Positions 1 to 64,000 of a stretch of DNA of 64,000 nt are shown piece after piece. The translations under genes and the position numbers were made by a program. The number at the start of each line of letters is the position of its first letter. Within the stretch, counting starts at the first letter, position 1. Origin of the DNA: Streptomyces sp. NBC_01754 (lineage in GTDB: Bacteria; Actinomycetota; Actinomycetes; Streptomycetales; Streptomycetaceae). The DNA lies in assembly GCF_035918015.1 (NCBI RefSeq), contig NZ_CP109132.1, positions 3,224,001-3,288,000 on the forward strand. The letters run 5' to 3'. The notes beneath the pieces were generated by a model. It did not search any database, was not told the DNA's origin, and worked only from the letters and a program-made list of their open reading frames with translations.

Positions 1-972
1 CAAAGGGGCGTAGCCCCCGGCTGACTCGCCGCAGTCACCGCCTCAGTCACGAGCGCGCGTACCCCGCAGTCCGGGCACTCGGCCACGGGAGGGTCGCCGC
101 CGTCTCGGAAGGCTGAATGCTCGTCCAGTCCCAGGACGATCCACGCGTAGTTGGCAGCGGCGGACTCGACAGCGTCCGGCCATACCTGGTGGCAGAACAG
201 GCGGCTGGAGCCATCGTCGCCGTTGTAGGCGACCATGTCCCACTGCTCGCAGTCGGGGCACTTCACCGTCACGTCGGCGACCTTGGACAGCTCGCCCCGG
301 AGGTTGTTCATGCGCTGCTTGACCAGCGTCTCAATTCCTCTGAGCTGCAACCGGAACGAGCCCATGTCATCCTCGACGCCCTGAGCTTCGGCGGGTTCGA
401 GCCCTGGGATGAGGTGCCTGTGGATGAATGTGATCAGCGAGTCGAGCACCCTCGCCGCACGGGACTCGATGGCGTACGCGTTGTGCTTCAGCCCGTAGTG
501 CTGGAGGGCGTTGCGGTGGTCTGAAAGCTCTTTGATCCGTTTCCGGTCGTCCTCTTCGATTGCGAGGCGGGCAATGTTGCGGAGCCGGTCAAACGCGTCC
601 AGGGTGCCGCAGCTCCTTGAAGTCACCCTTCTGCCAAGCGTCGTGAGTCGCCTTCGTGGGGTCGGCGAAGATGAGGCTGAAGTACTCGCGCACAAGACGG
701 GCCTTGAGCAGCACCTCGGTGGCCGCCTGGAGGTGGAGCACCGTGTACTTGAGGTCGCGGGCACCGGGAGGCTTTTCGCCTTCGGTCAGATGTTGGAAGA
801 CACTCACCAAGTAGTCCATGCCGTTGGTCACGGGGGTGTGGGGCACGTTTGGCCGCGGGGACGGGTGTTCCGCCTTCTTCGCGCTCTGGGCGGGCACGGA
901 GGCCGGCGCCGGAGTCTGCTCCGCGCCGCCCTCGAGCTCGTCGGGGTGTTGCGCGTCTGTCTGGTCGGTCAT
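1..972 (-). pseudogene. HEPN-like protein with C-terminal zinc ribbon, frameshifted and cut by the window edge
   Basis: The reading frame starts at ATG 972 (MTDQTDAQ; GAGGG a few bases upstream; ATG 993 is an alternative). It ends early at 589. The neighbouring frame continues the protein from about 605 through position 1 without a stop. Removing one base near 606 joins them as KELRTLDAFDRLRNIA, so this is a one-base frameshift or a sequencing error. The N-terminal half has a helical segment (HLQAATEVLLKARL) and then RNALQH, which fits the Rx4H active-site motif of HEPN RNases. The C-terminal half has CPDC and a second CPDC pair, suggesting a zinc ribbon. HEPN proteins commonly act in RNA cleavage, toxin-antitoxin and defence systems; any such role here is inference. 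It lies next to a tRNA gene, a usual site for acquired DNA. Confidence 0.6.
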
Positions 973-1185
973 CGGGGCCCTCGCTGTACTCATGTGCCCC
1001 AAGGCTGCAGGGCGGCGGCTTGTAGGGATGGAACAACAATCAGCCCGTCGGCCGCCCGCCCCCATCGTCGCGCTCGGCCAGCGCCGCTGCATGCCAATTG
1101 CACGCTTGGCCACCGTTCGGCCACCACCGGGCGCCTGGCGGAGCCGCTGGGGTGGCGCATCGACAAGATTAAGGTAATGGAATGG

Positions 1186-1222
1186 AAAAAGCCCCAGGTC
1201 ACGGCGAGTGAGTCCTGGGGCT
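1186..1222 (-). terminator. intrinsic terminator after tRNA-Thr
   Basis: Read on the minus strand, AGCCCCAGG (1222-1214) pairs with CCTGGGGCT (1198-1190) and is followed by a run of five Ts. It begins 8 bases beyond the tRNA 3' end, the classic layout of a rho-independent terminator. Confidence 0.85.
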
Positions 1223-1229
1223 AATCCGA

Positions 1230-1302
1230 GCCGCCTTCGGGATTCGAACCCGAGACCTACGCATTACGAGTGCGTTGCTCTGGCCAGCTGAGCTAAGGCG
1301 GC
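1230..1302 (-). tRNA. tRNA-Thr (anticodon CGT)
   Basis: A complete cloverleaf is visible on the minus strand. The acceptor arm is GCCGCCT/AGGCGGC, the D-stem GCTC/GAGC, the anticodon stem ACGCA/TGCGT around loop CTCGTAA, and the T-arm contains GGTTCGAATCC. The anticodon CGT reads ACG (threonine). No CCA is encoded, as is common in actinobacteria. Confidence 0.95.
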
Positions 1303-1412
1303 ACGCTCCGTCGCACCATGGTGCGACCAGCAGCGACGCCAAGTCTACACAGTTTCCCAGGGTGCTCCGAACCACCCGTCCATAGGGACGCGGCCGCAAG
1401 CCCGGAGCACCG

Positions 1413-2942
1413 TCAGGAGCACTTCCTGCCGTCCTCGGGTGGCGTGCCCTCCAGCAGGTAGGTGTTGATCGCCGTGTCGACACAGTCGCTGCCGCGGCCG
1501 TACGCCGTGTGCCCGTCGCCCTCGTAAGTGAGGAGGCGGCCGGAGGAGAGCTGCGCGGCGAGCGACTTCGCCCACTTGTAGGGCGTGGCCGGGTCGCGGG
1601 TGGTACCGACGACGACGATCGGGGCGGCGCCCTCGGCCTCGGTGGGGTGGGGTGTGCCGGTCGGGGGGACGGGCCACGGGCCGCAGTTCAGGGCGGCCCA
1701 GGCGAAGCCCTTGCCGAAGACCGGTGAGGCCTTCTCGAAGTCGGGGAGGGCCCTCTCGACCTCTTCCGGACGCGTGAAGGCGGGTGCCATGTCGAGGCAG
1801 TTCACCGCGGCGTTGGCGAACATCAGGTTCGCGTACGTACCGTCCGGCTCGCGCTCGTAGTAGCTGTCGGCCAGCGCCAGCAGGCCGGAGCCGTCGCCCC
1901 GCTGGGCGCCGGCGAGCGCCTGCCGGAGCTGCGGCCAGGCCGCCTCGTCGTACATCGCGGCGATCACACCGGTCGTCGCCAGGGACTCGCCCAGCTTCCG
2001 GCTCTCCCCCGTCTCGATCGGCTTCGCGTCCAGGTCGGCGAAGAGCTTCTTCAGCGCGGTCGCCGCGTCGGCGGCGGACGTGGTGCCGAGCGGACAGTCC
2101 TTCTCCTTGACGCAGTCCGCCGCGAACGACTGGAACGCCGTCTCGAACCCGGCGGTCTGGTCGCGGTTGATGTCGGCCGCGGGGAGCGAGGGGTCCAACG
2201 CGCCGTCGAGAACGAGCCGGCCCACGCGGCTCGGGAACAGGTCGGCGTACGTCGCGCCGAGGAAGGTTCCGTACGAGGCCCCCACGTAGTGCAGCTTCTC
2301 GTCACCGAGCAGGGCGCGCAGGATGTCCATGTCCCTCGCCGTCTCGACCGTCGAGACGTGCGGGAGGATCTTGCCCGAGTGCTTCTCGCAGCCGGCCGCG
2401 AACGTGCTGAAGGCCTCGTTCAGCTTCGCGGCCTCCGCGTCGTCGTCGGGGGTCTGGTCCACCTGGGTGTAGGCGTCCATCTCCTTGCCGGTCAGGCAGG
2501 TGACGGGTTCGCTGCGGCCCACTCCGCGCGGATCGATGGCCACCATGTCGTACCGGGCGCGGACGGGCTCCGGGTAGCCGATCGCCGCGTATCCCTGGAG
2601 GTACCCGATGGCCGAACCGCCGGGGCCGCCCGGGTTCACCAGGAGTGAACCGATCCGTTCGCCCGGGCCCGTGGCCTTCTTGCGGGAGACGGCCAGGTCG
2701 ATGTCACCGCCGTCGGGCTTGGCGTAGTCGAGTGGGGCCTTCATGGTGGTGCACCGGAAACCCTCCACCCCGCAGTCCCGCCATCGCAGCTTCTGCCCGT
2801 AGTACGGCTGGAGCTCCTCGGCGACGGCGGAACCCGTGGCCGAGGCGCGGGGCGCCGATCCGCCGCCGCTGCAACCGGATACGAGAAGACCGGCGGTGGC
2901 GAGCGCGGTGGCGAAGACGGTGAACAGGCGCCTGGTGTCCAT
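1413..2942 (-). CDS. secreted alpha/beta-hydrolase lipoprotein, tripeptidyl aminopeptidase type
   Basis: This 509-residue protein begins with a lipoprotein signal peptide ending in the lipobox LVSGC (Cys24), so it should be anchored outside the membrane. The body is an alpha/beta hydrolase of the Streptomyces SlpD/SlpE tripeptidyl-aminopeptidase family. It has the oxyanion-type stretch NPGGPGGS (about 103-110), DPRGVGRS, the nucleophile elbow GASYGT with Ser223, and near the C-terminus TTRDPATP and GDGHTAYG, which supply the likely acid and histidine. Family members remove tripeptides from the N-termini of secreted proteins; the actual substrate cannot be read from sequence. It lies downstream of holB on the same strand but is separated by about 140 bases and probably has its own promoter. 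Confidence 0.88.
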   Translation of the reverse strand: MDTRRLFTVFATALATAGLLVSGCSGGGSAPRASATGSAVAEELQPYYGQKLRWRDCGVEGFRCTTMKAPLDYAKPDGGDIDLAVSRKKATGPGERIGSLLVNPGGPGGSAIGYLQGYAAIGYPEPVRARYDMVAIDPRGVGRSEPVTCLTGKEMDAYTQVDQTPDDDAEAAKLNEAFSTFAAGCEKHSGKILPHVSTVETARDMDILRALLGDEKLHYVGASYGTFLGATYADLFPSRVGRLVLDGALDPSLPAADINRDQTAGFETAFQSFAADCVKEKDCPLGTTSAADAATALKKLFADLDAKPIETGESRKLGESLATTGVIAAMYDEAAWPQLRQALAGAQRGDGSGLLALADSYYEREPDGTYANLMFANAAVNCLDMAPAFTRPEEVERALPDFEKASPVFGKGFAWAALNCGPWPVPPTGTPHPTEAEGAAPIVVVGTTRDPATPYKWAKSLAAQLSSGRLLTYEGDGHTAYGRGSDCVDTAINTYLLEGTPPEDGRKCS

Positions 2943-3080
2943 CCCCGGAGCGTAGCCGCAAGGCGATGACTCAACCGATTCCCGCCTCTTACGGGTGAAT
3001 TCGCGCGTCGCTGTGACCAGGGGGCCCAGGTCGCCAAGACGGAGAGGAGTGAGTCGCCAAGACGGGGCAGACGTGCGCCG

Positions 3081-4286
3081 TCAGCCGGCTCTCAACGCCA
3101 TGGTCATCGCCTCCACCGCCAGCAGCGGCGCGACGTTGCGGTCCAGGGCCTTGCGGCAGGCGATCACGGCCTCGATCCGCCGCAGGGTGCGCTCAGCGGT
3201 CGAGGACTCGGCGACGCGGTCGAGCGCGTCCCGTACGTCGGTGTTGGCGAGGGCGATCCTGGAACCGAGCTGGAGCGCCAGCACATCGCGGTAGAAACCG
3301 GTGAGCTCGGTGAGCGCGAGGTCCAGACTGTCGCGCTGGGTACGCGTCCTGCGGCGCTTCTGCTTGTCCTCCAGCTCCTTCATCGCCCCTGCCGTGCCCC
3401 GGGGCATCCGGCCGCCGGCGACGGCACCGAGCGCCGCCTTCAGCTCATCGGTCTCCTTGGTGTCGACCTCCTCCGCGACCTGCTTGGCGTCGTCGGTGGC
3501 CGTGTCGATCAGCTCCTGGGCCCCCTTGAGACACGCGCCGACGTCCTGGACCCGCAACGGGAGCTTGAGCACCGCCGCGCGCCGGGTGCGGGCCCGCTCG
3601 TCCGTGGCCAGACGGCGCGCCCTGCCGATGTGGCCCTGGGTGGCGCGGGCCGCGGCGGCCGCCCGGTCGGGTTCGACACCGTCCCGCCGGACGAGCACGT
3701 CCGCCACCGCGTCGACCGGCGGCGTACGCAGGGTGAGGTGGCGGCAGCGGGACCGGATGGTGGGCAGTACGTCTTCGAGCGACGGCGCGCAGAGCAGCCA
3801 CACGGTACGGGGGGCCGGCTCCTCCACCGCCTTCAGCAGGACGTTGCCCGCCCCCTCGGTGAGGCGGTCGGCGTCCTCGATGACGATCACCTGCCAGCGC
3901 CCGACGGCCGGCGAGAGCTGGGCACGGCGTACCAGCTCGCGGGTCTGCCCCACCCCGATGGAGAGCAGATCGGTGCGGATCACCTCGACGTCCGCGTGGG
4001 TCCCGATCAGCGCCGTGTGGCAGCCGTCGCAGAACCCGCAGCCCGGTGCCCCGCCCAGGGCACGGTCGGGACTGGTGCACTGGAGTGCCGCGGCGAAGGC
4101 GCGGGCGGCCGTCGACCGGCCCGAGCCAGGCGGGCCCGTGAACAGCCAGGCGTGGGTCATCCCGGATCCCGTAGGCGCGGGCTCGCCCGCGGACTGCGCG
4201 GTGACCAGCGCATCGGCGTCCCTGGCGGCGGCGCCGAGCTGCTCCCGCAGTCGGTCCTGTCCGACCAGTTCGTCCCATACGGTCAT
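3081..4286 (-). CDS. holB: DNA polymerase III subunit delta'
   Basis: This 401-residue AAA+ clamp-loader subunit belongs to the DnaX complex that loads the beta clamp. It starts MTVWDELVGQ. A P-loop-like GPPGSGRST has Arg where the ATP-binding Lys would be, which fits the non-hydrolysing delta' role. A cysteine cluster of CTSPD...CGFCDGC type matches the zinc module of clamp-loader AAA+ proteins. The sensor region VLLKAVEEP is followed by the C-terminal collar helices. Its position just after tmk is the conserved actinobacterial arrangement. The start ATG has GGCGG about six bases upstream. Confidence 0.9.
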   Translation of the reverse strand: MTVWDELVGQDRLREQLGAAARDADALVTAQSAGEPAPTGSGMTHAWLFTGPPGSGRSTAARAFAAALQCTSPDRALGGAPGCGFCDGCHTALIGTHADVEVIRTDLLSIGVGQTRELVRRAQLSPAVGRWQVIVIEDADRLTEGAGNVLLKAVEEPAPRTVWLLCAPSLEDVLPTIRSRCRHLTLRTPPVDAVADVLVRRDGVEPDRAAAAARATQGHIGRARRLATDERARTRRAAVLKLPLRVQDVGACLKGAQELIDTATDDAKQVAEEVDTKETDELKAALGAVAGGRMPRGTAGAMKELEDKQKRRRTRTQRDSLDLALTELTGFYRDVLALQLGSRIALANTDVRDALDRVAESSTAERTLRRIEAVIACRKALDRNVAPLLAVEAMTMALRAG

Positions 4287-4638
4287 GGGTCACCGCCCTT
4301 CCGGTGGTGTGTGGTGTCGTGCCGGGGAAGCCGGGTTCCATTGTGCGGGAGGGGTCTGACAGCCGGGACCATCCAAGCCTCGACCGGGCGTCACCCGCGA
4401 GGACCCAGGGGCCTCCGACGCGAAGACCACCGGCGAGCGCCCGGTGGCCCGAGGACGGCCCAGGCTTTCCCGGCCCCGGCCCCCGACTCCCGGCGCCCTC
4501 CGGCTCCCCCGCGAGACGACTCGGCGGGCCCGGCGTCCCGCGAGGCCGGAACCGGCCCTCGGAACCCCGGACCCGCCGTACTCCGACAGCGCGCGGCCCG
4601 ACGTACGCGCGCCTCGGCCTCGCGGCCCGACGTACTCC
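4287..4638. other. 352-base gap between tmk and holB
   Basis: No supported gene. The sequence is extremely GC-rich and low in complexity. GCGGCCCGACGTAC occurs twice, near 4587 and 4621, close to the tmk stop. A holB promoter and the tmk transcript end probably lie here, but no clear -10/-35 pair or strong terminator stands out. Confidence 0.4.
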
Positions 4639-7600
4639 TCAGCCCCGCGGCCTGCGGCCGCCACGGCCGCGGCGGTCCGGCTCGTCGTCCTGGGTGCCGA
4701 GCAGTTCGTCGGCCAAGGTCGGCAGGTCGTCGAGCGGGGTCTCCTCGGCCCAGTCGGGACGAGGACGCTGCCGACGACCCGACCGCTCCTCGGCCCCGTC
4801 GCCGGTCGGGGTGTCCTCACCGATCTGCGGCAGCTCGCGCGTGCGCTCGTTCTCGCCCTCGGACCCGCGGTGCGACCCGCGTTCGTCCCGGAAGACGCCC
4901 GGAGGCACCCGGTCCGTCGGGTTGTCCTCCCTCACGGGCGGCAGCACGGCCGTCTCGTCCGCGTCACGTACGGGGGGCAGCACGGTCGTCTCGTCGGTGG
5001 CCCGGGGGGCAGGGTCCTGCGGCCGGGCCAGCGGTACCGGCTGAGTGATCTCGTTCGGGTTCACCACCGGGGTCGGGACCGTGAGCTCGTTGTCCGGCGC
5101 CGACGGCCCGGCAGGGGCCGACGAGGCCGACTCCGCCGCGGCGGCCGCCTCGGCCCGGCGCCGCGCCTCCTCGGCACGCACCAGCGCCTGCTCCGCCTTG
5201 CGCTGCTTCTCCAGGCGGAGCTCCTCCGCCTCCTTGCGGAGCCGGGCCTCTTCGGCGGCCTGCTTGCGCAGACGTTCCTGCTCGGCCTCGCGCACCCGCT
5301 CCTCGGCCTCGATGCGGGCCCGCTGCTCCTCCGCGCGACGGCGGGCCTCCTCGGCACGCTGCCGGGCCTCCTCCGCCTGGCGTTCGGCCTCGCGCTGCCG
5401 CGCCTCTTCCTCCTCGCGGCGCCTGCGCTCCTCCTCCTCGGCGCGGAGCTTGGCGAGCTGCGCCTGGCGCTCGCGCTCCAGCCGCTCCTCCTCGGCCTTG
5501 CGGGCCGCCTCTTCCTCGGCCTTGCGGCGAGCCTCCTCCTCGGCCGCCCTGCGCGCCTCCTCCTGGGCCTTGATCTCGGCCTCGGAGAGCGGCAGAAGCT
5601 GGTCGAGCCGGTGCCGAACGACCGTGGTGATCGATTCCGGTTCCTGCCCGGCGTCGACCACGAGGTAACGGAACGGAGCGGCGGCCGCGAGCGTGAGGAA
5701 GCCCGACCGCACCCGGTTGTGGAACTCGGGCGGTTCGGACTCCAGCCGGTCGGGCGCCTCGGTGAAACGTTCCCGGGCTGTCTCCGGAGCGACGTCCAGA
5801 AGAACCGTCAGGTTCGGTACGAGCCCGCCCGTGGCCCACCGCGAGATCCGGGCGATCTCGGTGGGGGACAGGTCCCGGCCCGCGCCTTGGTAGGCGACGG
5901 ACGAGTCGATGTAGCGGTCCGAGATGACGACGGCACCACGTTCCAGCGCCGGCCGGACGACCGAGTCGACGTGCTCGGCGCGGTCCGCGGCGTACAGCAG
6001 GGCCTCGGCCCGGTTGGACAGTCCGGCCGAGGACACGTCGAGCAGGATCGAACGCAGCCGCTTGCCGATCGGGGTCGCCCCCGGCTCGCGGGTCACGACG
6101 ACCTCGTGGCCCTTGGCCCGGATCCACTCGGCGAGCGCCTCGACCTGGGTGGACTTGCCGGCTCCGTCGCCGCCCTCCACCGCGAGGAAGAAGCCCGTCG
6201 CCGAGGGCGCCACGGCCGGGTCGCCCCCGCGCAGCGCCTCACGCAGGTCCCGGCGGAGGGGAACGCCGGACCGGTCGTCGATCCGGGCGAGGACGACCAC
6301 GGCGACCGGCAGCAGCAGCGCGCCGATGAGCAGCAGCGCGAAGGCCGCTCCCCCGTGCGCGAAGACGAAGTCGCCGGAACCGAGCCGGTGCCGGCCGATG
6401 GCGGCAGCGAGCAGCGGGCCGCCCACCGCACCGAGGGCGACGAGCACTCCGACGACGGCCCGCAGGTGCTCGGTGGTCCTGGCCTGCCGCGACGGCTCGG
6501 TCTCCTGGTCGATGATCGCGTGACCGACCTGCGCGGCGACCCCGGCCGCGTAACCCGCGAGCAGCGTGAGGAACACCCCGGTCGCGGTGTCCGGCACCAG
6601 GGCGAGGGCGAGAAGCGCCACCCCGGTGACGGCGATGGCCAGCGCCAGCAGCCGACGCCGCGACAGGGCGGGCAGCACCTTCTGCGCGGTGCGCATACCG
6701 AGGGCGGTGCCGCCGATCAGGAAGAGGATCAGCAGGGCGAAGGTGGCGGGCCCCCCGTCCAGGTCGACGGCGTGCAGCACGAGGACCGCTGCGGCCGCCG
6801 CGACGGCTCCGGCGACCGCGGCGCACGCGGCGACGACGAGCCGCACCGAACCGGTACGTCCCTTGTCGGGCCCGGAGCCGGTGCCCGGCCGGCGCAGCCC
6901 TTCCAGCGGCGAGCGCGGCCTCGGAGTGGTGGTGCCCGGGATCTCGAGGAAGTACAGGGCCGAGATCGAGGCCGAGAACAGTCCGGCCGCGACGTACGAC
7001 CCGAGGGCCGCCTGGTGGAAGGAGAACCACTCGAACCCGGTCCCCAGCAGCTCACCGATCAGCGCCGCGACCAGGAGTACGGCCGCGGCGGCGGGAATCG
7101 CCAGGAAGTTCGTCCGCAGGGAGAGCCTGTGCAGCGTGTCGAGGTGGTCGGGCAGCGGACGTACGGCGGCGCCTTCGATGGGCGGGGCGGGCAGCAGCGC
7201 CGGGGCGGCGCTCTCCTTGGCCACCGTCCACAGGCGTTCGCCGACACCGGTCACGAAGACGGTGATCAGGATCATCATGAGCGCCTTGTCCGGCACCCAG
7301 TCGATCCACAGCGGCGCGACGACCAGCAGCGCGAGCCGCGACCCGTCCGCCCCGATCATCAGCCACCGGCGGTCCAGCGGGCCGCCGGGCGCCGTGAGCG
7401 ACGTCAGTGGTCCGAGGAGTACGGCTCCGAAGAGCACGGTGGAAAGGATCCGGGCACCGAACACGGCGGCCACGGCAAAGGCCGCCCCGCGGTATCCGGT
7501 GCCGAACGAGCCCTCGACGACCGCCGCTTGCAGCGACAACAGCACCAGCACGAGAACGGCGAGTGCGTCGCCGATACTGCCGACGAGCTGGGCGCTCCAC

Positions 7601-7713
7601 AACCGCCGGAGCGGGGGAACACGCAGGAGGGCTCGTACGGCGCGCTCGCGTGAGTCTGCGGCAAGTGTGTCGGAGGTGGGGCTCACGACCGGTGGCTGCT
7701 CGGCTCGCGTCAT
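4639..7713 (-). CDS. tmk: membrane (MFS-like) domain fused to thymidylate kinase
   Basis: This 1024-residue protein has three parts. Residues about 25-480 form a polytopic transporter-like region with roughly a dozen hydrophobic segments (LVLVLLSLQAAV, VLLVAALIGELL and others). Residues about 505-715 are dTMP kinase: EGGDGAGKST (Lys520), TREPGATPIG, and DRYIDSS in the lid/base-binding region. Residues about 720-870 are a highly charged Glu/Arg/Ala coiled coil, followed by a disordered acidic tail. Thymidylate kinase phosphorylates dTMP to dTDP for DNA synthesis. Most bacterial Tmk proteins are about 210 residues; the large fusion with a membrane domain is characteristic of Streptomyces relatives. 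It probably places the kinase at the membrane, although the transporter half's function is unknown. Confidence 0.9.
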   Translation of the reverse strand: MTRAEQPPVVSPTSDTLAADSRERAVRALLRVPPLRRLWSAQLVGSIGDALAVLVLVLLSLQAAVVEGSFGTGYRGAAFAVAAVFGARILSTVLFGAVLLGPLTSLTAPGGPLDRRWLMIGADGSRLALLVVAPLWIDWVPDKALMMILITVFVTGVGERLWTVAKESAAPALLPAPPIEGAAVRPLPDHLDTLHRLSLRTNFLAIPAAAAVLLVAALIGELLGTGFEWFSFHQAALGSYVAAGLFSASISALYFLEIPGTTTPRPRSPLEGLRRPGTGSGPDKGRTGSVRLVVAACAAVAGAVAAAAAVLVLHAVDLDGGPATFALLILFLIGGTALGMRTAQKVLPALSRRRLLALAIAVTGVALLALALVPDTATGVFLTLLAGYAAGVAAQVGHAIIDQETEPSRQARTTEHLRAVVGVLVALGAVGGPLLAAAIGRHRLGSGDFVFAHGGAAFALLLIGALLLPVAVVVLARIDDRSGVPLRRDLREALRGGDPAVAPSATGFFLAVEGGDGAGKSTQVEALAEWIRAKGHEVVVTREPGATPIGKRLRSILLDVSSAGLSNRAEALLYAADRAEHVDSVVRPALERGAVVISDRYIDSSVAYQGAGRDLSPTEIARISRWATGGLVPNLTVLLDVAPETARERFTEAPDRLESEPPEFHNRVRSGFLTLAAAAPFRYLVVDAGQEPESITTVVRHRLDQLLPLSEAEIKAQEEARRAAEEEARRKAEEEAARKAEEERLERERQAQLAKLRAEEEERRRREEEEARQREAERQAEEARQRAEEARRRAEEQRARIEAEERVREAEQERLRKQAAEEARLRKEAEELRLEKQRKAEQALVRAEEARRRAEAAAAAESASSAPAGPSAPDNELTVPTPVVNPNEITQPVPLARPQDPAPRATDETTVLPPVRDADETAVLPPVREDNPTDRVPPGVFRDERGSHRGSEGENERTRELPQIGEDTPTGDGAEERSGRRQRPRPDWAEETPLDDLPTLADELLGTQDDEPDRRGRGGRRPRG

Positions 7714-8000
7714 CCGCCCAGCCTATCGGCAGCTCCGGGAAGCCCGAGGGGCGCACCCGAACATATGCCCGTCATGGATGGACCGGGCGGGGACGGGGTA
7801 CCCGCTGGGTGCGAGATCCGTCGTGGCGGGACGGCTCGCGGACGGCCGTCCCGCGAACGGCGCGCGGCCCCGGAGCCGGGGTCCGAGAAGCGGCAGTGAC
7901 GGACGACAGGTGCCGACGCGGGCCCCACGGGCCCCGGCTCCCGCCGAGGCAAGCCCGACGGGCACCGGGGCCGGCTCCCCCGGCCGCCCCGGCCCGCGTC
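7714..8000. other. GC-rich spacer between topA and tmk
   Basis: No gene is supported. Self-complementary blocks such as GGGCCCCACGGGCCCC (about 7920-7935) and the CCGGGGCCGG / CCGGCCGCCCCGG stretch just past the topA stop could form the topA transcription terminator, without a T-run. Confidence 0.35.
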
Positions 8001-10856
8001 TCAGTCCTCCGTGGAGGACGCCGTGGCCTTCGTGGCCTTCTTGGCCGGTGCCTTCTTGGCGGTGGCCGACTTCGTGGCCGCCGTCTTCTTGGCCGTCGTC
8101 GTCTTCTTGGCGGCCGTCTTCTTCGCCGGCGCCTTCTTGGCGGTGGCCTTCTTCGCGGTTGCCTTCTTCGCCGTCTTCTTCTTCGCGGGCCCCTTGGCGC
8201 GCTTCTCGGCGAGCAGTTCGTACCCGCGCTCCGGCGTGATCTCCTCGACGCTGTCACCGGTGCGCAGCGTCGCGTTCGTCTCGCCGTCGGTGACATACGC
8301 GCCGAAGCGGCCGTCCTTCACGACGACCGGTGCCCCGCTCACCGGGTCCGTGCCCAGCTCCTTCAGCGGCGGCTTGGCCGCGGCACGCCCGCGCTGCTTG
8401 GGCTGCGCGTAGATGGCGAGGGCCTCGTCCAGCGTGATGTCGAAGAGCTGGTCCTCGGACGTCAGCGAGCGCGAGTCCGTCCCCTTCTTGAGGTACGGAC
8501 CGTAGCGGCCGTTCTGCGCGGTGATCTCCACGCCCTCGGCGTCCTCACCGACGACCCGCGGCAGCGACATCAGCTTGAGTGCGTCGGCCAGGGTCACCGT
8601 ATCGAGCGACATGGACTTGAAGAGGGACGCGGTCCGCGGCTTCACCGCGTTCTTGCCGGTCTTCGGCGTGCCCTCGGGCAGCACCTCGGTGACGTACGGG
8701 CCGTACCGCCCGTCCTTCGCGACGATCTGGTGCCCGGTGACGGGATCCGCGCCGAGCTCGAAGTCACCGCTCGGCTTGGCCAGCAGCTCCTCCGCGTACT
8801 CCACGGACAGCTCGTCGGGCGCCAGGTCCTCCGGTACGTCCGCGCGCTGGTGGCCCTCCCCGCCCTTCTCGCCCCGCTCGATGTACGGGCCGTACTTGCC
8901 GACCCTCAGCATGATGTCGTTCCCGACGGGGAAGGAGGAGATCTCCCGCGCGTCGATCGCCCCGAGGTCGGTGACGAGCGCCTTGAGTCCGCCGAGGTGG
9001 TCGCCGTCGCCGTTGCCCGCGTCGGAGGCCGTGCCCGCACCGTCCTTGTCGGTGCCCTCGCCGAAGTAGAAACGCCGCAGCCACGGCACGGCCTGGGCCT
9101 CGCCCCGCGCGATGCGGTCGAGGTCGTCCTCCATGCGGGCGGTGAAGTCGTAGTCGACGAGGCGGCCGAAGTGCTTCTCCAGCAGGTTGACCACGGCGAA
9201 CGAGAGGAACGACGGCACCAGTGCCGTGCCCTTCTTGAACACGTAGCCGCGGTCGAGGATCGTCCCGATGATCGACGCGTACGTCGACGGGCGGCCGATC
9301 TCGCGCTCTTCGAGCTCCTTGACCAGCGAGGCCTCGGTGTATCGGGCCGGCGGCTTGGTGGCGTGCCCGTCGACCGTGATCTCGTCGGTGGTCAGCGCGT
9401 CGCCCTGGGTGACCTGCGGCAGACGCCGCTCGCGGTCGTCCAGTTCGGCGTTCGGGTCGTCGGCACCTTCGACGTAGGCCTTCATGAAGCCGTGGAAGGT
9501 GATCGTCTTCCCGGAGGCGGAGAACTCGGCGTCCCGGCCGTCGCTCGCCCGGCCGGCGATCTTGACGGTGACGGAGTTGCCGGTGGCGTCCTTCATCTGG
9601 GAGGCGACGGTCCGCTTCCAGATCAGCTCGTACAGCCGGAACTGGTCGCCGGTGAGGCCGGTCTCCGCCGGGGTGCGGAAGCGGTCGCCGGAGGGGCGGA
9701 TCGCCTCGTGCGCCTCCTGTGCGTTCTTGACCTTGCCGGCATAGGTGCGGGGCCTGTCCGGCAGGTAGTTCGCCCCGTACAACTGCGTGACCTGCGCCCG
9801 GGCCGCGGCGATCGCGGTGTCCGAGAGCGTCGTGGAGTCCGTACGCATATAGGTGATGAAGCCGTTCTCGTACAGCTTCTGCGCGACCTGCATGGTGGCC
9901 TTGGCCCCGAAGCCCAGCTTCCGGCTCGCCTCCTGCTGGAGGGTCGTCGTGCGGAACGGAGCGTACGGCGAGCGGCGGTACGGCTTCGACTCGACCGAGC
10001 GGACGGCGAACGCGGAATCTGCGAGGGCCGCGGCCAGGGCCCGGGCCTTCTCCTCGTCCAGGTGCAGCGTCTGGCCGGAGGCTGACTTGAGCAGGCCGTC
10101 CGGGCCGAAGTCGCGGCCCTGGGCGATACGGCGTCCGTCGACGGCGCTGAGCCGTGCGGTGAACGTCGACGGGTCGGAGGCGTCGCCGCCGCGGCCGGTG
10201 GCGAACGTACCGGTCAGGTCCCAGTACTCGGCGGACCGGAACGCGATGCGCTCGCGCTCACGCTCGACGACGAGACGGGTGGCGACGGACTGGACACGGC
10301 CGGCGGAGAGCCGTGGCATGACCTTCTTCCACAGGACCGGCGAGACCTCGTAGCCGTAGAGGCGGTCGAGGATACGACGGGTCTCCTGGGCGTCGACCAT
10401 GCGCTGGTTGAGCTCACGCGGGTTGGCGACGGCTGCCCGGATCGCGTCCTTGGTGATCTCGTGGAAGACCATCCGGTGGACCGGGACCTTGGGCTTGAGC
10501 ACCTCCAGCAGGTGCCACGCGATGGCCTCGCCCTCGCGGTCCTCATCGGTGGCGAGGAAGAGTTCGTCGGACTCGGCAAGCAGCTGCTTGAGCTTCCTGA
10601 CCTGGGCCTTCTTGTCCGCATTGACGACGTATACGGGCTGGAAGTCGTGGTCGACGTCGACGCCGAGACGACGGACCTCGCCGGTGTACTCGTCGGGGAC
10701 CTCGGCCGCGCCGTTCGGCAGGTCGCGGATGTGCCCGACGCTCGCCTCGACGACGTACCCGGGGCCGAGATAGCCCTTGATCGTCTTCGCCTTGGCAGGG
10801 GACTCGACGATGACGAGTCGGCGGCCGCCCTGTGCGGTCTCGCTGGTCGGGGACAA
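8001..10856 (-). CDS. topA: DNA topoisomerase I
   Basis: This is the 951-residue type IA topoisomerase that relaxes negative supercoils. The chosen start is TTG 10856 (LSPTSETAQ), with GGAGAG eight bases upstream; the open frame extends 31 codons further but matches no family sequence. The Toprim domain begins IVESPAKAKTIKGYLG and holds the metal-binding ATDEDREGEAIAWH. The catalytic Tyr336 lies in TYMRTDSTTL. Several C-terminal repeats (GRYGPY, GPYIERGEKG, GRFGAYV) follow, as in actinobacterial TopA. The last about 65 residues are a Lys/Ala-rich tail (AKKATAKKAPAKK type) that in this lineage binds DNA and raises processivity. Essential housekeeping gene. Confidence 0.96.
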   Translation of the reverse strand: MSPTSETAQGGRRLVIVESPAKAKTIKGYLGPGYVVEASVGHIRDLPNGAAEVPDEYTGEVRRLGVDVDHDFQPVYVVNADKKAQVRKLKQLLAESDELFLATDEDREGEAIAWHLLEVLKPKVPVHRMVFHEITKDAIRAAVANPRELNQRMVDAQETRRILDRLYGYEVSPVLWKKVMPRLSAGRVQSVATRLVVERERERIAFRSAEYWDLTGTFATGRGGDASDPSTFTARLSAVDGRRIAQGRDFGPDGLLKSASGQTLHLDEEKARALAAALADSAFAVRSVESKPYRRSPYAPFRTTTLQQEASRKLGFGAKATMQVAQKLYENGFITYMRTDSTTLSDTAIAAARAQVTQLYGANYLPDRPRTYAGKVKNAQEAHEAIRPSGDRFRTPAETGLTGDQFRLYELIWKRTVASQMKDATGNSVTVKIAGRASDGRDAEFSASGKTITFHGFMKAYVEGADDPNAELDDRERRLPQVTQGDALTTDEITVDGHATKPPARYTEASLVKELEEREIGRPSTYASIIGTILDRGYVFKKGTALVPSFLSFAVVNLLEKHFGRLVDYDFTARMEDDLDRIARGEAQAVPWLRRFYFGEGTDKDGAGTASDAGNGDGDHLGGLKALVTDLGAIDAREISSFPVGNDIMLRVGKYGPYIERGEKGGEGHQRADVPEDLAPDELSVEYAEELLAKPSGDFELGADPVTGHQIVAKDGRYGPYVTEVLPEGTPKTGKNAVKPRTASLFKSMSLDTVTLADALKLMSLPRVVGEDAEGVEITAQNGRYGPYLKKGTDSRSLTSEDQLFDITLDEALAIYAQPKQRGRAAAKPPLKELGTDPVSGAPVVVKDGRFGAYVTDGETNATLRTGDSVEEITPERGYELLAEKRAKGPAKKKTAKKATAKKATAKKAPAKKTAAKKTTTAKKTAATKSATAKKAPAKKATKATASSTED

Positions 10857-11137
10857 CTTCGCTCTTCTCTCCGGTCGGCACTCGTGGGGCATCCGGGCAG
10901 CTTTGTGACGCTGCCCGCGGTGCTGTCGCTGCGGAGTGTGACGGTACAACCCGCCCCCGTGTCAAACGGTAAAAGCCCGCAACGGCCACTCGAACGGTAA
11001 CCCGACTTCCGGGCTTCCTGCCGCCCGGACCGTCCGGTCCGCGCTTCGCACCCTCTCCGCCTGCGGGTTTCACGAGATCCGCGAGGCGCCTGTGGAACGT
11101 GCGTCCGGCCGGAGATTCGCCGTGCGGGAGAGCCGCA

Positions 11138-11335
11138 TCAGACGCGGGCGAGGCACCACACACCGAGGGCGAGGAAGAACACACCGAAGAGCGTGGCGAG
11201 AACGGTGGACGCGATGGGGCTCACACCGTGCGCGACGGGCGCGCGCCGGATGACGCACGCCCCCGTCCAGACGAGGAGGGCCGTGCCGAACAGCGCGAAC
11301 GCCGTACCGGCGAAGCCCGCGGTGACGCTCTCCAT
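11138..11335 (-). CDS. small two-helix membrane protein
   Basis: This 65-residue protein has two hydrophobic segments (residues about 8-27, GFAGTAFALFGTALLVW, and about 42-63, ASTVLATLFGVFFLALGVW) joined by a short basic loop (CVIRRAPVAHG). I do not recognise a functional family. A similar small membrane protein occupies this place beside topA in other Streptomyces as I remember it. The hydrophobic pattern is too regular for a chance frame. It is monocistronic, between topA and the methyltransferase. Confidence 0.65.
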   Translation of the reverse strand: MESVTAGFAGTAFALFGTALLVWTGACVIRRAPVAHGVSPIASTVLATLFGVFFLALGVWCLARV

Positions 11336-11711
11336 GGTCCGTACCCCTCAGCGCTTTGGCGTCCGCTGCGGCCTCTGCCGCCCGCGCAGTGGAGAGGCTG
11401 CCGGCCCGGGGCGACGCCGACGCGAACCCGAGGTGAACACCGCCCCGCGGTTCACCCGGGCCCCTTCGACCGGAACCCGCACCACGCCCGTCGACGGCAG
11501 GCTTCCCCTTCGCATACCCGCTGTTCGGAGCCATACGGACTGCGGCGCCAGCTGTCAGGACGGCGCGGGAGCGGAACACCAAGGTCACACCGGTGCAACG
11601 TCTCGGAACCACACCGGAGCGTCAGGGCCACACCAGCGCGTCAGGGCCCACCGGAGCGTCAGGACCGCACCAGAGCGGCGCGCCTGACCACACCGGAGCG
11701 GCACGCGGCCG
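11336..11711. repeat. intergenic stretch with a degenerate tandem repeat
   Basis: No gene is supported. Between about 11608 and 11703 an 18-19 base unit resembling CCACACCGGAGCGTCAGGG recurs four to five times with substitutions. It lies immediately past the methyltransferase stop, so it could affect the mRNA 3' end. Confidence 0.6.
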
Positions 11712-13235
11712 TCAACGCTCCGGCATGCCGTCCCGGACGGGTTCCAGGAATCCCTCCTCGACCAGCGACCGGATCGCCTGGGGCGTACGGTCACGCAGCA
11801 GCACCGGGTCCTCGGCCATCAGCTGCGCGATCGCGTCCAGGATCCGCCCGGCGGGCAGCGAGCCGTCACACACTCCCGCGAACCCCGCCCCGACCGAGTC
11901 GACCTTGGTCGCCCTCCGCATGCCGCGGTGCTGACGCAGCACCACATGTTCAGGGTCCTCGGCACCGGGAAGGCCGACCTGCTCCTGCACGACCTCCTCG
12001 GCAAGGGTGAAGTGAGCCGCGAGCAGCGCCGCGTCGTCGTGCTCGCGCAGGTAGTCCTGGCGCGCGAAGTGGGCTTCCACGGCAGCACCGAGCGGCTGCT
12101 CCACCGGGTGCGCCCACTCCTCGGCGACGACCGAAGGACGCCCGGCGGCCGCGGCGGCGGATTTCCTGAGCGTGATCCAGCCGAACCCGACGGCCTTGGT
12201 GTGACGGGCCTCGAACTCGTCCAGCCATGCCTCGTACCGCTCGGTATACGCACCGGGGTCCGCACGGTGGTCACCGCTGTCGCGCAGCCACAGCTCGGTG
12301 TACTGCGTGACGTCCTGCACCTCGCGCTGCACGATCCAGGCGTCGCACCCCCGCGGCACCCAGGAGCGCACCCGGTCCTGCCACTCCTCGCCCTCCACGT
12401 GCTGCCAGTTGGCGAGGAACTGTGCGTAGCCCCCCTCGTTCAGCCGGTTGCCTGCCTGCTCCACGAGGGTCCGGCACAGGTCGTCGCCGCCCATGCCGCC
12501 GTCGCGGTAGGTGAGCCGCGCCCCCGGCGAGATGACGAAGGGTGGATTGGAGACGATCAGGTCGTACGTCAGACCGCCGACCGGCTCGAAGAGAGAGCCT
12601 TCTCGCAGGTCCGCGGGGGCGGCGCCGGACAGGGCGAGGGTGAGACGGGTGAAGTCCAGTGCCCTCGGGTTGACGTCTGTGGCGGTGACCTGGGTGGCGT
12701 GCTGGGCGGCGTGCAGCGCCTGGATACCGGACCCCGTCCCGAGGTCGAGGGCTGAGGTCACGGACCTGCGCACGGTGATTCCGGCCAGGGTGGTGGACGC
12801 CCCACCGACGCCGAGGACGACACCCTCCTCGTGCGAGCCGATGCCTCCGGCCCCGCCGACCGCGCAGCCCAGGTCGGAGACGATGAACCAGTCCTGGCCC
12901 TCGGGGCCGCCGTACGGGCGTACGTCGACAGCGGCCCGGACCTCCTCACCTTCTTCGACCAGCCAGCCGTCCTCCACGCACTCCTCCAGAGGCAGTGCGC
13001 CGGCCGCGAGCGCGCTCGGTACGGACCGTTGAAGAAGAAACAGCCTCACCAGCATGTCGAGCGGCGAGTCCCCGCGGGTGGCACGGAGCGCGGGCACGGT
13101 CTCGCTGCGGGCGAGAGCGGCATAGGCCGGCGCGCCGAGCCGCTCGAGAAGACCGTCGGCGGTGAAGTCGGCGGCTAGCAGGGCTTCGCGGAGCCGGGGG
13201 GTACGGGCGGATGCGGGAAGGCTGGTCGTACTCAC
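11712..13235 (-). CDS. class I SAM-dependent methyltransferase (N5-glutamine/RNA-type fold)
   Basis: This 507-residue protein starts at GTG 13235 (VSTTSLPASARTPRLREALL); GGAGG lies immediately before it, so the spacing is short and the start is somewhat uncertain. An N-terminal helical domain of about 140 residues precedes the Rossmann methyltransferase: ALDLGTGSGIQALHAA (SAM motif I), TDVNPRAL (acidic ribose-binding loop) and VSNPPF, the NPPF/Y motif of enzymes methylating planar amide or amino nitrogens such as HemK and RlmG. The substrate (release factor, rRNA or other) is not predictable here. A C-terminal domain of about 150 residues is conserved in actinobacteria but uncharacterised. 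The gene is monocistronic. Confidence 0.8.
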   Translation of the reverse strand: MSTTSLPASARTPRLREALLAADFTADGLLERLGAPAYAALARSETVPALRATRGDSPLDMLVRLFLLQRSVPSALAAGALPLEECVEDGWLVEEGEEVRAAVDVRPYGGPEGQDWFIVSDLGCAVGGAGGIGSHEEGVVLGVGGASTTLAGITVRRSVTSALDLGTGSGIQALHAAQHATQVTATDVNPRALDFTRLTLALSGAAPADLREGSLFEPVGGLTYDLIVSNPPFVISPGARLTYRDGGMGGDDLCRTLVEQAGNRLNEGGYAQFLANWQHVEGEEWQDRVRSWVPRGCDAWIVQREVQDVTQYTELWLRDSGDHRADPGAYTERYEAWLDEFEARHTKAVGFGWITLRKSAAAAAGRPSVVAEEWAHPVEQPLGAAVEAHFARQDYLREHDDAALLAAHFTLAEEVVQEQVGLPGAEDPEHVVLRQHRGMRRATKVDSVGAGFAGVCDGSLPAGRILDAIAQLMAEDPVLLRDRTPQAIRSLVEEGFLEPVRDGMPER

Positions 13236-13529
13236 CCCTCCATTGTGTCCGCTTCCTCTGACAACGGCAGCGACCCTGCGCCCACGACCGGCAGGGCCGC
13301 CCGCCAGGCCGGCCCGTGCAAACGCGGCGCGACAACACCAAGCGACACGTCCCAGGAGGTACGCACGGGTAGCCACAGCTGCCGGCACGTTGACGCACGA
13401 CGACCGGCCGGCCGCGTACCACTCCGGGCGGTCGCATACGACTCCGGGCGGCCGCGCACGGCCCCGACCGCTGCGACCGACCGGTGCGGCGTGTCCCCCG
13501 CCGGTTCGAGGCCGTCCGCGCCGGGGCCG

Positions 13530-14192
13530 CTATGCCTTCTCGGTCTCCGAGGCCGTGGGCGAGGCGGGCTTCTCCTTCTCGTCCGAAGCCGGCTTCTCCT
13601 TCTCGTCCGACGCGGGAGCCGACGGCGCGGCGGCGGGCGGGGCGGAAGCCGTCGGCCGCTGGCAGCCCTTCTGCTTCGACATGGCGGAGCCGACCTTGCC
13701 GGACTGAAGTTCCTTCAGGGCCTGGTCACCATTGGTGCTGATCTTGTTCAGCTCGTCAGCGATGCCCTTGAGCCCGTCGGCGAACTTCGCCTGGTCCTTC
13801 GTGTCGAGCGCGTCGACCTTCGTCTTCAGGTCGGCGTAGGCCACGGAGGAGGCGTTGAGTTCCTTCACCGCTTGCTTATGCGTGGTCTCACCGTCGTCGA
13901 CGGGCGGCGGGCCCGCCGAATCGACCGCTTTACCCAGCGACTTGTAGGCCTGCGAGATCTGCTGGAAGGCAGCCGAGTCGGTCTTCTGGACATCGACGGG
14001 CTTGCTGTTGTCAGCCGTCTGTTCCTGGATCGCGGCGTTGGCGTTCGCGATCTTCTGCAGCTGGGGCTGGACTTGGTCGCAGACCTTCTTCGCCCAGTCG
14101 TTCACCTTGTCGTCACTGTCGTCGCCGCAGCCCGACAGCGTCAGTACAAGCACCGCGCCGCCGGACAGTGCGGCTGCAAGCTTCTTGTTCAC
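13530..14192 (-). CDS. small secreted lipoprotein with repeated charged tail
   Basis: Translation probably begins at GTG 14192 (VNKKLAAALSGG) with GGAAGGGA eight bases upstream, giving 220 residues. The signal peptide ends in the lipobox LTLSGC, followed by an acidic DDSDDK linker. The mature part is an all-helical Gln/Lys/Asp-rich domain (about 30-175) of the Streptomyces small secreted protein type. The tail has two tandem SDEKEKPA units, visible in the DNA as a direct repeat near 13561-13610. Function unknown; an extracytoplasmic, membrane-anchored location is well supported. Confidence 0.75.
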   Translation of the reverse strand: MNKKLAAALSGGAVLVLTLSGCGDDSDDKVNDWAKKVCDQVQPQLQKIANANAAIQEQTADNSKPVDVQKTDSAAFQQISQAYKSLGKAVDSAGPPPVDDGETTHKQAVKELNASSVAYADLKTKVDALDTKDQAKFADGLKGIADELNKISTNGDQALKELQSGKVGSAMSKQKGCQRPTASAPPAAAPSAPASDEKEKPASDEKEKPASPTASETEKA

Positions 14193-14970
14193 CGGATTGG
14201 GTCCCTTCCAAGGCTCTCGGCCCCGGAACTTACACGCCAAGTGGGCGACATTCAGGCGCCAGGTAGTCGATGTGCGTGCTTTTGCAGCCATTTGCACCAA
14301 GAGGATCGCAAGAGATACAACTCACGTGAGGACGTGGGCAGGCGCACGGAAGCCCCCGCCCGGACAGGCCGTCAGCAACCCGGGCCCGATCCGGTGATCA
14401 GCGGTTCGGGGCTCCGGGACCCGCACCCTTCCTGATGCCCCATCACCACCGGCGCGCCGCGCCGAGTACCGCGACCTGCACGAGACGGCAATCAGAACCG
14501 CCTCCCTTTCCCCTTCTCCCCCGCCTCGCCACCGCCACCACGGCGGGGCGGCACCCCGGTGTCGACCACGCGCGTCGTCGGCACGCCCCAGCCGCATCAC
14601 GGCGGGGACGCACGGCGGAGCCGCCGGAATCACCACTCCGGGCAGCGGCCGGTACCGGCGCGCGGCCTGATGCCCGGGGCGGACCGGCACACGGCCGGTG
14701 CGGGGCCGACCGACAGCCCGGGCACGGGGCCTCGCGCGACGTGCCGGTAAGGGGGCACCCAGCCGTAGCGCGATCCGCAGCAGGGCTGTCGGCACAACTC
14801 CCGCAGGCCTCGCGCGAGGACAGATGGGGCAGGCGGCAGGTGCCGTGTCACCGCAGCAACTCGAGAGTGCCGCTCAGGCACCACCCGGGAAAGCCGGTCG
14901 AGCACACAGGAATGGACCGGCCGACAGGGTCCATCGACCGGTCACACGTGTTCGGCACCGATCGCGACGC
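14193..14970. other. 778-base stretch with no supported gene
   Basis: Between the lipoprotein start and the anti-sigma gene stop. Frames on both strands are open only because GC content is high; their translations are Arg/Pro/Gly-rich and match no family. The promoter of the lipoprotein gene and the end of the bldG transcript should lie here. Confidence 0.4.
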
Positions 14971-15405
14971 TCACGGGACGGCGACTGCGGGCGTCGTCGG
15001 CCAGCTCATGCGGATGACTCCCCCGTCCGTGGCCGACCGGACCTCCACGTCATCGACGAGACCGCTGATGACCGCGAGACCCATCTCGTCCTCGCTGTCC
15101 GGCTCCGTCTGCTGGCCGCTGGGCCGTCCGGGCAGCGTGGTGTCGCTCCCGGGGCCGGGCACCGCGTCGCCGACCTCGATGGAGAAAGCCTTCTCCCCCT
15201 CGATCAGCGAGACCGTCACCGGGGCGGTGATGCCATGGCTGCGGTGCAGTCCGACGGCACGGCTGCACGCCTCACCGACGGCCAGCCTGACCTCGTCGAG
15301 CACCGCCTCGTCGACACCTGCCCGACGTGCCACGGCGGCCGCGACCAGGCGTGCCGTCCTGACGTGTTCGGGCTGAGCGCTGAAGCGGAGTTCAACGGTT
15401 GGCAT
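14971..15405 (-). CDS. anti-sigma factor, HATPase (RsbW/SpoIIAB-like), partner of BldG
   Basis: This 144-residue protein starts at ATG 15405 with GGGGGA upstream. It has the HATPase fold of serine-kinase anti-sigma factors. The N-box region reads LAVGEACSRAV, with Arg where Asn is usual, and the G1-like region reads DEMGLAVISGL. An acidic insert (about residues 92-107) separates the two. It corresponds by position to SCO3548, co-transcribed with bldG in S. coelicolor as I recall. Such proteins bind a sigma factor and are released by an unphosphorylated antagonist. The altered N-box may reduce ATP binding, which makes kinase activity uncertain. Confidence 0.85.
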   Translation of the reverse strand: MPTVELRFSAQPEHVRTARLVAAAVARRAGVDEAVLDEVRLAVGEACSRAVGLHRSHGITAPVTVSLIEGEKAFSIEVGDAVPGPGSDTTLPGRPSGQQTEPDSEDEMGLAVISGLVDDVEVRSATDGGVIRMSWPTTPAVAVP

Positions 15406-15615
15406 GCCATCCCCCTCGAACGTATGGGCGTGCGACTCAGAGGCCCGGGCGCGGAGCCCGGAACCCTGCTCCCCAAATCTCTTCCGGGAGCCGACGAAGC
15501 CGGCAGCCGACCGAAGGGGTCGACCGCCCGCTCGTGACGGCCCGTCTGCTGCCGCCTGCCGGCCCGGCACCGCCTGTCGGCCGAGAGCCCGGCCGACCCG
15601 TACTGACCCGGTGGA

Positions 15616-15969
15616 TCAGTCGGTGGCCGCGACAGCCTCGTCGACCGTGGTGTGGATGGGAAACACCTTGGTCAGGCCCGTGATCCGGAAGATCTTGAGA
15701 ATGCGCTCCTGGTTGCACACCAGGCGCAGTGAGCCCTCATGGGCCCGGACACGCTTCAGGCCGCCCACGAGCACGCCGAGTCCGGTGGAGTCGAGGAAGT
15801 CGACACCTTCCATGTCGACAACCAGGTGGTAGCTGCCGTCATTCACCAACTCGACCAACTGCTCGCGCAGCTTGGGCGCGGTATACACATCAATCTCGCC
15901 ACCGACCTCGACGACCGTACGGTCGCCACCAGGTCCGGACACATTGCGAGTCGACAGAGACAGGTCCAC
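15616..15969 (-). CDS. bldG: BldG, anti-sigma factor antagonist (STAS)
   Basis: This 117-residue STAS protein reads [10 protein letters not shown]...[15 protein letters not shown]. The phospho-acceptor serine is Ser61 in [18 protein letters not shown]. BldG is phosphorylated and controls antibiotic production and aerial mycelium formation in S. coelicolor by sequestering anti-sigma factors. From memory S. coelicolor BldG has 113 residues; this copy appears about four residues longer near SGPGGD (11-16), before the first conserved strand. The start ATG 15969 has GGAGGAT seven bases upstream. It is followed by the anti-sigma gene after about 210 bases. Confidence 0.93.
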
Positions 15970-16048
15970 GGATCCTCCAGCACCTTGCTATCGAGCGGTC
16001 GCCCCTCGGTCTCCCCGACGGAGGCCAGGGGACGGATCGCCAGCCGCG

Positions 16049-18538
16049 ATGGCATTCAATCACTTACCAGCAGCCATGCACGACGCCTTGGGACCATTGT
16101 CCGTCATGCCAGTGACACACTCGGTGCCGATGGCCAAGAATCACCGCCCCAGTCGACCACCCGAGAACGGCAGCTCGCGCCCGTCTCCGGCGGTGGTCCT
16201 CGACCGGCTTGCCGCAGGGGCGAGCCGGGCAGCGCGCATCACTCATACGGAGCACCTGCCCCCGCGAGCGGGGAGCCATGCCGCCTGGCCCGATCGCATC
16301 CGGCCGGAAGTCGTCGCCGCAATTGGCCGGGCCGGGATCGACCATCCGTGGACCCACCAGGCCACCGCCGCCGAGCACGCCCTGGACGGCGAATCCGTCG
16401 TCATCGCCACGGGAACGGCGTCCGGGAAGTCCCTCGCCTATCTGGCGCCGGTCCTGAGCGCCCTCCTCGACGGCTCCCAAGCCCCGAACGGCCGAGGCGC
16501 GACCGCCCTGTATCTCGCTCCCACCAAGGCCCTCGCCGCCGACCAGCGGCGTTCGGTGAAGGCGCTCGCGGCACCGCTCGGCACCGCCGTCCGGCCCGCG
16601 GTCTACGACGGGGACACGCCGGTCGAGGAACGCGAATGGGTGCGTCAGTACGCCAACTACGTGCTGACCAATCCAGACATGCTGCACCGGGGCATACTCC
16701 CGTCCCATCCCCGCTGGGCCTCCTTCCTGCGCGCCCTGCGCTTCGTCGTCATCGACGAGTGCCACACCTACCGGGGCGTCTTCGGCTCCCATGTCGCCCA
16801 GGTGCTGCGCCGTCTGCGCCGCCTGTGCGCGCGCTACGGCTCCGATCCGGTCTTCCTCCTCGCCTCCGCCACCGCGGCGCAGCCCTCCGTGGCGGCCACT
16901 TCTCTGACCGGCCTGCCGGTCAGAGAAGTGGCCGACGACGCCTCCCCACGGGGTGAGACGGTCTTCGCGCTCTGGGAGCCGCCGCTGACCGAGCTCCACG
17001 GCGAGCGGGGGGCTCCCGTCCGCCGTACCGCCACGGCCGAGGCCGCCGACCTCCTCACCGACCTCACCCTCCAGGGCGTCCGTTCGGTCGCCTTCGTACG
17101 CTCCCGGCGCGCCGCGGAGCTCGTCTCGGTCATCGCGAAGGAGCGGCTGGCAGAGGTGGACCAGTCCCTGCCCGGCCGGGTCGCGGCCTACCGCGGCGGA
17201 TACCTGCCCGAGGAGCGACGGGCCCTGGAACAGGCGCTTCACACGGGCGACCTCCTCGGCCTGGCCGCCACAACGGCCCTGGAACTCGGCATCGACGTCT
17301 CGGGACTGGACGCCGTCGTCATGGCCGGCTATCCGGGCACCAGGGCGTCCCTGTGGCAGCAGGCGGGCCGCGCGGGGCGCGCGGGCCAGGGCGCGCTCGC
17401 GGTCCTGGTCGCCCGGGACGACCCGCTGGACACGTTCCTCGTGCACCACCCCGAAGCGCTCTTCCAGCAGCCTGTGGAGTCGACGGTCCTCGACCCCGAC
17501 AATCCGTACGTCCTCGCCCCGCACCTGTGTGCCGCCGCCGCCGAGCTTCCGCTCACCGAAGCGGATGTGGAACTCTTCGGCCCCGCCGTGCCCGAGCTGC
17601 TGCCTCGGCTGGAGGCCTCGGGACTGCTGCGCAGGCGTGCGACGGGCTGGCACTGGACCCGCCGCGAACGGGCCGCCGACCTCACCGGCATCCGAGGGGA
17701 AGGCGGGCACCCGGTCCAGATCGTCGAGGAAGGCACCGGCCGGCTGCTCGGTACGGTCGACGAGTCCGCCGCGCACACGGCCGTGCACCAGGGGGCCGTC
17801 CACCTCCACCAAGGCCGCACCTATCTCGTCCGGAAACTGGACCTGCGGGATTCCGTGGCCTTGGTGGAGGAAGCCGTCCCGCCGTACTCGACCACCGCAC
17901 GGGACACGACCGCCATCGCCGTCCTGGAGACCGACACCGCGATTCCCTGGGGTGACGGACGGCTCTGCTTCGGTTCCGTGGAGGTCACCAACCAGGTCGT
18001 CTCCTTCCTGCGCCGCAGACTGATCACCGGAGAGGTCCTGGGCGAGACCAAACTCGATCTGCCGCCCCGTACCCTGCGTACCCGTGCCGTGTGGTGGACG
18101 GTCACCGAGAACCAGCTCGACGCCGCCCGGATCGGGCCCGAGATCCTCGGAGGTGCGCTGCACGCCGCCGAACACGCCTCGATCGGAATGCTCCCCCTGT
18201 TCGCCACCTGTGACCGCTGGGACATCGGTGGTGTCTCCGTGCCGCTCCACCCCGACACGTTGCTGCCGACGGTCTTCGTCTACGACGGCCACCCTGGCGG
18301 GGCGGGTTTCGCCGAACGGGCCTTCCGTACCGCGCGTGCGTGGCTTACGGCGACCCGACAGGCCATCGCGTCCTGCGAGTGCGAGGCCGGCTGCCCGTCC
18401 TGCATCCAGTCGCCCAAGTGCGGCAACGGCAACGAGCCGTTGCACAAGCGGGGCGCTGTGCGCCTCCTGACCGAGCTCCTCGCGACCGCGCCCCCCGACC
18501 CCGGCGAGGAGCCACAGCCGTCAGACGCCGCGGGATAG
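16049..18538 (+). CDS. DEAH-box helicase of the YprA/MrfA (DUF1998) family
   Basis: This superfamily 2 helicase is divergent from bldG. I take the ATG at 16049 (MAFNHLPAAM, 829 residues) from remembered relatives; ATG 16106 and 16130 are possible and no strong ribosome site decides. Motif I is ATGTASGKS, motif II is the DECH box in VVIDECHTYRG, and motif VI is QQAGRAGRAGQG. The C-terminal domain ends with CECEAGCPSCIQSPKCG, the four-cysteine metal-binding cluster of DUF1998 proteins such as Bacillus MrfA, which helps repair mitomycin lesions. In actinobacteria it is consistently next to tad-type secretion genes (the helicase/secretion neighbourhood). DNA repair is therefore the family-based guess; the link to the pilus locus is unexplained. 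Confidence 0.85.
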   Translation: MAFNHLPAAMHDALGPLSVMPVTHSVPMAKNHRPSRPPENGSSRPSPAVVLDRLAAGASRAARITHTEHLPPRAGSHAAWPDRIRPEVVAAIGRAGIDHPWTHQATAAEHALDGESVVIATGTASGKSLAYLAPVLSALLDGSQAPNGRGATALYLAPTKALAADQRRSVKALAAPLGTAVRPAVYDGDTPVEEREWVRQYANYVLTNPDMLHRGILPSHPRWASFLRALRFVVIDECHTYRGVFGSHVAQVLRRLRRLCARYGSDPVFLLASATAAQPSVAATSLTGLPVREVADDASPRGETVFALWEPPLTELHGERGAPVRRTATAEAADLLTDLTLQGVRSVAFVRSRRAAELVSVIAKERLAEVDQSLPGRVAAYRGGYLPEERRALEQALHTGDLLGLAATTALELGIDVSGLDAVVMAGYPGTRASLWQQAGRAGRAGQGALAVLVARDDPLDTFLVHHPEALFQQPVESTVLDPDNPYVLAPHLCAAAAELPLTEADVELFGPAVPELLPRLEASGLLRRRATGWHWTRRERAADLTGIRGEGGHPVQIVEEGTGRLLGTVDESAAHTAVHQGAVHLHQGRTYLVRKLDLRDSVALVEEAVPPYSTTARDTTAIAVLETDTAIPWGDGRLCFGSVEVTNQVVSFLRRRLITGEVLGETKLDLPPRTLRTRAVWWTVTENQLDAARIGPEILGGALHAAEHASIGMLPLFATCDRWDIGGVSVPLHPDTLLPTVFVYDGHPGGAGFAERAFRTARAWLTATRQAIASCECEAGCPSCIQSPKCGNGNEPLHKRGAVRLLTELLATAPPDPGEEPQPSDAAG

Positions 18539-18575
18539 GCCGGCGGTCCGCCGCCTCGGCGTCCTGGGCGGCGGA

Positions 18576-18944
18576 TCAGAGGCCCGGGGGGCCTGCCCTC
18601 GATCTGGCCTCCGGTGCATACGGCCCGAAGCGTGCGCGCGCCGTCACATCGGCGATGTCGGCCTGGACCGCACACCGCACCAGCTCCGCCTCCTGGGCCC
18701 CGGCCACCGTCCTCGCCGCCGCGCACGCCTCGGCCGCTCCCAGAAGTGCGCGATCGGCCGCCGCCAGAGCGGCCAGGTCCGCTGCCGCACCCGCCTTGTG
18801 CCTGGCCGCCACGGCCTGGCCGAGCGCGAGGACCACCGCGAAGACCACGCACAGCGTCGCAGTCGTCACGGCCACCCACACCGTCGCCAGGCCCCGGTCC
18901 CGGCCCCCCGTACCGGTCGCGTATCGCTTCAGCACCCCCCTCAC
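18576..18944 (-). CDS. TadG-like helicase/secretion-neighbourhood pilus protein
   Basis: About 122 residues from GTG 18944, which overlaps the stop of the upstream TadE gene as GTGA; GTG 18935 with GGGGGG just before it is an alternative. After a short basic leader (RYATGTGGRDRGLATVW) there is a single hydrophobic helix (VAVTTATLCVVFAVVLALG), then an Ala-rich segment with two cysteines. This is the TadE/TadG-like pattern of a pseudopilin-type protein. It ends the tad operon. Confidence 0.75.
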   Translation of the reverse strand: MRGVLKRYATGTGGRDRGLATVWVAVTTATLCVVFAVVLALGQAVAARHKAGAAADLAALAAADRALLGAAEACAAARTVAGAQEAELVRCAVQADIADVTARARFGPYAPEARSRAGPPGL

Positions 18945-19369
18945 GCGTCCGTCCCCACGGTGTCCTCGGCCAAGGCGGCCGCCTCGGAGCTCAGTGTCAG
19001 GGCGAGTGCGCCCGGGCCGGGGGCCGGTGACTCCACCCGGACCCGCCACAGGTCCCCCGCCCGCTCCACCGCGACCCGGGCTCCGGCCGGTGCCGCCTCA
19101 TGCGCGGCGGACAGCACCGCTGACTCCGGTTCCGAGCGCGCCGCTGCCCGCGCCCCGGCCCGGGCGGCGTCCACACAGCGGATCTGGTCGGACGCGGCGA
19201 CCAGGGCCCAGACGAGAGCCAGGACGAACACGACCAGCACGGGGACGGCCATGGCGGCCTCCGCCGTCACCGCACCCCGGTCAGCTCTTCGTGGCCTGTC
19301 CCAGACCCGCGAACAGCCCGTCCGCCCCCGACCGGTACCGCACTCCCCCGACCGATCAGAACTTCGCAT
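18941..19369 (-). CDS. TadE-family minor pilin-like protein
   Basis: This 142-residue protein starts at ATG 19369, overlapping the preceding pilin gene by 14 bases with AAGGAC upstream, so translation is coupled. A basic leader ends in RGAVTAEAAMAVPVLVVFVL, the TadE signature of a prepilin-like cleavage region followed by a membrane helix (about 38-60). The C-terminal half is extracytoplasmic. TadE and TadF proteins assist Flp pilus assembly. Confidence 0.82.
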   Translation of the reverse strand: MRSSDRSGECGTGRGRTGCSRVWDRPRRADRGAVTAEAAMAVPVLVVFVLALVWALVAASDQIRCVDAARAGARAAARSEPESAVLSAAHEAAPAGARVAVERAGDLWRVRVESPAPGPGALALTLSSEAAALAEDTVGTDA

Positions 19370-19622
19370 CAAGGGCGTCCTTGATCAGCGACTGCAGAGC
19401 GGTCAACACAGCTCCGCTGGTCACCACCTTGTAGAGCACAGCGGCGAACGCACACGCCGCAATGGTCCCCACGGCGTACTCGGACGTCGTCATCCCTTGG
19501 TCCCGCCGACCGGCCCTCATGAGCCCGCCGATCCTGTTCCCCCAGACACGGCGCATCGAACTCATCGCCCGTGTCATCACGTTCTTCTGCATCTCGGCCC
19601 CGTTCGTCTCGTGTCTCGTCAT
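19356..19622 (-). CDS. Flp-pilin-like protein (DUF4244 type)
   Basis: This protein has up to 88 residues from ATG 19622; ATG 19592 (MQKNVMTRAM) would give 78. The basic leader ends RRDQGMTTSEYAVGTIAACAF, where the Gly-Met/Thr-Ser-Glu-Tyr context resembles the prepilin cleavage site with the conserved Glu at mature position 5. A hydrophobic helix of about 22 residues follows, then a short tail. This is the size and plan of Flp pilins, so it is probably the major subunit secreted by the adjacent TadA/TadB/TadC machine. Confidence 0.82.
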   Translation of the reverse strand: MTRHETNGAEMQKNVMTRAMSSMRRVWGNRIGGLMRAGRRDQGMTTSEYAVGTIAACAFAAVLYKVVTSGAVLTALQSLIKDALDAKF

Positions 19623-19748
19623 GTCACTCGGTGGTCACGCGCTCGGTGTCGTGCAACTCCTGTCGTGCCGCCGGGTACCGGAATCGCGTTCCGGTGGCTC
19701 GGCTCGCTCTCGCGTCAGACAGACGTCCGGCGGAGCCCGTCCTCCCCG

Positions 19749-20558
19749 TCAGGTGCGCTGCAACAGACCGGTCGCAAGGCCGATCACCACCGGTGCCACG
19801 CCCACGGCCAGAAAGGCGGGCAGGAAGCACAGTCCGACCGGTGCGGTGATCAGCACGCCCGCACGCTGGGCACGCGCCACAGACGCGCTCGCCCGCGCAC
19901 CACGTATCTCGTCGGCCAACCGGGATACGGGGTCCGCCGCCGGAGCCCCAGTCGCTCCGGCCCGCTCCAGGCACCGGGCCAGCGGCGCGGCGCCTGGTAT
20001 CTCCCCGAACCGTCCCCAAGCGTCCGCCGGTTCGACGCCGAGCCGGATCTCGGCGGCTGTGCGGGCCAGCCGGGCGCCGAGAGGGCCGCTCACGGACTCA
20101 CCGACCGCCTCCGCCGCGTCCTGCGGTCCGGCACCCACCAACAGACAGGCGGCCAGAAGGTCGGCGGCGATGGGCAGTTGACCGACGGCCGAAGCGGCCT
20201 CCGCCTTCGCCGCCGCAGTGGTCCCACGTACCTCTGCGGCCCGCTGCCACCGCCATACGCCGTACGCCGCCGCGAGCCCTGCCCCACAGCCGGTGACCCC
20301 ACCCACGAGGAACCAGCCGGCCGACCATGCCCCCAGCGATGCCGCACACCGTCGCACGCCGTCCCGGACAGCGGGTCGCCGCAGAAGTCTCCGGCCGTGC
20401 CACGGACGGGAGGCAGCGACGGACGTCAGCCGTGTCCCCCGCCGACGCGTCGTCCGCTCCTGTCGGCACCCCGCCAGCAGGGCACCCAGATACACGGCCG
20501 CCCCCCAGAGCACCCCCGACACCACCGTCCGGTGGATCGCTTCCGGCAGTCCGCTCAC
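19749..20558 (-). CDS. tadC: TadC-like type II secretion F-domain membrane protein
   Basis: This 269-residue inner-membrane platform protein has hydrophobic segments near residues 14-31, 76-100 and 232-262, with a cytoplasmic helical T2SSF region between them (AAAEAVGESVSGPLGARL, LARCLERAGATGAP). It overlaps tadB by four bases (ATGA), so the two are translated together. TadB and TadC couple the TadA ATPase to pilin extrusion. A gap of about 126 bases separates it from the pilin gene. Confidence 0.87.
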   Translation of the reverse strand: MSGLPEAIHRTVVSGVLWGAAVYLGALLAGCRQERTTRRRGTRLTSVAASRPWHGRRLLRRPAVRDGVRRCAASLGAWSAGWFLVGGVTGCGAGLAAAYGVWRWQRAAEVRGTTAAAKAEAASAVGQLPIAADLLAACLLVGAGPQDAAEAVGESVSGPLGARLARTAAEIRLGVEPADAWGRFGEIPGAAPLARCLERAGATGAPAADPVSRLADEIRGARASASVARAQRAGVLITAPVGLCFLPAFLAVGVAPVVIGLATGLLQRT

Positions 20559-21427
20559 ATCCCTTCCCCCGCCCGCACGATCCGTGTCGCCCAGAACAGC
20601 CCCGCCCCTTCCAGCAGGGATCCGGTGACCAGGCAGACCAGACCCCCCGGACTGTGCAGCAGCACCTCCAGCGGATCAGCCCCCAGCGCCGCCCCCAGTC
20701 CCAGGCCCACCACGGGCAACAGCGCCAGCACCACCACCGTGGACCAGGCTCCGGCCAACTGCGCCCGTAGCTCCTCCCGGCCCCGCCGCTCGGCACGCAT
20801 CGCGTGCTCGAGGCGTGCCAGACCCGTCGCCAGGCCGGCTCCACCGTCGACCGCCACCCGCCAGCAGGCCGCGACCCCGGCCAGCCCTTCACGGCCTGAC
20901 AGCCCCGAGGCCTTCCGGAGGGCACCGGGCACGTCGCCGCCGAAGCGAGCGGCCGCCAGAACCGCGGTCTCGGCAGCGCCCAGAGCTCCCCCGCCCCTCC
21001 CCACAGCGAGCAGCGCCTGACCTGGCTCACGCCCGGCCCGCAGCTCTCCCACCAGCGCTCCGCAGAGCGCCGTCACCGCGGCGGCCGCTCGCTCACGGCC
21101 GCGGCGCGACGCCCGCCGCCGAATCCACCGCCGCACCAGCGGTACCGCGACGGCTCCCGCCGACAGCGGAATCACCGACTCCCCCAGCACCGCGAACAGG
21201 ACCGCCACAGGTACACACAGCCACTCACGACGGTCGTCGAGGTGGGCCCGGGTCCTGGCCCATGCTCCGGCCGACGGCCGTTCATCGGGCCGGTGGACCG
21301 CGAACACCGCCCGCGCCCGTCTCGGCCCCGGCTCCCTGGTGAGAGCCAGTCCACCTGACACCCCGGCACCGGCAGCCATCACCAGGGACGGCAGCAGGAT
21401 CGAGGGGCCGACGTCCATGACCGTCAT
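20555..21427 (-). CDS. tadB: TadB-like type II secretion F-domain membrane protein
   Basis: This 290-residue partner of TadC has membrane segments near residues 8-27, 72-96 and 235-280, and a cytoplasmic T2SSF domain (ALCGALVGELRAGREPGQAL, GGDVPGALRKASG, RLEHAMRAERRGREELRAQ). The ATG 21427 start overlaps the tadA stop by four bases, and its own stop overlaps tadC by four, showing an operon with tight translational coupling. Confidence 0.88.
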   Translation of the reverse strand: MTVMDVGPSILLPSLVMAAGAGVSGGLALTREPGPRRARAVFAVHRPDERPSAGAWARTRAHLDDRREWLCVPVAVLFAVLGESVIPLSAGAVAVPLVRRWIRRRASRRGRERAAAAVTALCGALVGELRAGREPGQALLAVGRGGGALGAAETAVLAAARFGGDVPGALRKASGLSGREGLAGVAACWRVAVDGGAGLATGLARLEHAMRAERRGREELRAQLAGAWSTVVVLALLPVVGLGLGAALGADPLEVLLHSPGGLVCLVTGSLLEGAGLFWATRIVRAGEGM

Positions 21428-22572
21428 ACCGCTCCGCCGATCAACGACTCCAGCCGCTCCCAGCCCCGCTCCGGCGCGAACCCACCGCCGTCCCGGCGCA
21501 GTGCGGGCATGGTGACCACGAGTCCCGCGTCGTCCCGCCCGAGCACATGCACCTCCGACAGCCTCCGCCGGCCGTCCCGGTCACGTACGAGGTGGAGGAC
21601 CACCGACAGCGCAGCCGCCAACTGACTGTGCAGTGCCGCGCGGTCGAGCCCCGCAGCCGTACCCAAGGCCTCGAGTCGGGCCGGGACGTGCTCGGCCGCG
21701 TTGGCGTGCACCGTGCCGCAACCGCCTTCGTGCCCCGTGTTCAGCGCTGCCAGCAGGTCTGCCACCTCGGCGCCGCGTACCTCCCCGACCACAAGACGGT
21801 CAGGACGCATGCGCAGAGCCTGGCGCACCAGGTCCCGGAGGGTCACCTGTCCGGCCCCCTCCTGGTTGGCCGGACGCGACTCCAGACGCACGACGTGCGG
21901 GTGATCCGGGCGGAGTTCGGCCGAGTCCTCGGCGAGCACGATGCGCTCCTGGGGCCCGACCGCGCCCAGAAGGCTCGACAGCAGAGTCGTCTTCCCCGCG
22001 CCCGTCCCTCCGCTGATCAGATAGGAGACGCGTGCTTCGACCAGAGCTCGCAGAAGCCGGTCGCCACCGGGCGGAACCGTCCCCGCCCGGACGAGCTCCT
22101 CCAGCGTGAACGCCCGGGGGCGGACCACTCGCAGCGACAAGCACGTCGAACCGACGGACACCGGCGGCAGGATCGCGTGCATCCGGGTCCCGTCCGGCAA
22201 CCGTGCGTCCACCCAGGGCCGGGCGTCGTCCAGTCGGCGCCCGGCGACCGCCGCGAGCCGCTGTGCCAGCCGTCTGACGGCCGCCGCGTCCTGGAAGGTG
22301 ATGCGGGTCAGCTCCAGTCCGCCGCCCCGGTCCACCCATACCCGGTCGGGTGCGGACACCAGGACGTCGGTGACCGCCGGATCGGCCAGCAGGCGTTCCA
22401 GCACTCCGGTGCCGACCAGTTCACCCCGCAACGTCTCGGCCGCGCCGAGCACCTCCACATCGCCCAGCAGACGCCCCTGCGCCCTCAGCGCGGCGGCCAC
22501 CCCGGCAGGAGTGGGCGCCGCACCGCTGCGAGCCAGCCGTTGCCGCACGGCATCGAGCAGCACCTCGGTCAT
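21424..22572 (-). CDS. tadA: TadA/CpaF secretion ATPase
   Basis: This 382-residue GspE-family hexameric ATPase powers Flp pilus assembly. The N-terminal domain is followed by the Walker A GGTGAGKT (188-195, Lys194), the Asp-box/Walker B area IVLAEDSAELRPDHPHVVRL, and a His-box-like GHEGGCGTVHAN. DARLPDGTRMHAILPP is the typical CpaF signature. The start ATG 22572 overlaps the upstream ssd stop by four bases. Confidence 0.93.
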   Translation of the reverse strand: MTEVLLDAVRQRLARSGAAPTPAGVAAALRAQGRLLGDVEVLGAAETLRGELVGTGVLERLLADPAVTDVLVSAPDRVWVDRGGGLELTRITFQDAAAVRRLAQRLAAVAGRRLDDARPWVDARLPDGTRMHAILPPVSVGSTCLSLRVVRPRAFTLEELVRAGTVPPGGDRLLRALVEARVSYLISGGTGAGKTTLLSSLLGAVGPQERIVLAEDSAELRPDHPHVVRLESRPANQEGAGQVTLRDLVRQALRMRPDRLVVGEVRGAEVADLLAALNTGHEGGCGTVHANAAEHVPARLEALGTAAGLDRAALHSQLAAALSVVLHLVRDRDGRRRLSEVHVLGRDDAGLVVTMPALRRDGGGFAPERGWERLESLIGGAV

Positions 22573-23705
22573 GGTCCACCCGCCCCGGAAACCGCCGTGG
22601 CACCCTCGGCACCGCGCGGGATGTCCGCCAGATCCCAGAAGGCAGCGCAGAAGCGGGCCAGTGGGCCACGCGGATCGCCTCCCGGCGGCTCGCCGCTGCT
22701 CCCCGCCGCCACCAGGCCAGCCTCAAGTGGGAGCTCACCCACCAGAGGCAACCCCAGCGCCTGAGCCACCCATTGCTCGTCGAGTCCCGCCGAGTAGGGC
22801 CCCCGTGCGACGACCCGCAGATCCTTCAGGACCGTCCCGGCCGCCGACGCCACCCGCTTGGCGGCGGCGACCGCCCTGAGCTCTCCCGGCACGACCAGGA
22901 GGCCGGCATCGAGCTGCGCCAGCGCCTCGGCCACACTGTCGTCGACCCGGCGCGGCAGGTCCACCACCACTACCCCTCCGAGACGACGCGCCGCGGCCAG
23001 CACCGCCTGTATGGCCTGCGGTGGAACGGCAACTTCCTCGCCCCGCCCCCAACTGAGCACGCGCAAGCCGTGCAGGGCGGGCAGCGATTCCTCCAGTGCT
23101 CCTCCACCCACCCTGCCCTTGGAACGGGCGAAATCCGGCCATCGCATCCCCTCGGATTCCTCGCCACCGAGCAGGACGTCGATGCCGCCACCCATGGGGT
23201 CGCCGTCGATCAGCATGGTGCGCCGACCGGACCTCGCCGCAGTCACGGCGAGTGCGCAGGCCAGCGTGGACGCGCCGGAGCCGCCCCGCCCGCCCATCAC
23301 TCCGACGGTGAGTGCCGGACGCCCGACCCCTTCGACGGCATTGGCGATCTGATCGACGAGCCAGCTCTCCGCATCCGGCAGCCGCAGCACGTATTCGGCC
23401 CCGATCTCCACTGCGCGGCGCCAGACGTCCGGGTCGCCCTGATCACGCCCGACGAGCATCACGCCACGTCTGCGCACCGCTCCCCGGCACCGGGCGGCCG
23501 CGTCGTCCCCCACCAGGACCATCGGTGCCCGCTCCCAGCCCTCCCGCCCTGCCGGAGGACCGTGGTGGACTTCGGGCATCGCCCCGGCGGCCGCACACAG
23601 TCTCAGGAGGTCGTCCAGCAAATGCGCGTCCTCCGTCACGATCAACGGCCCGCCACTCACCTCCCCGGCGTTCGGCAGGCCTTCTCGTGTGTCGCTTCCA
23701 GCCAT
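22569..23705 (-). CDS. ssd: Ssd/TadZ-like CpaE-family localisation ATPase
   Basis: This 378-residue protein starts at ATG 23705 with GGAG five bases upstream. The N-terminal third resembles a degenerate receiver domain, as in CpaE/TadZ. The rest is a MinD/ParA-like fold with a deviant P-loop GGRGGSGAST (no signature Lys) and LIDGDPMGGGIDVLLGGE. In actinobacteria this family is called septum-site determining protein (Ssd) and heads the tad operon. TadZ proteins position the secretion machine, so this is the probable polar or septal landmark for the pilus. Confidence 0.86.
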   Translation of the reverse strand: MAGSDTREGLPNAGEVSGGPLIVTEDAHLLDDLLRLCAAAGAMPEVHHGPPAGREGWERAPMVLVGDDAAARCRGAVRRRGVMLVGRDQGDPDVWRRAVEIGAEYVLRLPDAESWLVDQIANAVEGVGRPALTVGVMGGRGGSGASTLACALAVTAARSGRRTMLIDGDPMGGGIDVLLGGEESEGMRWPDFARSKGRVGGGALEESLPALHGLRVLSWGRGEEVAVPPQAIQAVLAAARRLGGVVVVDLPRRVDDSVAEALAQLDAGLLVVPGELRAVAAAKRVASAAGTVLKDLRVVARGPYSAGLDEQWVAQALGLPLVGELPLEAGLVAAGSSGEPPGGDPRGPLARFCAAFWDLADIPRGAEGATAVSGAGGP

Positions 23706-24203
23706 GGTCTCCGCCCCTTCCCACTGCCCCTTCAGTGCGGTTCGCGGCGCTCTCGGACCGTTCCGAGACGCGCGATTCCGGAACCCATGGACTTCACGGG
23801 TGGAATCAACATGCAACGTCCCGGAAAAACATGTGGATCTTGGTCGCGAACTGTGGACAACCCGGGCTTTGTGAATATCCCCGTAGCTCGTACAGGCGAC
23901 ATTCGGAGCGCATCCCTTCCCTCACACAGCGTGATGCCCCACGCTGGCACGAGAGCACCGCAAACATCAGGCGATACGGCCTGCCGGAAGGAAGGGGTCG
24001 CGCGCGGAGCGGAAAAATCGCATGTGGACATGCGACGACCCCCGCCGGGGGGGAGAGCGGGGGTCGTCCCCAGATCCGACTCGGGGGGGGAGGAGCCGGA
24101 CCGGGTTAGCACGGTCGCGAACGATCCGTGACTTCCATGGTGTACCCGAGCGTCTTCTCGGGCAAACCCACCCACCGGAGTTTACGCCGAATGGTGGGCC
24201 CTT
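23706..24203. other. divergent promoter region between the tad operon and the HAD phosphatase
   Basis: 498 bases without a supported gene. It holds the promoters of the tad operon (minus) and the HAD gene (plus). The most visible structure is the 12-bp perfect hairpin at 24034-24068. GC content is lower than in flanking coding DNA around 23800-23900. Confidence 0.5.
24034..24068. terminator. strong stem-loop between divergent genes
   Basis: GACGACCCCCGC (24034-24045) pairs perfectly with GCGGGGGTCGTC (24057-24068) around an 11-base loop. It lies between two divergent genes, so it is not at an obvious gene end. It may be a terminator of a small RNA, an mRNA leader structure or a regulator site. 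Confidence 0.5.
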
Positions 24204-25046
24204 ATGCTCAGCTTTGTGGAAAACTGCTTCTCACCCCGCACAGCAGCCTTCTTTGACCTGGACAAGACGGTCATTGCGAAGTCATCGACCCTCACCTTCA
24301 GCAAGTCCTTCTACCAAGGCGGGCTGATCAACCGCCGCGCCGTACTGCGGACCGCGTACACGCAGTTCGTGTTCCTCGCCGGAGGCGCCGATCACGACCA
24401 GATGGAGCGGATGCGTGAATACCTCTCGGCACTCTGCAAGGGATGGAACGTCCAACAGGTCAAGGAGTTGGTCGCCGAGACCCTCCACGACCTGATCGAC
24501 CCGATCATCTACGACGAGGCCGCCACCCTCATCGAGGAACATCACACCGCCGGGCGTGACGTGGTCATCGTGTCGACCTCCGGCGCCGAAGTGGTCGAAC
24601 CGATCGGCGAACTGCTCGGCGCGGATCGGGTGGTCGCCACTCGCATGGTCGTCGGTGACGACGGCTGCTTCACCGGCGAGGTGGAGTACTACGCCTACGG
24701 GCCGACCAAGGCCGAAGCCGTGAAGGAGCTCGCCGCGTCGGAGGGGTACGACCTCTCGCGCTGTTACGCCTACAGCGACTCGGCCACCGATGTGCCGATG
24801 CTGGAGGCGGTCGGACACCCCCATGCGGTCAACCCGGACCGGGCCCTGAGGCGTGAGGCGACCCTCCGGGAATGGCCGATTCTCGTCTTCGACCGCCCTG
24901 TCCGCCTCAAGCAGCGACTGCCCGCCTTCTCCATGCCGGCACGCCCCGCTCTTGTGGCTGCCGCAGCAGTGAGTGCGGCAGCCGTGGCCGCGGGCGTCGT
25001 CTGGTACACCAGCCGACGCCGCCGCACTCCCGCGCTCAACGGCTGA
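24204..25046 (+). CDS. HAD-IB family phosphatase with C-terminal membrane anchor
   Basis: This 280-residue protein belongs to the SerB/CicA-like HAD subfamily IB. Motif I is FFDLDKT (nucleophile Asp18, acid Asp20), motif II lies in VVIVSTSGAE, and motif III/IV is CYAYSDSATDVPML. These residues support Mg-dependent phosphohydrolase activity; the substrate is unknown. The last 40 residues contain an Ala-rich hydrophobic helix (about 247-266) followed by RRRR, which suggests a C-terminal membrane anchor. The equivalent S. coelicolor gene is, from memory, annotated as associated with morphological differentiation. Confidence 0.85.
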   Translation: MLSFVENCFSPRTAAFFDLDKTVIAKSSTLTFSKSFYQGGLINRRAVLRTAYTQFVFLAGGADHDQMERMREYLSALCKGWNVQQVKELVAETLHDLIDPIIYDEAATLIEEHHTAGRDVVIVSTSGAEVVEPIGELLGADRVVATRMVVGDDGCFTGEVEYYAYGPTKAEAVKELAASEGYDLSRCYAYSDSATDVPMLEAVGHPHAVNPDRALRREATLREWPILVFDRPVRLKQRLPAFSMPARPALVAAAAVSAAAVAAGVVWYTSRRRRTPALNG

Positions 25047-25270
25047 AGAGATCCCGCCAGGGACATCCGACCGCACTTGTTGTGAACCTAAAAGTAAAGA
25101 AATGCCGCCGGCTCTCCTCCATCACCGCGGTCCGGGCTCCGCAAGAAGAATCAACGACCCGCGAGACCGAGAACTCGGCGAACATGAGTGCGGCGGTGCC
25201 CGGGCCGGCAGCGCCGCACTCATCCCACATCCAGGCACCGCACCGCACCGCACCGCACCGAAAGAGCGGC
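25047..25270. ncRNA. candidate location of the 6S-like RNA (strand unresolved)
   Basis: In S. coelicolor a 6S-like RNA (scr3559) was reported between the HAD and Fic-like neighbours, as I recall; this is the same interval. The sequence has an AT-rich block (about 25078-25105) unusual for this genome. Pairing is possible between GCACT (near 25071) and AGTGC (25187-25191), then between GCCG/CGGC and CTCTC/GAGA blocks, with an open middle and a terminal CGGG/CCCG stem, which resembles a 6S rod. A competing hairpin ATGAGTGCGGCG/CGCCGCACTCAT (25184-25223) may be the terminator for the convergent genes. Confidence 0.35.
25235..25260. repeat. GCACC microsatellite
   Basis: Five perfect GCACC units followed by G, lying 11 bases past the end of the Fic-like gene. 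Simple repeats of this length are variable by slippage. Confidence 0.9.
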
Positions 25271-26095
25271 TTACGCCGCCCCGCGCTGCAACGCCTCGCA
25301 CACGGCCGTCGACTCCCTGACGCCCAGTTCCACCGCGCGACCGCAGTGTGCGATCCAGGCGGCCATCCCCTCGGGCTTCCCCGAGACATAGCCCTCGAAA
25401 GCCGCGACGTACGCCGCCCGCCCCTGCTCGGCATGGCCCACTTCGGCAGGGCACACGGACTTCGGATCGAGGCCGCTGCCGATCAGCACGATGCGTTCGG
25501 CGGTCCGCGCGACCAGGCCGTTGTGAGAGCCGAAGGGCCGCAGGGCGAGCAGCTCTCCGTGCACGATCGAAGCCGTCACCAGGGCGGGTGCCGCGCTCCC
25601 CGCGAGGATGAGATCCGAAAGCCCTTCGAGCCGCCCCGCCACCTCGTCCGCGTCCGGGAGCGACGCCTCGACAAGCGGCTCCTCCACCCGCTCACCCGCG
25701 AAACGCGGCCGGCCCACGGCGTCATCGGGAGCCGCCCCGCCGGCCGCCACCAAATGGAGCCGCGCCAGGACCCGCAGCGGCGACTGCCGCCAGATGGAGA
25801 GAAGTTGACCCGCTTCCGCCGTCAGCCTCAAAGCGGCGCCGATGGTTCGCGCCTCTTCCTCACCGCTGAAGTCGGTACGCCGACGCACCTCCTCGAGGTT
25901 CCAGTCGGCACCCGAGAGCGCCGCCGACCCACGCGCGCCGCGCAGAGCCGCCTCGGCCGTCACCTCGTTGCTGCGGCGCCGCATGACCCGGTGACCGTAG
26001 ACCCGGTCCACAGCCTTGCGTACGGAGCCCACCGCGTCGGGTACCCCGGGCAGGGAGCCCAGCGCGGCAAGCGGATCGGAGGAAGTCGTACTCAT
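25271..26095 (-). CDS. Fic-like domain protein with degenerate active site
   Basis: This 274-residue protein starts at ATG 26095 (MSTTSSDPLAALG); no good ribosome site is visible. The segment HGELLALRPFGSHNGLVAR aligns with the Fic core HPFxxGNGRxxR. The invariant His is Leu or Arg here and GNGR has become HNGL, so AMP-transfer chemistry is doubtful. Upstream helices (ALRLTAEAGQLLSIWRQSP) also fit a Fic fold. Older annotations call relatives oxidoreductases without visible support. Function unknown. Confidence 0.7.
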   Translation of the reverse strand: MSTTSSDPLAALGSLPGVPDAVGSVRKAVDRVYGHRVMRRRSNEVTAEAALRGARGSAALSGADWNLEEVRRRTDFSGEEEARTIGAALRLTAEAGQLLSIWRQSPLRVLARLHLVAAGGAAPDDAVGRPRFAGERVEEPLVEASLPDADEVAGRLEGLSDLILAGSAAPALVTASIVHGELLALRPFGSHNGLVARTAERIVLIGSGLDPKSVCPAEVGHAEQGRAAYVAAFEGYVSGKPEGMAAWIAHCGRAVELGVRESTAVCEALQRGAA

Positions 26096-26197
26096 AAGTA
26101 GGGAGGCTACGCGCCCCACGCCTGGAGACCGCCCCGGAGTGGTCTTCTTCACGAACATCGACTGCGGTCAGCGAGTGAGCCGCTACCCTAGGTGAAC

Positions 26198-27193
26198 ATG
26201 AAGATCGCTTTCGTAGGCAAGGGCGGCAGTGGCAAGACCACCCTGTCCTCGCTTTTCATCCGCCACCTCTCGGCCAACGAGGCTCCCGTCATCGCCGTGG
26301 ACGCCGACATCAACCAGCACCTCGGGGTGGCTCTCGGCCTCGACGAGGCTCAGGCCGCCGCGCTGCCCGCGATGGGCGCCCAACTGCCGCTCATCAAGGA
26401 CTACCTGCGCGGCAGCAATCCCCGTATCGCCTCCTCCGAGACGATGATCAAGACGACGCCTCCCGGCGAGGGCTCACGGCTGCTGCGCCCGGGCGAGGAC
26501 AATCCCGTCTTCGACGCCTGCGCGCGTACGGTCCGTCTCGACGACGGGGAGATCAGGCTGATGGCCACCGGCCCGTTCACGGAGTCCGACCTCGGAGTGG
26601 CCTGCTACCACTCCAAGGTCGGCGCGGTGGAGCTCTGCCTCAACCATCTGGTCGACGGACCCGACGAGTACGTGGTGGTCGACATGACCGCGGGGTCCGA
26701 CTCGTTCGCCTCGGGAATGTTCACCCGGTTCGACATGACCTTCCTCGTCGCCGAACCCACCCGGAAGGGCGTCTCCGTCTACCGGCAGTACAAGGAGTAC
26801 GCCCGGGACTTCGGCGTCGCTCTGAAGGTGGTCGGCAACAAGGTGCAGGGCCAGGACGACCTCGATTTCCTGCGCGCGGAGGTCGGCGACGACCTGCTGG
26901 TGGGCATCGGCCAGTCGGACTGGGTGCGGACGATGGAGAAGGGCCGGCCGGCGCCCTTCGAACTGCTCGAAGCGGACAATCGAATGGCACTTCAAGCCTT
27001 GCAGAACACCGCGGAGGATTCGTACGGGCAGCGTGACTGGGAGCGCTACACGCGGCAGATGGTGCACTTCCACCTGAAGAACGCGGAGAGCTGGGGCAAT
27101 GAGAAGACGGGGGTCGACCTGGCTGCCCAGGTCGACCCCGCGTTCGTACTCGCCGAGCACCTCACGGCAGTGGGTGCCGGTCAGCCCGTCTGA
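26198..27193 (+). CDS. CooC/MinD-like ATPase
   Basis: This 331-residue deviant-Walker P-loop ATPase starts at ATG 26198, with AGGTGA just before it; GTG 26192 is an alternative. FVGKGGSGKTTLSSLF is the P-loop with the signature Lys, AVDADINQHLG is switch I, and VVVDMTAGSDSFASGMF is Walker B/switch II. This matches CooC-type ATPases, some of which help insert metal into enzymes. No metalloenzyme gene is adjacent, so the client is unknown. The middle of the protein (residues about 60-110) is an insertion relative to ParA. Confidence 0.8.
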   Translation: MKIAFVGKGGSGKTTLSSLFIRHLSANEAPVIAVDADINQHLGVALGLDEAQAAALPAMGAQLPLIKDYLRGSNPRIASSETMIKTTPPGEGSRLLRPGEDNPVFDACARTVRLDDGEIRLMATGPFTESDLGVACYHSKVGAVELCLNHLVDGPDEYVVVDMTAGSDSFASGMFTRFDMTFLVAEPTRKGVSVYRQYKEYARDFGVALKVVGNKVQGQDDLDFLRAEVGDDLLVGIGQSDWVRTMEKGRPAPFELLEADNRMALQALQNTAEDSYGQRDWERYTRQMVHFHLKNAESWGNEKTGVDLAAQVDPAFVLAEHLTAVGAGQPV

Positions 27194-27254
27194 CAGGGGG
27201 ATGCGTCCCTTTGAGCCAGGCCGGACGACACACCGGAGCCCGGAGAGGCGGTGC

Positions 27255-28565
27255 CTACTTCGCGCTCCGGCCGGCCCCCTCACCCGAGGGGCCTGCGGGC
27301 ACGGGGCTGCCCGTGGCCTTGCCCGGGGCGGTGCCGAGGAAGGCCGGCCATCCCTGCTCGGGCTTCTGGCCGACCTTCAGTCCGCCCAGGGCGGCGAGCG
27401 TCGCCGGGTCCTGAGCATCCAGCCAGTCGGCGAGCTGCCGGAAGGAGACGCAGCGGACGTCCTCCTGGACACACACGTTCTTGACCGTCTCCTCGACAGC
27501 ACGCATGTAGGTGCCGCCGTTCCAGGACTCGAAGTGGTTGCCGATGATCAGCGGGGCGCGGTTTCCGTTGTACGCGCGGTCGAACGCCTGCATCAGCCCG
27601 TCCCGCATCTGGTTGCCCCAGAAGGCGTGCTGATCCGGGTCCCCCTGCGTCGTACCGGACTGGTTGAACATGAAGTTGTAGTCCATCGACAGCGTCTCGA
27701 ACGCGCGGCCGGGCACCGGGACGAGCTGGAGGGGAAGGTCCCAGAGGCCGTTCTTCTTCTTGGGCCACACCTGGTTGCCGATCCCACTCGAGTCGTAGCG
27801 GAAGCCCATCGTCCGCGCTGCGGCGATCATGTTCTCCTGCCCCTCCAGACAGGGGGTGCGACCGCCGACCAACTCCTTGTCGTAGTCGAAGGGCAGCGGC
27901 GCCTCGGCCTTGAGAGCCGGGGTGTTCGTCTTCCAGTTCTGCACGAAGGACTTCGCCTGGTTGATCTCGCTCTTCCACTCCTCGACCGACCAGGTGCCCA
28001 CGCCGCCGTCGGAGCCACAGAAGTGACCGTTGAAGTGAGTTCCGATCTCGTTGCCGTCGAGCCAGGCGGCGCGGAGTTCCGTCAGGGTGTCGTGGATGCC
28101 CTTCGTGTCGTTGAAGCCGATGTCGGACCGGCCCGCTGAGTGCTTGGGCGGATCGTAGAGCGCCTTCTTCTCGTCCGGGAGGAGATAGACGCCGCTGAGG
28201 AAATACGTCATCTTCGCGTCGTATTTCTTAGCGACCTCGCGGAAGTGCGAGAAGAGCTTCTGGCTGTCCTCCCCGGCACCGTCCCAGGAGAACACCACGA
28301 ACTGCGGCGGCTTCTGGCCGGGCTTCAGCCTCTCGGCCACCGGAAGCTTCGGCTGAGCTCCGGTGAACGCCGTGGAACCGTCCCCGATGAGCTTGACCGC
28401 GCTCTTGGGCGCTGCCGCGGGAGACCGTTCCTCAGTACCCGGCATCGCCTTCTTGCCGGTTCCGGGGCCGGCCGATCCCGTACCGGAGTCCGCGCAGCCC
28501 GCCAAGCCCGCGATCAGTGCCGTTGCCACGGCGCCCAAGGCGATCCTCTTCGTGGCGGCCATCAT
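27255..28565 (-). CDS. polysaccharide deacetylase-like lipoprotein
   Basis: This 436-residue protein starts at ATG 28565 with GAGGGTGG upstream. The signal peptide ends ALIAGLAGC (lipobox). QFVVFSWDGAGEDSQ and EIGTHFNGHFC give the Asp and His-x3-His pattern of the NodB/CE4 metal site (FSWDG for TFDDG). TMGFRYDSSG and APLIIGNHFESW fit the later NodB motifs. CE4 enzymes remove acetyl groups from cell-wall sugars, so this is likely an exported, lipid-anchored wall-modifying enzyme. The altered first motif (one Asp rather than two) lowers certainty of catalysis. Confidence 0.8.
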   Translation of the reverse strand: MMAATKRIALGAVATALIAGLAGCADSGTGSAGPGTGKKAMPGTEERSPAAAPKSAVKLIGDGSTAFTGAQPKLPVAERLKPGQKPPQFVVFSWDGAGEDSQKLFSHFREVAKKYDAKMTYFLSGVYLLPDEKKALYDPPKHSAGRSDIGFNDTKGIHDTLTELRAAWLDGNEIGTHFNGHFCGSDGGVGTWSVEEWKSEINQAKSFVQNWKTNTPALKAEAPLPFDYDKELVGGRTPCLEGQENMIAAARTMGFRYDSSGIGNQVWPKKKNGLWDLPLQLVPVPGRAFETLSMDYNFMFNQSGTTQGDPDQHAFWGNQMRDGLMQAFDRAYNGNRAPLIIGNHFESWNGGTYMRAVEETVKNVCVQEDVRCVSFRQLADWLDAQDPATLAALGGLKVGQKPEQGWPAFLGTAPGKATGSPVPAGPSGEGAGRSAK

Positions 28566-28849
28566 CCGTCCACCCTCTTCCTCGCAGGAGTTTCGTGCGT
28601 TGCAGTGCCGACACGGCGCGGTCAACGTCGCACGCAGGCCGAGGAATAAGTACGACAAGCATGATGAAAAGATGCTTATTCACTGGAAAGAGTGAGCTAA
28701 ACGGCTATTTGATCGAAAACATAGACACTATTCTTTACCCTCCATTACGATTCGTTTACCAAGAATTGAGTTAATCCCGCCGCTGCACGCCGTGAGCGAC
28801 GGCCGCTACGCACATTCCACGACCGCGTCAGCCCGGAGGAGACGGGAAC
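28566..28849. promoter_or_regulatory. AT-rich divergent promoter region with inverted repeats
   Basis: About 284 bases between divergent genes. From about 28640 to 28780 the sequence is markedly AT-rich for this genome. AATAAG (28645-28650) pairs with CTTATT (28675-28680) and AAGCAT (28657-28662) with ATGCTT (28672-28677), giving nested inverted repeats near the deacetylase promoter. These could be operators or a leader hairpin. Confidence 0.5.
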
Positions 28850-31432
28850 ATGTCTGCCTGCGCTTCTACTCGCAACGACCGCTCATCCCGCATGTGGCGC
28901 CCCCCTCGCGCCTCGGGATTCAAACGTCCCCACAGCCCGCCGCCCGGCGAACGTCGCTACCGCGTACCAGGCGCCGATCTGTCCGCGTCGATCACTGTCT
29001 TCCTGATTGCCGTCCCCATGTCTCTGGGGCTCGCCGTAGCCATGGACGCACCGCTGGCCGCCGGGCTGGTCTCCGCCGTCATCGGTGGTGTCGTCGTCGG
29101 CCTGCTCGGCGGAAGTCCCCTTCAGGTCAGCGGTCCCTCGGCCGGACTGACCGTGGTCACAGCCGAGTTGATCCAGCTCTACGGCTGGCGTACCACCTGC
29201 GCGATCACCGTCGGCGCAGGTCTTCTGCAAATCCTGCTCGGCTCGCTGAGGGCCGCCCGCAGCGCACTCGCCCTCAGTCCGGCCATCGTGCACGGCACCC
29301 TCGCGGGCATCGGCGCGGCCATCGCCCTCGCGCAACTGCACATCGTGCTCGGTGGAACGCCGCAGAGTTCCGCCCTCGGTAACGCCCTCGCCCTGCCGGA
29401 CCGGCTCGGGCAGTTCAGTCCGGCGGCTCCCGCAATCGGCGTCCTGACCATGGCCCTCCTCGTCCTCTGGCCGAGGCTCCCCGGCCGTATCGGTTCCGGG
29501 CTCGGCCGGCTTCCGGCCGCCCTGGTGTCCGTGGCCGTCGCGACGGCCGTAGCCGCTTTCGCCGCACCGGACATCGCCCGGGTCGAGTTGCCCTCATGGC
29601 GCTCGCACGCACTCCCCGAATTGCCGCACGGGCCCCTGGCCGGGCTGGCCACCGCGCTGTTCACCGTCGTGCTCGTGGCCAGCCTGGAATCGCTGCTCGC
29701 CGCAGTCGCCGTGGACAAGCTCACAGCCGGCCGGACGGCGGCCCGGCCCACGGGCGAGGCCTCGCCCGTACCGCTCGTCGAGCGCTCGGATCTCGACCGG
29801 GAGCTCCGGGCCCAGGGTGTGGCCAACTCTCTGGCGGGGCTCCTCGGAGGGCTCGCCGTCTCCGGCGGCGCCGTCCGCAGCTCGGCCAACGTCCGTGCCG
29901 GGGCCACGAGTCGCGCGGCCACCGTGCTGCACGGCATCTGGGTACTGCTGGCCACTCTGCTGCTGGTCACCGCACTCGAGAGGATTCCGCTGGCCGCGCT
30001 CGCCGCCCTGGTGATGGTCGTCGGGATCCAGATGGTCGACTTCGCCCACATCCGCGATGTGCACAGGCACCGTGAGTTCCCGGTCTACGCGGCCACCATC
30101 AGCGGCGTGCTCCTGGTCGGCGTACTCGAAGGCGTGGCGATCGGCGTCACCGTGGCGGTCGCGGTGGCCATGCACCAGCTGGCCAGGACGCGGATCACCG
30201 TCTCCGAGCGGGACGGCCGGTACCTGGTGACGGCTCACGGACAGCTCACCTTCCTCGCTGTTCCCCGGCTCAGCAGAGTGTTGGCCCGGGTGCCGCAAGG
30301 GGCGCACACCACGGTGGAGTTGGAAGGCTCCTTCATGGACCACTCCGCCTACGAGGCGATCCAGGACTGGTGCGGTACGCAGGCCGCCCTGGGCGGCCAG
30401 GTCACGATCTCAGGTCCCTCGGGAGACGGAATCACCAAGTCGGCTTCCCCTGCCGCCCTTTCCTGCTGCCGGCCCTGGACACCCTGGCGCAACCACCACT
30501 GTCATGGCCGGAACGACTCCCACGCCGTATCCGGCTCCGCCGCCCCGGTCCATCTGCCCCCTGGGCCGCCCGGCTCACCGAGCGTCTCCGTAGCCCCGTC
30601 GGGGGACGAGCAAGGCGCCCACCGGTTACTCAGCGGGCTCAGCTCCTTTCAGCGCACCACCGCACCACTGGTTCGCGAGGAACTGGCACGGCTGGCCGCA
30701 GAGGGGCAGCGGCCTTCCCAGCTGTTCCTCACGTGCGCGGACTCCTGCCTGGTCACGAGCATGATCACCGCCAGTGGGCCAGGCGATCTGTTCACCGTGA
30801 GGAATGTCGGCAATCTCGTACCGCCACCGCACGCCGAGGGCACAACGGGTACCGACGATTCCGTGGCCGCTGCGGTCGAATACGCGGTGGACGTTCTGGA
30901 AGTGGAGTCGATCACCGTCTGCGGCCACTCCGGCTGCGAGGCCATGCGGACTCTTCTGGGCGACCCTCCGAAGGCCCCCCGGGCCCCGTTGTGGCGCTGG
31001 CTGCGGCACGGGCTGCCAAGCCTCGAGCGCATGGAGTCGCGTCACCACTCCTGGGCGCGCATCGCCGGCCGGCTGCCCGCCGACTCGGTGGAACAGCTCT
31101 GCCTGACGAATGTGGTCCAGCAGTTGGAGCACCTGCGCGCACACGACTCGGTCGCGCGCGGGGTCGCGGGAGGCAAGTTGCGGTTGCACGGCATGTACTT
31201 CCATGTCGGGGAGGCGCAGGCATATCTGCTGACCGAAGGCGCCGGTTCCGTTACCGGGCCGGACGAGGTCTTCGTACGGGTCGCCCCCAGCGCCGCACCG
31301 GACCCTGACCGTCTCCCGCAAATCGGCTCGCGGTCCCTGCTCCTGCCCGGCACCGCTTCCGGCAACGAACCAGGGGCCCGGTCCGCCTCGATCAGCCCGG
31401 CCGGTCCGGCCCAGGAGCCCTCCCGCGCGTGA
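28850..31432 (+). CDS. SulP transporter-STAS-beta-carbonic anhydrase fusion
   Basis: This 860-residue protein starts at ATG 28850 after a GGAGGAGACGG ribosome site. Residues about 40-440 are a SulP/SLC26 anion transporter with around ten membrane helices (FLIAVPMSLGLAVAMDAPLA is the family signature). Residues about 445-525 are a STAS domain. Residues about 600-790 are a beta-class carbonic anhydrase with zinc ligands Cys629, His693 and Cys696 (GHSGC). SulP-carbonic anhydrase fusions, such as M. tuberculosis Rv3273, are thought to link bicarbonate transport to CO2 hydration. Unusually, the catalytic Asp-Arg dyad reads CADSC (629-633), with Cys633 where Arg is expected. Confidence 0.9.
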   Translation: MSACASTRNDRSSRMWRPPRASGFKRPHSPPPGERRYRVPGADLSASITVFLIAVPMSLGLAVAMDAPLAAGLVSAVIGGVVVGLLGGSPLQVSGPSAGLTVVTAELIQLYGWRTTCAITVGAGLLQILLGSLRAARSALALSPAIVHGTLAGIGAAIALAQLHIVLGGTPQSSALGNALALPDRLGQFSPAAPAIGVLTMALLVLWPRLPGRIGSGLGRLPAALVSVAVATAVAAFAAPDIARVELPSWRSHALPELPHGPLAGLATALFTVVLVASLESLLAAVAVDKLTAGRTAARPTGEASPVPLVERSDLDRELRAQGVANSLAGLLGGLAVSGGAVRSSANVRAGATSRAATVLHGIWVLLATLLLVTALERIPLAALAALVMVVGIQMVDFAHIRDVHRHREFPVYAATISGVLLVGVLEGVAIGVTVAVAVAMHQLARTRITVSERDGRYLVTAHGQLTFLAVPRLSRVLARVPQGAHTTVELEGSFMDHSAYEAIQDWCGTQAALGGQVTISGPSGDGITKSASPAALSCCRPWTPWRNHHCHGRNDSHAVSGSAAPVHLPPGPPGSPSVSVAPSGDEQGAHRLLSGLSSFQRTTAPLVREELARLAAEGQRPSQLFLTCADSCLVTSMITASGPGDLFTVRNVGNLVPPPHAEGTTGTDDSVAAAVEYAVDVLEVESITVCGHSGCEAMRTLLGDPPKAPRAPLWRWLRHGLPSLERMESRHHSWARIAGRLPADSVEQLCLTNVVQQLEHLRAHDSVARGVAGGKLRLHGMYFHVGEAQAYLLTEGAGSVTGPDEVFVRVAPSAAPDPDRLPQIGSRSLLLPGTASGNEPGARSASISPAGPAQEPSRA

Positions 31433-31660
31433 GCGGCGCGACGGTGGACGCCTGAATCAGCTGAACCTCTCAGGCCCCAGGCCCGTGAGACCTTGTGGTC
31501 CCGCTTCGGCGCCGCATCCGTGCCGACGCGGGAGCGGGACGCGTGCCCCCATACACGAAACACAGGTCTAAACCAATTTCCGGAAGACACTTGTCACCTG
31601 GCCTGTGGCCTGATGAGCTGTCCCCCGGACACAACGGACACCCTGGGAATGGGAGATGTC

Positions 31661-31711
31661 GTGAGCAACGAGAGCCTGGCCAATCTGCTCAAGGAGGAGA
31701 CCGCGGGATGA
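31661..31711 (+). CDS. 16-residue leader ORF mimicking the Acs N-terminus
   Basis: GTG 31661, with GGGAG seven bases upstream, opens a 16-codon frame ([16 protein letters not shown]) whose TGA overlaps the acs ATG as ATGA. Its residues SLANLLKEE match SLSNLLKEE of Acs itself, and the AAGGAGGAG encoding KEE serves as the acs ribosome site. It looks like a duplicated and truncated copy of the acs start. It may be a translationally coupled leader. Confidence 0.6.
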
Positions 31712-33666
31712 GCGAGCCTTCCTCCCTCTCCAACCTGCTCAAGGAGGAGCGGCGGTTCACACCGCCTGCCGATCTGGCCGCGAACGCCAACGTGACCGCG
31801 GAGGCTTACGAGCAGGCCGAGGCGGACCGGCTGGGCTTCTGGGCCGAGCAGGCCCGGCGCCTGACCTGGGCCACGGAACCGACCGAGACGCTCGACTGGA
31901 GCAACCCGCCCTTCGCGAAGTGGTTCGCGGACGGCGAACTCAACGTCGCGTACAACTGCGTGGACCGCCACGTAGAGGCGGGCAACGGCGACCGGGTAGC
32001 CATCCACTTCGAGGGTGAGCCCGGGGACAGCCGCTCCATCACCTACGCGCAGCTGAAGGACGAGGTCTCCCAGGCGGCCAACGCCCTGACCGAGCTGGGC
32101 GTCGGCAAGGGCGACCGGGTCGCCGTCTATCTGCCGATGATCCCGGAGGCGGCCATCGCGATGCTGGCCTGCGCCCGCATCGGCGCCGCGCACTCGGTGG
32201 TCTTCGGCGGCTTCTCCGCCGACGCCATCGCCGCGCGTATCCAGGACGCCGACGCCAAGGTCGTCATCACCGCCGACGGCGGCTACCGCCGAGGTAAGCC
32301 GTCCGCCCTCAAGCCGGCCGTGGACGACGCCGTCTCCCGGCTCGACAGCGTCGATCACGTCCTCGTCGTACGGCGTACCGGGCAGGACACCGCGTGGACC
32401 GAGGGCCGCGACATCTGGTGGCACGAGATCACCGGACGGCAGCCCGTCGAGCACACCCCCGAGGCCTTCGAGGCGGAACAGCCGCTCTTCATCCTCTACA
32501 CCTCGGGCACCACGGGTAAGCCGAAGGGCATCCTCCACACGTCTGGCGGCTACCTCACCCAGACGGCCTACACGCACCACGCGGTCTTCGACCTGAAGCC
32601 CGAGACCGACGTGTACTGGTGCACCGCCGACATCGGCTGGGTGACCGGACACTCGTACATCGTGTACGGGCCGCTGGCCAACGGCGCCACCCAGGTGATG
32701 TACGAAGGCACCCCCGACACCCCGCACCAGGGGCGTTTCTGGGAGATCGTCCAGAAGTACGGCGTCACGATCCTGTACACCGCTCCGACGGCGATCCGGA
32801 CGTTCATGAAGTGGGGTGACGACATCCCCGCCAAGTTCGACCTGTCGTCGCTGCGCGTACTCGGTTCGGTCGGCGAGCCGATCAACCCCGAGGCGTGGAT
32901 GTGGTACCGCAAGCACATCGGCGCCGACGCGTGCCCGATCGTGGACACCTGGTGGCAGACCGAGACCGGCGCGATGATGATTGCGCCGCTCCCGGGTGTC
33001 ACGGCGACGAAGCCCGGTTCGGCGCAGCGCGCACTGCCCGGCGTCTCCGCCACCGTCGTCGACGACGAGGCCCGCGAGGTACCGGACGGCGGAGGCGGCT
33101 ATCTGGTCCTCACCGAGCCGTGGCCGTCGATGCTCCGCACCGTCTGGGGAGACGACCAGCGCTTCCTCGACACCTACTGGACCCGTTTCGAGGGCATGTA
33201 CTTCGCCGGTGACGGGGCCAAGAAGGACCAGGACGGGGACATCTGGCTGCTGGGCCGGGTCGACGACGTCATGCTCGTGTCCGGGCACAACATCTCGACG
33301 ACCGAGGTCGAGTCGGCCCTCGTCTCACACCCGGCGGTCGCCGAGGCGGCCGTGGTCGGCGCCAACGACGAGACCACCGGTCAGGCGATCGTGGCGTTCG
33401 TGATCCTGCGTGGCACGGCGACCACCTCCGAGGAGCTGGTCGCGGAGCTCCGCAACCACGTCGGCGCCACGCTCGGCCCGATCGCCAAGCCGAAGCGGGT
33501 GCTGCCGGTCGCCGAGCTGCCGAAGACCCGGTCCGGGAAGATCATGCGTCGCCTGCTGCGTGACGTCGCCGAGAACCGGGAGATGGGCGACGTCACCACG
33601 CTCACGGACTCGTCGGTCATGGACCTCATCCAGACGCAGCTCCCCGCCGCGCCTTCCGAGGACTAG
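31708..33666 (+). CDS. acs: acetyl-CoA synthetase
   Basis: This 652-residue AMP-forming enzyme converts acetate, ATP and CoA to acetyl-CoA. The start ATG 31708 lies nine bases after a perfect AAGGAGGAG. Adenylation motifs are [21 protein letters not shown] and [15 protein letters not shown]. The C-terminal lid carries [11 protein letters not shown], whose Lys611 is the residue controlled by acetylation in this family. Length and sequence are typical of Acs. The gene follows the leader ORF by overlap and ends in a strong terminator, so it is a single transcription unit. Confidence 0.95.
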
Positions 33667-33680
33667 GCCGCGGTTCCGAT

Positions 33681-33724
33681 CCGGGGGTTTCCGGCCCGCC
33701 GTGCGGCGGGCCGGAAACCCCCGG
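33681..33724 (+). terminator. 20-bp hairpin terminator after acs
   Basis: CCGGGGGTTTCCGGCCCGCC (33681-33700) pairs perfectly with its complement at 33705-33724 around a GTGC loop, 14 bases after the acs stop. Confidence 0.9.
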
Positions 33725-34202
33725 CTGCACAGCTGAAACCCCGTCGCGCGGAGGAAAGGCACCGCCGCAGGGCGGACAGCGGCATCCGGACCCGGCCGCC
33801 GGGCGCAAGCAGGTCCGCCGAACGCCGGCCGACGGCACCAGGGGGCCGGCCTCCGTGCGGGCACCAGAGGCGCCTCGGCATGCCGGGCACACCGGGTCTC
33901 CCGGCCCTCGCGGCCGGTCGGCAAGCCCGGCCCGGCGAGGTGGGCGCCGTCACGTGCGTCACGGCGCCACCGAACTCGGGCCGTCGGGCATCGCCCGGCA
34001 CACCGTCGGTACGTCGAGCGGCGGCGGCCACCGGATCTGGCTACGGTTCCAGGTGCCCCGGGTAGAGTGATGACTTCGTCGGTGAAGCTCACCGACATGT
34101 ACCGAGAACTACATACGACATCTCCACAGGGGCGCCGGGAAGTCTGGTCGGCACGTGCATTCGCCATGCCATCGCTGCCGTATCCCCTCCGGAGGTCTCC
34201 TC
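33725..34202. other. acs-nhaA intergenic region
   Basis: No gene is supported in these 478 bases. TAGAGT at 34063-34068 fits a Streptomyces -10 box. It is followed by a perfect hairpin GTCGGTGA/TCACCGAC (34078-34096, loop AGC). Together they could be the nhaA promoter and a leader structure or operator. Confidence 0.4.
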
Positions 34203-35603
34203 GTGGCCGCGCCCCTTCCGCCTTCCCCCCGCCGTACCCTGCTCGGCCGCCTTTCGCTGCCCGAGCGGAACTACGTCACCGACGCCCTGCGCACGGAGAC
34301 GGTCGGCGGGATCATCCTGCTGGTCGCCGCGGTCGTTGCTCTGATCTGGGCGAACACCTACGGGTCCGGTTACGCGGCCGTCAGCGACTTCCATCTCGGC
34401 CCCGAGGCGCTGGGCCTGCACCTCTCCGTGGCCCACTGGGCCGCCGACGGCCTGCTCGCCGTCTTCTTCTTCGTCGCGGGCGTCGAACTCAAACGTGAAC
34501 TGGTCGCCGGTGAACTCCGCGACCCGAAGGCCGCGGCCCTGCCCGTGGCGGCCGCCCTCTGCGGCATGGTGGCACCCGCGCTCGTCTACACCCTGACCGT
34601 CGTCCTGGGCGACGGTTCCGGGGCGGGCTGGGCCGTCCCCACGGCTACCGACATCGCGTTCGCCCTCGCCGTCCTCGCGGTCCTCGGAACGTCCCTGCCC
34701 TCCGCACTGCGCGCGTTCCTGCTGACGCTCGCCGTCGTCGACGACCTGTTCGCGATCCTCATCATCGCGGTCTTCTTCACCGACTCCATCGACTTCCTGG
34801 CCCTCGGCGGCGCCTTCGCCGGACTCGTGGTCTTCTACGTGCTGCTGCGCACCGGTGTCCGCGGCTGGTACGTCTACGTACCGCTGGCCCTGGCGATCTG
34901 GGGCCTCATGTACAACAGCGGAGTCCACGCCACGATCGCCGGCGTGGCCATGGGCCTCATGCTGCGCTGCGCCAGGCGCGAAGGGGAGGCCCAGTCCCCC
35001 GGAGAGCGCATGGAGCACCTGGTGCGTCCGCTGTCGGCCGGTGTCGCGGTCCCGCTGTTCGCGCTGTTCGCGGCCGGTGTCACGCTGCGGGGCGAGGCTC
35101 TGACAGGTGTCTTCACCCGGCCCGAGACACTCGGCGTGGTCCTCGGTCTGGTCCTGGGCAAGACGCTCGGCATCTTCGGCGGTACGTGGCTCGTCACCCG
35201 GTTCACCAAGGCGGAGCTCAACAAGGATCTGGCCTGGGCCGACCTCTTCGCCGTCGCCACGCTCGCCGGGATCGGGTTCACCGTCTCGCTCCTCATCGGC
35301 GAACTCGCCTTCGCGGGGGACGAGGAGATGGTCAACGAGATCAAGGCCGCGGTTCTGATCGGATCGCTGATCGCCGCCGTATTCTCCGGTGTACTGCTGA
35401 AACTCCGGGTACGGAGGTACAGGGCGCTGTCCGAGGCGGAGGAACTCGACGAGGACGCGTCAGGCGTCCCCGACGTCTACGAACAGGACGACCCCGAGTA
35501 CCACCGCCGCATGGCCGCGATCCACGAGCGGAAGGCGGCCGAGCACCGGCGCCGTGCCGAACGGGCGGGGGCAGCGGGCAGCAAGCCGGACAGTCCGGCA
35601 TGA
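34203..35603 (+). CDS. nhaA: Na+/H+ antiporter NhaA
   Basis: This 466-residue protein starts at GTG 34203 with CGGAGG upstream. The core has the NhaA signatures: TDIAFALAVLAVLG and LLTLAVVDDLFAI, whose paired aspartates form the ion site, and ATLAGIGFTVSLLIGELAF near the C-terminus. About eleven or twelve membrane helices are visible. It exports sodium in exchange for protons. The C-terminal extension (about 405-466) is charged and soluble, longer than in E. coli NhaA. Confidence 0.93.
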   Translation: MAAPLPPSPRRTLLGRLSLPERNYVTDALRTETVGGIILLVAAVVALIWANTYGSGYAAVSDFHLGPEALGLHLSVAHWAADGLLAVFFFVAGVELKRELVAGELRDPKAAALPVAAALCGMVAPALVYTLTVVLGDGSGAGWAVPTATDIAFALAVLAVLGTSLPSALRAFLLTLAVVDDLFAILIIAVFFTDSIDFLALGGAFAGLVVFYVLLRTGVRGWYVYVPLALAIWGLMYNSGVHATIAGVAMGLMLRCARREGEAQSPGERMEHLVRPLSAGVAVPLFALFAAGVTLRGEALTGVFTRPETLGVVLGLVLGKTLGIFGGTWLVTRFTKAELNKDLAWADLFAVATLAGIGFTVSLLIGELAFAGDEEMVNEIKAAVLIGSLIAAVFSGVLLKLRVRRYRALSEAEELDEDASGVPDVYEQDDPEYHRRMAAIHERKAAEHRRRAERAGAAGSKPDSPA

Positions 35604-35643
35604 TCTGACATCGGATGTACGGATGAGGGAAAGGGAGTCAGGG

Positions 35644-36174
35644 ATGAGCGCCCCCAGCAACTACCCGGGCAGCACCGACCGCAGTCTCGGTCAGCTGTTC
35701 GCGTCAGCCACGGCCGAGATGTCGGCGCTGGTGCACGACGAGATCGCCCTGGCCAAGGCCGAGATGCGCCAGGACGTCAAGCGTGGGGTGATCGGCAGCG
35801 CTTCGGCCGTCGTCGCCGGCGTGCTGCTGCTCTTCTCGATCCCGGTGCTGAGCTTCGCCGCGGCCTACGGCATCCACAACCTGGGTCTGGGGCTCGCCTG
35901 GTCGTTCCTGATCGTGGGCGGGGCGTACATCCTGCTCGGCGTTCTGGCCCTCCTCTTCGGGCTGGCCAAGTTCAAGAAGGTCAAGCCGCCGGAGAAGTCC
36001 ATCGCCTCGGCCAAGCAGACCGCCGCGATCCTCCAGGGCGTCAAGCCGCACCCCCGCCCCGGCGACGCGGCGGGCGAGCTCGACCGCGCGGAGGGCAGCA
36101 CGCTCCTGGACAAGGCCGTCGAGAACCGCCCGGTCCAGGACGAGACGTCCGATGTGGCACGCTCGTCCACATGA
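35644..36174 (+). CDS. phage-holin-like (DUF1469) envelope protein
   Basis: This 176-residue protein starts at ATG 35644 with AAGGGAGT upstream. An N-terminal amphipathic segment (LGQLFASATAEMSALVHDEI, KAEMRQDVKRGV) precedes two membrane helices (about 48-72 and 80-105). This is the putative Actinobacteriophage holin III superfamily pattern also called DUF1469. These proteins are chromosomal and probably structural or stress-related rather than true holins. Its stop overlaps the next ATG by four bases. Confidence 0.8.
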   Translation: MSAPSNYPGSTDRSLGQLFASATAEMSALVHDEIALAKAEMRQDVKRGVIGSASAVVAGVLLLFSIPVLSFAAAYGIHNLGLGLAWSFLIVGGAYILLGVLALLFGLAKFKKVKPPEKSIASAKQTAAILQGVKPHPRPGDAAGELDRAEGSTLLDKAVENRPVQDETSDVARSST

Positions 36175-37157
36175 CCGACCCCGCTGACACCGCGTCCGAT
36201 CCTCTCGGCCCGGTGGGGCCGTTGGGCCCCACAGCCGGTACCGGCGGCCCCGTACGTATCGAGGGCCCCTGGACCCACCGCGATGTGGCGGCCAACGGCG
36301 CGCGCTTCCACATCGCCGAGCTCGGCGACGGGCCGCTGGTACTGCTGCTGCACGGCTTTCCGCAGTTCTGGTGGACCTGGCGCCACCAACTGACCTCGCT
36401 GGCCGAGGCCGGGTACCGCGCCGTCGCGATGGACCTGCGCGGGGTGGGCGGCAGCGACCGTACGCCCAGGGGTTACGACCCCGCGAACCTGGCCCTCGAC
36501 GTCACCGGCGTGATCCGGTCGCTGGGTGAGCCGGACGCCGCGCTGGTCGGGCACGGCCTGGGCGGGTACCTCGCCTGGACGGCCGCCGTGATGCGGCCCA
36601 AACTGGTGCGCCGGCTCGTGGTGTCGTCGATGCCCCATCCCCGGCGCTGGCGTTCCTCGATGCTGTCCGATCCGGCGCAGTCCCGGGCGGGTTCCCACAT
36701 CTGGGGATTCCAGCGGCCGTGGGTGCCGGAGCGTCAACTCGTGGCGGACGACGCCGCGCTGGTCGGCCGGATGATCCGGGGCTGGTCGGGGCCCCACACC
36801 CCCGGCTTCCCCGACGACGAGACCGTGGACGTCTACCGGCGCGCCATGAGCATTCCGTCGACCGCGCACTGCTCGATCGAGCCCTACCGCTGGATGGTGC
36901 GCTCCCTGGCCCGCCCGGACGGGGTCCAGTTCAACCGGCGGATGAAGCGTCCGGTGCGGGTGCCCACGCTGCACCTCCACGGCTCACTCGATCCGGCGAT
37001 GCGGACCCGTAGCGCGGCGGGGTCCGGCGCGTACGTGGAAGCGCCGTACCGATGGCGACTTTTCGACGGTCTGGGGCACTTCCCCCACGAGGAGGATCCG
37101 GTCGGCTTCTCGACCGAACTCATCAACTGGCTCAAGGATCCTGAGCCCGACCGCTGA
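36171..37157 (+). CDS. alpha/beta-hydrolase, epoxide-hydrolase type, lacking the nucleophile
   Basis: This 328-residue protein is translationally coupled (ATGA) to the membrane protein. LLLHGFPQFWWTWRHQ is the oxyanion/HGFP motif, DLRGVGGSDR follows, and LGHFPHEEDP supplies His303. The nucleophile elbow reads VGHGLGG, placing Gly129 where epoxide hydrolases have Asp (GHDxGG) and other members have Ser. The codon GGC differs from GAC by one base. Unless another residue substitutes, it may be catalytically dead. Confidence 0.85.
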   Translation: MTDPADTASDPLGPVGPLGPTAGTGGPVRIEGPWTHRDVAANGARFHIAELGDGPLVLLLHGFPQFWWTWRHQLTSLAEAGYRAVAMDLRGVGGSDRTPRGYDPANLALDVTGVIRSLGEPDAALVGHGLGGYLAWTAAVMRPKLVRRLVVSSMPHPRRWRSSMLSDPAQSRAGSHIWGFQRPWVPERQLVADDAALVGRMIRGWSGPHTPGFPDDETVDVYRRAMSIPSTAHCSIEPYRWMVRSLARPDGVQFNRRMKRPVRVPTLHLHGSLDPAMRTRSAAGSGAYVEAPYRWRLFDGLGHFPHEEDPVGFSTELINWLKDPEPDR

Positions 37158-37561
37158 CCCGCGCGAACAGGCGTCCGACGAACAGCCAATTGCCTGGCGC
37201 ATAAGCCAATTGGCTGACTCCCGCACGATTACCGACCTTGGGTCAGGGGCAGACGTCGGGGTATGGGCTGGACGCGCGACTTCAATGACGCAGCACGCAA
37301 CCGCCGCTCGACCGCTCCCGCTGGTCCGAGCGTTCATGAGGGGGGCGGCTCCCGGAGCCGGGTGCACGATATGAGCGATTTCCACGAACTTCGGCTGGGC
37401 ATTCCCCGCATCCTCCACCGCCGGGCGCGCTGGTTCTCGGCGCGGCTCCGTCACCCCCGCGGGTGAGCGGATGCGTCGACGAACAAGTACACCGACGGCC
37501 GGACGAGACGGCGAGCGCATGAGCCGGTGAACGGATGAGAGCCGGCCTACGCCGGCGCCGC
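37158..37561. other. gap between convergent genes with an AT-containing motif
   Basis: No gene is convincingly supported. AGCCAATT occurs at 37184-37191 and again at 37204-37211; the second copy is part of the palindrome AGCCAATTGGCT (37204-37215), 13 bases downstream of the first. A 67-codon plus frame at 37263 was considered and not accepted. Confidence 0.4.
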
Positions 37562-37618
37562 CCTACGGCACATCCCGTGACCCCGCAGCGGCTGCGGGGT
37601 CACGGGATGTGCCGTAGG
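37562..37618. terminator. 28-bp perfect hairpin between convergent genes
   Basis: CCTACGGCACATCCC... (37562-37589) is exactly complementary to 37591-37618, leaving a tiny loop. It lies between the converging hydrolase and marP genes, 94 bases beyond the marP stop, and is probably a bidirectional terminator. Confidence 0.85.
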
Positions 37619-37712
37619 CATGACGGCCCCAGACACGTTCTGCCCGCCCCGCACACCCGGCGACCGGACGCAGCCTGCTTCGGCGGGTGGGACGACGGCG
37701 GACGGACGCCGC

Positions 37713-38918
37713 TCAGAGCGCGCATCCCTGGCTGTCCACCTGCTGGGCCGCGGACTTGCCGAGTTCGATGTCCTCGCGGATCTCGTCGGCGGTCAAGGCG
37801 TAGCCCGTGTCCTGGTCGTCGCGGGACTTGGCGAACACCACGCCGTACACCCTGCCGTCCGGAGTGAGCAGCGGTCCCCCCGAGTTCCCCTGCCGCACCG
37901 TCGCGAACAACGAGTACACGTCGCGCCGCGCGGTCCCCCGGTGGTAGATGTCCGGGCCGTCCGCGTCGATGCGGCCCCGGATGCGCGCGGAGCGTACATC
38001 GTAGCCGCCGTTCTCCGGGAAGCCGGCGACGATGGCGCTGTCACCGCTCTTCGCGTCGTCCTCCGGGCCGGTGAAACGCAGCGGCTTCGCGTCGAGGTCC
38101 GGGACGTCCAGTACGGCGATGTCGCGCTGCCAGTCGTAGAGGACGACCTTCGCGTCGTAGAGGCGGCCCTCGCCGCCGATCTGGACGGTCGGCTCGGCCA
38201 CGCCGCCGACCACGTGTGCGTTGGTCATCACACGGCGGTCGGCGAAGACGAAACCGGTGCCTTCGAGGACCTTGCCGCAGCTCGGCGCCATGCCGACGAC
38301 CTTCACGATGGATTTCTTCGCCCGGGCCGCGACCGGGCTGCCCGCCAGCGCCGGGTCCGGTGCCTTGACCTCGGTGATCGGCTCGTCGGCGAAGGGGCTG
38401 AAGACCTGCGGGAAGCCGTTCCGGGCGAGGACCGAGGAGAAGTCGGTGAACCAGTTGGACGCCTGGTCCGGCATGACCCGGGTGATCCCGAGCAGGACCG
38501 AGGAGTTACGGACCGCCTTGCCCACGGTCGGCATCGACGTCCCGGCCAGCAGCAGGCCGATGAGCCAGGCGACCAGCAGCATGGCCACCACGTTGACGAG
38601 GGCGCCCCCGGTGGCGTCCAGGGCACGCGCGGGTGACCACGTGATGTAGCGGCGGAGTTTGTTGCCCAGATGTGTGGTGAACGCCTGGCCCACGGAGGCG
38701 CACACGACCACGATCACCACCGCGAGGATGGCAGCCGTGGAGGAGACCTCCGCCCCGTCGGTCATCTGGTCCCAGATGACCGGGAGCAGGTAGACGGCCG
38801 CCAGACCGCCGCCCAGGAACCCGGTCACGGACAGGACACCGACGACGAAACCCTGGCGGTAGCCGATGACCGCGAACCACACGGCGCCGACCAACAGCAG
38901 GATGTCCAGCACGTTCAC
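37713..38918 (-). CDS. MarP-family membrane serine protease
   Basis: This 401-residue protein has a CvpA-like N-terminal domain with four membrane helices (about 4-22, 27-47, 60-78 and 104-126) and a periplasmic trypsin-like domain. The catalytic triad is His235 (TNAHVV), Asp266 (RDIAVLD) and Ser346 (GNSGGP). Cys214 and Cys399 match the positions of the regulatory disulfide described for M. tuberculosis MarP (Rv3671c). MarP confers acid and oxidative stress resistance by cleaving cell-wall hydrolases there. The same role in Streptomyces is inference. Confidence 0.92.
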   Translation of the reverse strand: MNVLDILLLVGAVWFAVIGYRQGFVVGVLSVTGFLGGGLAAVYLLPVIWDQMTDGAEVSSTAAILAVVIVVVCASVGQAFTTHLGNKLRRYITWSPARALDATGGALVNVVAMLLVAWLIGLLLAGTSMPTVGKAVRNSSVLLGITRVMPDQASNWFTDFSSVLARNGFPQVFSPFADEPITEVKAPDPALAGSPVAARAKKSIVKVVGMAPSCGKVLEGTGFVFADRRVMTNAHVVGGVAEPTVQIGGEGRLYDAKVVLYDWQRDIAVLDVPDLDAKPLRFTGPEDDAKSGDSAIVAGFPENGGYDVRSARIRGRIDADGPDIYHRGTARRDVYSLFATVRQGNSGGPLLTPDGRVYGVVFAKSRDDQDTGYALTADEIREDIELGKSAAQQVDSQGCAL

Positions 38919-39009
38919 CGTCTATAGCCTCGCAGATTCGTCACCTGGCCCGTCCGGTCCGACGGGGTCCGGGCCGGACCCGGAACAGCGCAGCAGGAAA
39001 GTCAGCCTG

Positions 39010-39747
39010 TCATGCGCGCCGGTCGAGCGGCACCTGCTTGGCCCGGTCCCACGGGCGCTCCCAGCCCGCGTAGTGCATGATCCGGTCGATCACACCGGCC
39101 GTGAATCCCCAGACCAGTGCCGATTCGACCAGAAACGCCGGACCTCGGTGCCCGCTCGGGTGCACGGCGGTGGCCCGGTTCGCCGGGTCCGTGAGATCGG
39201 CCACGGGGACGGTGAAGACCCGGGCCGTCTCTGCGGGGTCGACCACTCCGACGGGGCTCGGCTCACGCCACCAGCCGAGGACGGGCGTGACGACGAAGCC
39301 GCTCACCGGGATGTAGAGGCGGGGCAGCACACCGAAGAGCTGGACACCGCCCGGGTCGAGGCCGGTCTCCTCCTCCGCCTCCCGCAGCGCCGCCCGGAGC
39401 GGACCGGTGGTCGCGAGATCGCCGTCCTCCGGGTCGATCGAGCCTCCCGGGAAGGACGGCTGGCCGGCGTGGGAGCGCAGGGAACCCGACCGCTCCATCA
39501 GGAGCAGCTCGGGTCCGCGCTCGCCCTCGCCGAAGAGGATCAGTACGGCGGACTGGCGTCCCGCGCCGCTCTCCGGCGGCAGGAACCGGCTCAGCTGCTG
39601 GGCCCGGACGCTGCGCGCCGCCTGCGCGACGGGGTCGAGCCAGCCCGGCATGCCGTCGGTGGTGACGGGGATCGCGCCGCCTTGGGGCGCGCCCGTCCCC
39701 GTGGTGGCCGCGTCCCGTGCGGCGTGTGTGCTCTGTGCGTGCGTCAT
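39010..39747 (-). CDS. NUDIX hydrolase, CoA pyrophosphatase type
   Basis: This 245-residue protein starts at ATG 39747 with GGGGG upstream (GTG 39753 is possible). The NUDIX box begins at GGSIDPEDGD and continues with LREAEEETGLDP. The preceding RSGSLRSHAGQPSFPGG matches the extended signature of CoA diphosphatases (LRxHxGQxxFPGG), which split CoA or its oxidised form to phosphopantetheine. It lies just downstream of nth and upstream of marP on the same strand, a conserved actinobacterial cluster (nth-NUDIX-marP). Confidence 0.88.
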   Translation of the reverse strand: MTHAQSTHAARDAATTGTGAPQGGAIPVTTDGMPGWLDPVAQAARSVRAQQLSRFLPPESGAGRQSAVLILFGEGERGPELLLMERSGSLRSHAGQPSFPGGSIDPEDGDLATTGPLRAALREAEEETGLDPGGVQLFGVLPRLYIPVSGFVVTPVLGWWREPSPVGVVDPAETARVFTVPVADLTDPANRATAVHPSGHRGPAFLVESALVWGFTAGVIDRIMHYAGWERPWDRAKQVPLDRRA

Positions 39748-39817
39748 CGGCACCCCCGTCGTTCCAACGCCTGTCCCGGGCCGTTTCGTTCCGCACGGCG
39801 CCCCGGGGTGGTGCTCC

Positions 39818-40837
39818 TCATCCGGCGCCCAGCGGCGGGGCGGGCCGGCCCGGGTAGTCCGGAGGCGGGTTGAGCCGCTGTCCCGGCTGACCGCCCATCT
39901 CGTACTTCAGGAGCTTCCTCGCCTTCTCCGGGTCCGTCTCGCCCTCTCCGTACGCCGGGCAGAGCGGGGCGATCGGGCAGGCGCCGCAGGCGGGCTTACG
40001 GGCGTGGCACACACGGCGGCCGTGGAAGATGACCCGGTGCGAGAGCATCGTCCACTCGCTCCTGGGGAAGATCGCCGCGACATCGGCCTCGACCTTCTCC
40101 GGATCCTCCCGTTCGGTCCACCTCCAGCGGCGGACGAGGCGGCCGAAGTGCGTGTCCACGGTGAGCCCTGGGACACCGAACGCGTTGCCCAGGACGACGT
40201 TGGCCGTCTTGCGCCCTACGCCGGGCAGCGTCACGAGATCCGCCAGGCGACCCGGGACCTCACCGTCGAAGTTGTCCCGCAGCGACGCCGACAGCCCCAT
40301 CAGGGAGCGTGTCTTCGCCCGGAAGAATCCGGTCGGCCGGATGATCTCCTCCAGCTTCTCGGGGACGGCCGCGGCCATGTCCTCCGGCGTCGGATAGGCG
40401 GCGAAGAGCGCGGGGGTGGTCTGGTTGACCCTCAGGTCGGTGGTCTGCGCGGAGAGCACCGTGGCCACCAGGAGTTCGAACGGATTCCGGAAGTCCAGCT
40501 CGGGATGGGCGTAGGGGTAGACCTCGGCCAGCTCGCGGTTGATCCGGCGGGCACGGCGCACCATCGCGAGATGTGTTTCCGGCTTCGCGGACCTGGGTTT
40601 GCCGGACCTGGGCTTGGGCTTGGCGGACTCCGCCTGTTCGGCGGACCCGCGCCCGGCCGACTCCGGCCCGGCGGACCGGGGCTCGGCGGGCTTCTTCACG
40701 GGCTCCGCCGCGCCAGGGCCCCCGTCCGGTCCGGGTGCCCTCCTTGCCCGCCCGCCGGTCCGCGCTGGTCCTTCCGCGACCGTGCGCGGCGCCCCTGAGG
40801 CAGTCTTCCTACGGCCCCGCACAGACTGTTCGCCCAT
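39818..40837 (-). CDS. nth: endonuclease III (DNA glycosylase/AP lyase)
   Basis: About 339 residues from ATG 40837; GTG 40861 with AAAGGGGC upstream would add eight residues. A disordered Lys/Ser/Pro/Ala-rich N-terminal region of about 100 residues precedes the enzyme. [17 protein letters not shown] is the helix-hairpin-helix with catalytic Lys, [11 protein letters not shown] has the catalytic Asp, and [17 protein letters not shown] is the 4Fe-4S cluster. It removes oxidised pyrimidines. The N-terminal extension exceeds the E. coli enzyme (211 residues). Confidence 0.92.
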
Positions 40838-41013
40838 GGCTGAATTCTCTTCTTCGGACACCCCATCAGCCCCTTTGGCCTGCGCTCTCACCGGCGTTCC
40901 GGACACCCGGCCAGCGTAGAGCCCAGCACTGACATCTGGGCCGGTCATCGCCTTTCCACGCCCGATCGGCCCCCTGCCGTAGGGTCCGGCACGCCCGTGC
41001 GTCAAACTGGTTT

Positions 41014-41027
41014 GTGATTGATCGCAC
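41014..41027. promoter_or_regulatory. putative Crp binding site upstream of crp
   Basis: GTGATTGATCGCAC is a GTG-N8-CAC dyad differing at one position from the reported Streptomyces Crp consensus GTG(N6)GNCAC. It lies about 64 bases before the crp start, well placed for autoregulation. Confidence 0.6.
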
Positions 41028-41090
41028 TGTTTTACCGTCCGGCATCATGGGGACCACGCTTCCCTGAACCGGCCGACAAGGAGAGAACTC

Positions 41091-41765
41091 GTGGACGACG
41101 TTCTGCGGCGCGCCCCGCTTTTCGCGGCGCTCGATGACGAGCAGGCCGCGGAGCTCCGCGCCTCGATGAGTGAGGTGACCCTCGCGCGCGGTGACGCACT
41201 CTTCCACGAGGGCGACCCCGGCGACCGGCTGTACGTGGTCACCGAGGGCAAGGTGAAGCTCCACCGCACCTCCCCGGACGGGCGGGAGAACATGCTGGCC
41301 GTCCTCGGGCCCGGCGAGCTGATCGGCGAGCTCTCGCTCTTCGACCCGGGACCGCGCACCGCCACCGCGACGGCCCTGACCGAGGTGAAGCTCCTGGGAC
41401 TGGGGCACGGCGACCTCCAGCCCTGGCTGAACGTGCGCCCCGAGGTGGCCACCGCACTGCTGCGCGCGGTCGCCCGCCGGCTGCGCAAGACCAACGACCA
41501 GATGTCGGACCTGGTCTTCTCCGACGTACCGGGCCGTGTCGCCCGGGCCCTCCTGGACCTGTCGCGCCGCTTCGGCGTCCAGTCCGAGGAGGGCATCCAC
41601 GTCGTGCACGACCTGACCCAGGAAGAGCTGGCCCAGCTGGTCGGTGCCTCCCGTGAGACGGTCAACAAGGCGCTCGCCGACTTCGCGGGCCGTGGTTGGC
41701 TGCGGCTCGAGGCGCGGGCCGTGATCCTGCTGGACGTCGAGCGGCTGGCCAAGCGCTCCCGCTGA
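41091..41765 (+). CDS. crp: Crp/Fnr family transcriptional regulator (Streptomyces Crp)
   Basis: This 224-residue protein starts at GTG 41091 after AAGGAGAG. The cyclic nucleotide-binding domain has LFHEGDPGDRLYVVTEGKVKL and ELIGELSLFDPGPRTATATA (phosphate-binding cassette). The C-terminal winged helix is LTQEELAQLVGASRETVNKAL. In S. coelicolor Crp (SCO3571 from memory) is a global regulator of germination, growth and antibiotic clusters. It is monocistronic, with a probable Crp site in its own leader and a large hairpin at its end. Confidence 0.92.
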   Translation: MDDVLRRAPLFAALDDEQAAELRASMSEVTLARGDALFHEGDPGDRLYVVTEGKVKLHRTSPDGRENMLAVLGPGELIGELSLFDPGPRTATATALTEVKLLGLGHGDLQPWLNVRPEVATALLRAVARRLRKTNDQMSDLVFSDVPGRVARALLDLSRRFGVQSEEGIHVVHDLTQEELAQLVGASRETVNKALADFAGRGWLRLEARAVILLDVERLAKRSR

Positions 41766-41847
41766 GCATGGCCACGTGCCCGCCCGGGGCACGCGTCCCG
41801 GAAGCGGCGGCCGGCCGAGTCGCCCACGTCTCCCGGCCACCTCAGCG

Positions 41848-41915
41848 CCCGTGTGGCGCAGACACCGGCCCCACGCACCGTGCGGTGCCTGGGGCCGGTG
41901 TCTGCGCCACACGGG
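41848..41915. terminator. 25-bp hairpin between crp and the MBL gene
   Basis: CCCGTGTGGCGCAGACACCGG... (41848-41872) is perfectly complementary to 41891-41915. The 18-base loop itself contains GCACCG/CGGTGC, extending the stem. It serves the converging crp and MBL-fold genes, so is probably bidirectional. Confidence 0.9.
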
Positions 41916-41921
41916 ACGTGG

Positions 41922-42752
41922 TCATACCAGTCCGTGTTCGGCCAGGTACTCCAGCTGGGCGCGCACCGACAGTTCCGCCGCCGGCCACAGGACCCGGTCC
42001 ACGTCGGCGTAGACCTCCGCCACGACGGCGGCGGAGGTGCGGAGTCCGGCCTCCACCGCCGTCTCCACCTGGGCGAGCCGGTGCGCACGGTGCGCCAGGT
42101 AGAACTCGACGGCGCCCTGCGCGTCCTCCAGCACGGGTCCGTGCCCGGGAAGGACCGTACGCACCCCGTCGTCGACCGTCAGCGAGCGCAGTCGCCGGAG
42201 CGTGTCCAGGTAGTCGCCGAGCCGCCCGTCCGGATGGGCGACGACCGTCGTCCCCCGCCCGAGGACCGTGTCGCCGGTCAGCACGGCCCGGTCCGCGGGC
42301 AGGTGGAAGGAGAGCGAGTCCGCGGTGTGCCCCGGGGTCGGCACCACCCGGAGTTCCAGCCCTCCCGTGGTGATCACGTCCCCCGCCGCCAGACCCTCGT
42401 CCCCGAGGCGCAGCGCGGCGTCCAGGGCACGCACCTTCGTACGGGTGAGCTCGGCGAACCTGGCCGCGCCCTCCGCGTGGTCGGGATGGCCGTGGGTCAG
42501 CAGGGTGAGCCCGACGCGCCGCCCGGCCCGTTCCGCGGTGTCGATGACGGCCCGCAGATGGGCGTCGTCCAGTGGACCGGGGTCGATCACGACCGCGAGG
42601 TCCGAGTCCGGTTCCGCGACGATCCAGGTATTGGTGCCGTCCAGGGTCATCGCCGAGGCGTTGGGGGCGAGGACGTTGACCGTACGGGTGGTGGCGGGGC
42701 CGGACAGCACCCCGCCACGAGGCTGTCCGGGCAGGGCCGCGGCGTCGCTCAC
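41922..42752 (-). CDS. MBL-fold metallo-hydrolase
   Basis: This 276-residue protein starts at GTG 42752, overlapping the NUDIX stop by four bases (GTGA). THGHPDHAEG is the metal-binding HxHxDH motif, with further ligands in PTPGHTADSL, TGDTVLG and LPGHGP. It belongs to the glyoxalase II/LACTB2-like branch (LACTB2 is an RNA endonuclease). The C-terminal helical domain YLAHRAHRLAQVETAVEAG fits LACTB2. It forms an operon with the NUDIX gene, suggesting nucleotide or RNA housekeeping, but the substrate is unproven. Confidence 0.87.
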   Translation of the reverse strand: MSDAAALPGQPRGGVLSGPATTRTVNVLAPNASAMTLDGTNTWIVAEPDSDLAVVIDPGPLDDAHLRAVIDTAERAGRRVGLTLLTHGHPDHAEGAARFAELTRTKVRALDAALRLGDEGLAAGDVITTGGLELRVVPTPGHTADSLSFHLPADRAVLTGDTVLGRGTTVVAHPDGRLGDYLDTLRRLRSLTVDDGVRTVLPGHGPVLEDAQGAVEFYLAHRAHRLAQVETAVEAGLRTSAAVVAEVYADVDRVLWPAAELSVRAQLEYLAEHGLV

Positions 42753-43657
42753 GCCTGGCCACCGCCCGTCGCTCCGGGAGCGTCCGCGGACGGGACGTGC
42801 CTGGTGAACTCCTCGTGCCCCGGCCATCTCAGCACCAGCGCGCCGCCCTCCATGCGCGCCTCTACGAGCACCGGCGTGAGGTCCTGGGAAGCCGCGGCGT
42901 CCAGGGCGTCCGCGGCCCTCCGGTAAGGCGTCAGCGCCCGCAGCGTGGCCACGGTGGGCGGCATCATCAGCAGTTCGCCCCGGTCGTACCCGTCGAGGGC
43001 GTCCCCCGGGCGGATCCACACCGTACGGTCGGCCTCGGTCGAGGCGTTCCTGGCACTCTGGCCCTCCGGCAGCACCGCCACGAAGAACCAGGTGTCGTAC
43101 CGGCGCGGTTCGAACTCCGGCGTGATCCAGCGCGCCCAGGCCCCCAGCAGGTCGGAGCGCAGCACGAGCCGGCGCCGGCCGAGGAATTCGGCGAAGGAGA
43201 GCTCCCTGGCGACGAGGGCCGCGCGGTCCGACTCCCAGCCGGAGCCCGTCGTGTCCCCGACGACGGTGTCGGCGGTGGGCCCGGCCAGCAGGACGCCCGC
43301 CTCCTCGTACGTCTCCCGCACCGCCGCGCAGACGACGGCCTGCGCCTCGGCGACCGTCCCGACGCCCAGCCGCGCCGCCCAGGTCTCCAGGGACGGCCCG
43401 GACCACCTCACGAGGTGGTCGTCGTCACGAGGGTCGACGCCACCCCCCGGATAGGCGTACGCGCCGCCCGCGAAGGCCATGGACGTACGCCGCCGCAGCA
43501 TGTGCACGTCCGGGCCCGGAGCCGCCTGCTCCGGCAGGCCGTCCCGCAGGAGCATGACCGTGGCGGCCCGTCTCGGAGTCGCGGCCGTCAGCTCGCCGCT
43601 GGCGAGGGCCCTGATCCGGGCGGGCCATTCCGGGGGGTACCACTGACCGTTGGACAT
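42749..43657 (-). CDS. NUDIX hydrolase (long, NUDT19-like)
   Basis: This 302-residue protein contains a split NUDIX box: AYPGGGVDPRDDDH and, after an insert of about 30 residues, AAVRETYEEAGVLL. The insert between the Gly and the REx2EE helix is the feature of NUDT7/NUDT19-type proteins active on CoA or related diphosphates. It is the first gene of a two-gene operon with the MBL protein. Confidence 0.85.
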   Translation of the reverse strand: MSNGQWYPPEWPARIRALASGELTAATPRRAATVMLLRDGLPEQAAPGPDVHMLRRRTSMAFAGGAYAYPGGGVDPRDDDHLVRWSGPSLETWAARLGVGTVAEAQAVVCAAVRETYEEAGVLLAGPTADTVVGDTTGSGWESDRAALVARELSFAEFLGRRRLVLRSDLLGAWARWITPEFEPRRYDTWFFVAVLPEGQSARNASTEADRTVWIRPGDALDGYDRGELLMMPPTVATLRALTPYRRAADALDAAASQDLTPVLVEARMEGGALVLRWPGHEEFTRHVPSADAPGATGGGQA

Positions 43658-43988
43658 GGCCGGAGGCTATCCGGAACCGAGTCGATGTTCGAGGGCCGCA
43701 CATGTACGTGACATCACCTCGGATCTACTGTGCGGACTGCCCCCGGTCGCCCTTCCCGCCCACGGATCCGCGTCGGTTCGCCGGAGAGACTCCGGGGACG
43801 CTCCCGTCCCCTCACGGACCTGATCCGGCCCGATGCGCGGTCGGTCTTCCGGTGCACGCCCGCTCCCGCCCAGGTACATGTCCGCCCCGCCCGCCGCACG
43901 GCCGGCCCCGCGACCCTGCCCGGTACACGCCTGATCCCGCCCGGTCGCGTTGACCGGACGGGATCGGCGGGTGGCGGTGAGGGGTCGG
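43658..43988. other. intergenic region with the RidA-gene terminator
   Basis: No gene is supported. GATCCCGCCCGGTC (43933-43946) pairs with GACCGGACGGGATC (43952-43965) with one mismatch and a five-base loop. This hairpin lies 23 bases past the RidA stop and should terminate that operon. The NUDIX-gene promoter should lie near 43660-43720. Confidence 0.6.
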
Positions 43989-44459
43989 TCAGTCCTCGGT
44001 CACTTCGACCTGGAGCTCGATCTCCACCGGTGCGTCCAGCGGCAGCACGGCGACGCCCACGGCGCTGCGCGCGTGCACGCCCTTGTCGCCCAGGACCGTG
44101 CCGAGCAGTTCGCTGGCGCCGTTGACCACAGCCGGCTGCCCGGTGAAGTCGGTGGCGGAGGCGACGAAGCCCGTGAGCTTCACGACCCGGGCGATCCGGT
44201 CCAGGTCCCCGACGACCGATTTCACGGCCGCCAGGGCGTTCAGCGCACAGGTCCGGGCGAGTTCCCTCGCCTCGTCCGGCGTCACCTCGGCGCCGACCTT
44301 GCCGGTCACCGCGAGCTGTCCGTCCACCATCGGGAGCTGCCCGGAGGTGTACACGTACACCCCGGACCGCACGGCCGGCTGGTAGGCGGCCAGCGGCGGG
44401 ACGACGCCCGGGAGCGTCAGCCCGAGCTCGGCCAGCTGTCCCTCGACGACGCCCGCCAC
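43989..44459 (-). CDS. RidA/YjgF family protein
   Basis: This 156-residue protein starts at GTG 44459, overlapping the stop of the DUF4177 gene (TAGTG), with GGGAGAAG upstream. It has the RidA fold: YVYTSGQLPMVDGQL, ARTCALNALAAVKSVVGDLD, and GVHARSAVGVAVLPLDAPVE, where the Arg is the position that clamps the imine substrate in true RidA. RidA deaminates reactive enamines. Members with this longer N-terminus are often LEU-type paralogues, so the exact substrate is uncertain. Confidence 0.85.
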   Translation of the reverse strand: MAGVVEGQLAELGLTLPGVVPPLAAYQPAVRSGVYVYTSGQLPMVDGQLAVTGKVGAEVTPDEARELARTCALNALAAVKSVVGDLDRIARVVKLTGFVASATDFTGQPAVVNGASELLGTVLGDKGVHARSAVGVAVLPLDAPVEIELQVEVTED

Positions 44460-44617
44460 TACGGCTTCTCCCGCTTCAGGTAGGCCACGAGCTGCTCGGG
44501 GTTGTTGGGGCCCGGGACGACCTGGACCAGCTCCCAGCCGTCCTCGCCCCAGGTGTCCAGAATCTGCTTCGTCGCGTGTACGAGAAGAGGCACGGTCGCG
44601 TATTCCCACTTGGTCAT
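44459..44617 (-). CDS. DUF4177 small protein
   Basis: This 52-residue protein starts at ATG 44617 (MTKWEYATVPLLVHATKQI). The repeated WE and the pattern WGEDGWELVQVVPGP are typical of DUF4177, a tiny beta-rich domain of unknown role. It is translated together with RidA through overlap, and divergent from the ArsA pair. Confidence 0.85.
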   Translation of the reverse strand: MTKWEYATVPLLVHATKQILDTWGEDGWELVQVVPGPNNPEQLVAYLKREKP

Positions 44618-44688
44618 GAGCCGACTGTAATGCCTGGCATACACGGCCTCGTGCGTAGCCTGCCCGTCGACTGGTTAGGCTCGAAGAC

Positions 44689-45741
44689 GTGAGCAGGTTC
44701 CAGGTCGTCAGCGGCAAGGGCGGTACCGGTAAGACCACGGTCGCCGCCGCCCTCGCGCTCGCCCTCGCGACCGAGGGCAGGCGCACCCTCCTCGTGGAGG
44801 TCGAGGGCAGACAGGGCATCGCCCAGCTCTTCGGGTCCGAAGCCCTTCCCTACGAGGAACACGCGATCGCGGTGGCCCCGGGCGGCGGGGAGGTGCACGC
44901 ACTGGCGATCGACGCCGAGCGGGCCCTCCTGGACTACCTCCAGATGTTCTACAAGCTGGGCGGCGCCGGCCGCGCGCTGAAGAAGCTCGGCGCGATCGAC
45001 TTCGCCACCACCATCGCGCCGGGGGTGCGGGACGTCCTGCTGACCGGCAAGGCGTGCGAGGCCGTACGCCGTAAGGACAAGCAGGGGCGGTTCGTCTACG
45101 ACCACGTGGTCATGGACGCCCCTCCCACCGGCCGCATCACCCGGTTCCTCAACGTCAACGACGAGGTGGCCGGCCTGGCGAGGATCGGGCCGATACACAA
45201 CCAGGCACAGGCCGTCATGCGGGTCCTGAAGTCACCCGAGACCGCGGTCCACCTGGTGACGCTGCTGGAGGAGATGCCGGTCCAGGAGACCGCGGACGGC
45301 ATCGCCGAGCTGAGGGCGGCCGACCTGCCCGTGGGCCGGATCGTGGTGAACATGGTGCGCCCCCATCTGCTGGACGAGGACGCGCTGCGCACCGCGTCGG
45401 GCGGTCGCCGCAAGGAGATCGCGAAGGTGCTGACCCGGGCAGGCGTCACGGGCTCCGCCGCACTCGTACGCCCCCTGGTCGAGCAGGCGGCCGAGCACAC
45501 CCAGCGAGTGGGCCTGGAACGCGGGCAACGCGCGGTGCTGGCCGGGCTGGACCTGCCGACGGCCGAGCTTCCCCTGGTGGGCGGGGGCGTGAGCCTCTCC
45601 GCGCTGTACGACCTGGCGGAGGAGCTCCGGAAACAGGGCGTGGGCGACGAGACCGCGGACGCGGCCGGGGAGGGGCCGAAGGGCGTACGAAGCGCAGGGC
45701 ACGGCCCCGGCGGCGGCACGGGACGAAGGGTGGGTTCATGA
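44689..45741 (+). CDS. ArsA-family ATPase, first of a tandem pair
   Basis: This 350-residue protein starts at GTG 44689. SGKGGTGKTTVAAALALAL is the deviant P-loop, EVEGRQGIAQLFG is switch I, and HVVMDAPPTGRITRFL is switch II. Classical arsenite-metal ligand cysteines are not evident, so it resembles Get3-like chaperone ATPases more than a pump subunit. Its stop overlaps the second ATPase ATG by four bases. Two different subunits could pair as a heterodimer. Confidence 0.85.
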   Translation: MSRFQVVSGKGGTGKTTVAAALALALATEGRRTLLVEVEGRQGIAQLFGSEALPYEEHAIAVAPGGGEVHALAIDAERALLDYLQMFYKLGGAGRALKKLGAIDFATTIAPGVRDVLLTGKACEAVRRKDKQGRFVYDHVVMDAPPTGRITRFLNVNDEVAGLARIGPIHNQAQAVMRVLKSPETAVHLVTLLEEMPVQETADGIAELRAADLPVGRIVVNMVRPHLLDEDALRTASGGRRKEIAKVLTRAGVTGSAALVRPLVEQAAEHTQRVGLERGQRAVLAGLDLPTAELPLVGGGVSLSALYDLAEELRKQGVGDETADAAGEGPKGVRSAGHGPGGGTGRRVGS

Positions 45742-47267
45742 CGCCGGCCACCGGCAACGTGTCCGGACTGGACACCGACGGGCTCCTGGACGACCCGGCG
45801 ATCCGGATCATCGTGTGCTGCGGGTCGGGCGGTGTGGGCAAGACCACGACCGCCGCGGCGCTGGGGGTACGGGCGGCCGAGCGCGGCCGCAGGGTCGTGG
45901 TCCTCACCATCGATCCGGCCCGTCGGCTCGCCCAGTCCATGGGCATCGACCGTCTCGACAACGTTCCGCGACGGGTGGAGGGCATACAGGGCGACGGCGA
46001 ACTGCACGCCATGATGCTCGACATGAAGCGGACCTTCGACGAGACCGTCGAAGCGCACACGGACGCGGAGCGGGCCCGCGCGATCCTGGAGAACCCCTTC
46101 TACCAGTCCCTGTCGGCCGGCTTCGCGGGCACGCAGGAGTACATGGCGATGGAGAAACTCGGCCAGCTGAGGGCGCGCGACGAGTGGGACCTGATCGTCG
46201 TCGACACCCCTCCGTCGCGCTCCGCCCTGGACTTCCTGGACGCGCCGAAACGTCTCGGCTCCTTCCTGGACGGGAAGTTGATCCGGCTGCTCATCGCTCC
46301 CGCCAAGATCGGCGGGCGGGCCGGGATGAAGTTCCTCAACGTCGGGATGTCGATGATGACGGGGACACTCGGCAAGCTGCTCGGCGGGCAGTTCCTGCGC
46401 GACGTACAGACGTTCGTCACGGCGATGGACTCGATGTTCGGCGGATTCCGTACCCGGGCCGACGCCACCTATCAGCTCCTCCAGGCCCCCGGGACGGCGT
46501 TCCTCGTGGTGGCGACACCGGAGCGGGACGCACTGCGCGAGGCCGCGTACTTCGTGGAACGGCTGGCCTCGGAGGAGATGCCGCTGGCCGGTCTGGTCCT
46601 CAACCGGGTGCACGGCAGCGAGGCCGCCCGGCTCTCCGCGGAACAGGCGTTGGCCGCTGCGGAAAATCTTGAGGGCGTCGGCATTGTGGATCAGGGGGCC
46701 GGGAAGGCTGGCCTTGGCGACGCGTCGGCTCTCTCCTCTCCCGAGACCGCCGAAGTCCCCGAACCTCCGCAAGCCCCCGAACCTCCGGAAGACCGCGCAT
46801 CCCCCGAATCGTCGCTCTCCCCCGAGCATGACAACGAGCCGCTGCCCCATGGTCGGTCCCCGCGTGCCCCGCAGGCCGGCGTGCCTCAGGCCGCCGGATC
46901 GCCGCAGGAGCCGCAGGAGCCGCAGGAGCCGCAGGAGCCGCAGGAGCACCAAAAGGACACAGACGGCAGCTCCACCCGTGAGGACTCGCCCATCGTCGAG
47001 ATCGTTCCCGAGGCCGTTCCCGAGACGGTTCCCGAGATCGTTTCCGTCGAGCAGCTGACCGCCGGTCTGCTGCGGCTGCACGCCGAACGCATGCAGGTCG
47101 TCGCGCGTGAACAGGACACGCGCGACCGCTTCACCGCCGCGCACCCCGAAGTCCCGGTGGCGGAGGTGGCCGCGCTGCCCGGGGACGTACACGACCTGGC
47201 AGGCCTGCGGGCCGTCGCGGAACGGCTCGCGGCCGGCGCGGTGCCGTACACGACCGAAGCCGGGTAG
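45738..47267 (+). CDS. ArsA-family ATPase, second of the pair, with low-complexity insert
   Basis: This 509-residue protein has the P-loop CGSGGVGKTTTAAALG and VVVDTPPSRSALDFLDAP (switch II). After residue about 330 a Pro/Glu/Ser-rich spacer includes perfect QEP repeats, visible as CAGGAGCCG units near 46905-46943. It ends with a helical domain (VEQLTAGLLRLHAERMQVVAREQ) that may contact a partner. ATGA coupling to the first ATPase suggests a heteromer. It lies upstream of wblA, convergent to it. Confidence 0.87.
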   Translation: MTPATGNVSGLDTDGLLDDPAIRIIVCCGSGGVGKTTTAAALGVRAAERGRRVVVLTIDPARRLAQSMGIDRLDNVPRRVEGIQGDGELHAMMLDMKRTFDETVEAHTDAERARAILENPFYQSLSAGFAGTQEYMAMEKLGQLRARDEWDLIVVDTPPSRSALDFLDAPKRLGSFLDGKLIRLLIAPAKIGGRAGMKFLNVGMSMMTGTLGKLLGGQFLRDVQTFVTAMDSMFGGFRTRADATYQLLQAPGTAFLVVATPERDALREAAYFVERLASEEMPLAGLVLNRVHGSEAARLSAEQALAAAENLEGVGIVDQGAGKAGLGDASALSSPETAEVPEPPQAPEPPEDRASPESSLSPEHDNEPLPHGRSPRAPQAGVPQAAGSPQEPQEPQEPQEPQEHQKDTDGSSTREDSPIVEIVPEAVPETVPEIVSVEQLTAGLLRLHAERMQVVAREQDTRDRFTAAHPEVPVAEVAALPGDVHDLAGLRAVAERLAAGAVPYTTEAG

Positions 47268-47307
47268 GGCAGGACCCGCGCCGAAGCCGGGTAGGGCAGG
47301 ACCCGCG
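47254..47307. repeat. 27-base tandem duplication across the ArsA stop codon
   Basis: CCGAAGCCGGGTAGGGCAGG... (47254-47280) is repeated exactly at 47281-47307. The first copy contains the TAG stop of the second ATPase gene, so the duplication has left the protein end unchanged but doubled its 3' flank. Confidence 0.9.
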
Positions 47308-47360
47308 CCGGAGCACAGGGCCCTTCGGCCGGTCCTCCTCACGGGGCGCCCGGCCGACGG

Positions 47361-47708
47361 CTACCCCACAGCGGCGTACGTCTCGTGCAGTTCGTCGTCC
47401 AGGCCCACCTCTGCGGGCAGCATCCCTGTTGACCGCTCGTACTCACTGCGTGCGGTCTCCAGCAGGCGCCGCCAGGACGTCACGGTGGGCCGTCGGCGCA
47501 GCAGTGCGCGACGCTCCCTCTCCGTCATTCCACCCCACACGCCGAACTCGACGCGATTGTCCAGCGCATCGGCCAGGCACTCGGTCCGCACCGGGCATCC
47601 GGTGCACACCGCCTTGGCCCTGTTCTGCGCTGCCCCTTGTACGAACAGTTCATCCGGATCGGTAGTGCGGCAGGCTGCCTGCGCACTCCAGTCGGTTACC
47701 CAGCCCAT
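47361..47708 (-). CDS. wblA: WblA, WhiB-like iron-sulfur regulator
   Basis: This 115-residue protein starts at ATG 47708 (MGWVTDWSAQAACRTT), with GGGAGAGG about ten bases upstream; ATG 47765 would add 19 residues but does not match the family. The four cluster ligands are Cys13, Cys35, Cys38 and Cys44, followed by the GVWGG turn (56-60) and the basic RERRALLRRR DNA-contact region. WblA is a key regulator that promotes sporulation and represses antibiotic production in streptomycetes. It is divergent from the PBP gene across about 500 bases, which suggests complex regulation. Confidence 0.95.
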   Translation of the reverse strand: MGWVTDWSAQAACRTTDPDELFVQGAAQNRAKAVCTGCPVRTECLADALDNRVEFGVWGGMTERERRALLRRRPTVTSWRRLLETARSEYERSTGMLPAEVGLDDELHETYAAVG

Positions 47709-48215
47709 GCCGGCGCCGTCCTCTCCCGAATCGAGGCTCCCCCACGGCGGCAACGGCATATGCACCGCTGCCAGTTGAGGACGTTACGGAAGGTGGCGAC
47801 AGCACAACACCCCCTTCGGGCCCAATCTTGGATGGCCCGAACGGACTATGCGTGCGCGTTAGATCACCCAGAGGAGTGACCCAGGGACATGCGCGACTAC
47901 CCCGTCAGAATCCGGACACAATACCCAAGTCGTAACGGATATTCGGCGACACACCGGGCGAATTCGGGGTCAGCTTGGTGGGTGGCCGAATTGCGCATGG
48001 ACCGTGCATGAGACTTGATGCACCGTTGGATTGCTGTGACAGTTGGGAGCAGCTTAGGCCAAGGCCTATCCCTGTGTCCGGCAAACGAGAACGTAGGCGA
48101 CTCGCGCCGTCGTGCCGCCGCACAGACCCCGCGGGATGTCACGGTCTGGTACTCGAACGCCTCTGGACACCCCTGGCCCGGCGGAACGCCGCCTCCAACG
48201 GATTAGGCTGCCCTC
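47709..48215. promoter_or_regulatory. divergent control region between wblA and the PBP gene
   Basis: 507 bases without a supported gene. Its size is large for this genome and its central part (about 47900-48060) is less GC-rich, consistent with a long upstream region for wblA known to be controlled by several developmental regulators. Individual operator sites were not identified. Confidence 0.5.
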
Positions 48216-50444
48216 ATGCCAAAGAAGCGCTCAGGCGGGGGTCTCTCGACGACCCAGCAGGCCGCCAAGTTCCTCGGTGTCGCCGCGCTCTCCGGAGCTG
48301 TGCTGGCAGGCATCGCGCTGCCGGCCGCAGGCGCACTGGGGCTAGCTGCCAAGGGGACGGTCGAGGGATTCGACGAGATCCCTTCCAACCTCAAGACACC
48401 ACCGCTCAGCCAGCGGACCACGATCCTGGACAGCGAGGGCGGCACGCTCGCCACGGTCTACTCGCGTGACCGCACCGTCGTCCCCCTCAAGGACATGTCG
48501 CCGTACCTCCAGGACGCGATCGTCGCGATCGAGGACTCGCGCTTCTACGAGCACGGCGCGGTGGACCTCAAGGGCATCCTGCGGGCGATGAACCGCAACG
48601 TGCAGAGCGGCGGGACCGCGCAGGGCGCCTCCACCCTCACCCAGCAGTACGTGAAGAACGTCTTCGTCGAGGAGGCGGGCGACGACCCGGGGAAGGTCGC
48701 GGAGGCCACCCAGCAGACGTTGGGCCGTAAGGTCCGCGAGCTCAAGTACGCGATCCAGGTCGAGGAAGAGCTCGGCAAGAAGAAGATCCTGGAGAACTAC
48801 CTCAACATCACCTTCTTTGGGCAGCAGGCGTACGGCGTCGAGGCCGCTTCCCAGCGCTACTTCTCCAAGCACGCCAAGGACCTCGCGCTGGAGGAGGCGG
48901 CGATGCTGGCCGGCCTCGTCCAGTCGCCGACCCGCTACGACCCGGTGAACGACGCGGAGGAGGCGACCAAGCGCCGCAACACCGTGCTGCGGAGGATGGC
49001 CGACGTCGGCAGCATCTCGCAGGACGAGGCCGCGAAGGCCATCGCGACCCCGCTCAAGCTGAAGGTCAAGAAGCCGCAGAACGGCTGCATCACGGCCGTC
49101 AGCGGTTCCGGCTTCTTCTGCGACTACGTGCGCAAGACCATCCTCTCGGAACCGGCCTTCGGCAAGACCGCGGAGGACCGCACCAAGCTCTGGAACCTCG
49201 GCGGTCTGACCATCAAGACCACGCTCTCCCCGCGGGCCCAGAAGGCGGCCAACGAGGCCGTGACCTCCAAGGTCAACAAGGACGACAAGATCGCGGCCGC
49301 CGTGGTCCAGGTCCAGCCCGGCACCGGCAGGATCCTCTCGATGGGCCAGTCCCGCCCGTACGGTCTCGACCAGAATCAGCACGAGACGGTGCTCAACCTG
49401 TCGGTCAGCAACAAGATGGGCGGCAGCACCTACGGCTTCCAGGTCGGATCGACGTTCAAGCCGATCACCGCCGCCGCGGCGCTGGAGAAGGGCATCAGTC
49501 CCGCGCTGGACTTCACCACGGACTGGAAGACGTCCGTTCCGAAGAACTCGTACAGGAACTGCTCGGGCGCCTCCGGCAGCGGGGACTGGCCCGTGCAGAA
49601 CGAGGTGGAGTCGGAGAAGGGCACCTGGGACATGACGAGTGCGCTCGGCAAGTCCATCAACACCTACTTCGCCCTGCTGGAGCAGAAGACCGGACTCTGC
49701 GAGACGGTCACCATGGCGAAGAAGATGGGCTACGAGCGCGGCGACGGCAAGGAGATCGTGGAGGAGCCGGCGATCACGCTCGGCACCGAGGTGAGCACCC
49801 CTCTCGCCATGGCCGCCGCCTACGCCACCTTCGCCAACCGCGGCACGTACTGCGCTCCGATCGCCATCGAGTCGATCACGGACGCCGACGGCAAGAAGGT
49901 CTCCGTGCCGAAGTCCTCGTGTTCGCGCGCGATGAGCGAACGGACGGCGGACACGATCAACCACATGCTCAAGGGTGTGGTCGAGGACGGCACCGGGACC
50001 CAGGCCGGCCTCACCGACCGCGACAACGCGGGTAAGACGGGTACGACCGAGGAGCGCATGGACGCCTGGTTCGTCGGCTACACCCCGAACCTCTCCACCG
50101 CGGTCTGGGTCGGATCCGACGGCGCCGAGAAGCTGCCCATGTACGACATCACCATCGGCGGCCAGTACTACGACAAGGTCTGCGGCGGCTGCCTGCCGGG
50201 GCCGATCTGGAAGACCGCGATGACCGGCACGCTGGACGTCTCGGAGACTCCGTCCTTCCAGGTCGTCAACGTGCCTCGGGCCAAGGAGAAGGAAGACAAG
50301 AAGAAGGACAAGGACAAGAGCGGCGACAAGGACAAGGGCGACAACGGCAAGCCCGGCGCCGACAACGGCGGCGCCTCCTTCCCGCCCGGCTTCATCGGCG
50401 GGGGCGGAGGCCGGCACGGCGGGGGTAACGGCAACGGTCCCTGA
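48216..50444 (+). CDS. class A penicillin-binding protein (bifunctional)
   Basis: This 742-residue protein has a membrane anchor at about 20-46. The transglycosylase domain has VAIEDSRFYEHG (catalytic Glu106) and GASTLTQQYVKN. The transpeptidase domain has STFK (Ser412, Lys415), SIN (480-482) and KTGT (607-610). It polymerises and cross-links peptidoglycan. The tail after about 690 is a Lys/Asp-rich then Gly-rich low-complexity segment. Monocistronic, ending in a strong hairpin. Confidence 0.95.
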   Translation: MPKKRSGGGLSTTQQAAKFLGVAALSGAVLAGIALPAAGALGLAAKGTVEGFDEIPSNLKTPPLSQRTTILDSEGGTLATVYSRDRTVVPLKDMSPYLQDAIVAIEDSRFYEHGAVDLKGILRAMNRNVQSGGTAQGASTLTQQYVKNVFVEEAGDDPGKVAEATQQTLGRKVRELKYAIQVEEELGKKKILENYLNITFFGQQAYGVEAASQRYFSKHAKDLALEEAAMLAGLVQSPTRYDPVNDAEEATKRRNTVLRRMADVGSISQDEAAKAIATPLKLKVKKPQNGCITAVSGSGFFCDYVRKTILSEPAFGKTAEDRTKLWNLGGLTIKTTLSPRAQKAANEAVTSKVNKDDKIAAAVVQVQPGTGRILSMGQSRPYGLDQNQHETVLNLSVSNKMGGSTYGFQVGSTFKPITAAAALEKGISPALDFTTDWKTSVPKNSYRNCSGASGSGDWPVQNEVESEKGTWDMTSALGKSINTYFALLEQKTGLCETVTMAKKMGYERGDGKEIVEEPAITLGTEVSTPLAMAAAYATFANRGTYCAPIAIESITDADGKKVSVPKSSCSRAMSERTADTINHMLKGVVEDGTGTQAGLTDRDNAGKTGTTEERMDAWFVGYTPNLSTAVWVGSDGAEKLPMYDITIGGQYYDKVCGGCLPGPIWKTAMTGTLDVSETPSFQVVNVPRAKEKEDKKKDKDKSGDKDKGDNGKPGADNGGASFPPGFIGGGGGRHGGGNGNGP

Positions 50445-50463
50445 CCGGCCCGCCGGCGGGCAG

Positions 50464-50508
50464 ACGTGAAGGAGGGGCGCCCCCGACTGGGGCGCCCCTC
50501 CTTCACGT
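50464..50508. terminator. 20-bp hairpin between the PBP and YqeY genes
   Basis: ACGTGAAGGAGGGGCGCCCC (50464-50483) and its exact complement (50489-50508) with a CGACT loop, 20 bases after the PBP stop and 30 before the YqeY stop: probably a shared bidirectional terminator. Confidence 0.9.
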
Positions 50509-50537
50509 TCCGGTCCTCACCGGCGTACATCCGCCAC

Positions 50538-51002
50538 TCACCCGGCGAGAAGCCTCTTCACCGTGGCGGCCACCCGGCCGCCCTCCGCCAGCCCCGCCAC
50601 CTTCGGGCTGACGATCTTCATGACGGCGCCCATGGCCCTCGGCCCCTCGGCTCCCGCGGCCTTCGCCTCCGCGACGGCCTGCGTGACGATCACCTCCAGC
50701 TCATCGTCGGTGAGCTGCTTGGGCAGATAGGCGTCGAGCAGCTCACCCTCCGCCCGCTCCCGCGCGGCCTGCTCGGTCCTGCCGCCCTGTGCGAAGGCCT
50801 CGGCCGCCTCCCGGCGCTTCTTCGCCTCCCTGGCGATCACCTTCTGCACCTCGTCGTCGGAGAGCTCGCGCGCCGACTTTCCGCTGACCTCTTCCTTCGA
50901 GATCGCGGTGAGGGTGAGCCGGAGGGTGGACGAGGTGAGCTCGTCACGCGCCTTCATGGCCGTGGTGAGGTCTTCCTTGAGCTTGGACTTGAGCGTGGTC
51001 AT
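50538..51002 (-). CDS. GatB/YqeY domain protein
   Basis: This 154-residue protein starts at ATG 51002 (MTTLKSKLKEDLTTAMKARD). It corresponds to the free-standing YqeY domain, a helical tRNA-binding-like module found at the C-terminus of GatB. MGAVMKIVSPKVAGLAEGGRVAATVKRLL is the conserved end, including the basic helix. Function in amidotransferase-independent form is unknown. It is divergent from the phosphoesterase gene. Confidence 0.88.
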   Translation of the reverse strand: MTTLKSKLKEDLTTAMKARDELTSSTLRLTLTAISKEEVSGKSARELSDDEVQKVIAREAKKRREAAEAFAQGGRTEQAARERAEGELLDAYLPKQLTDDELEVIVTQAVAEAKAAGAEGPRAMGAVMKIVSPKVAGLAEGGRVAATVKRLLAG

Positions 51003-51081
51003 GCCGCGATTGTGACAGGTACGGGGCACTCGCCGCCCGCCTGTTTTCCTCTCATGGCGCCGTGTCTGCGACCATGGACCC

Positions 51082-52020
51082 ATGCGCGCACGCTATGGAG
51101 TACCCCTGAAAGTCACGGCAGTCGGCGCAGCGGTCGGTGCTGCCGGCCTCGTGTACGCGGCCGGGTTCGAAGCCCGCTCGTTCCGGCTGCGCAGGATCAC
51201 TGTTCCGGTACTCCCCCAAGGAGCACGCCCCCTGCGTGTGCTCCAGGTCTCCGACATCCACATGGTGAGCGGGCAGCACAAGAAGCGCGCCTGGCTGCAG
51301 TCGCTGGCGGGGCTCCGCCCGGACTTCGTCGTGAACACCGGCGACAATCTCTCGGATCCGGACGCCGTCCCGGAGCTGCTGGACGCCCTCGGCCCGCTGA
51401 TGGAGCTCCCCGGTGTGTACGTCTTCGGCTCCAACGACTACTACGGCCCCAAGCTCCGCAATCCCGCCCGCTACCTCCTGGAGAAGGTCCAGGGCAAGCA
51501 CGGGCTCAACGGCAACGCGCCGGCCGTCGGTGCCGTACACAACCCGTGGGAGCCCATGCGGGACGCGTTCGACGAGGCGGGCTGGCTGAACCTGACCAAC
51601 ACCAGGGACCGGCTCAAGGCGGACGGACTCGAGATCGCCTTCACCGGCCTGGACGACCCGCACATCAAGCGGGACCGTTACGCCGAGGTGGCCGGCGGCC
51701 CCGAATCGGGCGCCGACCTCTCGATCGCCGTCGTGCACGCCCCCTACCTGCGCTCACTGGACGCCTTCACCGCTGACGGCTACCCCCTGATCCTGGCGGG
51801 CCACACCCACGGCGGCCAGCTCTGCATCCCGTTCTACGGAGCCCTGGTCACCAACTGCGACCTGGACACGGACCGGGTGAAGGGTCTCTCCAGCCACACG
51901 GTCGGCGACAAGCGCGCCTACCTGCACGTCTCTGCGGGCTGCGGCACGAACCGCTACACCCCGGTCCGCTTCGCCTGCCCCCCGGAGGCGACACTGCTGA
52001 CCCTGACCCCCCGCGACTGA
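51082..52020 (+). CDS. metallophosphoesterase with N-terminal membrane anchor
   Basis: This 312-residue protein has a signal-anchor-like helix (about 9-28). Metal-binding motifs are VSDIH, NTGDNLS, GSNDYY (in place of GNHE), VVHAP and AGHTHGGQ. This matches the YkuE-type calcineurin-like phosphoesterases, active on lipid-linked or cell-wall phosphodiesters in some members. The catalytic His of NHE is Asp here, as in several relatives; activity is plausible but unproven. Confidence 0.87.
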   Translation: MRARYGVPLKVTAVGAAVGAAGLVYAAGFEARSFRLRRITVPVLPQGARPLRVLQVSDIHMVSGQHKKRAWLQSLAGLRPDFVVNTGDNLSDPDAVPELLDALGPLMELPGVYVFGSNDYYGPKLRNPARYLLEKVQGKHGLNGNAPAVGAVHNPWEPMRDAFDEAGWLNLTNTRDRLKADGLEIAFTGLDDPHIKRDRYAEVAGGPESGADLSIAVVHAPYLRSLDAFTADGYPLILAGHTHGGQLCIPFYGALVTNCDLDTDRVKGLSSHTVGDKRAYLHVSAGCGTNRYTPVRFACPPEATLLTLTPRD

Positions 52021-52032
52021 CGGTGACCGTAT

Positions 52033-52094
52033 GCCCACGGGCGACATCCGGAGGCGGAACAAAAACCGGATTTCGCCTCCGGGCGCCGGTGGGC
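52033..52094 (+). terminator. compound hairpin after the phosphoesterase gene
   Basis: CCGGAGGCG (52048-52056) pairs with CGCCTCCGG (52074-52082) within an outer GCCCAC (52033-52038)/GTGGGC (52089-52094) stem. It starts 13 bases after the stop. Confidence 0.7.
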
Positions 52095-52131
52095 TAAAGT
52101 AATCGATGTCGCCGGGGCAAACGGACGACAT

Positions 52132-52205
52132 CGGGGTGTGGCGCAGCTTGGCAGCGCGCTTCGTTCGGGACGAAGAGGTCGTGGGTTCAAATCCCGCCAC
52201 CCCGA
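52132..52205 (+). tRNA. tRNA-Pro (anticodon CGG); probable integration site
   Basis: The acceptor CGGGGTG/CACCCCG, the anticodon stem CTTCG/CGAAG with loop TTCGGGA and the T-arm GGTTCAAATCC make a complete tRNA. The anticodon CGG reads CCG (proline). Immediately downstream lies an integrative element. tRNA-Pro genes are known attachment sites for actinomycete elements such as pSAM2. The duplicate 3' end (other att half) is not in this window. Confidence 0.93.
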
Positions 52206-52221
52206 CAGCTGTAAGACCAGG

Positions 52222-52258
52222 TCAGGGGCCTGATCCACTTAGTGGATCAGGCCCCTGA
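52222..52258. terminator. 18-bp hairpin after tRNA-Pro
   Basis: TCAGGGGCCTGATCCACT (52222-52239) pairs with its exact complement (52241-52258), 17 bases beyond the tRNA. Confidence 0.85.
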
Positions 52259-52396
52259 GTGGTTTCCGGGGCCCTCTTGGGAGCCGTTTGGGAGCCGATC
52301 TCAGGATCCGGCTCCCAGGGAGCCGCCATTGAGCCTGCCGAGCAGAACCTCGACGCGACACTTACGGGACGGACGCCCGGCAGAGCCTCCCCGCGG

Positions 52397-53257
52397 TCAA
52401 GCAGCGGACTCCACCCCTGGGGCGGAATCCTCCGGCGGGTCGAGGAGTCTGAAAGCGCAGTCTCCCGGACGCCGCCCCAAGCGCTGGACCATGAGAGCGC
52501 CGAGGAGCGCTGTCCCCGGGCCACACACCGGTCCCGCATCCGTGCCGACATAGAACAAACCGTTTTCGTCCGGCTCCCGGCCCTCGTGCTCGGTGCCGGC
52601 GGCCAGCGCGAGGCAGAAGCCGAGGAGATCGACGCGCAGGCCGACGGCCAGGTCACCTCGAAGGAACACCAGCGGGTGTGCCAGCCCTTCACTGTCGTAG
52701 CCGGCGGAGACGACGGCACCCAGCCCGTCGGGTAGCGGGTACATCTCCTCAGGGATGTCCTCCACTACGCCCTTCATGTCGACGGCAGCAAGCTTCAGGA
52801 GCTCCGTGAGGACCTCTTCGTCGCTCCGCCACCCGTCCTTCGGCGCCCAGTTTCCATCCTTGTAGAGATGGAGGACATCGGCCGTCGCGTCCGGCGGGTC
52901 TCCCAGCACCAAGTCCGCCAACACGTCGCTCGGCTCCTTCACCACTACACCTTGGCCTTCTCGCTGCGGCCAGAGGACCAGGTGAGGGAAGGGACGGTAA
53001 ATGTATCGAGCGAGAAGCGACCGGATGGCAACCGACAGTTCTTGCTCGCTGAGGCCGGGGCGCACGAGCACGCAGATCCGGTCTGGAAGGACGGCCAATG
53101 CAGCCTGCATGCCGTGCTGCCCGAGGTCGATCTCGACTGCCTGTGTGTTCATCGCATCCAGCAGTACCGGCAGTTCCAATGCCCAGGCGTCATGCGCTCG
53201 GATCCTGCCCTCCCCATGGGTTCCCTCGGGTGCGACTTGCACTGCTTGCTTCTGCAT
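52397..53257 (-). CDS. unrecognised cargo protein A
   Basis: This 286-residue protein starts at ATG 53257 with AAGGAAGGGAACC upstream. No known family is recognisable. The sequence is soluble and mixed alpha/beta, with acidic loops (DPPDATADVLHLYKDGNW) and hydrophobic strands (ELPVLLDAMN, AALAVLPDRICVLV). It ends in a Pro/Glu/Ser-rich tail. It is divergent from the next gene across a 227-base spacer, and lies closest to the tRNA in the element. Confidence 0.65.
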   Translation of the reverse strand: MQKQAVQVAPEGTHGEGRIRAHDAWALELPVLLDAMNTQAVEIDLGQHGMQAALAVLPDRICVLVRPGLSEQELSVAIRSLLARYIYRPFPHLVLWPQREGQGVVVKEPSDVLADLVLGDPPDATADVLHLYKDGNWAPKDGWRSDEEVLTELLKLAAVDMKGVVEDIPEEMYPLPDGLGAVVSAGYDSEGLAHPLVFLRGDLAVGLRVDLLGFCLALAAGTEHEGREPDENGLFYVGTDAGPVCGPGTALLGALMVQRLGRRPGDCAFRLLDPPEDSAPGVESAA

Positions 53258-53484
53258 AAGGTTCCCTTCCTTCGTTTGAACCGGGTCACCCAGTCTTGGT
53301 CCGGTTCACAGCGAGGAAGGCGTAAAGTCGTGAAACGCCTTGTCGTGCGCATCGCGCCTGCCACGCTCACAAGCGCCAGGTCGCATTCAGGCGAATTGAT
53401 CCCACAGGAACCCCTCGTAGGGAACCTGAGCGAATTTCTTGATACAGGTTGTGCTGACGCGAGCACACACGGTACGACCGTGCC

Positions 53485-55149
53485 ATGCACCGTTGGTCGC
53501 CACTCAATGATCGCCAGCTGGTCCTGCTCACCCGCATTGGGGAGGGGACGGAACCTGTTACCTCAGACAGCCCGGAACTTGCCGCCACCGCTCACGCCCT
53601 CAAGGGGCGGGGCTTGATCATCATGCCGAAGCAGGGCGGGAGGTGGCAGGCGGACATCACCAACGACGGACGTTTCTACTTGGAGCACGGGCACCACCCG
53701 GACCGGCCGGAGCGGACTCCACGCAGGCAGCGTTCGGCGGCCCCCAAGCTGACACCACAGGCTGGCCCTCCCAGCCGACAGACAGCGCCCTCGTCTGCGG
53801 CTGCGAAGCCCTCGCGTCCCTCACCGGCCTCGATTGGCGCGGCCCTGATCACCCAAGTGCAGGAGGCCGGCCGCTTCCTCCGTATCCCGAACCCGAGCGA
53901 CGGGGAGCGGGCCCGCTACCGGCGAGCATTCGATGCTGCGCGGCAATGCGCCCCCGAGGGGTACCACCTCAAGCACACGGGGCGGGAGAGGGGTGATTTC
54001 GTTCTCGGCCTGCTCAGGGTGACCGGCGAGGACGACACCGAGTGGAATCGGATTCGCCTGGCTCGTAGCCGCGTGATCACCGACGTTGAGGACGTGGTCG
54101 CGGCGGTCACCGCAGACCACAGTGCCTTTGAGATCTCCGAGGAGGTCCTCCCCCGGGTGATCGCACTGCTCCGTCTCCTCACCGAGCAGGCCCTCGTTCG
54201 CCATGGCGAGATCGCGGTGTCCAAGAAGCGCAGGCAGGCGCGCCCCCTGCTGACGGTCCACGGCAGGACGTACGAGGTCAGCTTCCGCGAGCGGCAGAAG
54301 CAGGTCAGGTACGTGCCCAAGCAACCGGGCCGGCGTACGTACGACTGGCAGCGGGTTGCTCCGGCGAACCGGTCCGAGCCGTCCGGCGAGCTGGAACTGC
54401 ATCTCAGCCAGCACTCGGGCTACAGCTACGGATCCGGATGGAAGAAGGACTGGGCCGACACTGCCAAGAAGTCGCTGGAGGACCAAATCGGTTCGGTCTT
54501 CCGCGCGCTCAAGGCACACGCCGAAGAGGAGGAGCGGGCTCGGTTGGAGCGCGAGGCTCAGCAGCGGCGGCTGCGGGAGGAGCGGGAAGCTGAGCAACTG
54601 CGACTGCGTGAGGAACGGGAGCGGGAGGAGAGAGAGCGCCGCCTACAGGAAGCGGAGGAGATGCAGCGCAGGCAGCAGGAGTGGGAGGCCGCTGTCAGCG
54701 TCGCGACGGTCAAGGCCGTGGACGCGGTGCGGGTCGAGCGCTTCAGTACGGCTTTGGAGCACTGGCGGACTGCGGGGGAGATCAGAGATTTCTGCTCAGC
54801 GCTGGACAAGGCCGCTGCCACGTCGAGCGACGACCTCGACGCCGAAAGGCTGCGGGAGTGGTCGGCGTGGGGGAAGGCCGAGGCCGAGCGGCTCGACCCC
54901 ACTGTGCGCGGCAGGGGACTTACCGGCCACGGCTTCCATGCGCAGCCGACGGGCGACCAGCTGCGGCCGTTTCTCGACGGCTGGCACCCGCAGCGTCCCG
55001 AGAGAGTGGAATTGGTGAAGGAGAAGCCACAGGTGGAAGTCGCGTCACCCAAGCCGGAGCCAGACCGGCGGCACGACTTCAGCGACGAACGTCTGGATCA
55101 AGGCTGGAGATATGGACGCCCAGCTCGCGCTCAATGGTGGAGGCGATGA
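53485..55149 (+). CDS. unrecognised cargo protein B with coiled coil
   Basis: This 554-residue protein has three visible regions. The first about 70 residues (LNDRQLVLLTRIGEGTEPVT, ALKGRGLIIM, DGRFYLEHG) look like a winged-helix domain. A Pro/Ser/Ala-rich linker follows. Residues about 115-340 form a mixed domain (GRERGDFVLGLLRVTGEDD and strands). Residues about 345-410 are a long Glu/Arg coiled coil (REEREAEQLRLREEREREER). The C-terminus is helical (WRTAGEIRDFCSALDKAA). I recognise similar long proteins in Streptomyces only as hypotheticals. Its 3' end overlaps the next, convergent gene by 71 bases. Confidence 0.7.
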   Translation: MHRWSPLNDRQLVLLTRIGEGTEPVTSDSPELAATAHALKGRGLIIMPKQGGRWQADITNDGRFYLEHGHHPDRPERTPRRQRSAAPKLTPQAGPPSRQTAPSSAAAKPSRPSPASIGAALITQVQEAGRFLRIPNPSDGERARYRRAFDAARQCAPEGYHLKHTGRERGDFVLGLLRVTGEDDTEWNRIRLARSRVITDVEDVVAAVTADHSAFEISEEVLPRVIALLRLLTEQALVRHGEIAVSKKRRQARPLLTVHGRTYEVSFRERQKQVRYVPKQPGRRTYDWQRVAPANRSEPSGELELHLSQHSGYSYGSGWKKDWADTAKKSLEDQIGSVFRALKAHAEEEERARLEREAQQRRLREEREAEQLRLREEREREERERRLQEAEEMQRRQQEWEAAVSVATVKAVDAVRVERFSTALEHWRTAGEIRDFCSALDKAAATSSDDLDAERLREWSAWGKAEAERLDPTVRGRGLTGHGFHAQPTGDQLRPFLDGWHPQRPERVELVKEKPQVEVASPKPEPDRRHDFSDERLDQGWRYGRPARAQWWRR

Positions 55150-55924
55150 AGCCGTGTCCGCGGTCACGTAGGGTCGTCACGGCTCGCTCGACCAGTTGCC
55201 CGAGCCGGATGACCTCCGCCCGCAGGGCGACCAGTTCGTCATAGCGCTCAGACTTGTCCTCGCCGCACCAGGCCCGCACGGTCCTCAGGACGGTCGCTTC
55301 GGCGTCCAGCTTGCGGTCATCGCGACGGCTGTAGGAGGAGTACCAAGAACCCTGGGCGCGTTCCTGCTCAAGGCTCTTCTGTTTGCGGTCCACCTCCGGC
55401 AGGATCGTGTCGGCGAGACGTTCGGCCACATGGCGGGCGAGACGTTCAGTGACTGGCCAACCTGTAAGGCAGTGGCCGTCGCGGTTCTCGTGGACCGCAG
55501 GATCGTCCCGCAGTTTCGCGGGGTCCATACCGACGAGCGGTGCGGTCTCATCCAGTCGGCCCATGTCCAGGATGCCGGCGTCCTGGACGCCTCGCCGCAG
55601 GCGCAGTTTGCTCTTCGGTCTGACGAACCCGAGGATCAGCCGCGCGGCCTCGAACTCCGTGCTGCCCCTCACGTGTCGCGACACCTCGGCCAACGCCAAC
55701 TCCGCCGCGTCGTCCGCGTGGAACTCTTCGGCCTCCGCCCACGGAACCACGAGGCACGTGGGGTTGACCCATTCCTGTAGCCCGGCGGCGTCACCGTCAA
55801 GGAACCGCACGTGGACCCCGCCCGTCCTGCCGGGGCCGCCGACACGAACAATCTCTACCTGGTGAACCGCGCTGCCCAGGTCCTTCGGCCTCACGCGATA
55901 CGCCCAGTGCTCACCCATTTCCAT
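55079..55924 (-). CDS. unrecognised cargo protein C
   Basis: This 281-residue protein starts at ATG 55924 (MEMGEHWAYRVRPKDLG). The N-terminal 60 residues look like a small beta-barrel (VHVRFLDGDAAGLQEWVNP). A helical charged middle (LPEVDRKQKSLEQERAQ) and a C-terminal helical region (ELVALRAEVIRLGQLVERA) follow. No catalytic motif is seen. It converges with and overlaps protein B by 71 bases. Related sequences occur scattered in Streptomyces without known role as far as I remember. Confidence 0.65.
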   Translation of the reverse strand: MEMGEHWAYRVRPKDLGSAVHQVEIVRVGGPGRTGGVHVRFLDGDAAGLQEWVNPTCLVVPWAEAEEFHADDAAELALAEVSRHVRGSTEFEAARLILGFVRPKSKLRLRRGVQDAGILDMGRLDETAPLVGMDPAKLRDDPAVHENRDGHCLTGWPVTERLARHVAERLADTILPEVDRKQKSLEQERAQGSWYSSYSRRDDRKLDAEATVLRTVRAWCGEDKSERYDELVALRAEVIRLGQLVERAVTTLRDRGHGFIASTIERELGVHISSLDPDVRR

Positions 55925-56114
55925 GCGCCTATTGAGCCAGGTCTGCTGGCACCAGCGCCCGCCGATTCACCAAAACCACCAGGCGGAATCGAGCAAGCGC
56001 CCCAGGTTCCGTCGGCGTGGTCAGGATCGGTGGGTAGTCCCATCCCTTCGAGCGACGACGAAGCGCTCGTACGCCTGCACCCCCGTGGGGCACAGGCGTA
56101 ACTCGCTACTGGTG

Positions 56115-57638
56115 TTACTCCAGGCCGCGTGCTTGCCTGCGTATGTGCAGAAGGTCGCGGAGCACGCGCACCGATGATGTGGGACACATGGCCAGCCGCA
56201 AGTCGAGAGCTGCCTCCCACTGCTCTGTCATCCCGGCCATCAGCCGCTTGCGCATGCCCGGGGTGACGTGGGCGTAGCGCGCAGATACGGAGCCGTCGAT
56301 GTGGCCCATGCGCTGGTCCATGAGGACCTTCTCGGTACCGAGGTCTTCCATCATCGTTCGATGCGTGTGGCGCAGGCCGTGGGGGGTGAGGCCCTTCGCG
56401 ATCGGGAGCCAGCAGGCGTCGGCCCGGTTGCCGGCGCCGCGTCCCCGTACGGGGACGCCCGGCCACGGCTCGCCGAGCAGAGGCACGGGGCGCGCCTCCT
56501 GCGGGGCCTTCTTCGGGTACCAGCCTGACACCGCCGGGGTGAACAGCCAGGTCCCGAAGCCGTTTCTGCGCCAGTGCGCCGCATGTTCCGCCACAACTCC
56601 GCCACGCACGAACCCGAGGTCGCTGACGGCCCTCTCCACCCGCATTCGGGTGGCCTCGGCGACGCGATCAGGGTGGTTGAGGACGTTGGACACCGTTCCC
56701 GTGGAGACCTCGGCCCGGCGTGCGACGTCGACAAGTTTCGCGCCCTGGTGCCCTCCGGTACGAGCCGCGCCCTGGCCACGGAAGACGTAGGTCATGCCGT
56801 GGCAGGGGCAGGGCGTCGGCTTCGTGCGGGCGACGTGGTTGGCGACCAGGGCGGACAGCCAGTCCATCGAGTCGAGGGTGCGATAGCTGTCATCCTTGGG
56901 CGGGCAGCGCACCATCTCACCCGAGTCGAGCTCGTAGAGCTGCCACTCGACACGGACGGATCCGGCGCGAACGAACTCGGTCTCCAGGCCGACGACTTCG
57001 CCCCAGCGCATGCCGGTGTATCCCTTGAGCACCACGGCGACGAACTCGTCGTCGCGGCCGGACAGCAGGGCTGCCCGTTCGGCGGTGAGCAGGACGCCGA
57101 GCGGATCGGTGACGACCTTCTCCGGGCCTCTGTCACGAGAGCGGCCCGCGCGCTTGCCCCGCCCGCGTCGCCTGGTCGCCGGGTTCGACGTGATCAGACC
57201 TTCGTCGATCGCGTCCTCGAAGATCAGGTGGAACGTGGAGCGCCAGGTCTTCACGCTGGAGGCCGCGTACAGGGCCCTTTCCTTCTTCTCCCACCGGTCG
57301 ACGTCCGAGCGCAAGATGCCGGCGAGCGCATGGTCCTCGAAGTCGGGGAGGAGGTGCTCCTCGATGTGGCGCTTGTAGTTCTGCATGGTCGAGGCTGCCA
57401 GATCCTGGGCCTCGTACCAGCGACTCGCGTACTCGCCGAACGTCTCCTGCCCCAGGGCGGGGTCGCGCCAGTCGCCGCGTCGGTACTTGTTCTCGGCCTC
57501 GCTCGCCGAGCGTTGGGCCTCGCCCTTGGTGGCGAACTTGATCGTCTTGCCTTGCTCGTCGACGACCGTGAGGTGCTTGCCGGGAGCGGTCTTGTAGCGG
57601 GCACGCCAGTAGTTTCCGCGCTTCTCCGCGAAACCCAA
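56115..57638 (-). CDS. int: tyrosine integrase with an embedded LacI-type helix-turn-helix
   Basis: This 507-residue site-specific recombinase has an N-terminal arm-binding and SAM-like core-binding domain (about 1-165). The catalytic tetrad is Arg211 (TGMRWGE), His420 and Arg423 (HGLRH), His446 and Tyr455 (SARYAHV). Inserted in the catalytic domain, between a CPCHG motif and WRRNGFGTWLF, residues 300-347 read KLVDVARRAEVSTGTVSNVL and on to ATRMRVERAVSDLGFVRGG, which is a complete LacI-family DNA-binding headpiece. Integrase catalyses insertion at the tRNA; the internal HTH may add a DNA-contact surface or a regulator function. I recall similar proteins in Streptomyces mis-annotated as LacI regulators. 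Confidence 0.9.
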   Translation of the reverse strand: MGFAEKRGNYWRARYKTAPGKHLTVVDEQGKTIKFATKGEAQRSASEAENKYRRGDWRDPALGQETFGEYASRWYEAQDLAASTMQNYKRHIEEHLLPDFEDHALAGILRSDVDRWEKKERALYAASSVKTWRSTFHLIFEDAIDEGLITSNPATRRRGRGKRAGRSRDRGPEKVVTDPLGVLLTAERAALLSGRDDEFVAVVLKGYTGMRWGEVVGLETEFVRAGSVRVEWQLYELDSGEMVRCPPKDDSYRTLDSMDWLSALVANHVARTKPTPCPCHGMTYVFRGQGAARTGGHQGAKLVDVARRAEVSTGTVSNVLNHPDRVAEATRMRVERAVSDLGFVRGGVVAEHAAHWRRNGFGTWLFTPAVSGWYPKKAPQEARPVPLLGEPWPGVPVRGRGAGNRADACWLPIAKGLTPHGLRHTHRTMMEDLGTEKVLMDQRMGHIDGSVSARYAHVTPGMRKRLMAGMTEQWEAALDLRLAMCPTSSVRVLRDLLHIRRQARGLE

Positions 57639-57668
57639 GTGCGTTTCCTTCCTCTTCGGTGCGGTGTT

Positions 57669-58019
57669 CTACGCGGCGGTGTCGAATGCGGCTCGGTCGG
57701 ATCGGCGCGGCGGCCTGGCGCGCAGGCGGCCGGAGGGTGCACCCGGCTCGGGTGCGCTGGAGCGTCGGGCAGGGGCCGCAGGCGGGGCGTCGGGGGACGG
57801 TGGCCGCGCAGCGACGGTCGGTCGCTCCTCGTGGAGGCGGATGATCTCGGCGAGATGGGCGGCGGTGAAACGGTAGGCACGACCCACTCGGGCGAAGGGG
57901 ATCTGGCGACGGCGGGCGCGGTCCTTGACCCACCAGGCAGAGCAGCCGAGCACGGCGGCGACCTCGTCGGGGCGGTAGAGGCGGGCCGGTGCGACCTCGG
58001 CGCCTGTTTGCTCAGCCAC
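57669..58019 (-). CDS. xis: excisionase-like MerR/HTH protein
   Basis: This 116-residue protein starts at GTG 58019 after AAGGAGG. LYRPDEVAAVLGCSAWWVKDRARRRQIPFARVG is not quoted in full here beyond its key parts: the DEVAAVLGCS helix pair and the RRRQIPFARVGRAYRF wing, a MerR-like excisionase DNA-binding fold. The C-terminal 50 residues are Pro/Arg-rich and disordered. It sits 30 bases upstream of int, as expected for an Xis-Int operon. Confidence 0.82.
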   Translation of the reverse strand: MAEQTGAEVAPARLYRPDEVAAVLGCSAWWVKDRARRRQIPFARVGRAYRFTAAHLAEIIRLHEERPTVAARPPSPDAPPAAPARRSSAPEPGAPSGRLRARPPRRSDRAAFDTAA

Positions 58020-58215
58020 GTGAGATCGCCTCCTTCGTGGTCCTGCGGCGGAAGGGCGACGAGGCAGGGGGAATGGCCTCTTGGCGCAAGGGGGTTCCTT
58101 CTCTGGCGCGGCGGTGTGACCCGTGACGCGCTGGTTGATCGCTTGGTACGGGCGAGGTGATGTGAGCGGACGCTGCCGGGTGTTGGCCCACCCGGACGGC
58201 GCTGCGAGTGCTTCG

Positions 58216-58467
58216 CTAACTCGTCTCGGCGAGCAGCGTGAGCGGCGAGACGTCGAGGGCGGCTGCGATGGCGACGAGGTCGTCGACGTCGCAGCGGCGC
58301 TGCCGGCATTCGATGCGGGACAGCATCGTGATGGTCATGGGGCGGCCGAGCGCAGTCACTCGTTCGGCCAGCTGGCGCTGAGCGAATCCGCGCGCTGCGC
58401 GGGAACGGGTTATGGCTTGGGCGGTCAGCACGCCGGCCGGACCAATTCCCAGGGGGATTTCAGGCAT
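58216..58467 (-). CDS. XRE-family transcriptional regulator
   Basis: This 83-residue protein starts at ATG 58467 (MPEIPLGIGPAG), with GGAGC about ten bases upstream. GFAQRQLAERVTALG and ITMLSRIECRQR form the helix-turn-helix of the Cro/CI type, followed by DVDDLVAIAAALDVSPLTLL. It lies upstream of xis-int on the same strand, so it probably controls element excision and replication. Confidence 0.85.
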   Translation of the reverse strand: MPEIPLGIGPAGVLTAQAITRSRAARGFAQRQLAERVTALGRPMTITMLSRIECRQRRCDVDDLVAIAAALDVSPLTLLAETS

Positions 58468-59090
58468 GCGTCTGTTGTAGCTCCGCATTGCCGGTTTGGG
58501 TAACCGGTGATCTGCTGCTATGTTCCACGTCTTTTTTGTCAGATCTGGTCCCCCGCATCCGCGAGCGACGCAATATAGACCGGAATTCGGCGCTGCCCAA
58601 ATCCCTGTGCTCGTCCGGAAGGAGCGCCGCCTTCGACTGCCCTGGCGTGGGTTGTTGCATCACGCGGTCATGTCAGACCGATCGCTGATGCAGGCAGACG
58701 GCGATTCACCAGTCGCCCCATTTGTGCCGCTTCTAGGTCAACCGCTAATTCGGGTCTACCGTTATAGGGAAGCCGCGCACGACGCGTTCGCCGAGAGCTG
58801 TTTGCTTTCTCGGCGGAATGCTGGACTTGTGCGGGGAGGGTGTGGCTGTCTTGGCCATGCAGCCGGAACACCTTGCGACTCCGGGCACATGAAAACCCCC
58901 GGCGGGCCAACGCCGGGGGTCAGGGAGTCCCTACCGATATCGCCCGTACCTGAACGATCAAGACGGTGGCGGTCACAACGCCACCGGGTGAGGAACCGTC
59001 TATGCCCCAACAAGCTACAGCCCTCGCGGCCGTAGTCGCATCCTCGTCGCCGAAGTCGCCCGCTCTGCCCACGAAGGCGGGGCGATAGGT
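58468..59090. other. 623-base control region before the replication module
   Basis: No gene is convincingly supported. ACCCCCGGCG (58895-58904) and CGCCGGGGGT (58911-58920) form a 10-bp hairpin, possibly a terminator or leader. The stretch 58500-58620 is AT-richer. It separates the minus-strand control genes from the plus-strand replication genes, so promoters for both, and possibly an origin, should lie here. Confidence 0.45.
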
Positions 59091-59579
59091 ATGGCGCGGA
59101 TACGCACGATCAAGCCGGAAGCCTTCATCTCCGAGTCGCTCGCTGCGGTGAGCGTCCACGCCGAGCGGACCTTCTTCGGCCTCCTCACCCAGGCAGACGA
59201 CCACGGCCGTTTCCGGGACCAGGCTGCTGTCATCGCCGGCGCCCTGTGGTCCCTCCGCCCCGAACACGGCCCTCTGGAGGTCGAGGACGACCTCACACAG
59301 CTCGACGGCGCCGGTCTGGTCTGCCGGTACGAGGGTGACGACGGCAAGCGCTACCTGCACATCGTCACCTGGGCTCGTCACCAGAAGATCAACCGGCCGA
59401 GCGGCAGCCGCTGCCCGGCCTGCCCGCGCCATCAGGGAAGCCGATCTACCGAGCCGGCCTCGCCTGTTCACGGTGTCCTCCGTGAACAGGACGCGAGCCC
59501 TCACCGTGGAGGACCTGAGGGGTCCGGTGAATGCAGCGAACCATCCGTGAACCGGGAAGTTGCAGGTCAGTCCCCCTGA
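59091..59579 (+). pseudogene. replication-initiator-like gene, 5' part, cut by an IS110 element
   Basis: It starts ATG 59091 (MARIRTIKPEAFISESLAA). The first 110 residues are of the phage/AICE replication-protein type (RTFFGLLTQADDHGRFRD, LVCRYEGDDGKRYLHI, WARHQKINRPSGS). The frame runs to GGTCAG at 59565-59570 and then enters the IS, where a stop follows three codons later (59577-59579). The rest of the gene is at 61217-61654. Joining the two at GGTCAG restores a single frame of about 305 codons. As it stands the initiator is probably inactive, unless the 5' domain works alone. Confidence 0.8.
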
Positions 59580-59798
59580 TCCCTTCGGGTGCGCCTTGCC
59601 GGCGTGAAAACATGGCTGCGGCGCCTGCCCGCCGATGCCGGTAGCTCGTTGGGACGTTGAGCCCGTAGGTCAGTCTGGTGCCGGGGCCGCAGAGGGGCCA
59701 CGCACTGTTGCCATCGAGCACGCCGGTCAGATTCTCGCTCCCCCCGCGGCCCCCTGGGCAGGCGTCATCCCGTACGGATCGATACCAGGGAGTGGAGC
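59571..59798 (+). ncRNA. putative IS110 bridge RNA region
   Basis: IS110 elements encode a bridge RNA in the non-coding end whose two loops pair with target and donor DNA. Here the target left of the insertion is GCAGGTCAG (59562-59570); GTAGGTCAG occurs at 59665-59673 (one difference, allowing a G-U pair). The IS right end is CCGGTCAG (61209-61216), and CCGGTCAG occurs at 59723-59730, inside a 17-base loop closed by GAGC (59716-59719) and GCTC (59737-59740). The order (target-like first, donor-like second) is that reported for IS621-type bridge RNAs. A hairpin GCTC/GAGC at 59644-59662 precedes them. Right-hand guides were not clearly identified. Confidence 0.55.
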
Positions 59799-61139
59799 AT
59801 GGCGGACACCGACGACAGCGGTGGCACCGAGGAGATCGAGCAGGCCGAGGAGCTCGTGGCCCGTGTCGCGGCGATCGATATCGCCAAGGCGTCGGGCATG
59901 GTCTGCGTGCGGGTGCCGCACGAGGACCAGCCCGGCAAGCGCGTGCAGCGGGTCTTCAACACCGTCGCGACCAGCGGCGCGATCCTGGACCTGGCCGACC
60001 ACCTGATCTGCCAGGGCGTCACCCGAGTGGTGATGGAGGCCACGTCGACGTACTGGAAGCCCTACTTCTTTCTGCTGGAGTCGCGTGGTCTGGAGTGCTG
60101 GCTGGTCAACGCCCGTGACGTCAAGAACGTCCCGGGCCGGCCCAAGACCGACCGACTGGACGCGGTCTGGCTGGCCAAACTCACCGAACGCGGCATGCTC
60201 CGGCCCTCGTTCGTGCCCCCGAAACCGGTCCGTGAACTGCGCGATCTGACCCGGGCCCGGGCGGTCATGACGCACGAGCGCACCCGCCACAAGCAGCGCA
60301 CCGAGAAACTCCTCGAAGACGCCCAGATCAAGCTGTCCACCGTGATCGCCGACATCTTCGGCGTCTCCGGACGCGCGATGCTGGAGGCGCTGATCGCCGG
60401 TGAGCGCAGCCCCAAGGCCCTGGCGGACCTGGCCCACGGCACCATCAAGGCCAGCCACAGCACCCTGGCCGAGGCCCTGACCGGCCGGTTCGAAGAGCAC
60501 CACGCATTCATGTGCCGAATGCTGCTGGACACCGTCGACCACCTCACCGTGCAGATCGACAAGCTCACCGCCCGGATCACCCTGCGTCTGACCGGGCTGT
60601 CCACCACCGAGGACGACGAAGGCCCCGGGCAGGGCACCCTGATACCGATCACCGACACCGAGCGCCTCGACGAGATCCCCGGCATCGGCCCCGGCACCGC
60701 GCAGGTCATCCTCGCCGAGGTCGGCCTGGACATGACGGTGTTCCCCACCGCCGGCCATCTCGTGTCCTGGGCGAAACTCTCCCCACGCACCCTCCAGTCC
60801 GGAAACAAGAACACCTCCGGTCCCACCGGCAAGGGCAACCCCTGGCTCCGCGGCGCCCTCGGCGAAGCGGCGATCTCCGCCGCACGCACCGACACCTTCC
60901 TCGGCGCCCGCTACCGCCGCATCGTCAAACGCCGCGGCCATATGAAAGCCCTGGTCGCCGTCGCCCGCTCGATCCTGGTCTCCGTCTGGCACCTGATGGC
61001 CGACCCGACCGCCCGCTACCGCGACCTCGGCGCGGACTTCCACACCCGCAACCTCGACCCAGCCCGCAAGAGCCGCGACCTCGTCCGTCAACTCAAGGCC
61101 CTCGGCCACGACGTCACCCTCACCCCGGCAACCGCCTGA
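59799..61139 (+). CDS. IS110-family transposase (bridge-RNA-guided recombinase)
   Basis: This 446-residue protein starts at ATG 59799 with GGGAGTGG upstream. The N-terminal RuvC-like DEDD domain has Asp27 (AIDIAKASG), Glu80 (VMEATSTYW), Asp118 and Asp121 (KTDRLDAVWLA). The C-terminal domain has the helix-hairpin-helix IPGIGPGTAQVILAEVG and the SPRTLQSGNK segment whose Ser334 aligns with the catalytic serine of IS621. All key residues are present, so the enzyme should be functional. The ORF is unbroken, supporting recent insertion. Confidence 0.95.
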   Translation: MADTDDSGGTEEIEQAEELVARVAAIDIAKASGMVCVRVPHEDQPGKRVQRVFNTVATSGAILDLADHLICQGVTRVVMEATSTYWKPYFFLLESRGLECWLVNARDVKNVPGRPKTDRLDAVWLAKLTERGMLRPSFVPPKPVRELRDLTRARAVMTHERTRHKQRTEKLLEDAQIKLSTVIADIFGVSGRAMLEALIAGERSPKALADLAHGTIKASHSTLAEALTGRFEEHHAFMCRMLLDTVDHLTVQIDKLTARITLRLTGLSTTEDDEGPGQGTLIPITDTERLDEIPGIGPGTAQVILAEVGLDMTVFPTAGHLVSWAKLSPRTLQSGNKNTSGPTGKGNPWLRGALGEAAISAARTDTFLGARYRRIVKRRGHMKALVAVARSILVSVWHLMADPTARYRDLGADFHTRNLDPARKSRDLVRQLKALGHDVTLTPATA

Positions 61140-61216
61140 CAGCACTCGAAACTCTCAGCACACGCCACCGGGGGCTACTTCGCCATGCCCACCTGACCGT
61201 TGAGTTTTCCGGTCAG

Positions 61217-61654
61217 GGCATTTTCAGTGAGCCCTCACCACAACGCCGGGAGATGGCGGTGAGGAATCAGGGTCCGGATCTAGGACCTAGGATCCTGGAT
61301 CTAGGATCACCTCCGGTGGGGAGCGCAAGCGCCCCCGCGCCACCCGCCATCTCGGGCGCGATCTCGGCCAGGGACCTGGTCGGCGAGTACGTCGCATCCT
61401 GCGAGCACCGGCCGCCCAGCGACGTACTGGGTCGCCTCGGCAAGGTGGCCGGCAAACTGCTCGGCGAGGGCATCTCGGCCGAGCACATCCGCGCCGGGAT
61501 GAGCCGCATGCGGGCCAAGGGCCTGTCCGCGAACCTGCTGCCGAGCCTGGTCAACGAGGCCATGAACGCTCCTCAAGCAGCTGCTGCCCCGCACCGCGCG
61601 TGGACCAACCCGGCGTCCTCTGACGTCGAGGCGGCCTACGGAGGCCAGCTGTGA
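61217..61654 (+). pseudogene. replication-initiator-like gene, 3' part
   Basis: It continues in frame with the 5' part after removal of the IS: GQ then GIFSEPSPQRREMAVRNQG, a variable segment, and then a conserved C-terminal domain SARDLVGEYVASCEHRPPSD, LGEGISAEHIRAGMSRMRAKG, LPSLVNEAMNA. This helical region is typical of the C-termini of these replication proteins. The segment at 61274-61305 contains repeated CTAG-bearing units (GGATCTAGGA type). Its TGA overlaps the GTG of the loader gene, so the two were translationally coupled. Without the 5' part it has no clear start. Confidence 0.75.
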
Positions 61655-62349
61655 CCACAGCCACCACCAGCCGGGAGCCGCAGCGCATCAGCCCCCTGGC
61701 AGCCCGCCTCGACACGATCCTCGCCGACCGGGGCATCGACGCGACCGCCGCGCTCGCCGAGGCGCCTTCGGAGCGGGTGACCGCACTGGAACTGGCCGAG
61801 GCGCGCATCCCACCTCGCTACCGCGACGCCCTCGCTGGTCACGAGCAGGTTGCCGCCTGGGTTGACGAAGTGGCCCTCGCCGCACGGCCCGGCCCGAGCG
61901 GCACCCGGGGCATCGCGCTCGGACCGTCCCTGCTGATCGCCGGCCCCACCGGCACCGGCAAGACGCACCAGGCGTACGGCGCGGTGCGGTCGCTGCTGAC
62001 CGCCGGTGTGCGCCTGCGGTGGGAAGCCGCCACTACAGCCGACCTGTACGCCCGCCTGCGCCCACGCGCCGGCCACGACGCCGAGCGAGACCTCGCCACT
62101 CTCAGCACCTGCCCGCTGCTGATCCTGGACGACCTCGGCGCGGCCAAGCAGTCGGAGTGGACCGAGGAGATCACGTACCGGCTGATCAACCGCCGCTACA
62201 CCGACCTGCTCCCCACCCTCCTCACGACCAATCTGCCGACCGCCGCGCTGCGCGACGCCGTCGGCGACCGCGTCGCCTCCCGTCTCGCCGAGATGACCAC
62301 GACCGTCGTCCTCACCGGCGCAGACCGCAGACGCCGACCTCACGCCTGA
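61651..62349 (+). CDS. DnaC/IstB-like helicase loader ATPase
   Basis: This 232-residue AAA+ protein starts at GTG 61651, overlapping the preceding stop by four bases (GTGA). LIAGPTGTGKTHQAYGAV is Walker A, LLILDDLGAAK is Walker B, LLTTNLP is sensor 1 and DRVASRLAEM has the arginine finger region. The N-terminal about 75 residues are helical. It should load the replicative helicase at the element's origin. Expression may be reduced because the upstream gene is interrupted. Confidence 0.87.
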   Translation: MTTATTSREPQRISPLAARLDTILADRGIDATAALAEAPSERVTALELAEARIPPRYRDALAGHEQVAAWVDEVALAARPGPSGTRGIALGPSLLIAGPTGTGKTHQAYGAVRSLLTAGVRLRWEAATTADLYARLRPRAGHDAERDLATLSTCPLLILDDLGAAKQSEWTEEITYRLINRRYTDLLPTLLTTNLPTAALRDAVGDRVASRLAEMTTTVVLTGADRRRRPHA

Positions 62350-62434
62350 CCGCACAGCGCCGACCCACCTCACCCCTTCCCCCCGCCGCCCGCCCGCGCC
62401 CACGCCTGCCCAAACGGCCCCTGGAGACCCCTGC

Positions 62435-63730
62435 ATGACGCAACTCGCCCTGCCCACAATCGGGCACTGGACCTCAACGCCTCTCGCCCTTACCGCCCTC
62501 CTGGGCACTTGCACGATGCTGCTGCTCGGCTTCCTGATCAGCCGGCGCACTACCCGAAACCGCAGTCGGCACCAGCCCGGTACACCTGCGGTCAGGGTCG
62601 CCGCACTGGCCGCGGTCGGCTGTACCGCCTACAGCGCCGACACCAGCTGGCGGTTCGCCGCCGACTACCTGGACATGAGCGGTACCACCGAGCGCATCGC
62701 GATGTTCGCCGCAGCCGAACTCGCCCTCTTCGCCACGGCGCTGCTCGCCCGGCAGAACCTGCACGGGCCCAAGCAGGCACCCGGCCTGCCCGGCACCCTG
62801 ACCTGGGTTATCACCGCTGTGCAGGTGATCCCCGCGTACGCCGAGTCAGGCGTGGTCGGCGGCACAGTGCGAGCCTTCGTCGGCCCGATCATGGCCGCAC
62901 TGCTCTGGCATCAGGCCATGGGCATCGAACTGCGTATCCGCACACCCGAGGGCGCTTCCCACAGCGTGCTCGCCCGGGTCGGACGCGAAGCACGCGAGCG
63001 CCTTCTCTCCCGCCTCGGCATCGCCGCACGCGATCGTGATGCCTCCCAGATCACCCGCGACCGGGCCACCCGCAAGGCCGTCGCCCTGGCCTCTCATCTC
63101 GCGGAGCGAACCCAGAAGCAGCGCGCCGGCTGGCGAGGTCGGCGCACTTCACGACGGCTTTCACAGGCCATCGCCCAAGCTGCGGTGGGCATCGACCAGC
63201 ATCAACGCGAAGTGCTGCTGCAGCAGCTCGCCGTCCGCCGTCACGCGGCAGCGCTGGCCACCATCGAACTCGCATCGCCTTGGACTGCTTCCACGCTGGA
63301 TGAGGGCGCGACGCATCGCGGCGAGACAACGACGCTCCAGCGCGGCCAGCCGAGTGCCGACTACGCCTTGCAGGGCGAGAAGGCCACGGAACACCCCGCC
63401 TCCCGCCTTCGCTCCAAGCTCCTGCCTCCTCGATCCGTGCAGAACCGACTTCCCCTGCACGATTCTGCCCCCGATCGCGAGACCACCGAGCCGGCCCCCG
63501 AGGTCGACGTCCCCGCCGCGCAACGCTACGGACGTCCTCCCGGCGCCGAAATGGAGGAACTGCTCGCGATCGGCCGCAGGGCCATCGCTACGCACGGAAC
63601 AGCCACTCGCGCCGTGCTGCGGAACGCCATTCGCGCGGCCGAGCTCACCATCTCCGAAGACCGGCTCACCGAACTCAAGGCCCTCCTAGCCGCAGAGCCG
63701 GACGCCAAGAGCGGCATCCCGTCGGGCTGA
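62435..63730 (+). CDS. DUF2637 membrane protein (Spd/transfer-associated type)
   Basis: This 431-residue protein starts at ATG 62435 after GGAGA. Four hydrophobic helices lie in the first about 165 residues (LALTALLGTCTMLLLGFLI, VAALAAVGCTAYSADTSW, AAELALFATALLARQ, and FVGPIMAALLWHQAMGIEL), as in DUF2637 proteins of Streptomyces plasmids. The remaining cytoplasmic part is Arg-rich then Pro/Glu-rich, ending in a helical RAVLRNAIRAAELTISEDRL domain resembling a winged helix. DUF2637 genes accompany conjugative plasmids and may help spread between hyphal compartments. Confidence 0.8.
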   Translation: MTQLALPTIGHWTSTPLALTALLGTCTMLLLGFLISRRTTRNRSRHQPGTPAVRVAALAAVGCTAYSADTSWRFAADYLDMSGTTERIAMFAAAELALFATALLARQNLHGPKQAPGLPGTLTWVITAVQVIPAYAESGVVGGTVRAFVGPIMAALLWHQAMGIELRIRTPEGASHSVLARVGREARERLLSRLGIAARDRDASQITRDRATRKAVALASHLAERTQKQRAGWRGRRTSRRLSQAIAQAAVGIDQHQREVLLQQLAVRRHAAALATIELASPWTASTLDEGATHRGETTTLQRGQPSADYALQGEKATEHPASRLRSKLLPPRSVQNRLPLHDSAPDRETTEPAPEVDVPAAQRYGRPPGAEMEELLAIGRRAIATHGTATRAVLRNAIRAAELTISEDRLTELKALLAAEPDAKSGIPSG

Positions 63731-63749
63731 CCGGATATCCGGTCAGCCC
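63724..63749. terminator. 26-base perfect palindrome at the DUF2637 stop
   Basis: GGGCTGACCGGAT (63724-63736) is the exact complement of ATCCGGTCAGCCC (63737-63749) with no spacer. It contains the TGA stop. It may terminate transcription or be a site for a dimeric protein. It includes CCGGTCAG, the same octamer as the IS110 right end. Confidence 0.6.
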
Positions 63750-64000
63750 CCGGACGCCCGCACGGAGACCTGTGGACCAGCCACTCCGTCTGGTCCACGG
63801 GCCCGCCTCATTCGCACCGCTATGCCAGGCACGCACGCCCCTCCCCCACGCTCTCCCACTCGAACCAGCGGGAGGCGGGGCTGCTGCACGTTCGTCGGCC
63901 TGGTGCGCACTCCCCTCCCCATACCAGGAGCTGATCTCCATACAGGATTCGTACCCCAACAGCCCCGTGCACCAGAACGCGACCCACACCACGCCAACCC
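63750..64000. other. right window end, no supported gene
   Basis: 251 bases past the palindrome. Open frames on the minus strand here have no recognisable content. The next element gene probably begins beyond 64000. Confidence 0.4.

Follow-up and report, generated by a model that had tools for sequence, protein, structure and literature searches.

A predicted bridge RNA in the left end of a Streptomyces IS110-family element, with target guides that appear in reversed order

The window analysed here is a stretch of 64,000 nucleotides from Streptomyces sp. NBC_01754, and it contains an insertion sequence (IS) in which the hexamer GGTCAG recurs. The motif is found at the left junction (59565), twice within the left non-coding end (59668 and 59725) and at the right end (61211), exactly where the sequence-only reading had placed it. 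There is no other plus-strand copy in 59564-61216, and the reverse complement occurs four times in the element (60246, 60477, 60588 and 61193). Judged by the frequency of the motif in the window, the 228-nt left end should contain 0.114 copies, and two or more would occur with a probability of about 0.006. The two internal copies lie in GTAGGTCAG (59665-59673) and CCGGTCAG (59723-59730), as had been read, and it had been proposed that they are the target- and donor-binding guides of a bridge RNA. The question raised by this locus is therefore whether these copies follow the DNA on either side of the element, as guides would, and how such an RNA would read its target.

The element begins with the base that follows the left core and closes with the core of its right end (59571..61216, plus strand). 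It encodes a DEDD recombinase of 446 aa (59799..61139, plus strand) that matches PF01548 (6.4e-25), PF02371 (2.3e-18) and NF033542 (7.7e-77). In an alignment, its residues D27, E80, D118, D121 and S334 fall on D11, E60, D102, D105 and S241 of IS621, and an SG motif is present at residues 334-335; the two domains together with this motif are those of an IS110-family recombinase. In pairwise comparison the protein is distant from both IS621 (4e-8) and IS4321 (1e-5); these two resemble one another more closely (5e-15). The right end of the element reads TTTTCCGGTCAG. Its terminal part, CCGGTCAG (61209..61216, plus strand), would form the left donor in the circular form and closes with the core AG at 61215-61216. 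A subterminal inverted repeat of 6 bp is made up of GAAAAC (59606..59611) and GTTTTC (61204..61209), both given on the plus strand, and the bases adjoining GAAAA/TTTTC agree in 43 of 78 cases compared with 30.7 by permutation (2/20000).

Near copies of this IS are present in Streptomyces. A search of the element's own genome (G000) returned five full-length copies and one truncated copy. The full-length copies have identical first and last bases, which confirms the ends that had been assigned to the element. All six left flanks end in AGGTCAG, and the five right flanks that were read differ from one another. In total, 44 distinct full-length insertions with 80-100% identity were read in seven genomes, namely G000, Streptomyces sp. 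NBC_01549, NBC_01562, NBC_00057, SM1, G057 and G290. Only matches starting at element base 1 or 2 were taken into this set, as all listed full-length matches do. Several flanks were left out of the counts: L101, which occupies the site of L001; the left flanks of two second tandem copies and the right flanks of two first tandem copies; and four SM1 flanks that are cut by contig ends. The left flanks of L006 and L029 were added. On this basis, AGGTCAG was found in 41/41 left flanks of the near clade, preceded by C in 39 and by T in two. The two omitted second tandem copies, from the tandem pairs in G290 (L117, L118), adjoin a right end and carry CGGTCAG. An insertion into unrelated targets with an unchanged guide, which had been named as the observation that would overturn the proposal, did not occur in this clade, since the guide is nearly unchanged and the target is AGGTCAG throughout.

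Which of the terminal copies belongs to the target can be read from uninterrupted relatives. Of the empty sites found, 11 homologues of the gene interrupted by L003 were examined. The site was AGGTCAG in eight of them, with the form GGC-AGGTCAG-CGGC, AGGTCGG in two and AGGCCGG in one. The right flank continues directly in the uninterrupted relatives, with 25-30 of 30 bases alike. It follows from this comparison that one GGTCAG is the target and the other the donor, and that the insertion took place without a target duplication. The left target in the window, GCAGGTCAG (59562..59570, plus strand), is accordingly target DNA rather than part of the IS, and ends in the core dinucleotide AG (59569-59570). 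The core was read as AG, the stretch in which the left guide and the donor guide overlap, joined by the right guide in most elements. A fixed target, no duplication and a short core common to the target and the end are all found, as in the IS110 family.

Several observations were made at the insertion sites. In the own clade, position -7 of the left flank is A or T in 34/41 cases and there is also an excess at -6, both upstream of the guide-matched stretch. The L101 insertion (G057) is the same IS at the same site as L001; over 1500 bases on either side the flanks show 96.1% and 94.3% identity, and the IS itself 92.1%. In the window, the IS is located at the 3′ portion of an ORF (59091-59579, plus strand) that has no Pfam match. 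A 507-aa ORF at 56115-57638 (minus strand) has phage-integrase domains with a LacI-type helix-turn-helix (PF00356, 6e-14, residues 302-344) inside the integrase. The downstream ORF at 61651-62349 (plus strand) codes for an IstB/DnaC-like ATPase (PF01695, 6e-12), which together with the integrase suggests an integrative element.

The guides were followed in a wider family. A covariance model (R1) was built from an alignment of 27 left ends, and 100 matches to it were aligned. The model finds the RNA in 25/394 genomes of the class, 42/295 of the genus and 33/249 of the family, each count including the own genome. The predicted left target guide, UAGGUCAG (59666..59673, plus strand), has the same sense as the top strand of the target and ends at the core. 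Among the 94 matches with a readable left flank, it agrees with the left target in at least seven of eight bases in 48 elements compared with 4.7 expected; none of 20,000 permutations reached the observed mean, the offset being free for observed and permuted pairs alike. In their best copy, 28 of the 56 distinct left guides match in at least seven of eight bases. This test replaced an earlier one (132/162), in which the targets had been picked by the guide itself, so that the null now has equal freedom. The predicted left donor guide, CCGGUCAG (59723..59730, plus strand), is equal to the right end of the element. Right ends in the family were sought as a match preceded by four bases with three or more T, and the donor guide agrees with them in at least seven of eight bases in 45 of 90 elements compared with 8.7 expected (0/5000 permutations).

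The pairs themselves are varied. Left guide and left target read CACAAGAG and CACAAGAG in L129, TCGTCTAG and TCGTCTAG in L243, CGACACAG and TGACACAG in L032, and ACATTGAG and TCATTGAG in L252. Donor guide and right end are both CGGATTAG in L243, CGTTACAG in L189, CGTATTAG in L268 and CCATTCAG in L055, and differ by one base in L128, L322 and L324. For the left guide, 46 of the 94 elements fall below seven of eight, including several subfamilies whose left boundary was not located. L121 and L330 carry the left guide of the window element without AGGTCAG at the left end. When all RNA columns were scanned against the flanks in 38 elements, the strongest diagonals were at 59665-59673 for the left target, at 59721-59730 for the right end and, in the antisense direction, at 59641-59647 for the right target. 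The same scan did not yield a right donor guide. A weak diagonal at 59614-59620 and a look-alike noticed by eye 5′ of TGTTGC in one subfamily were considered for this role, and neither was accepted.

The covariation that had been suggested as a check was thus carried out in a broad family of actinobacterial elements, with 56 distinct first guides and 34 distinct second guides: well above chance, the first internal copy tracks the left target and the second the right end. Since the internal copies follow these two sequences and no target is duplicated, the proposal of a bridge RNA is strongly supported. The comparison establishes both left guides as predicted features, and a non-coding RNA with target and donor guides, as in the IS110 family, is found by covariation, in this case without a right donor guide.

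A few elements depart from the rule or were noted in passing. L017 has a changed left guide, TAGGTCCG, yet a normal AGGTCAG site, which suggests that the guide was changed after the insertion or that the element was moved by the RNA of another copy. L133 and L134 are plasmid segments of about 100 bases in which the portion of the RNA that carries the guides recurs at 88-90% identity and the 5′ portion has diverged; L133 retains the guide and L134 has an altered one. In G701, an IS110 relative (L333, L338, L339) with the left guide TCGTTCAG adjoins the apparent right end of another IS110. Its flank is CCATTTTCCGTTCAG, or GGATTTTCCTATCAG in L339, and this element seems to aim at IS ends.

The guides are embedded in a conserved fold of the predicted RNA (59621..59765, plus strand), which was obtained by RNAalifold with RIBOSUM on the 27 relatives and is supported by R1. 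An outer stem (59621-59631/59755-59765) encloses both modules, and five of its 11 pairs show changes on both sides. Inside it, the consensus has a target module stem (59636-59641/59675-59680), a hairpin UGGG...CCCG (59650..59665; helix 4, with changes on both sides in three of five pairs) and a donor module (59683-59697 with 59741-59753), all on the plus strand. In the consensus fold 91.8% of the cells are paired, compared with 36-52% when the partners are slid. Cells with changes on both sides number 67 compared with 22 in shuffles (0/500), and such pairs number 14 compared with 9.7 (11/500); these counts lean towards the structure, as it was derived from the same alignment. Further pair types were not in excess over the shuffles (300/500), and folding of single sequences was no better than that of shuffles (z +1.2 and +1.8). 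Rfam gave no match except one far below its gathering score, which was taken as chance. By comparison among the relatives the predicted fold is nonetheless established.

One part of the structure proposed from the sequence did not survive. GAGC and GCTC had been described as a closing stem, with GAGC at 59717-59720. These four positions read AGCA, so that GAGC is at 59716-59719; the partner GCTC is at 59737-59740. The complementarity does exist in the window element. In the 27 relatives GAGCAC is nearly invariant and the partner is variable, and the stem is not used by the consensus fold.

The sequence-only reading, which had picked out the left target guide, missed a further predicted target guide on its 5′ side. 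The segment at 59641-59647 varies between elements, lies 5′ of the hairpin and is complementary to the top strand of the target to the right of the core. In the window element the predicted right target guide is GUAGCUC (59641..59647, plus strand), assigned by homology to the relatives. In L128 the right target and the complement of the guide are both CATCAAG; further matches are CTACA (L129), GCACT (L031), ACTCC (L254 and L256), TTTCC (L257) and GCGAC (L251). The discovery set consisted of 50 distinct elements out of the 100 aligned, with the right end found by the rule of at least three T in the preceding four bases; the column scan described above used 38 of these. In 37 distinct segments of this set, 115 matches were observed compared with 73.1 (sd 5.2) by permutation (0/20000). 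Of the 50 distinct pairs, 18 reach four of five bases and eight score 1. Neighbouring registers are slightly above chance (23/5000 for anchor 3, 24/5000 for anchor 5 and 75/5000 for anchor 1).

As the two registers for the right guide had been chosen after seeing the discovery set, the rule was fixed and then applied to new elements. The held-out set comprised the 30 of 47 elements with a right end, in 19 distinct segments, and included L272-L277, previously unanalysed elements from the genus search. The right target was predicted with 64 matches compared with 36.5 (sd 4.1) in the 19 segments (0/20000), and with 50 compared with 27.5 in the 15 segments that had not been seen before (0/20000). 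In G701, a single element is inserted at seven different sites (L340-L346): all left flanks have GGTTCAG and all right flanks GCG (7/7), and the guides CGGTTCAG and the complement GCGAA read as the flanks do, the first three right bases alone being fixed. In the family at large, comparison of the sequences therefore establishes the predicted right target guide and its place.

With this placement, the order of the target guides appears to be the reverse of that in the well-studied IS110 examples. What is new here is a right target guide that precedes the left one on the 5′ side. An IS621 control behaved as expected: in locus L290, an IS621 copy found in E. coli, the left guide (1650) is 5′ of the right guide (1677). 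The order known from IS621 and ISEc21, with the left or bottom-strand guide 5′ of the right or top-strand guide, was not found in the window family. The order of the IS1111 type, with the top-strand guide 5′ of the bottom-strand guide, was found for the family, and for the window element itself by homology.

The reading that survives best beside this one is an ordinary bridge RNA of the IS621 type, in which the left target guide would be 5′ of the right one and the complementarity upstream of the hairpin would be accidental. It draws on the fact that IS621 and ISEc21 show such an order with the RNA upstream of the recombinase, as here, and on the small effect of the upstream guide in the own clade. 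However, a scan for complementarity to the right target detects nothing on the 3′ side of the left guide (65/300), where a right guide like that of IS621 would lie, and the maximum of the whole RNA is in the upstream segment, at 59643-59647 (0/300), which also predicts the held-out right targets; we regard the IS621-type arrangement as improbable. It is considerably less probable still that no RNA guide is involved, that the recombinase itself recognises GGTCAG and that the two internal copies are protein binding sites. As all four copies share GGTCAG within the own clade, this clade alone cannot separate recognition by protein from recognition by RNA. In the wider family, across 56 distinct first and 34 distinct second guides, the internal copies change in step with the flank and the right end, respectively, and they lie inside a covarying RNA fold, and IS621 and ISEc21 require RNA. 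That the matches merely reflect shared descent of the elements with their insertion sites has hardly any chance of being right: the permutations take no account of relatedness, and some insertions occupy a common site, as L001 and L101 do, but the multi-copy sets, which address relatedness for the main claims, show the guide-predicted bases at unrelated sites within one genome, in 41/41 left flanks of the own clade and on both sides in 7/7 sites of G701.

We therefore return to the bridge RNA with an upstream right guide. It is very probable that the left end encodes a bridge (seek) RNA with a right target guide, a hairpin, a left target guide and, in addition, a left donor guide, and that the DEDD recombinase uses both the target and the donor guides. 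The RNA would be transcribed and bound by the recombinase. In the target module, read 5′ to 3′ as right target guide, hairpin and left target guide, the right target guide would pair with the top strand to the right of the core. In the donor module, CCGGUCAG would recognise the right end of the element itself. The recombinase would then exchange strands at AG between the target and a circular form of the element, without duplicating the target.

In the own clade, the right target guide looks worn and weak at best. Its right flanks show 64 matches to the expected GAGCT compared with about 52 in 39 sites, and the next register also gives 64, a weak and register-unspecific preference. The core-facing bases 59648-59649 are GU, and G at 59648 cannot pair with the core G; this position is C in many relatives (…CTTG) and U in the L084 type. 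The right guide may still act in the window element itself, despite this wear. The right flank is nearly free, except that the first base to the right of the core is T in 0/39 (nominal 4e-4, noticed after looking at 16 positions). A rule barring T at this base, by which the RNA gene and the donor junction would be protected, was considered and dropped as a general rule, since L084, L169, L257 and L348 have T. With a worn right guide, the site would be chosen by about eight left bases and by "not T" at +1. On the left side, the guide of the own clade has U where 39/41 targets have C, giving a U-G wobble; in the SM1 relatives this guide base is C.

If the arrangement holds more widely, the consequences would reach beyond this element. 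We lean towards the view that the target loop is circularly permuted, with the right guide first, then the hairpin and then the left guide, in the left-end RNA of the actinobacterial IS110 subgroup with long recombinases, of which the founding IS110 may be a member. In that case, guide order and RNA position would be separate traits. The "IS110 order" in the literature, which was derived from IS621 and ISEc21, would then not apply to IS110 proper, whose way of reading its target would be closer to that of IS1111. The relationship between IS110 and IS1111 is touched because RNA order and position come apart in the window family. The experimental rules for bridge RNAs rest so far on few elements. 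From the actinobacterial family, with its core AG, reversed target loop, single outer stem and naturally occurring multi-copy sets of targets, an independent body of rules can be drawn, and the importance of guide order becomes testable. A natural relaxation of specificity would be visible in the own clade, where the right guide looks worn and the right flanks are nearly free.

The closest known systems are compared here from portions of the text of PMC11208160, PMC11208158, PMC11187229 and PMC12045711. Literature searches, leaving aside subscription papers and preprints, returned no publication title on a reversed guide order; Fig. 6d and Extended Data Fig. 10c of PMC11208160, with the guides of ISAar29 and five others, may already show it. 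According to these text portions, the bridge RNA of IS621, from the IS110 group, resembles the predicted RNA in lying in the left end, in having target and donor guides and in including the core dinucleotide in the pairings; a wobble in the left guide is tolerated, the target is not duplicated and the DEDD residues and S are shared (PMC11208160, PMC11208158). The differences are the core, which is AG in the window element and CT in IS621, and the right target guide, which is 5′ of the left one in the window family and 3′ in IS621 (PMC11208160, PMC11208158). Unlike IS621 as described there, the window family has one outer stem around both modules. The recombinase has 446 aa compared with 326 aa in the IS621 copy L290.

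The seekRNA of ISEc21, also of the IS110 type, is likewise encoded upstream of the recombinase gene and has guides for both target strands; its top-strand match is 3′ of the bottom-strand match, whereas that of the window family is 5′ (PMC11187229). Members of the IS1111 group, such as ISEc11, ISPa11 and ISKpn4, are reported in the same text to have the top-strand match 5′ of the bottom-strand match and a subterminal inverted repeat; the order is that of the window family, and the repeat is present here in a short form (PMC11187229). The position of the non-coding region marks IS110 versus IS1111, with exceptions such as ISMtsp17 (PMC11187229). The RNA of the IS1111 group is downstream of the recombinase gene (PMC11187229), whereas in the window a long non-coding region with the RNA (59621-59765) precedes the gene (59799-61139), as in the IS110 group. 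The text portions give subterminal repeats of 2-3 bp for IS110 and 7-17 bp for IS1111, compared with 6 bp here, and recombinases of 330-350 aa for IS1111, compared with 446 aa. Membership of IS1111 was therefore rejected: the guide order fits, but the RNA position, the repeat length and the recombinase length do not. The recombinase length and the actinobacterial hosts match those of Streptomyces IS110 and the subgroup around it, whose recombinases have 395-455 aa; judged by these two features, the element probably belongs to this subgroup, for which the cited text portions contain no guide map. As predicted from sequence comparison, the window family is one with an upstream RNA like that of IS110 and the guide order of IS1111.
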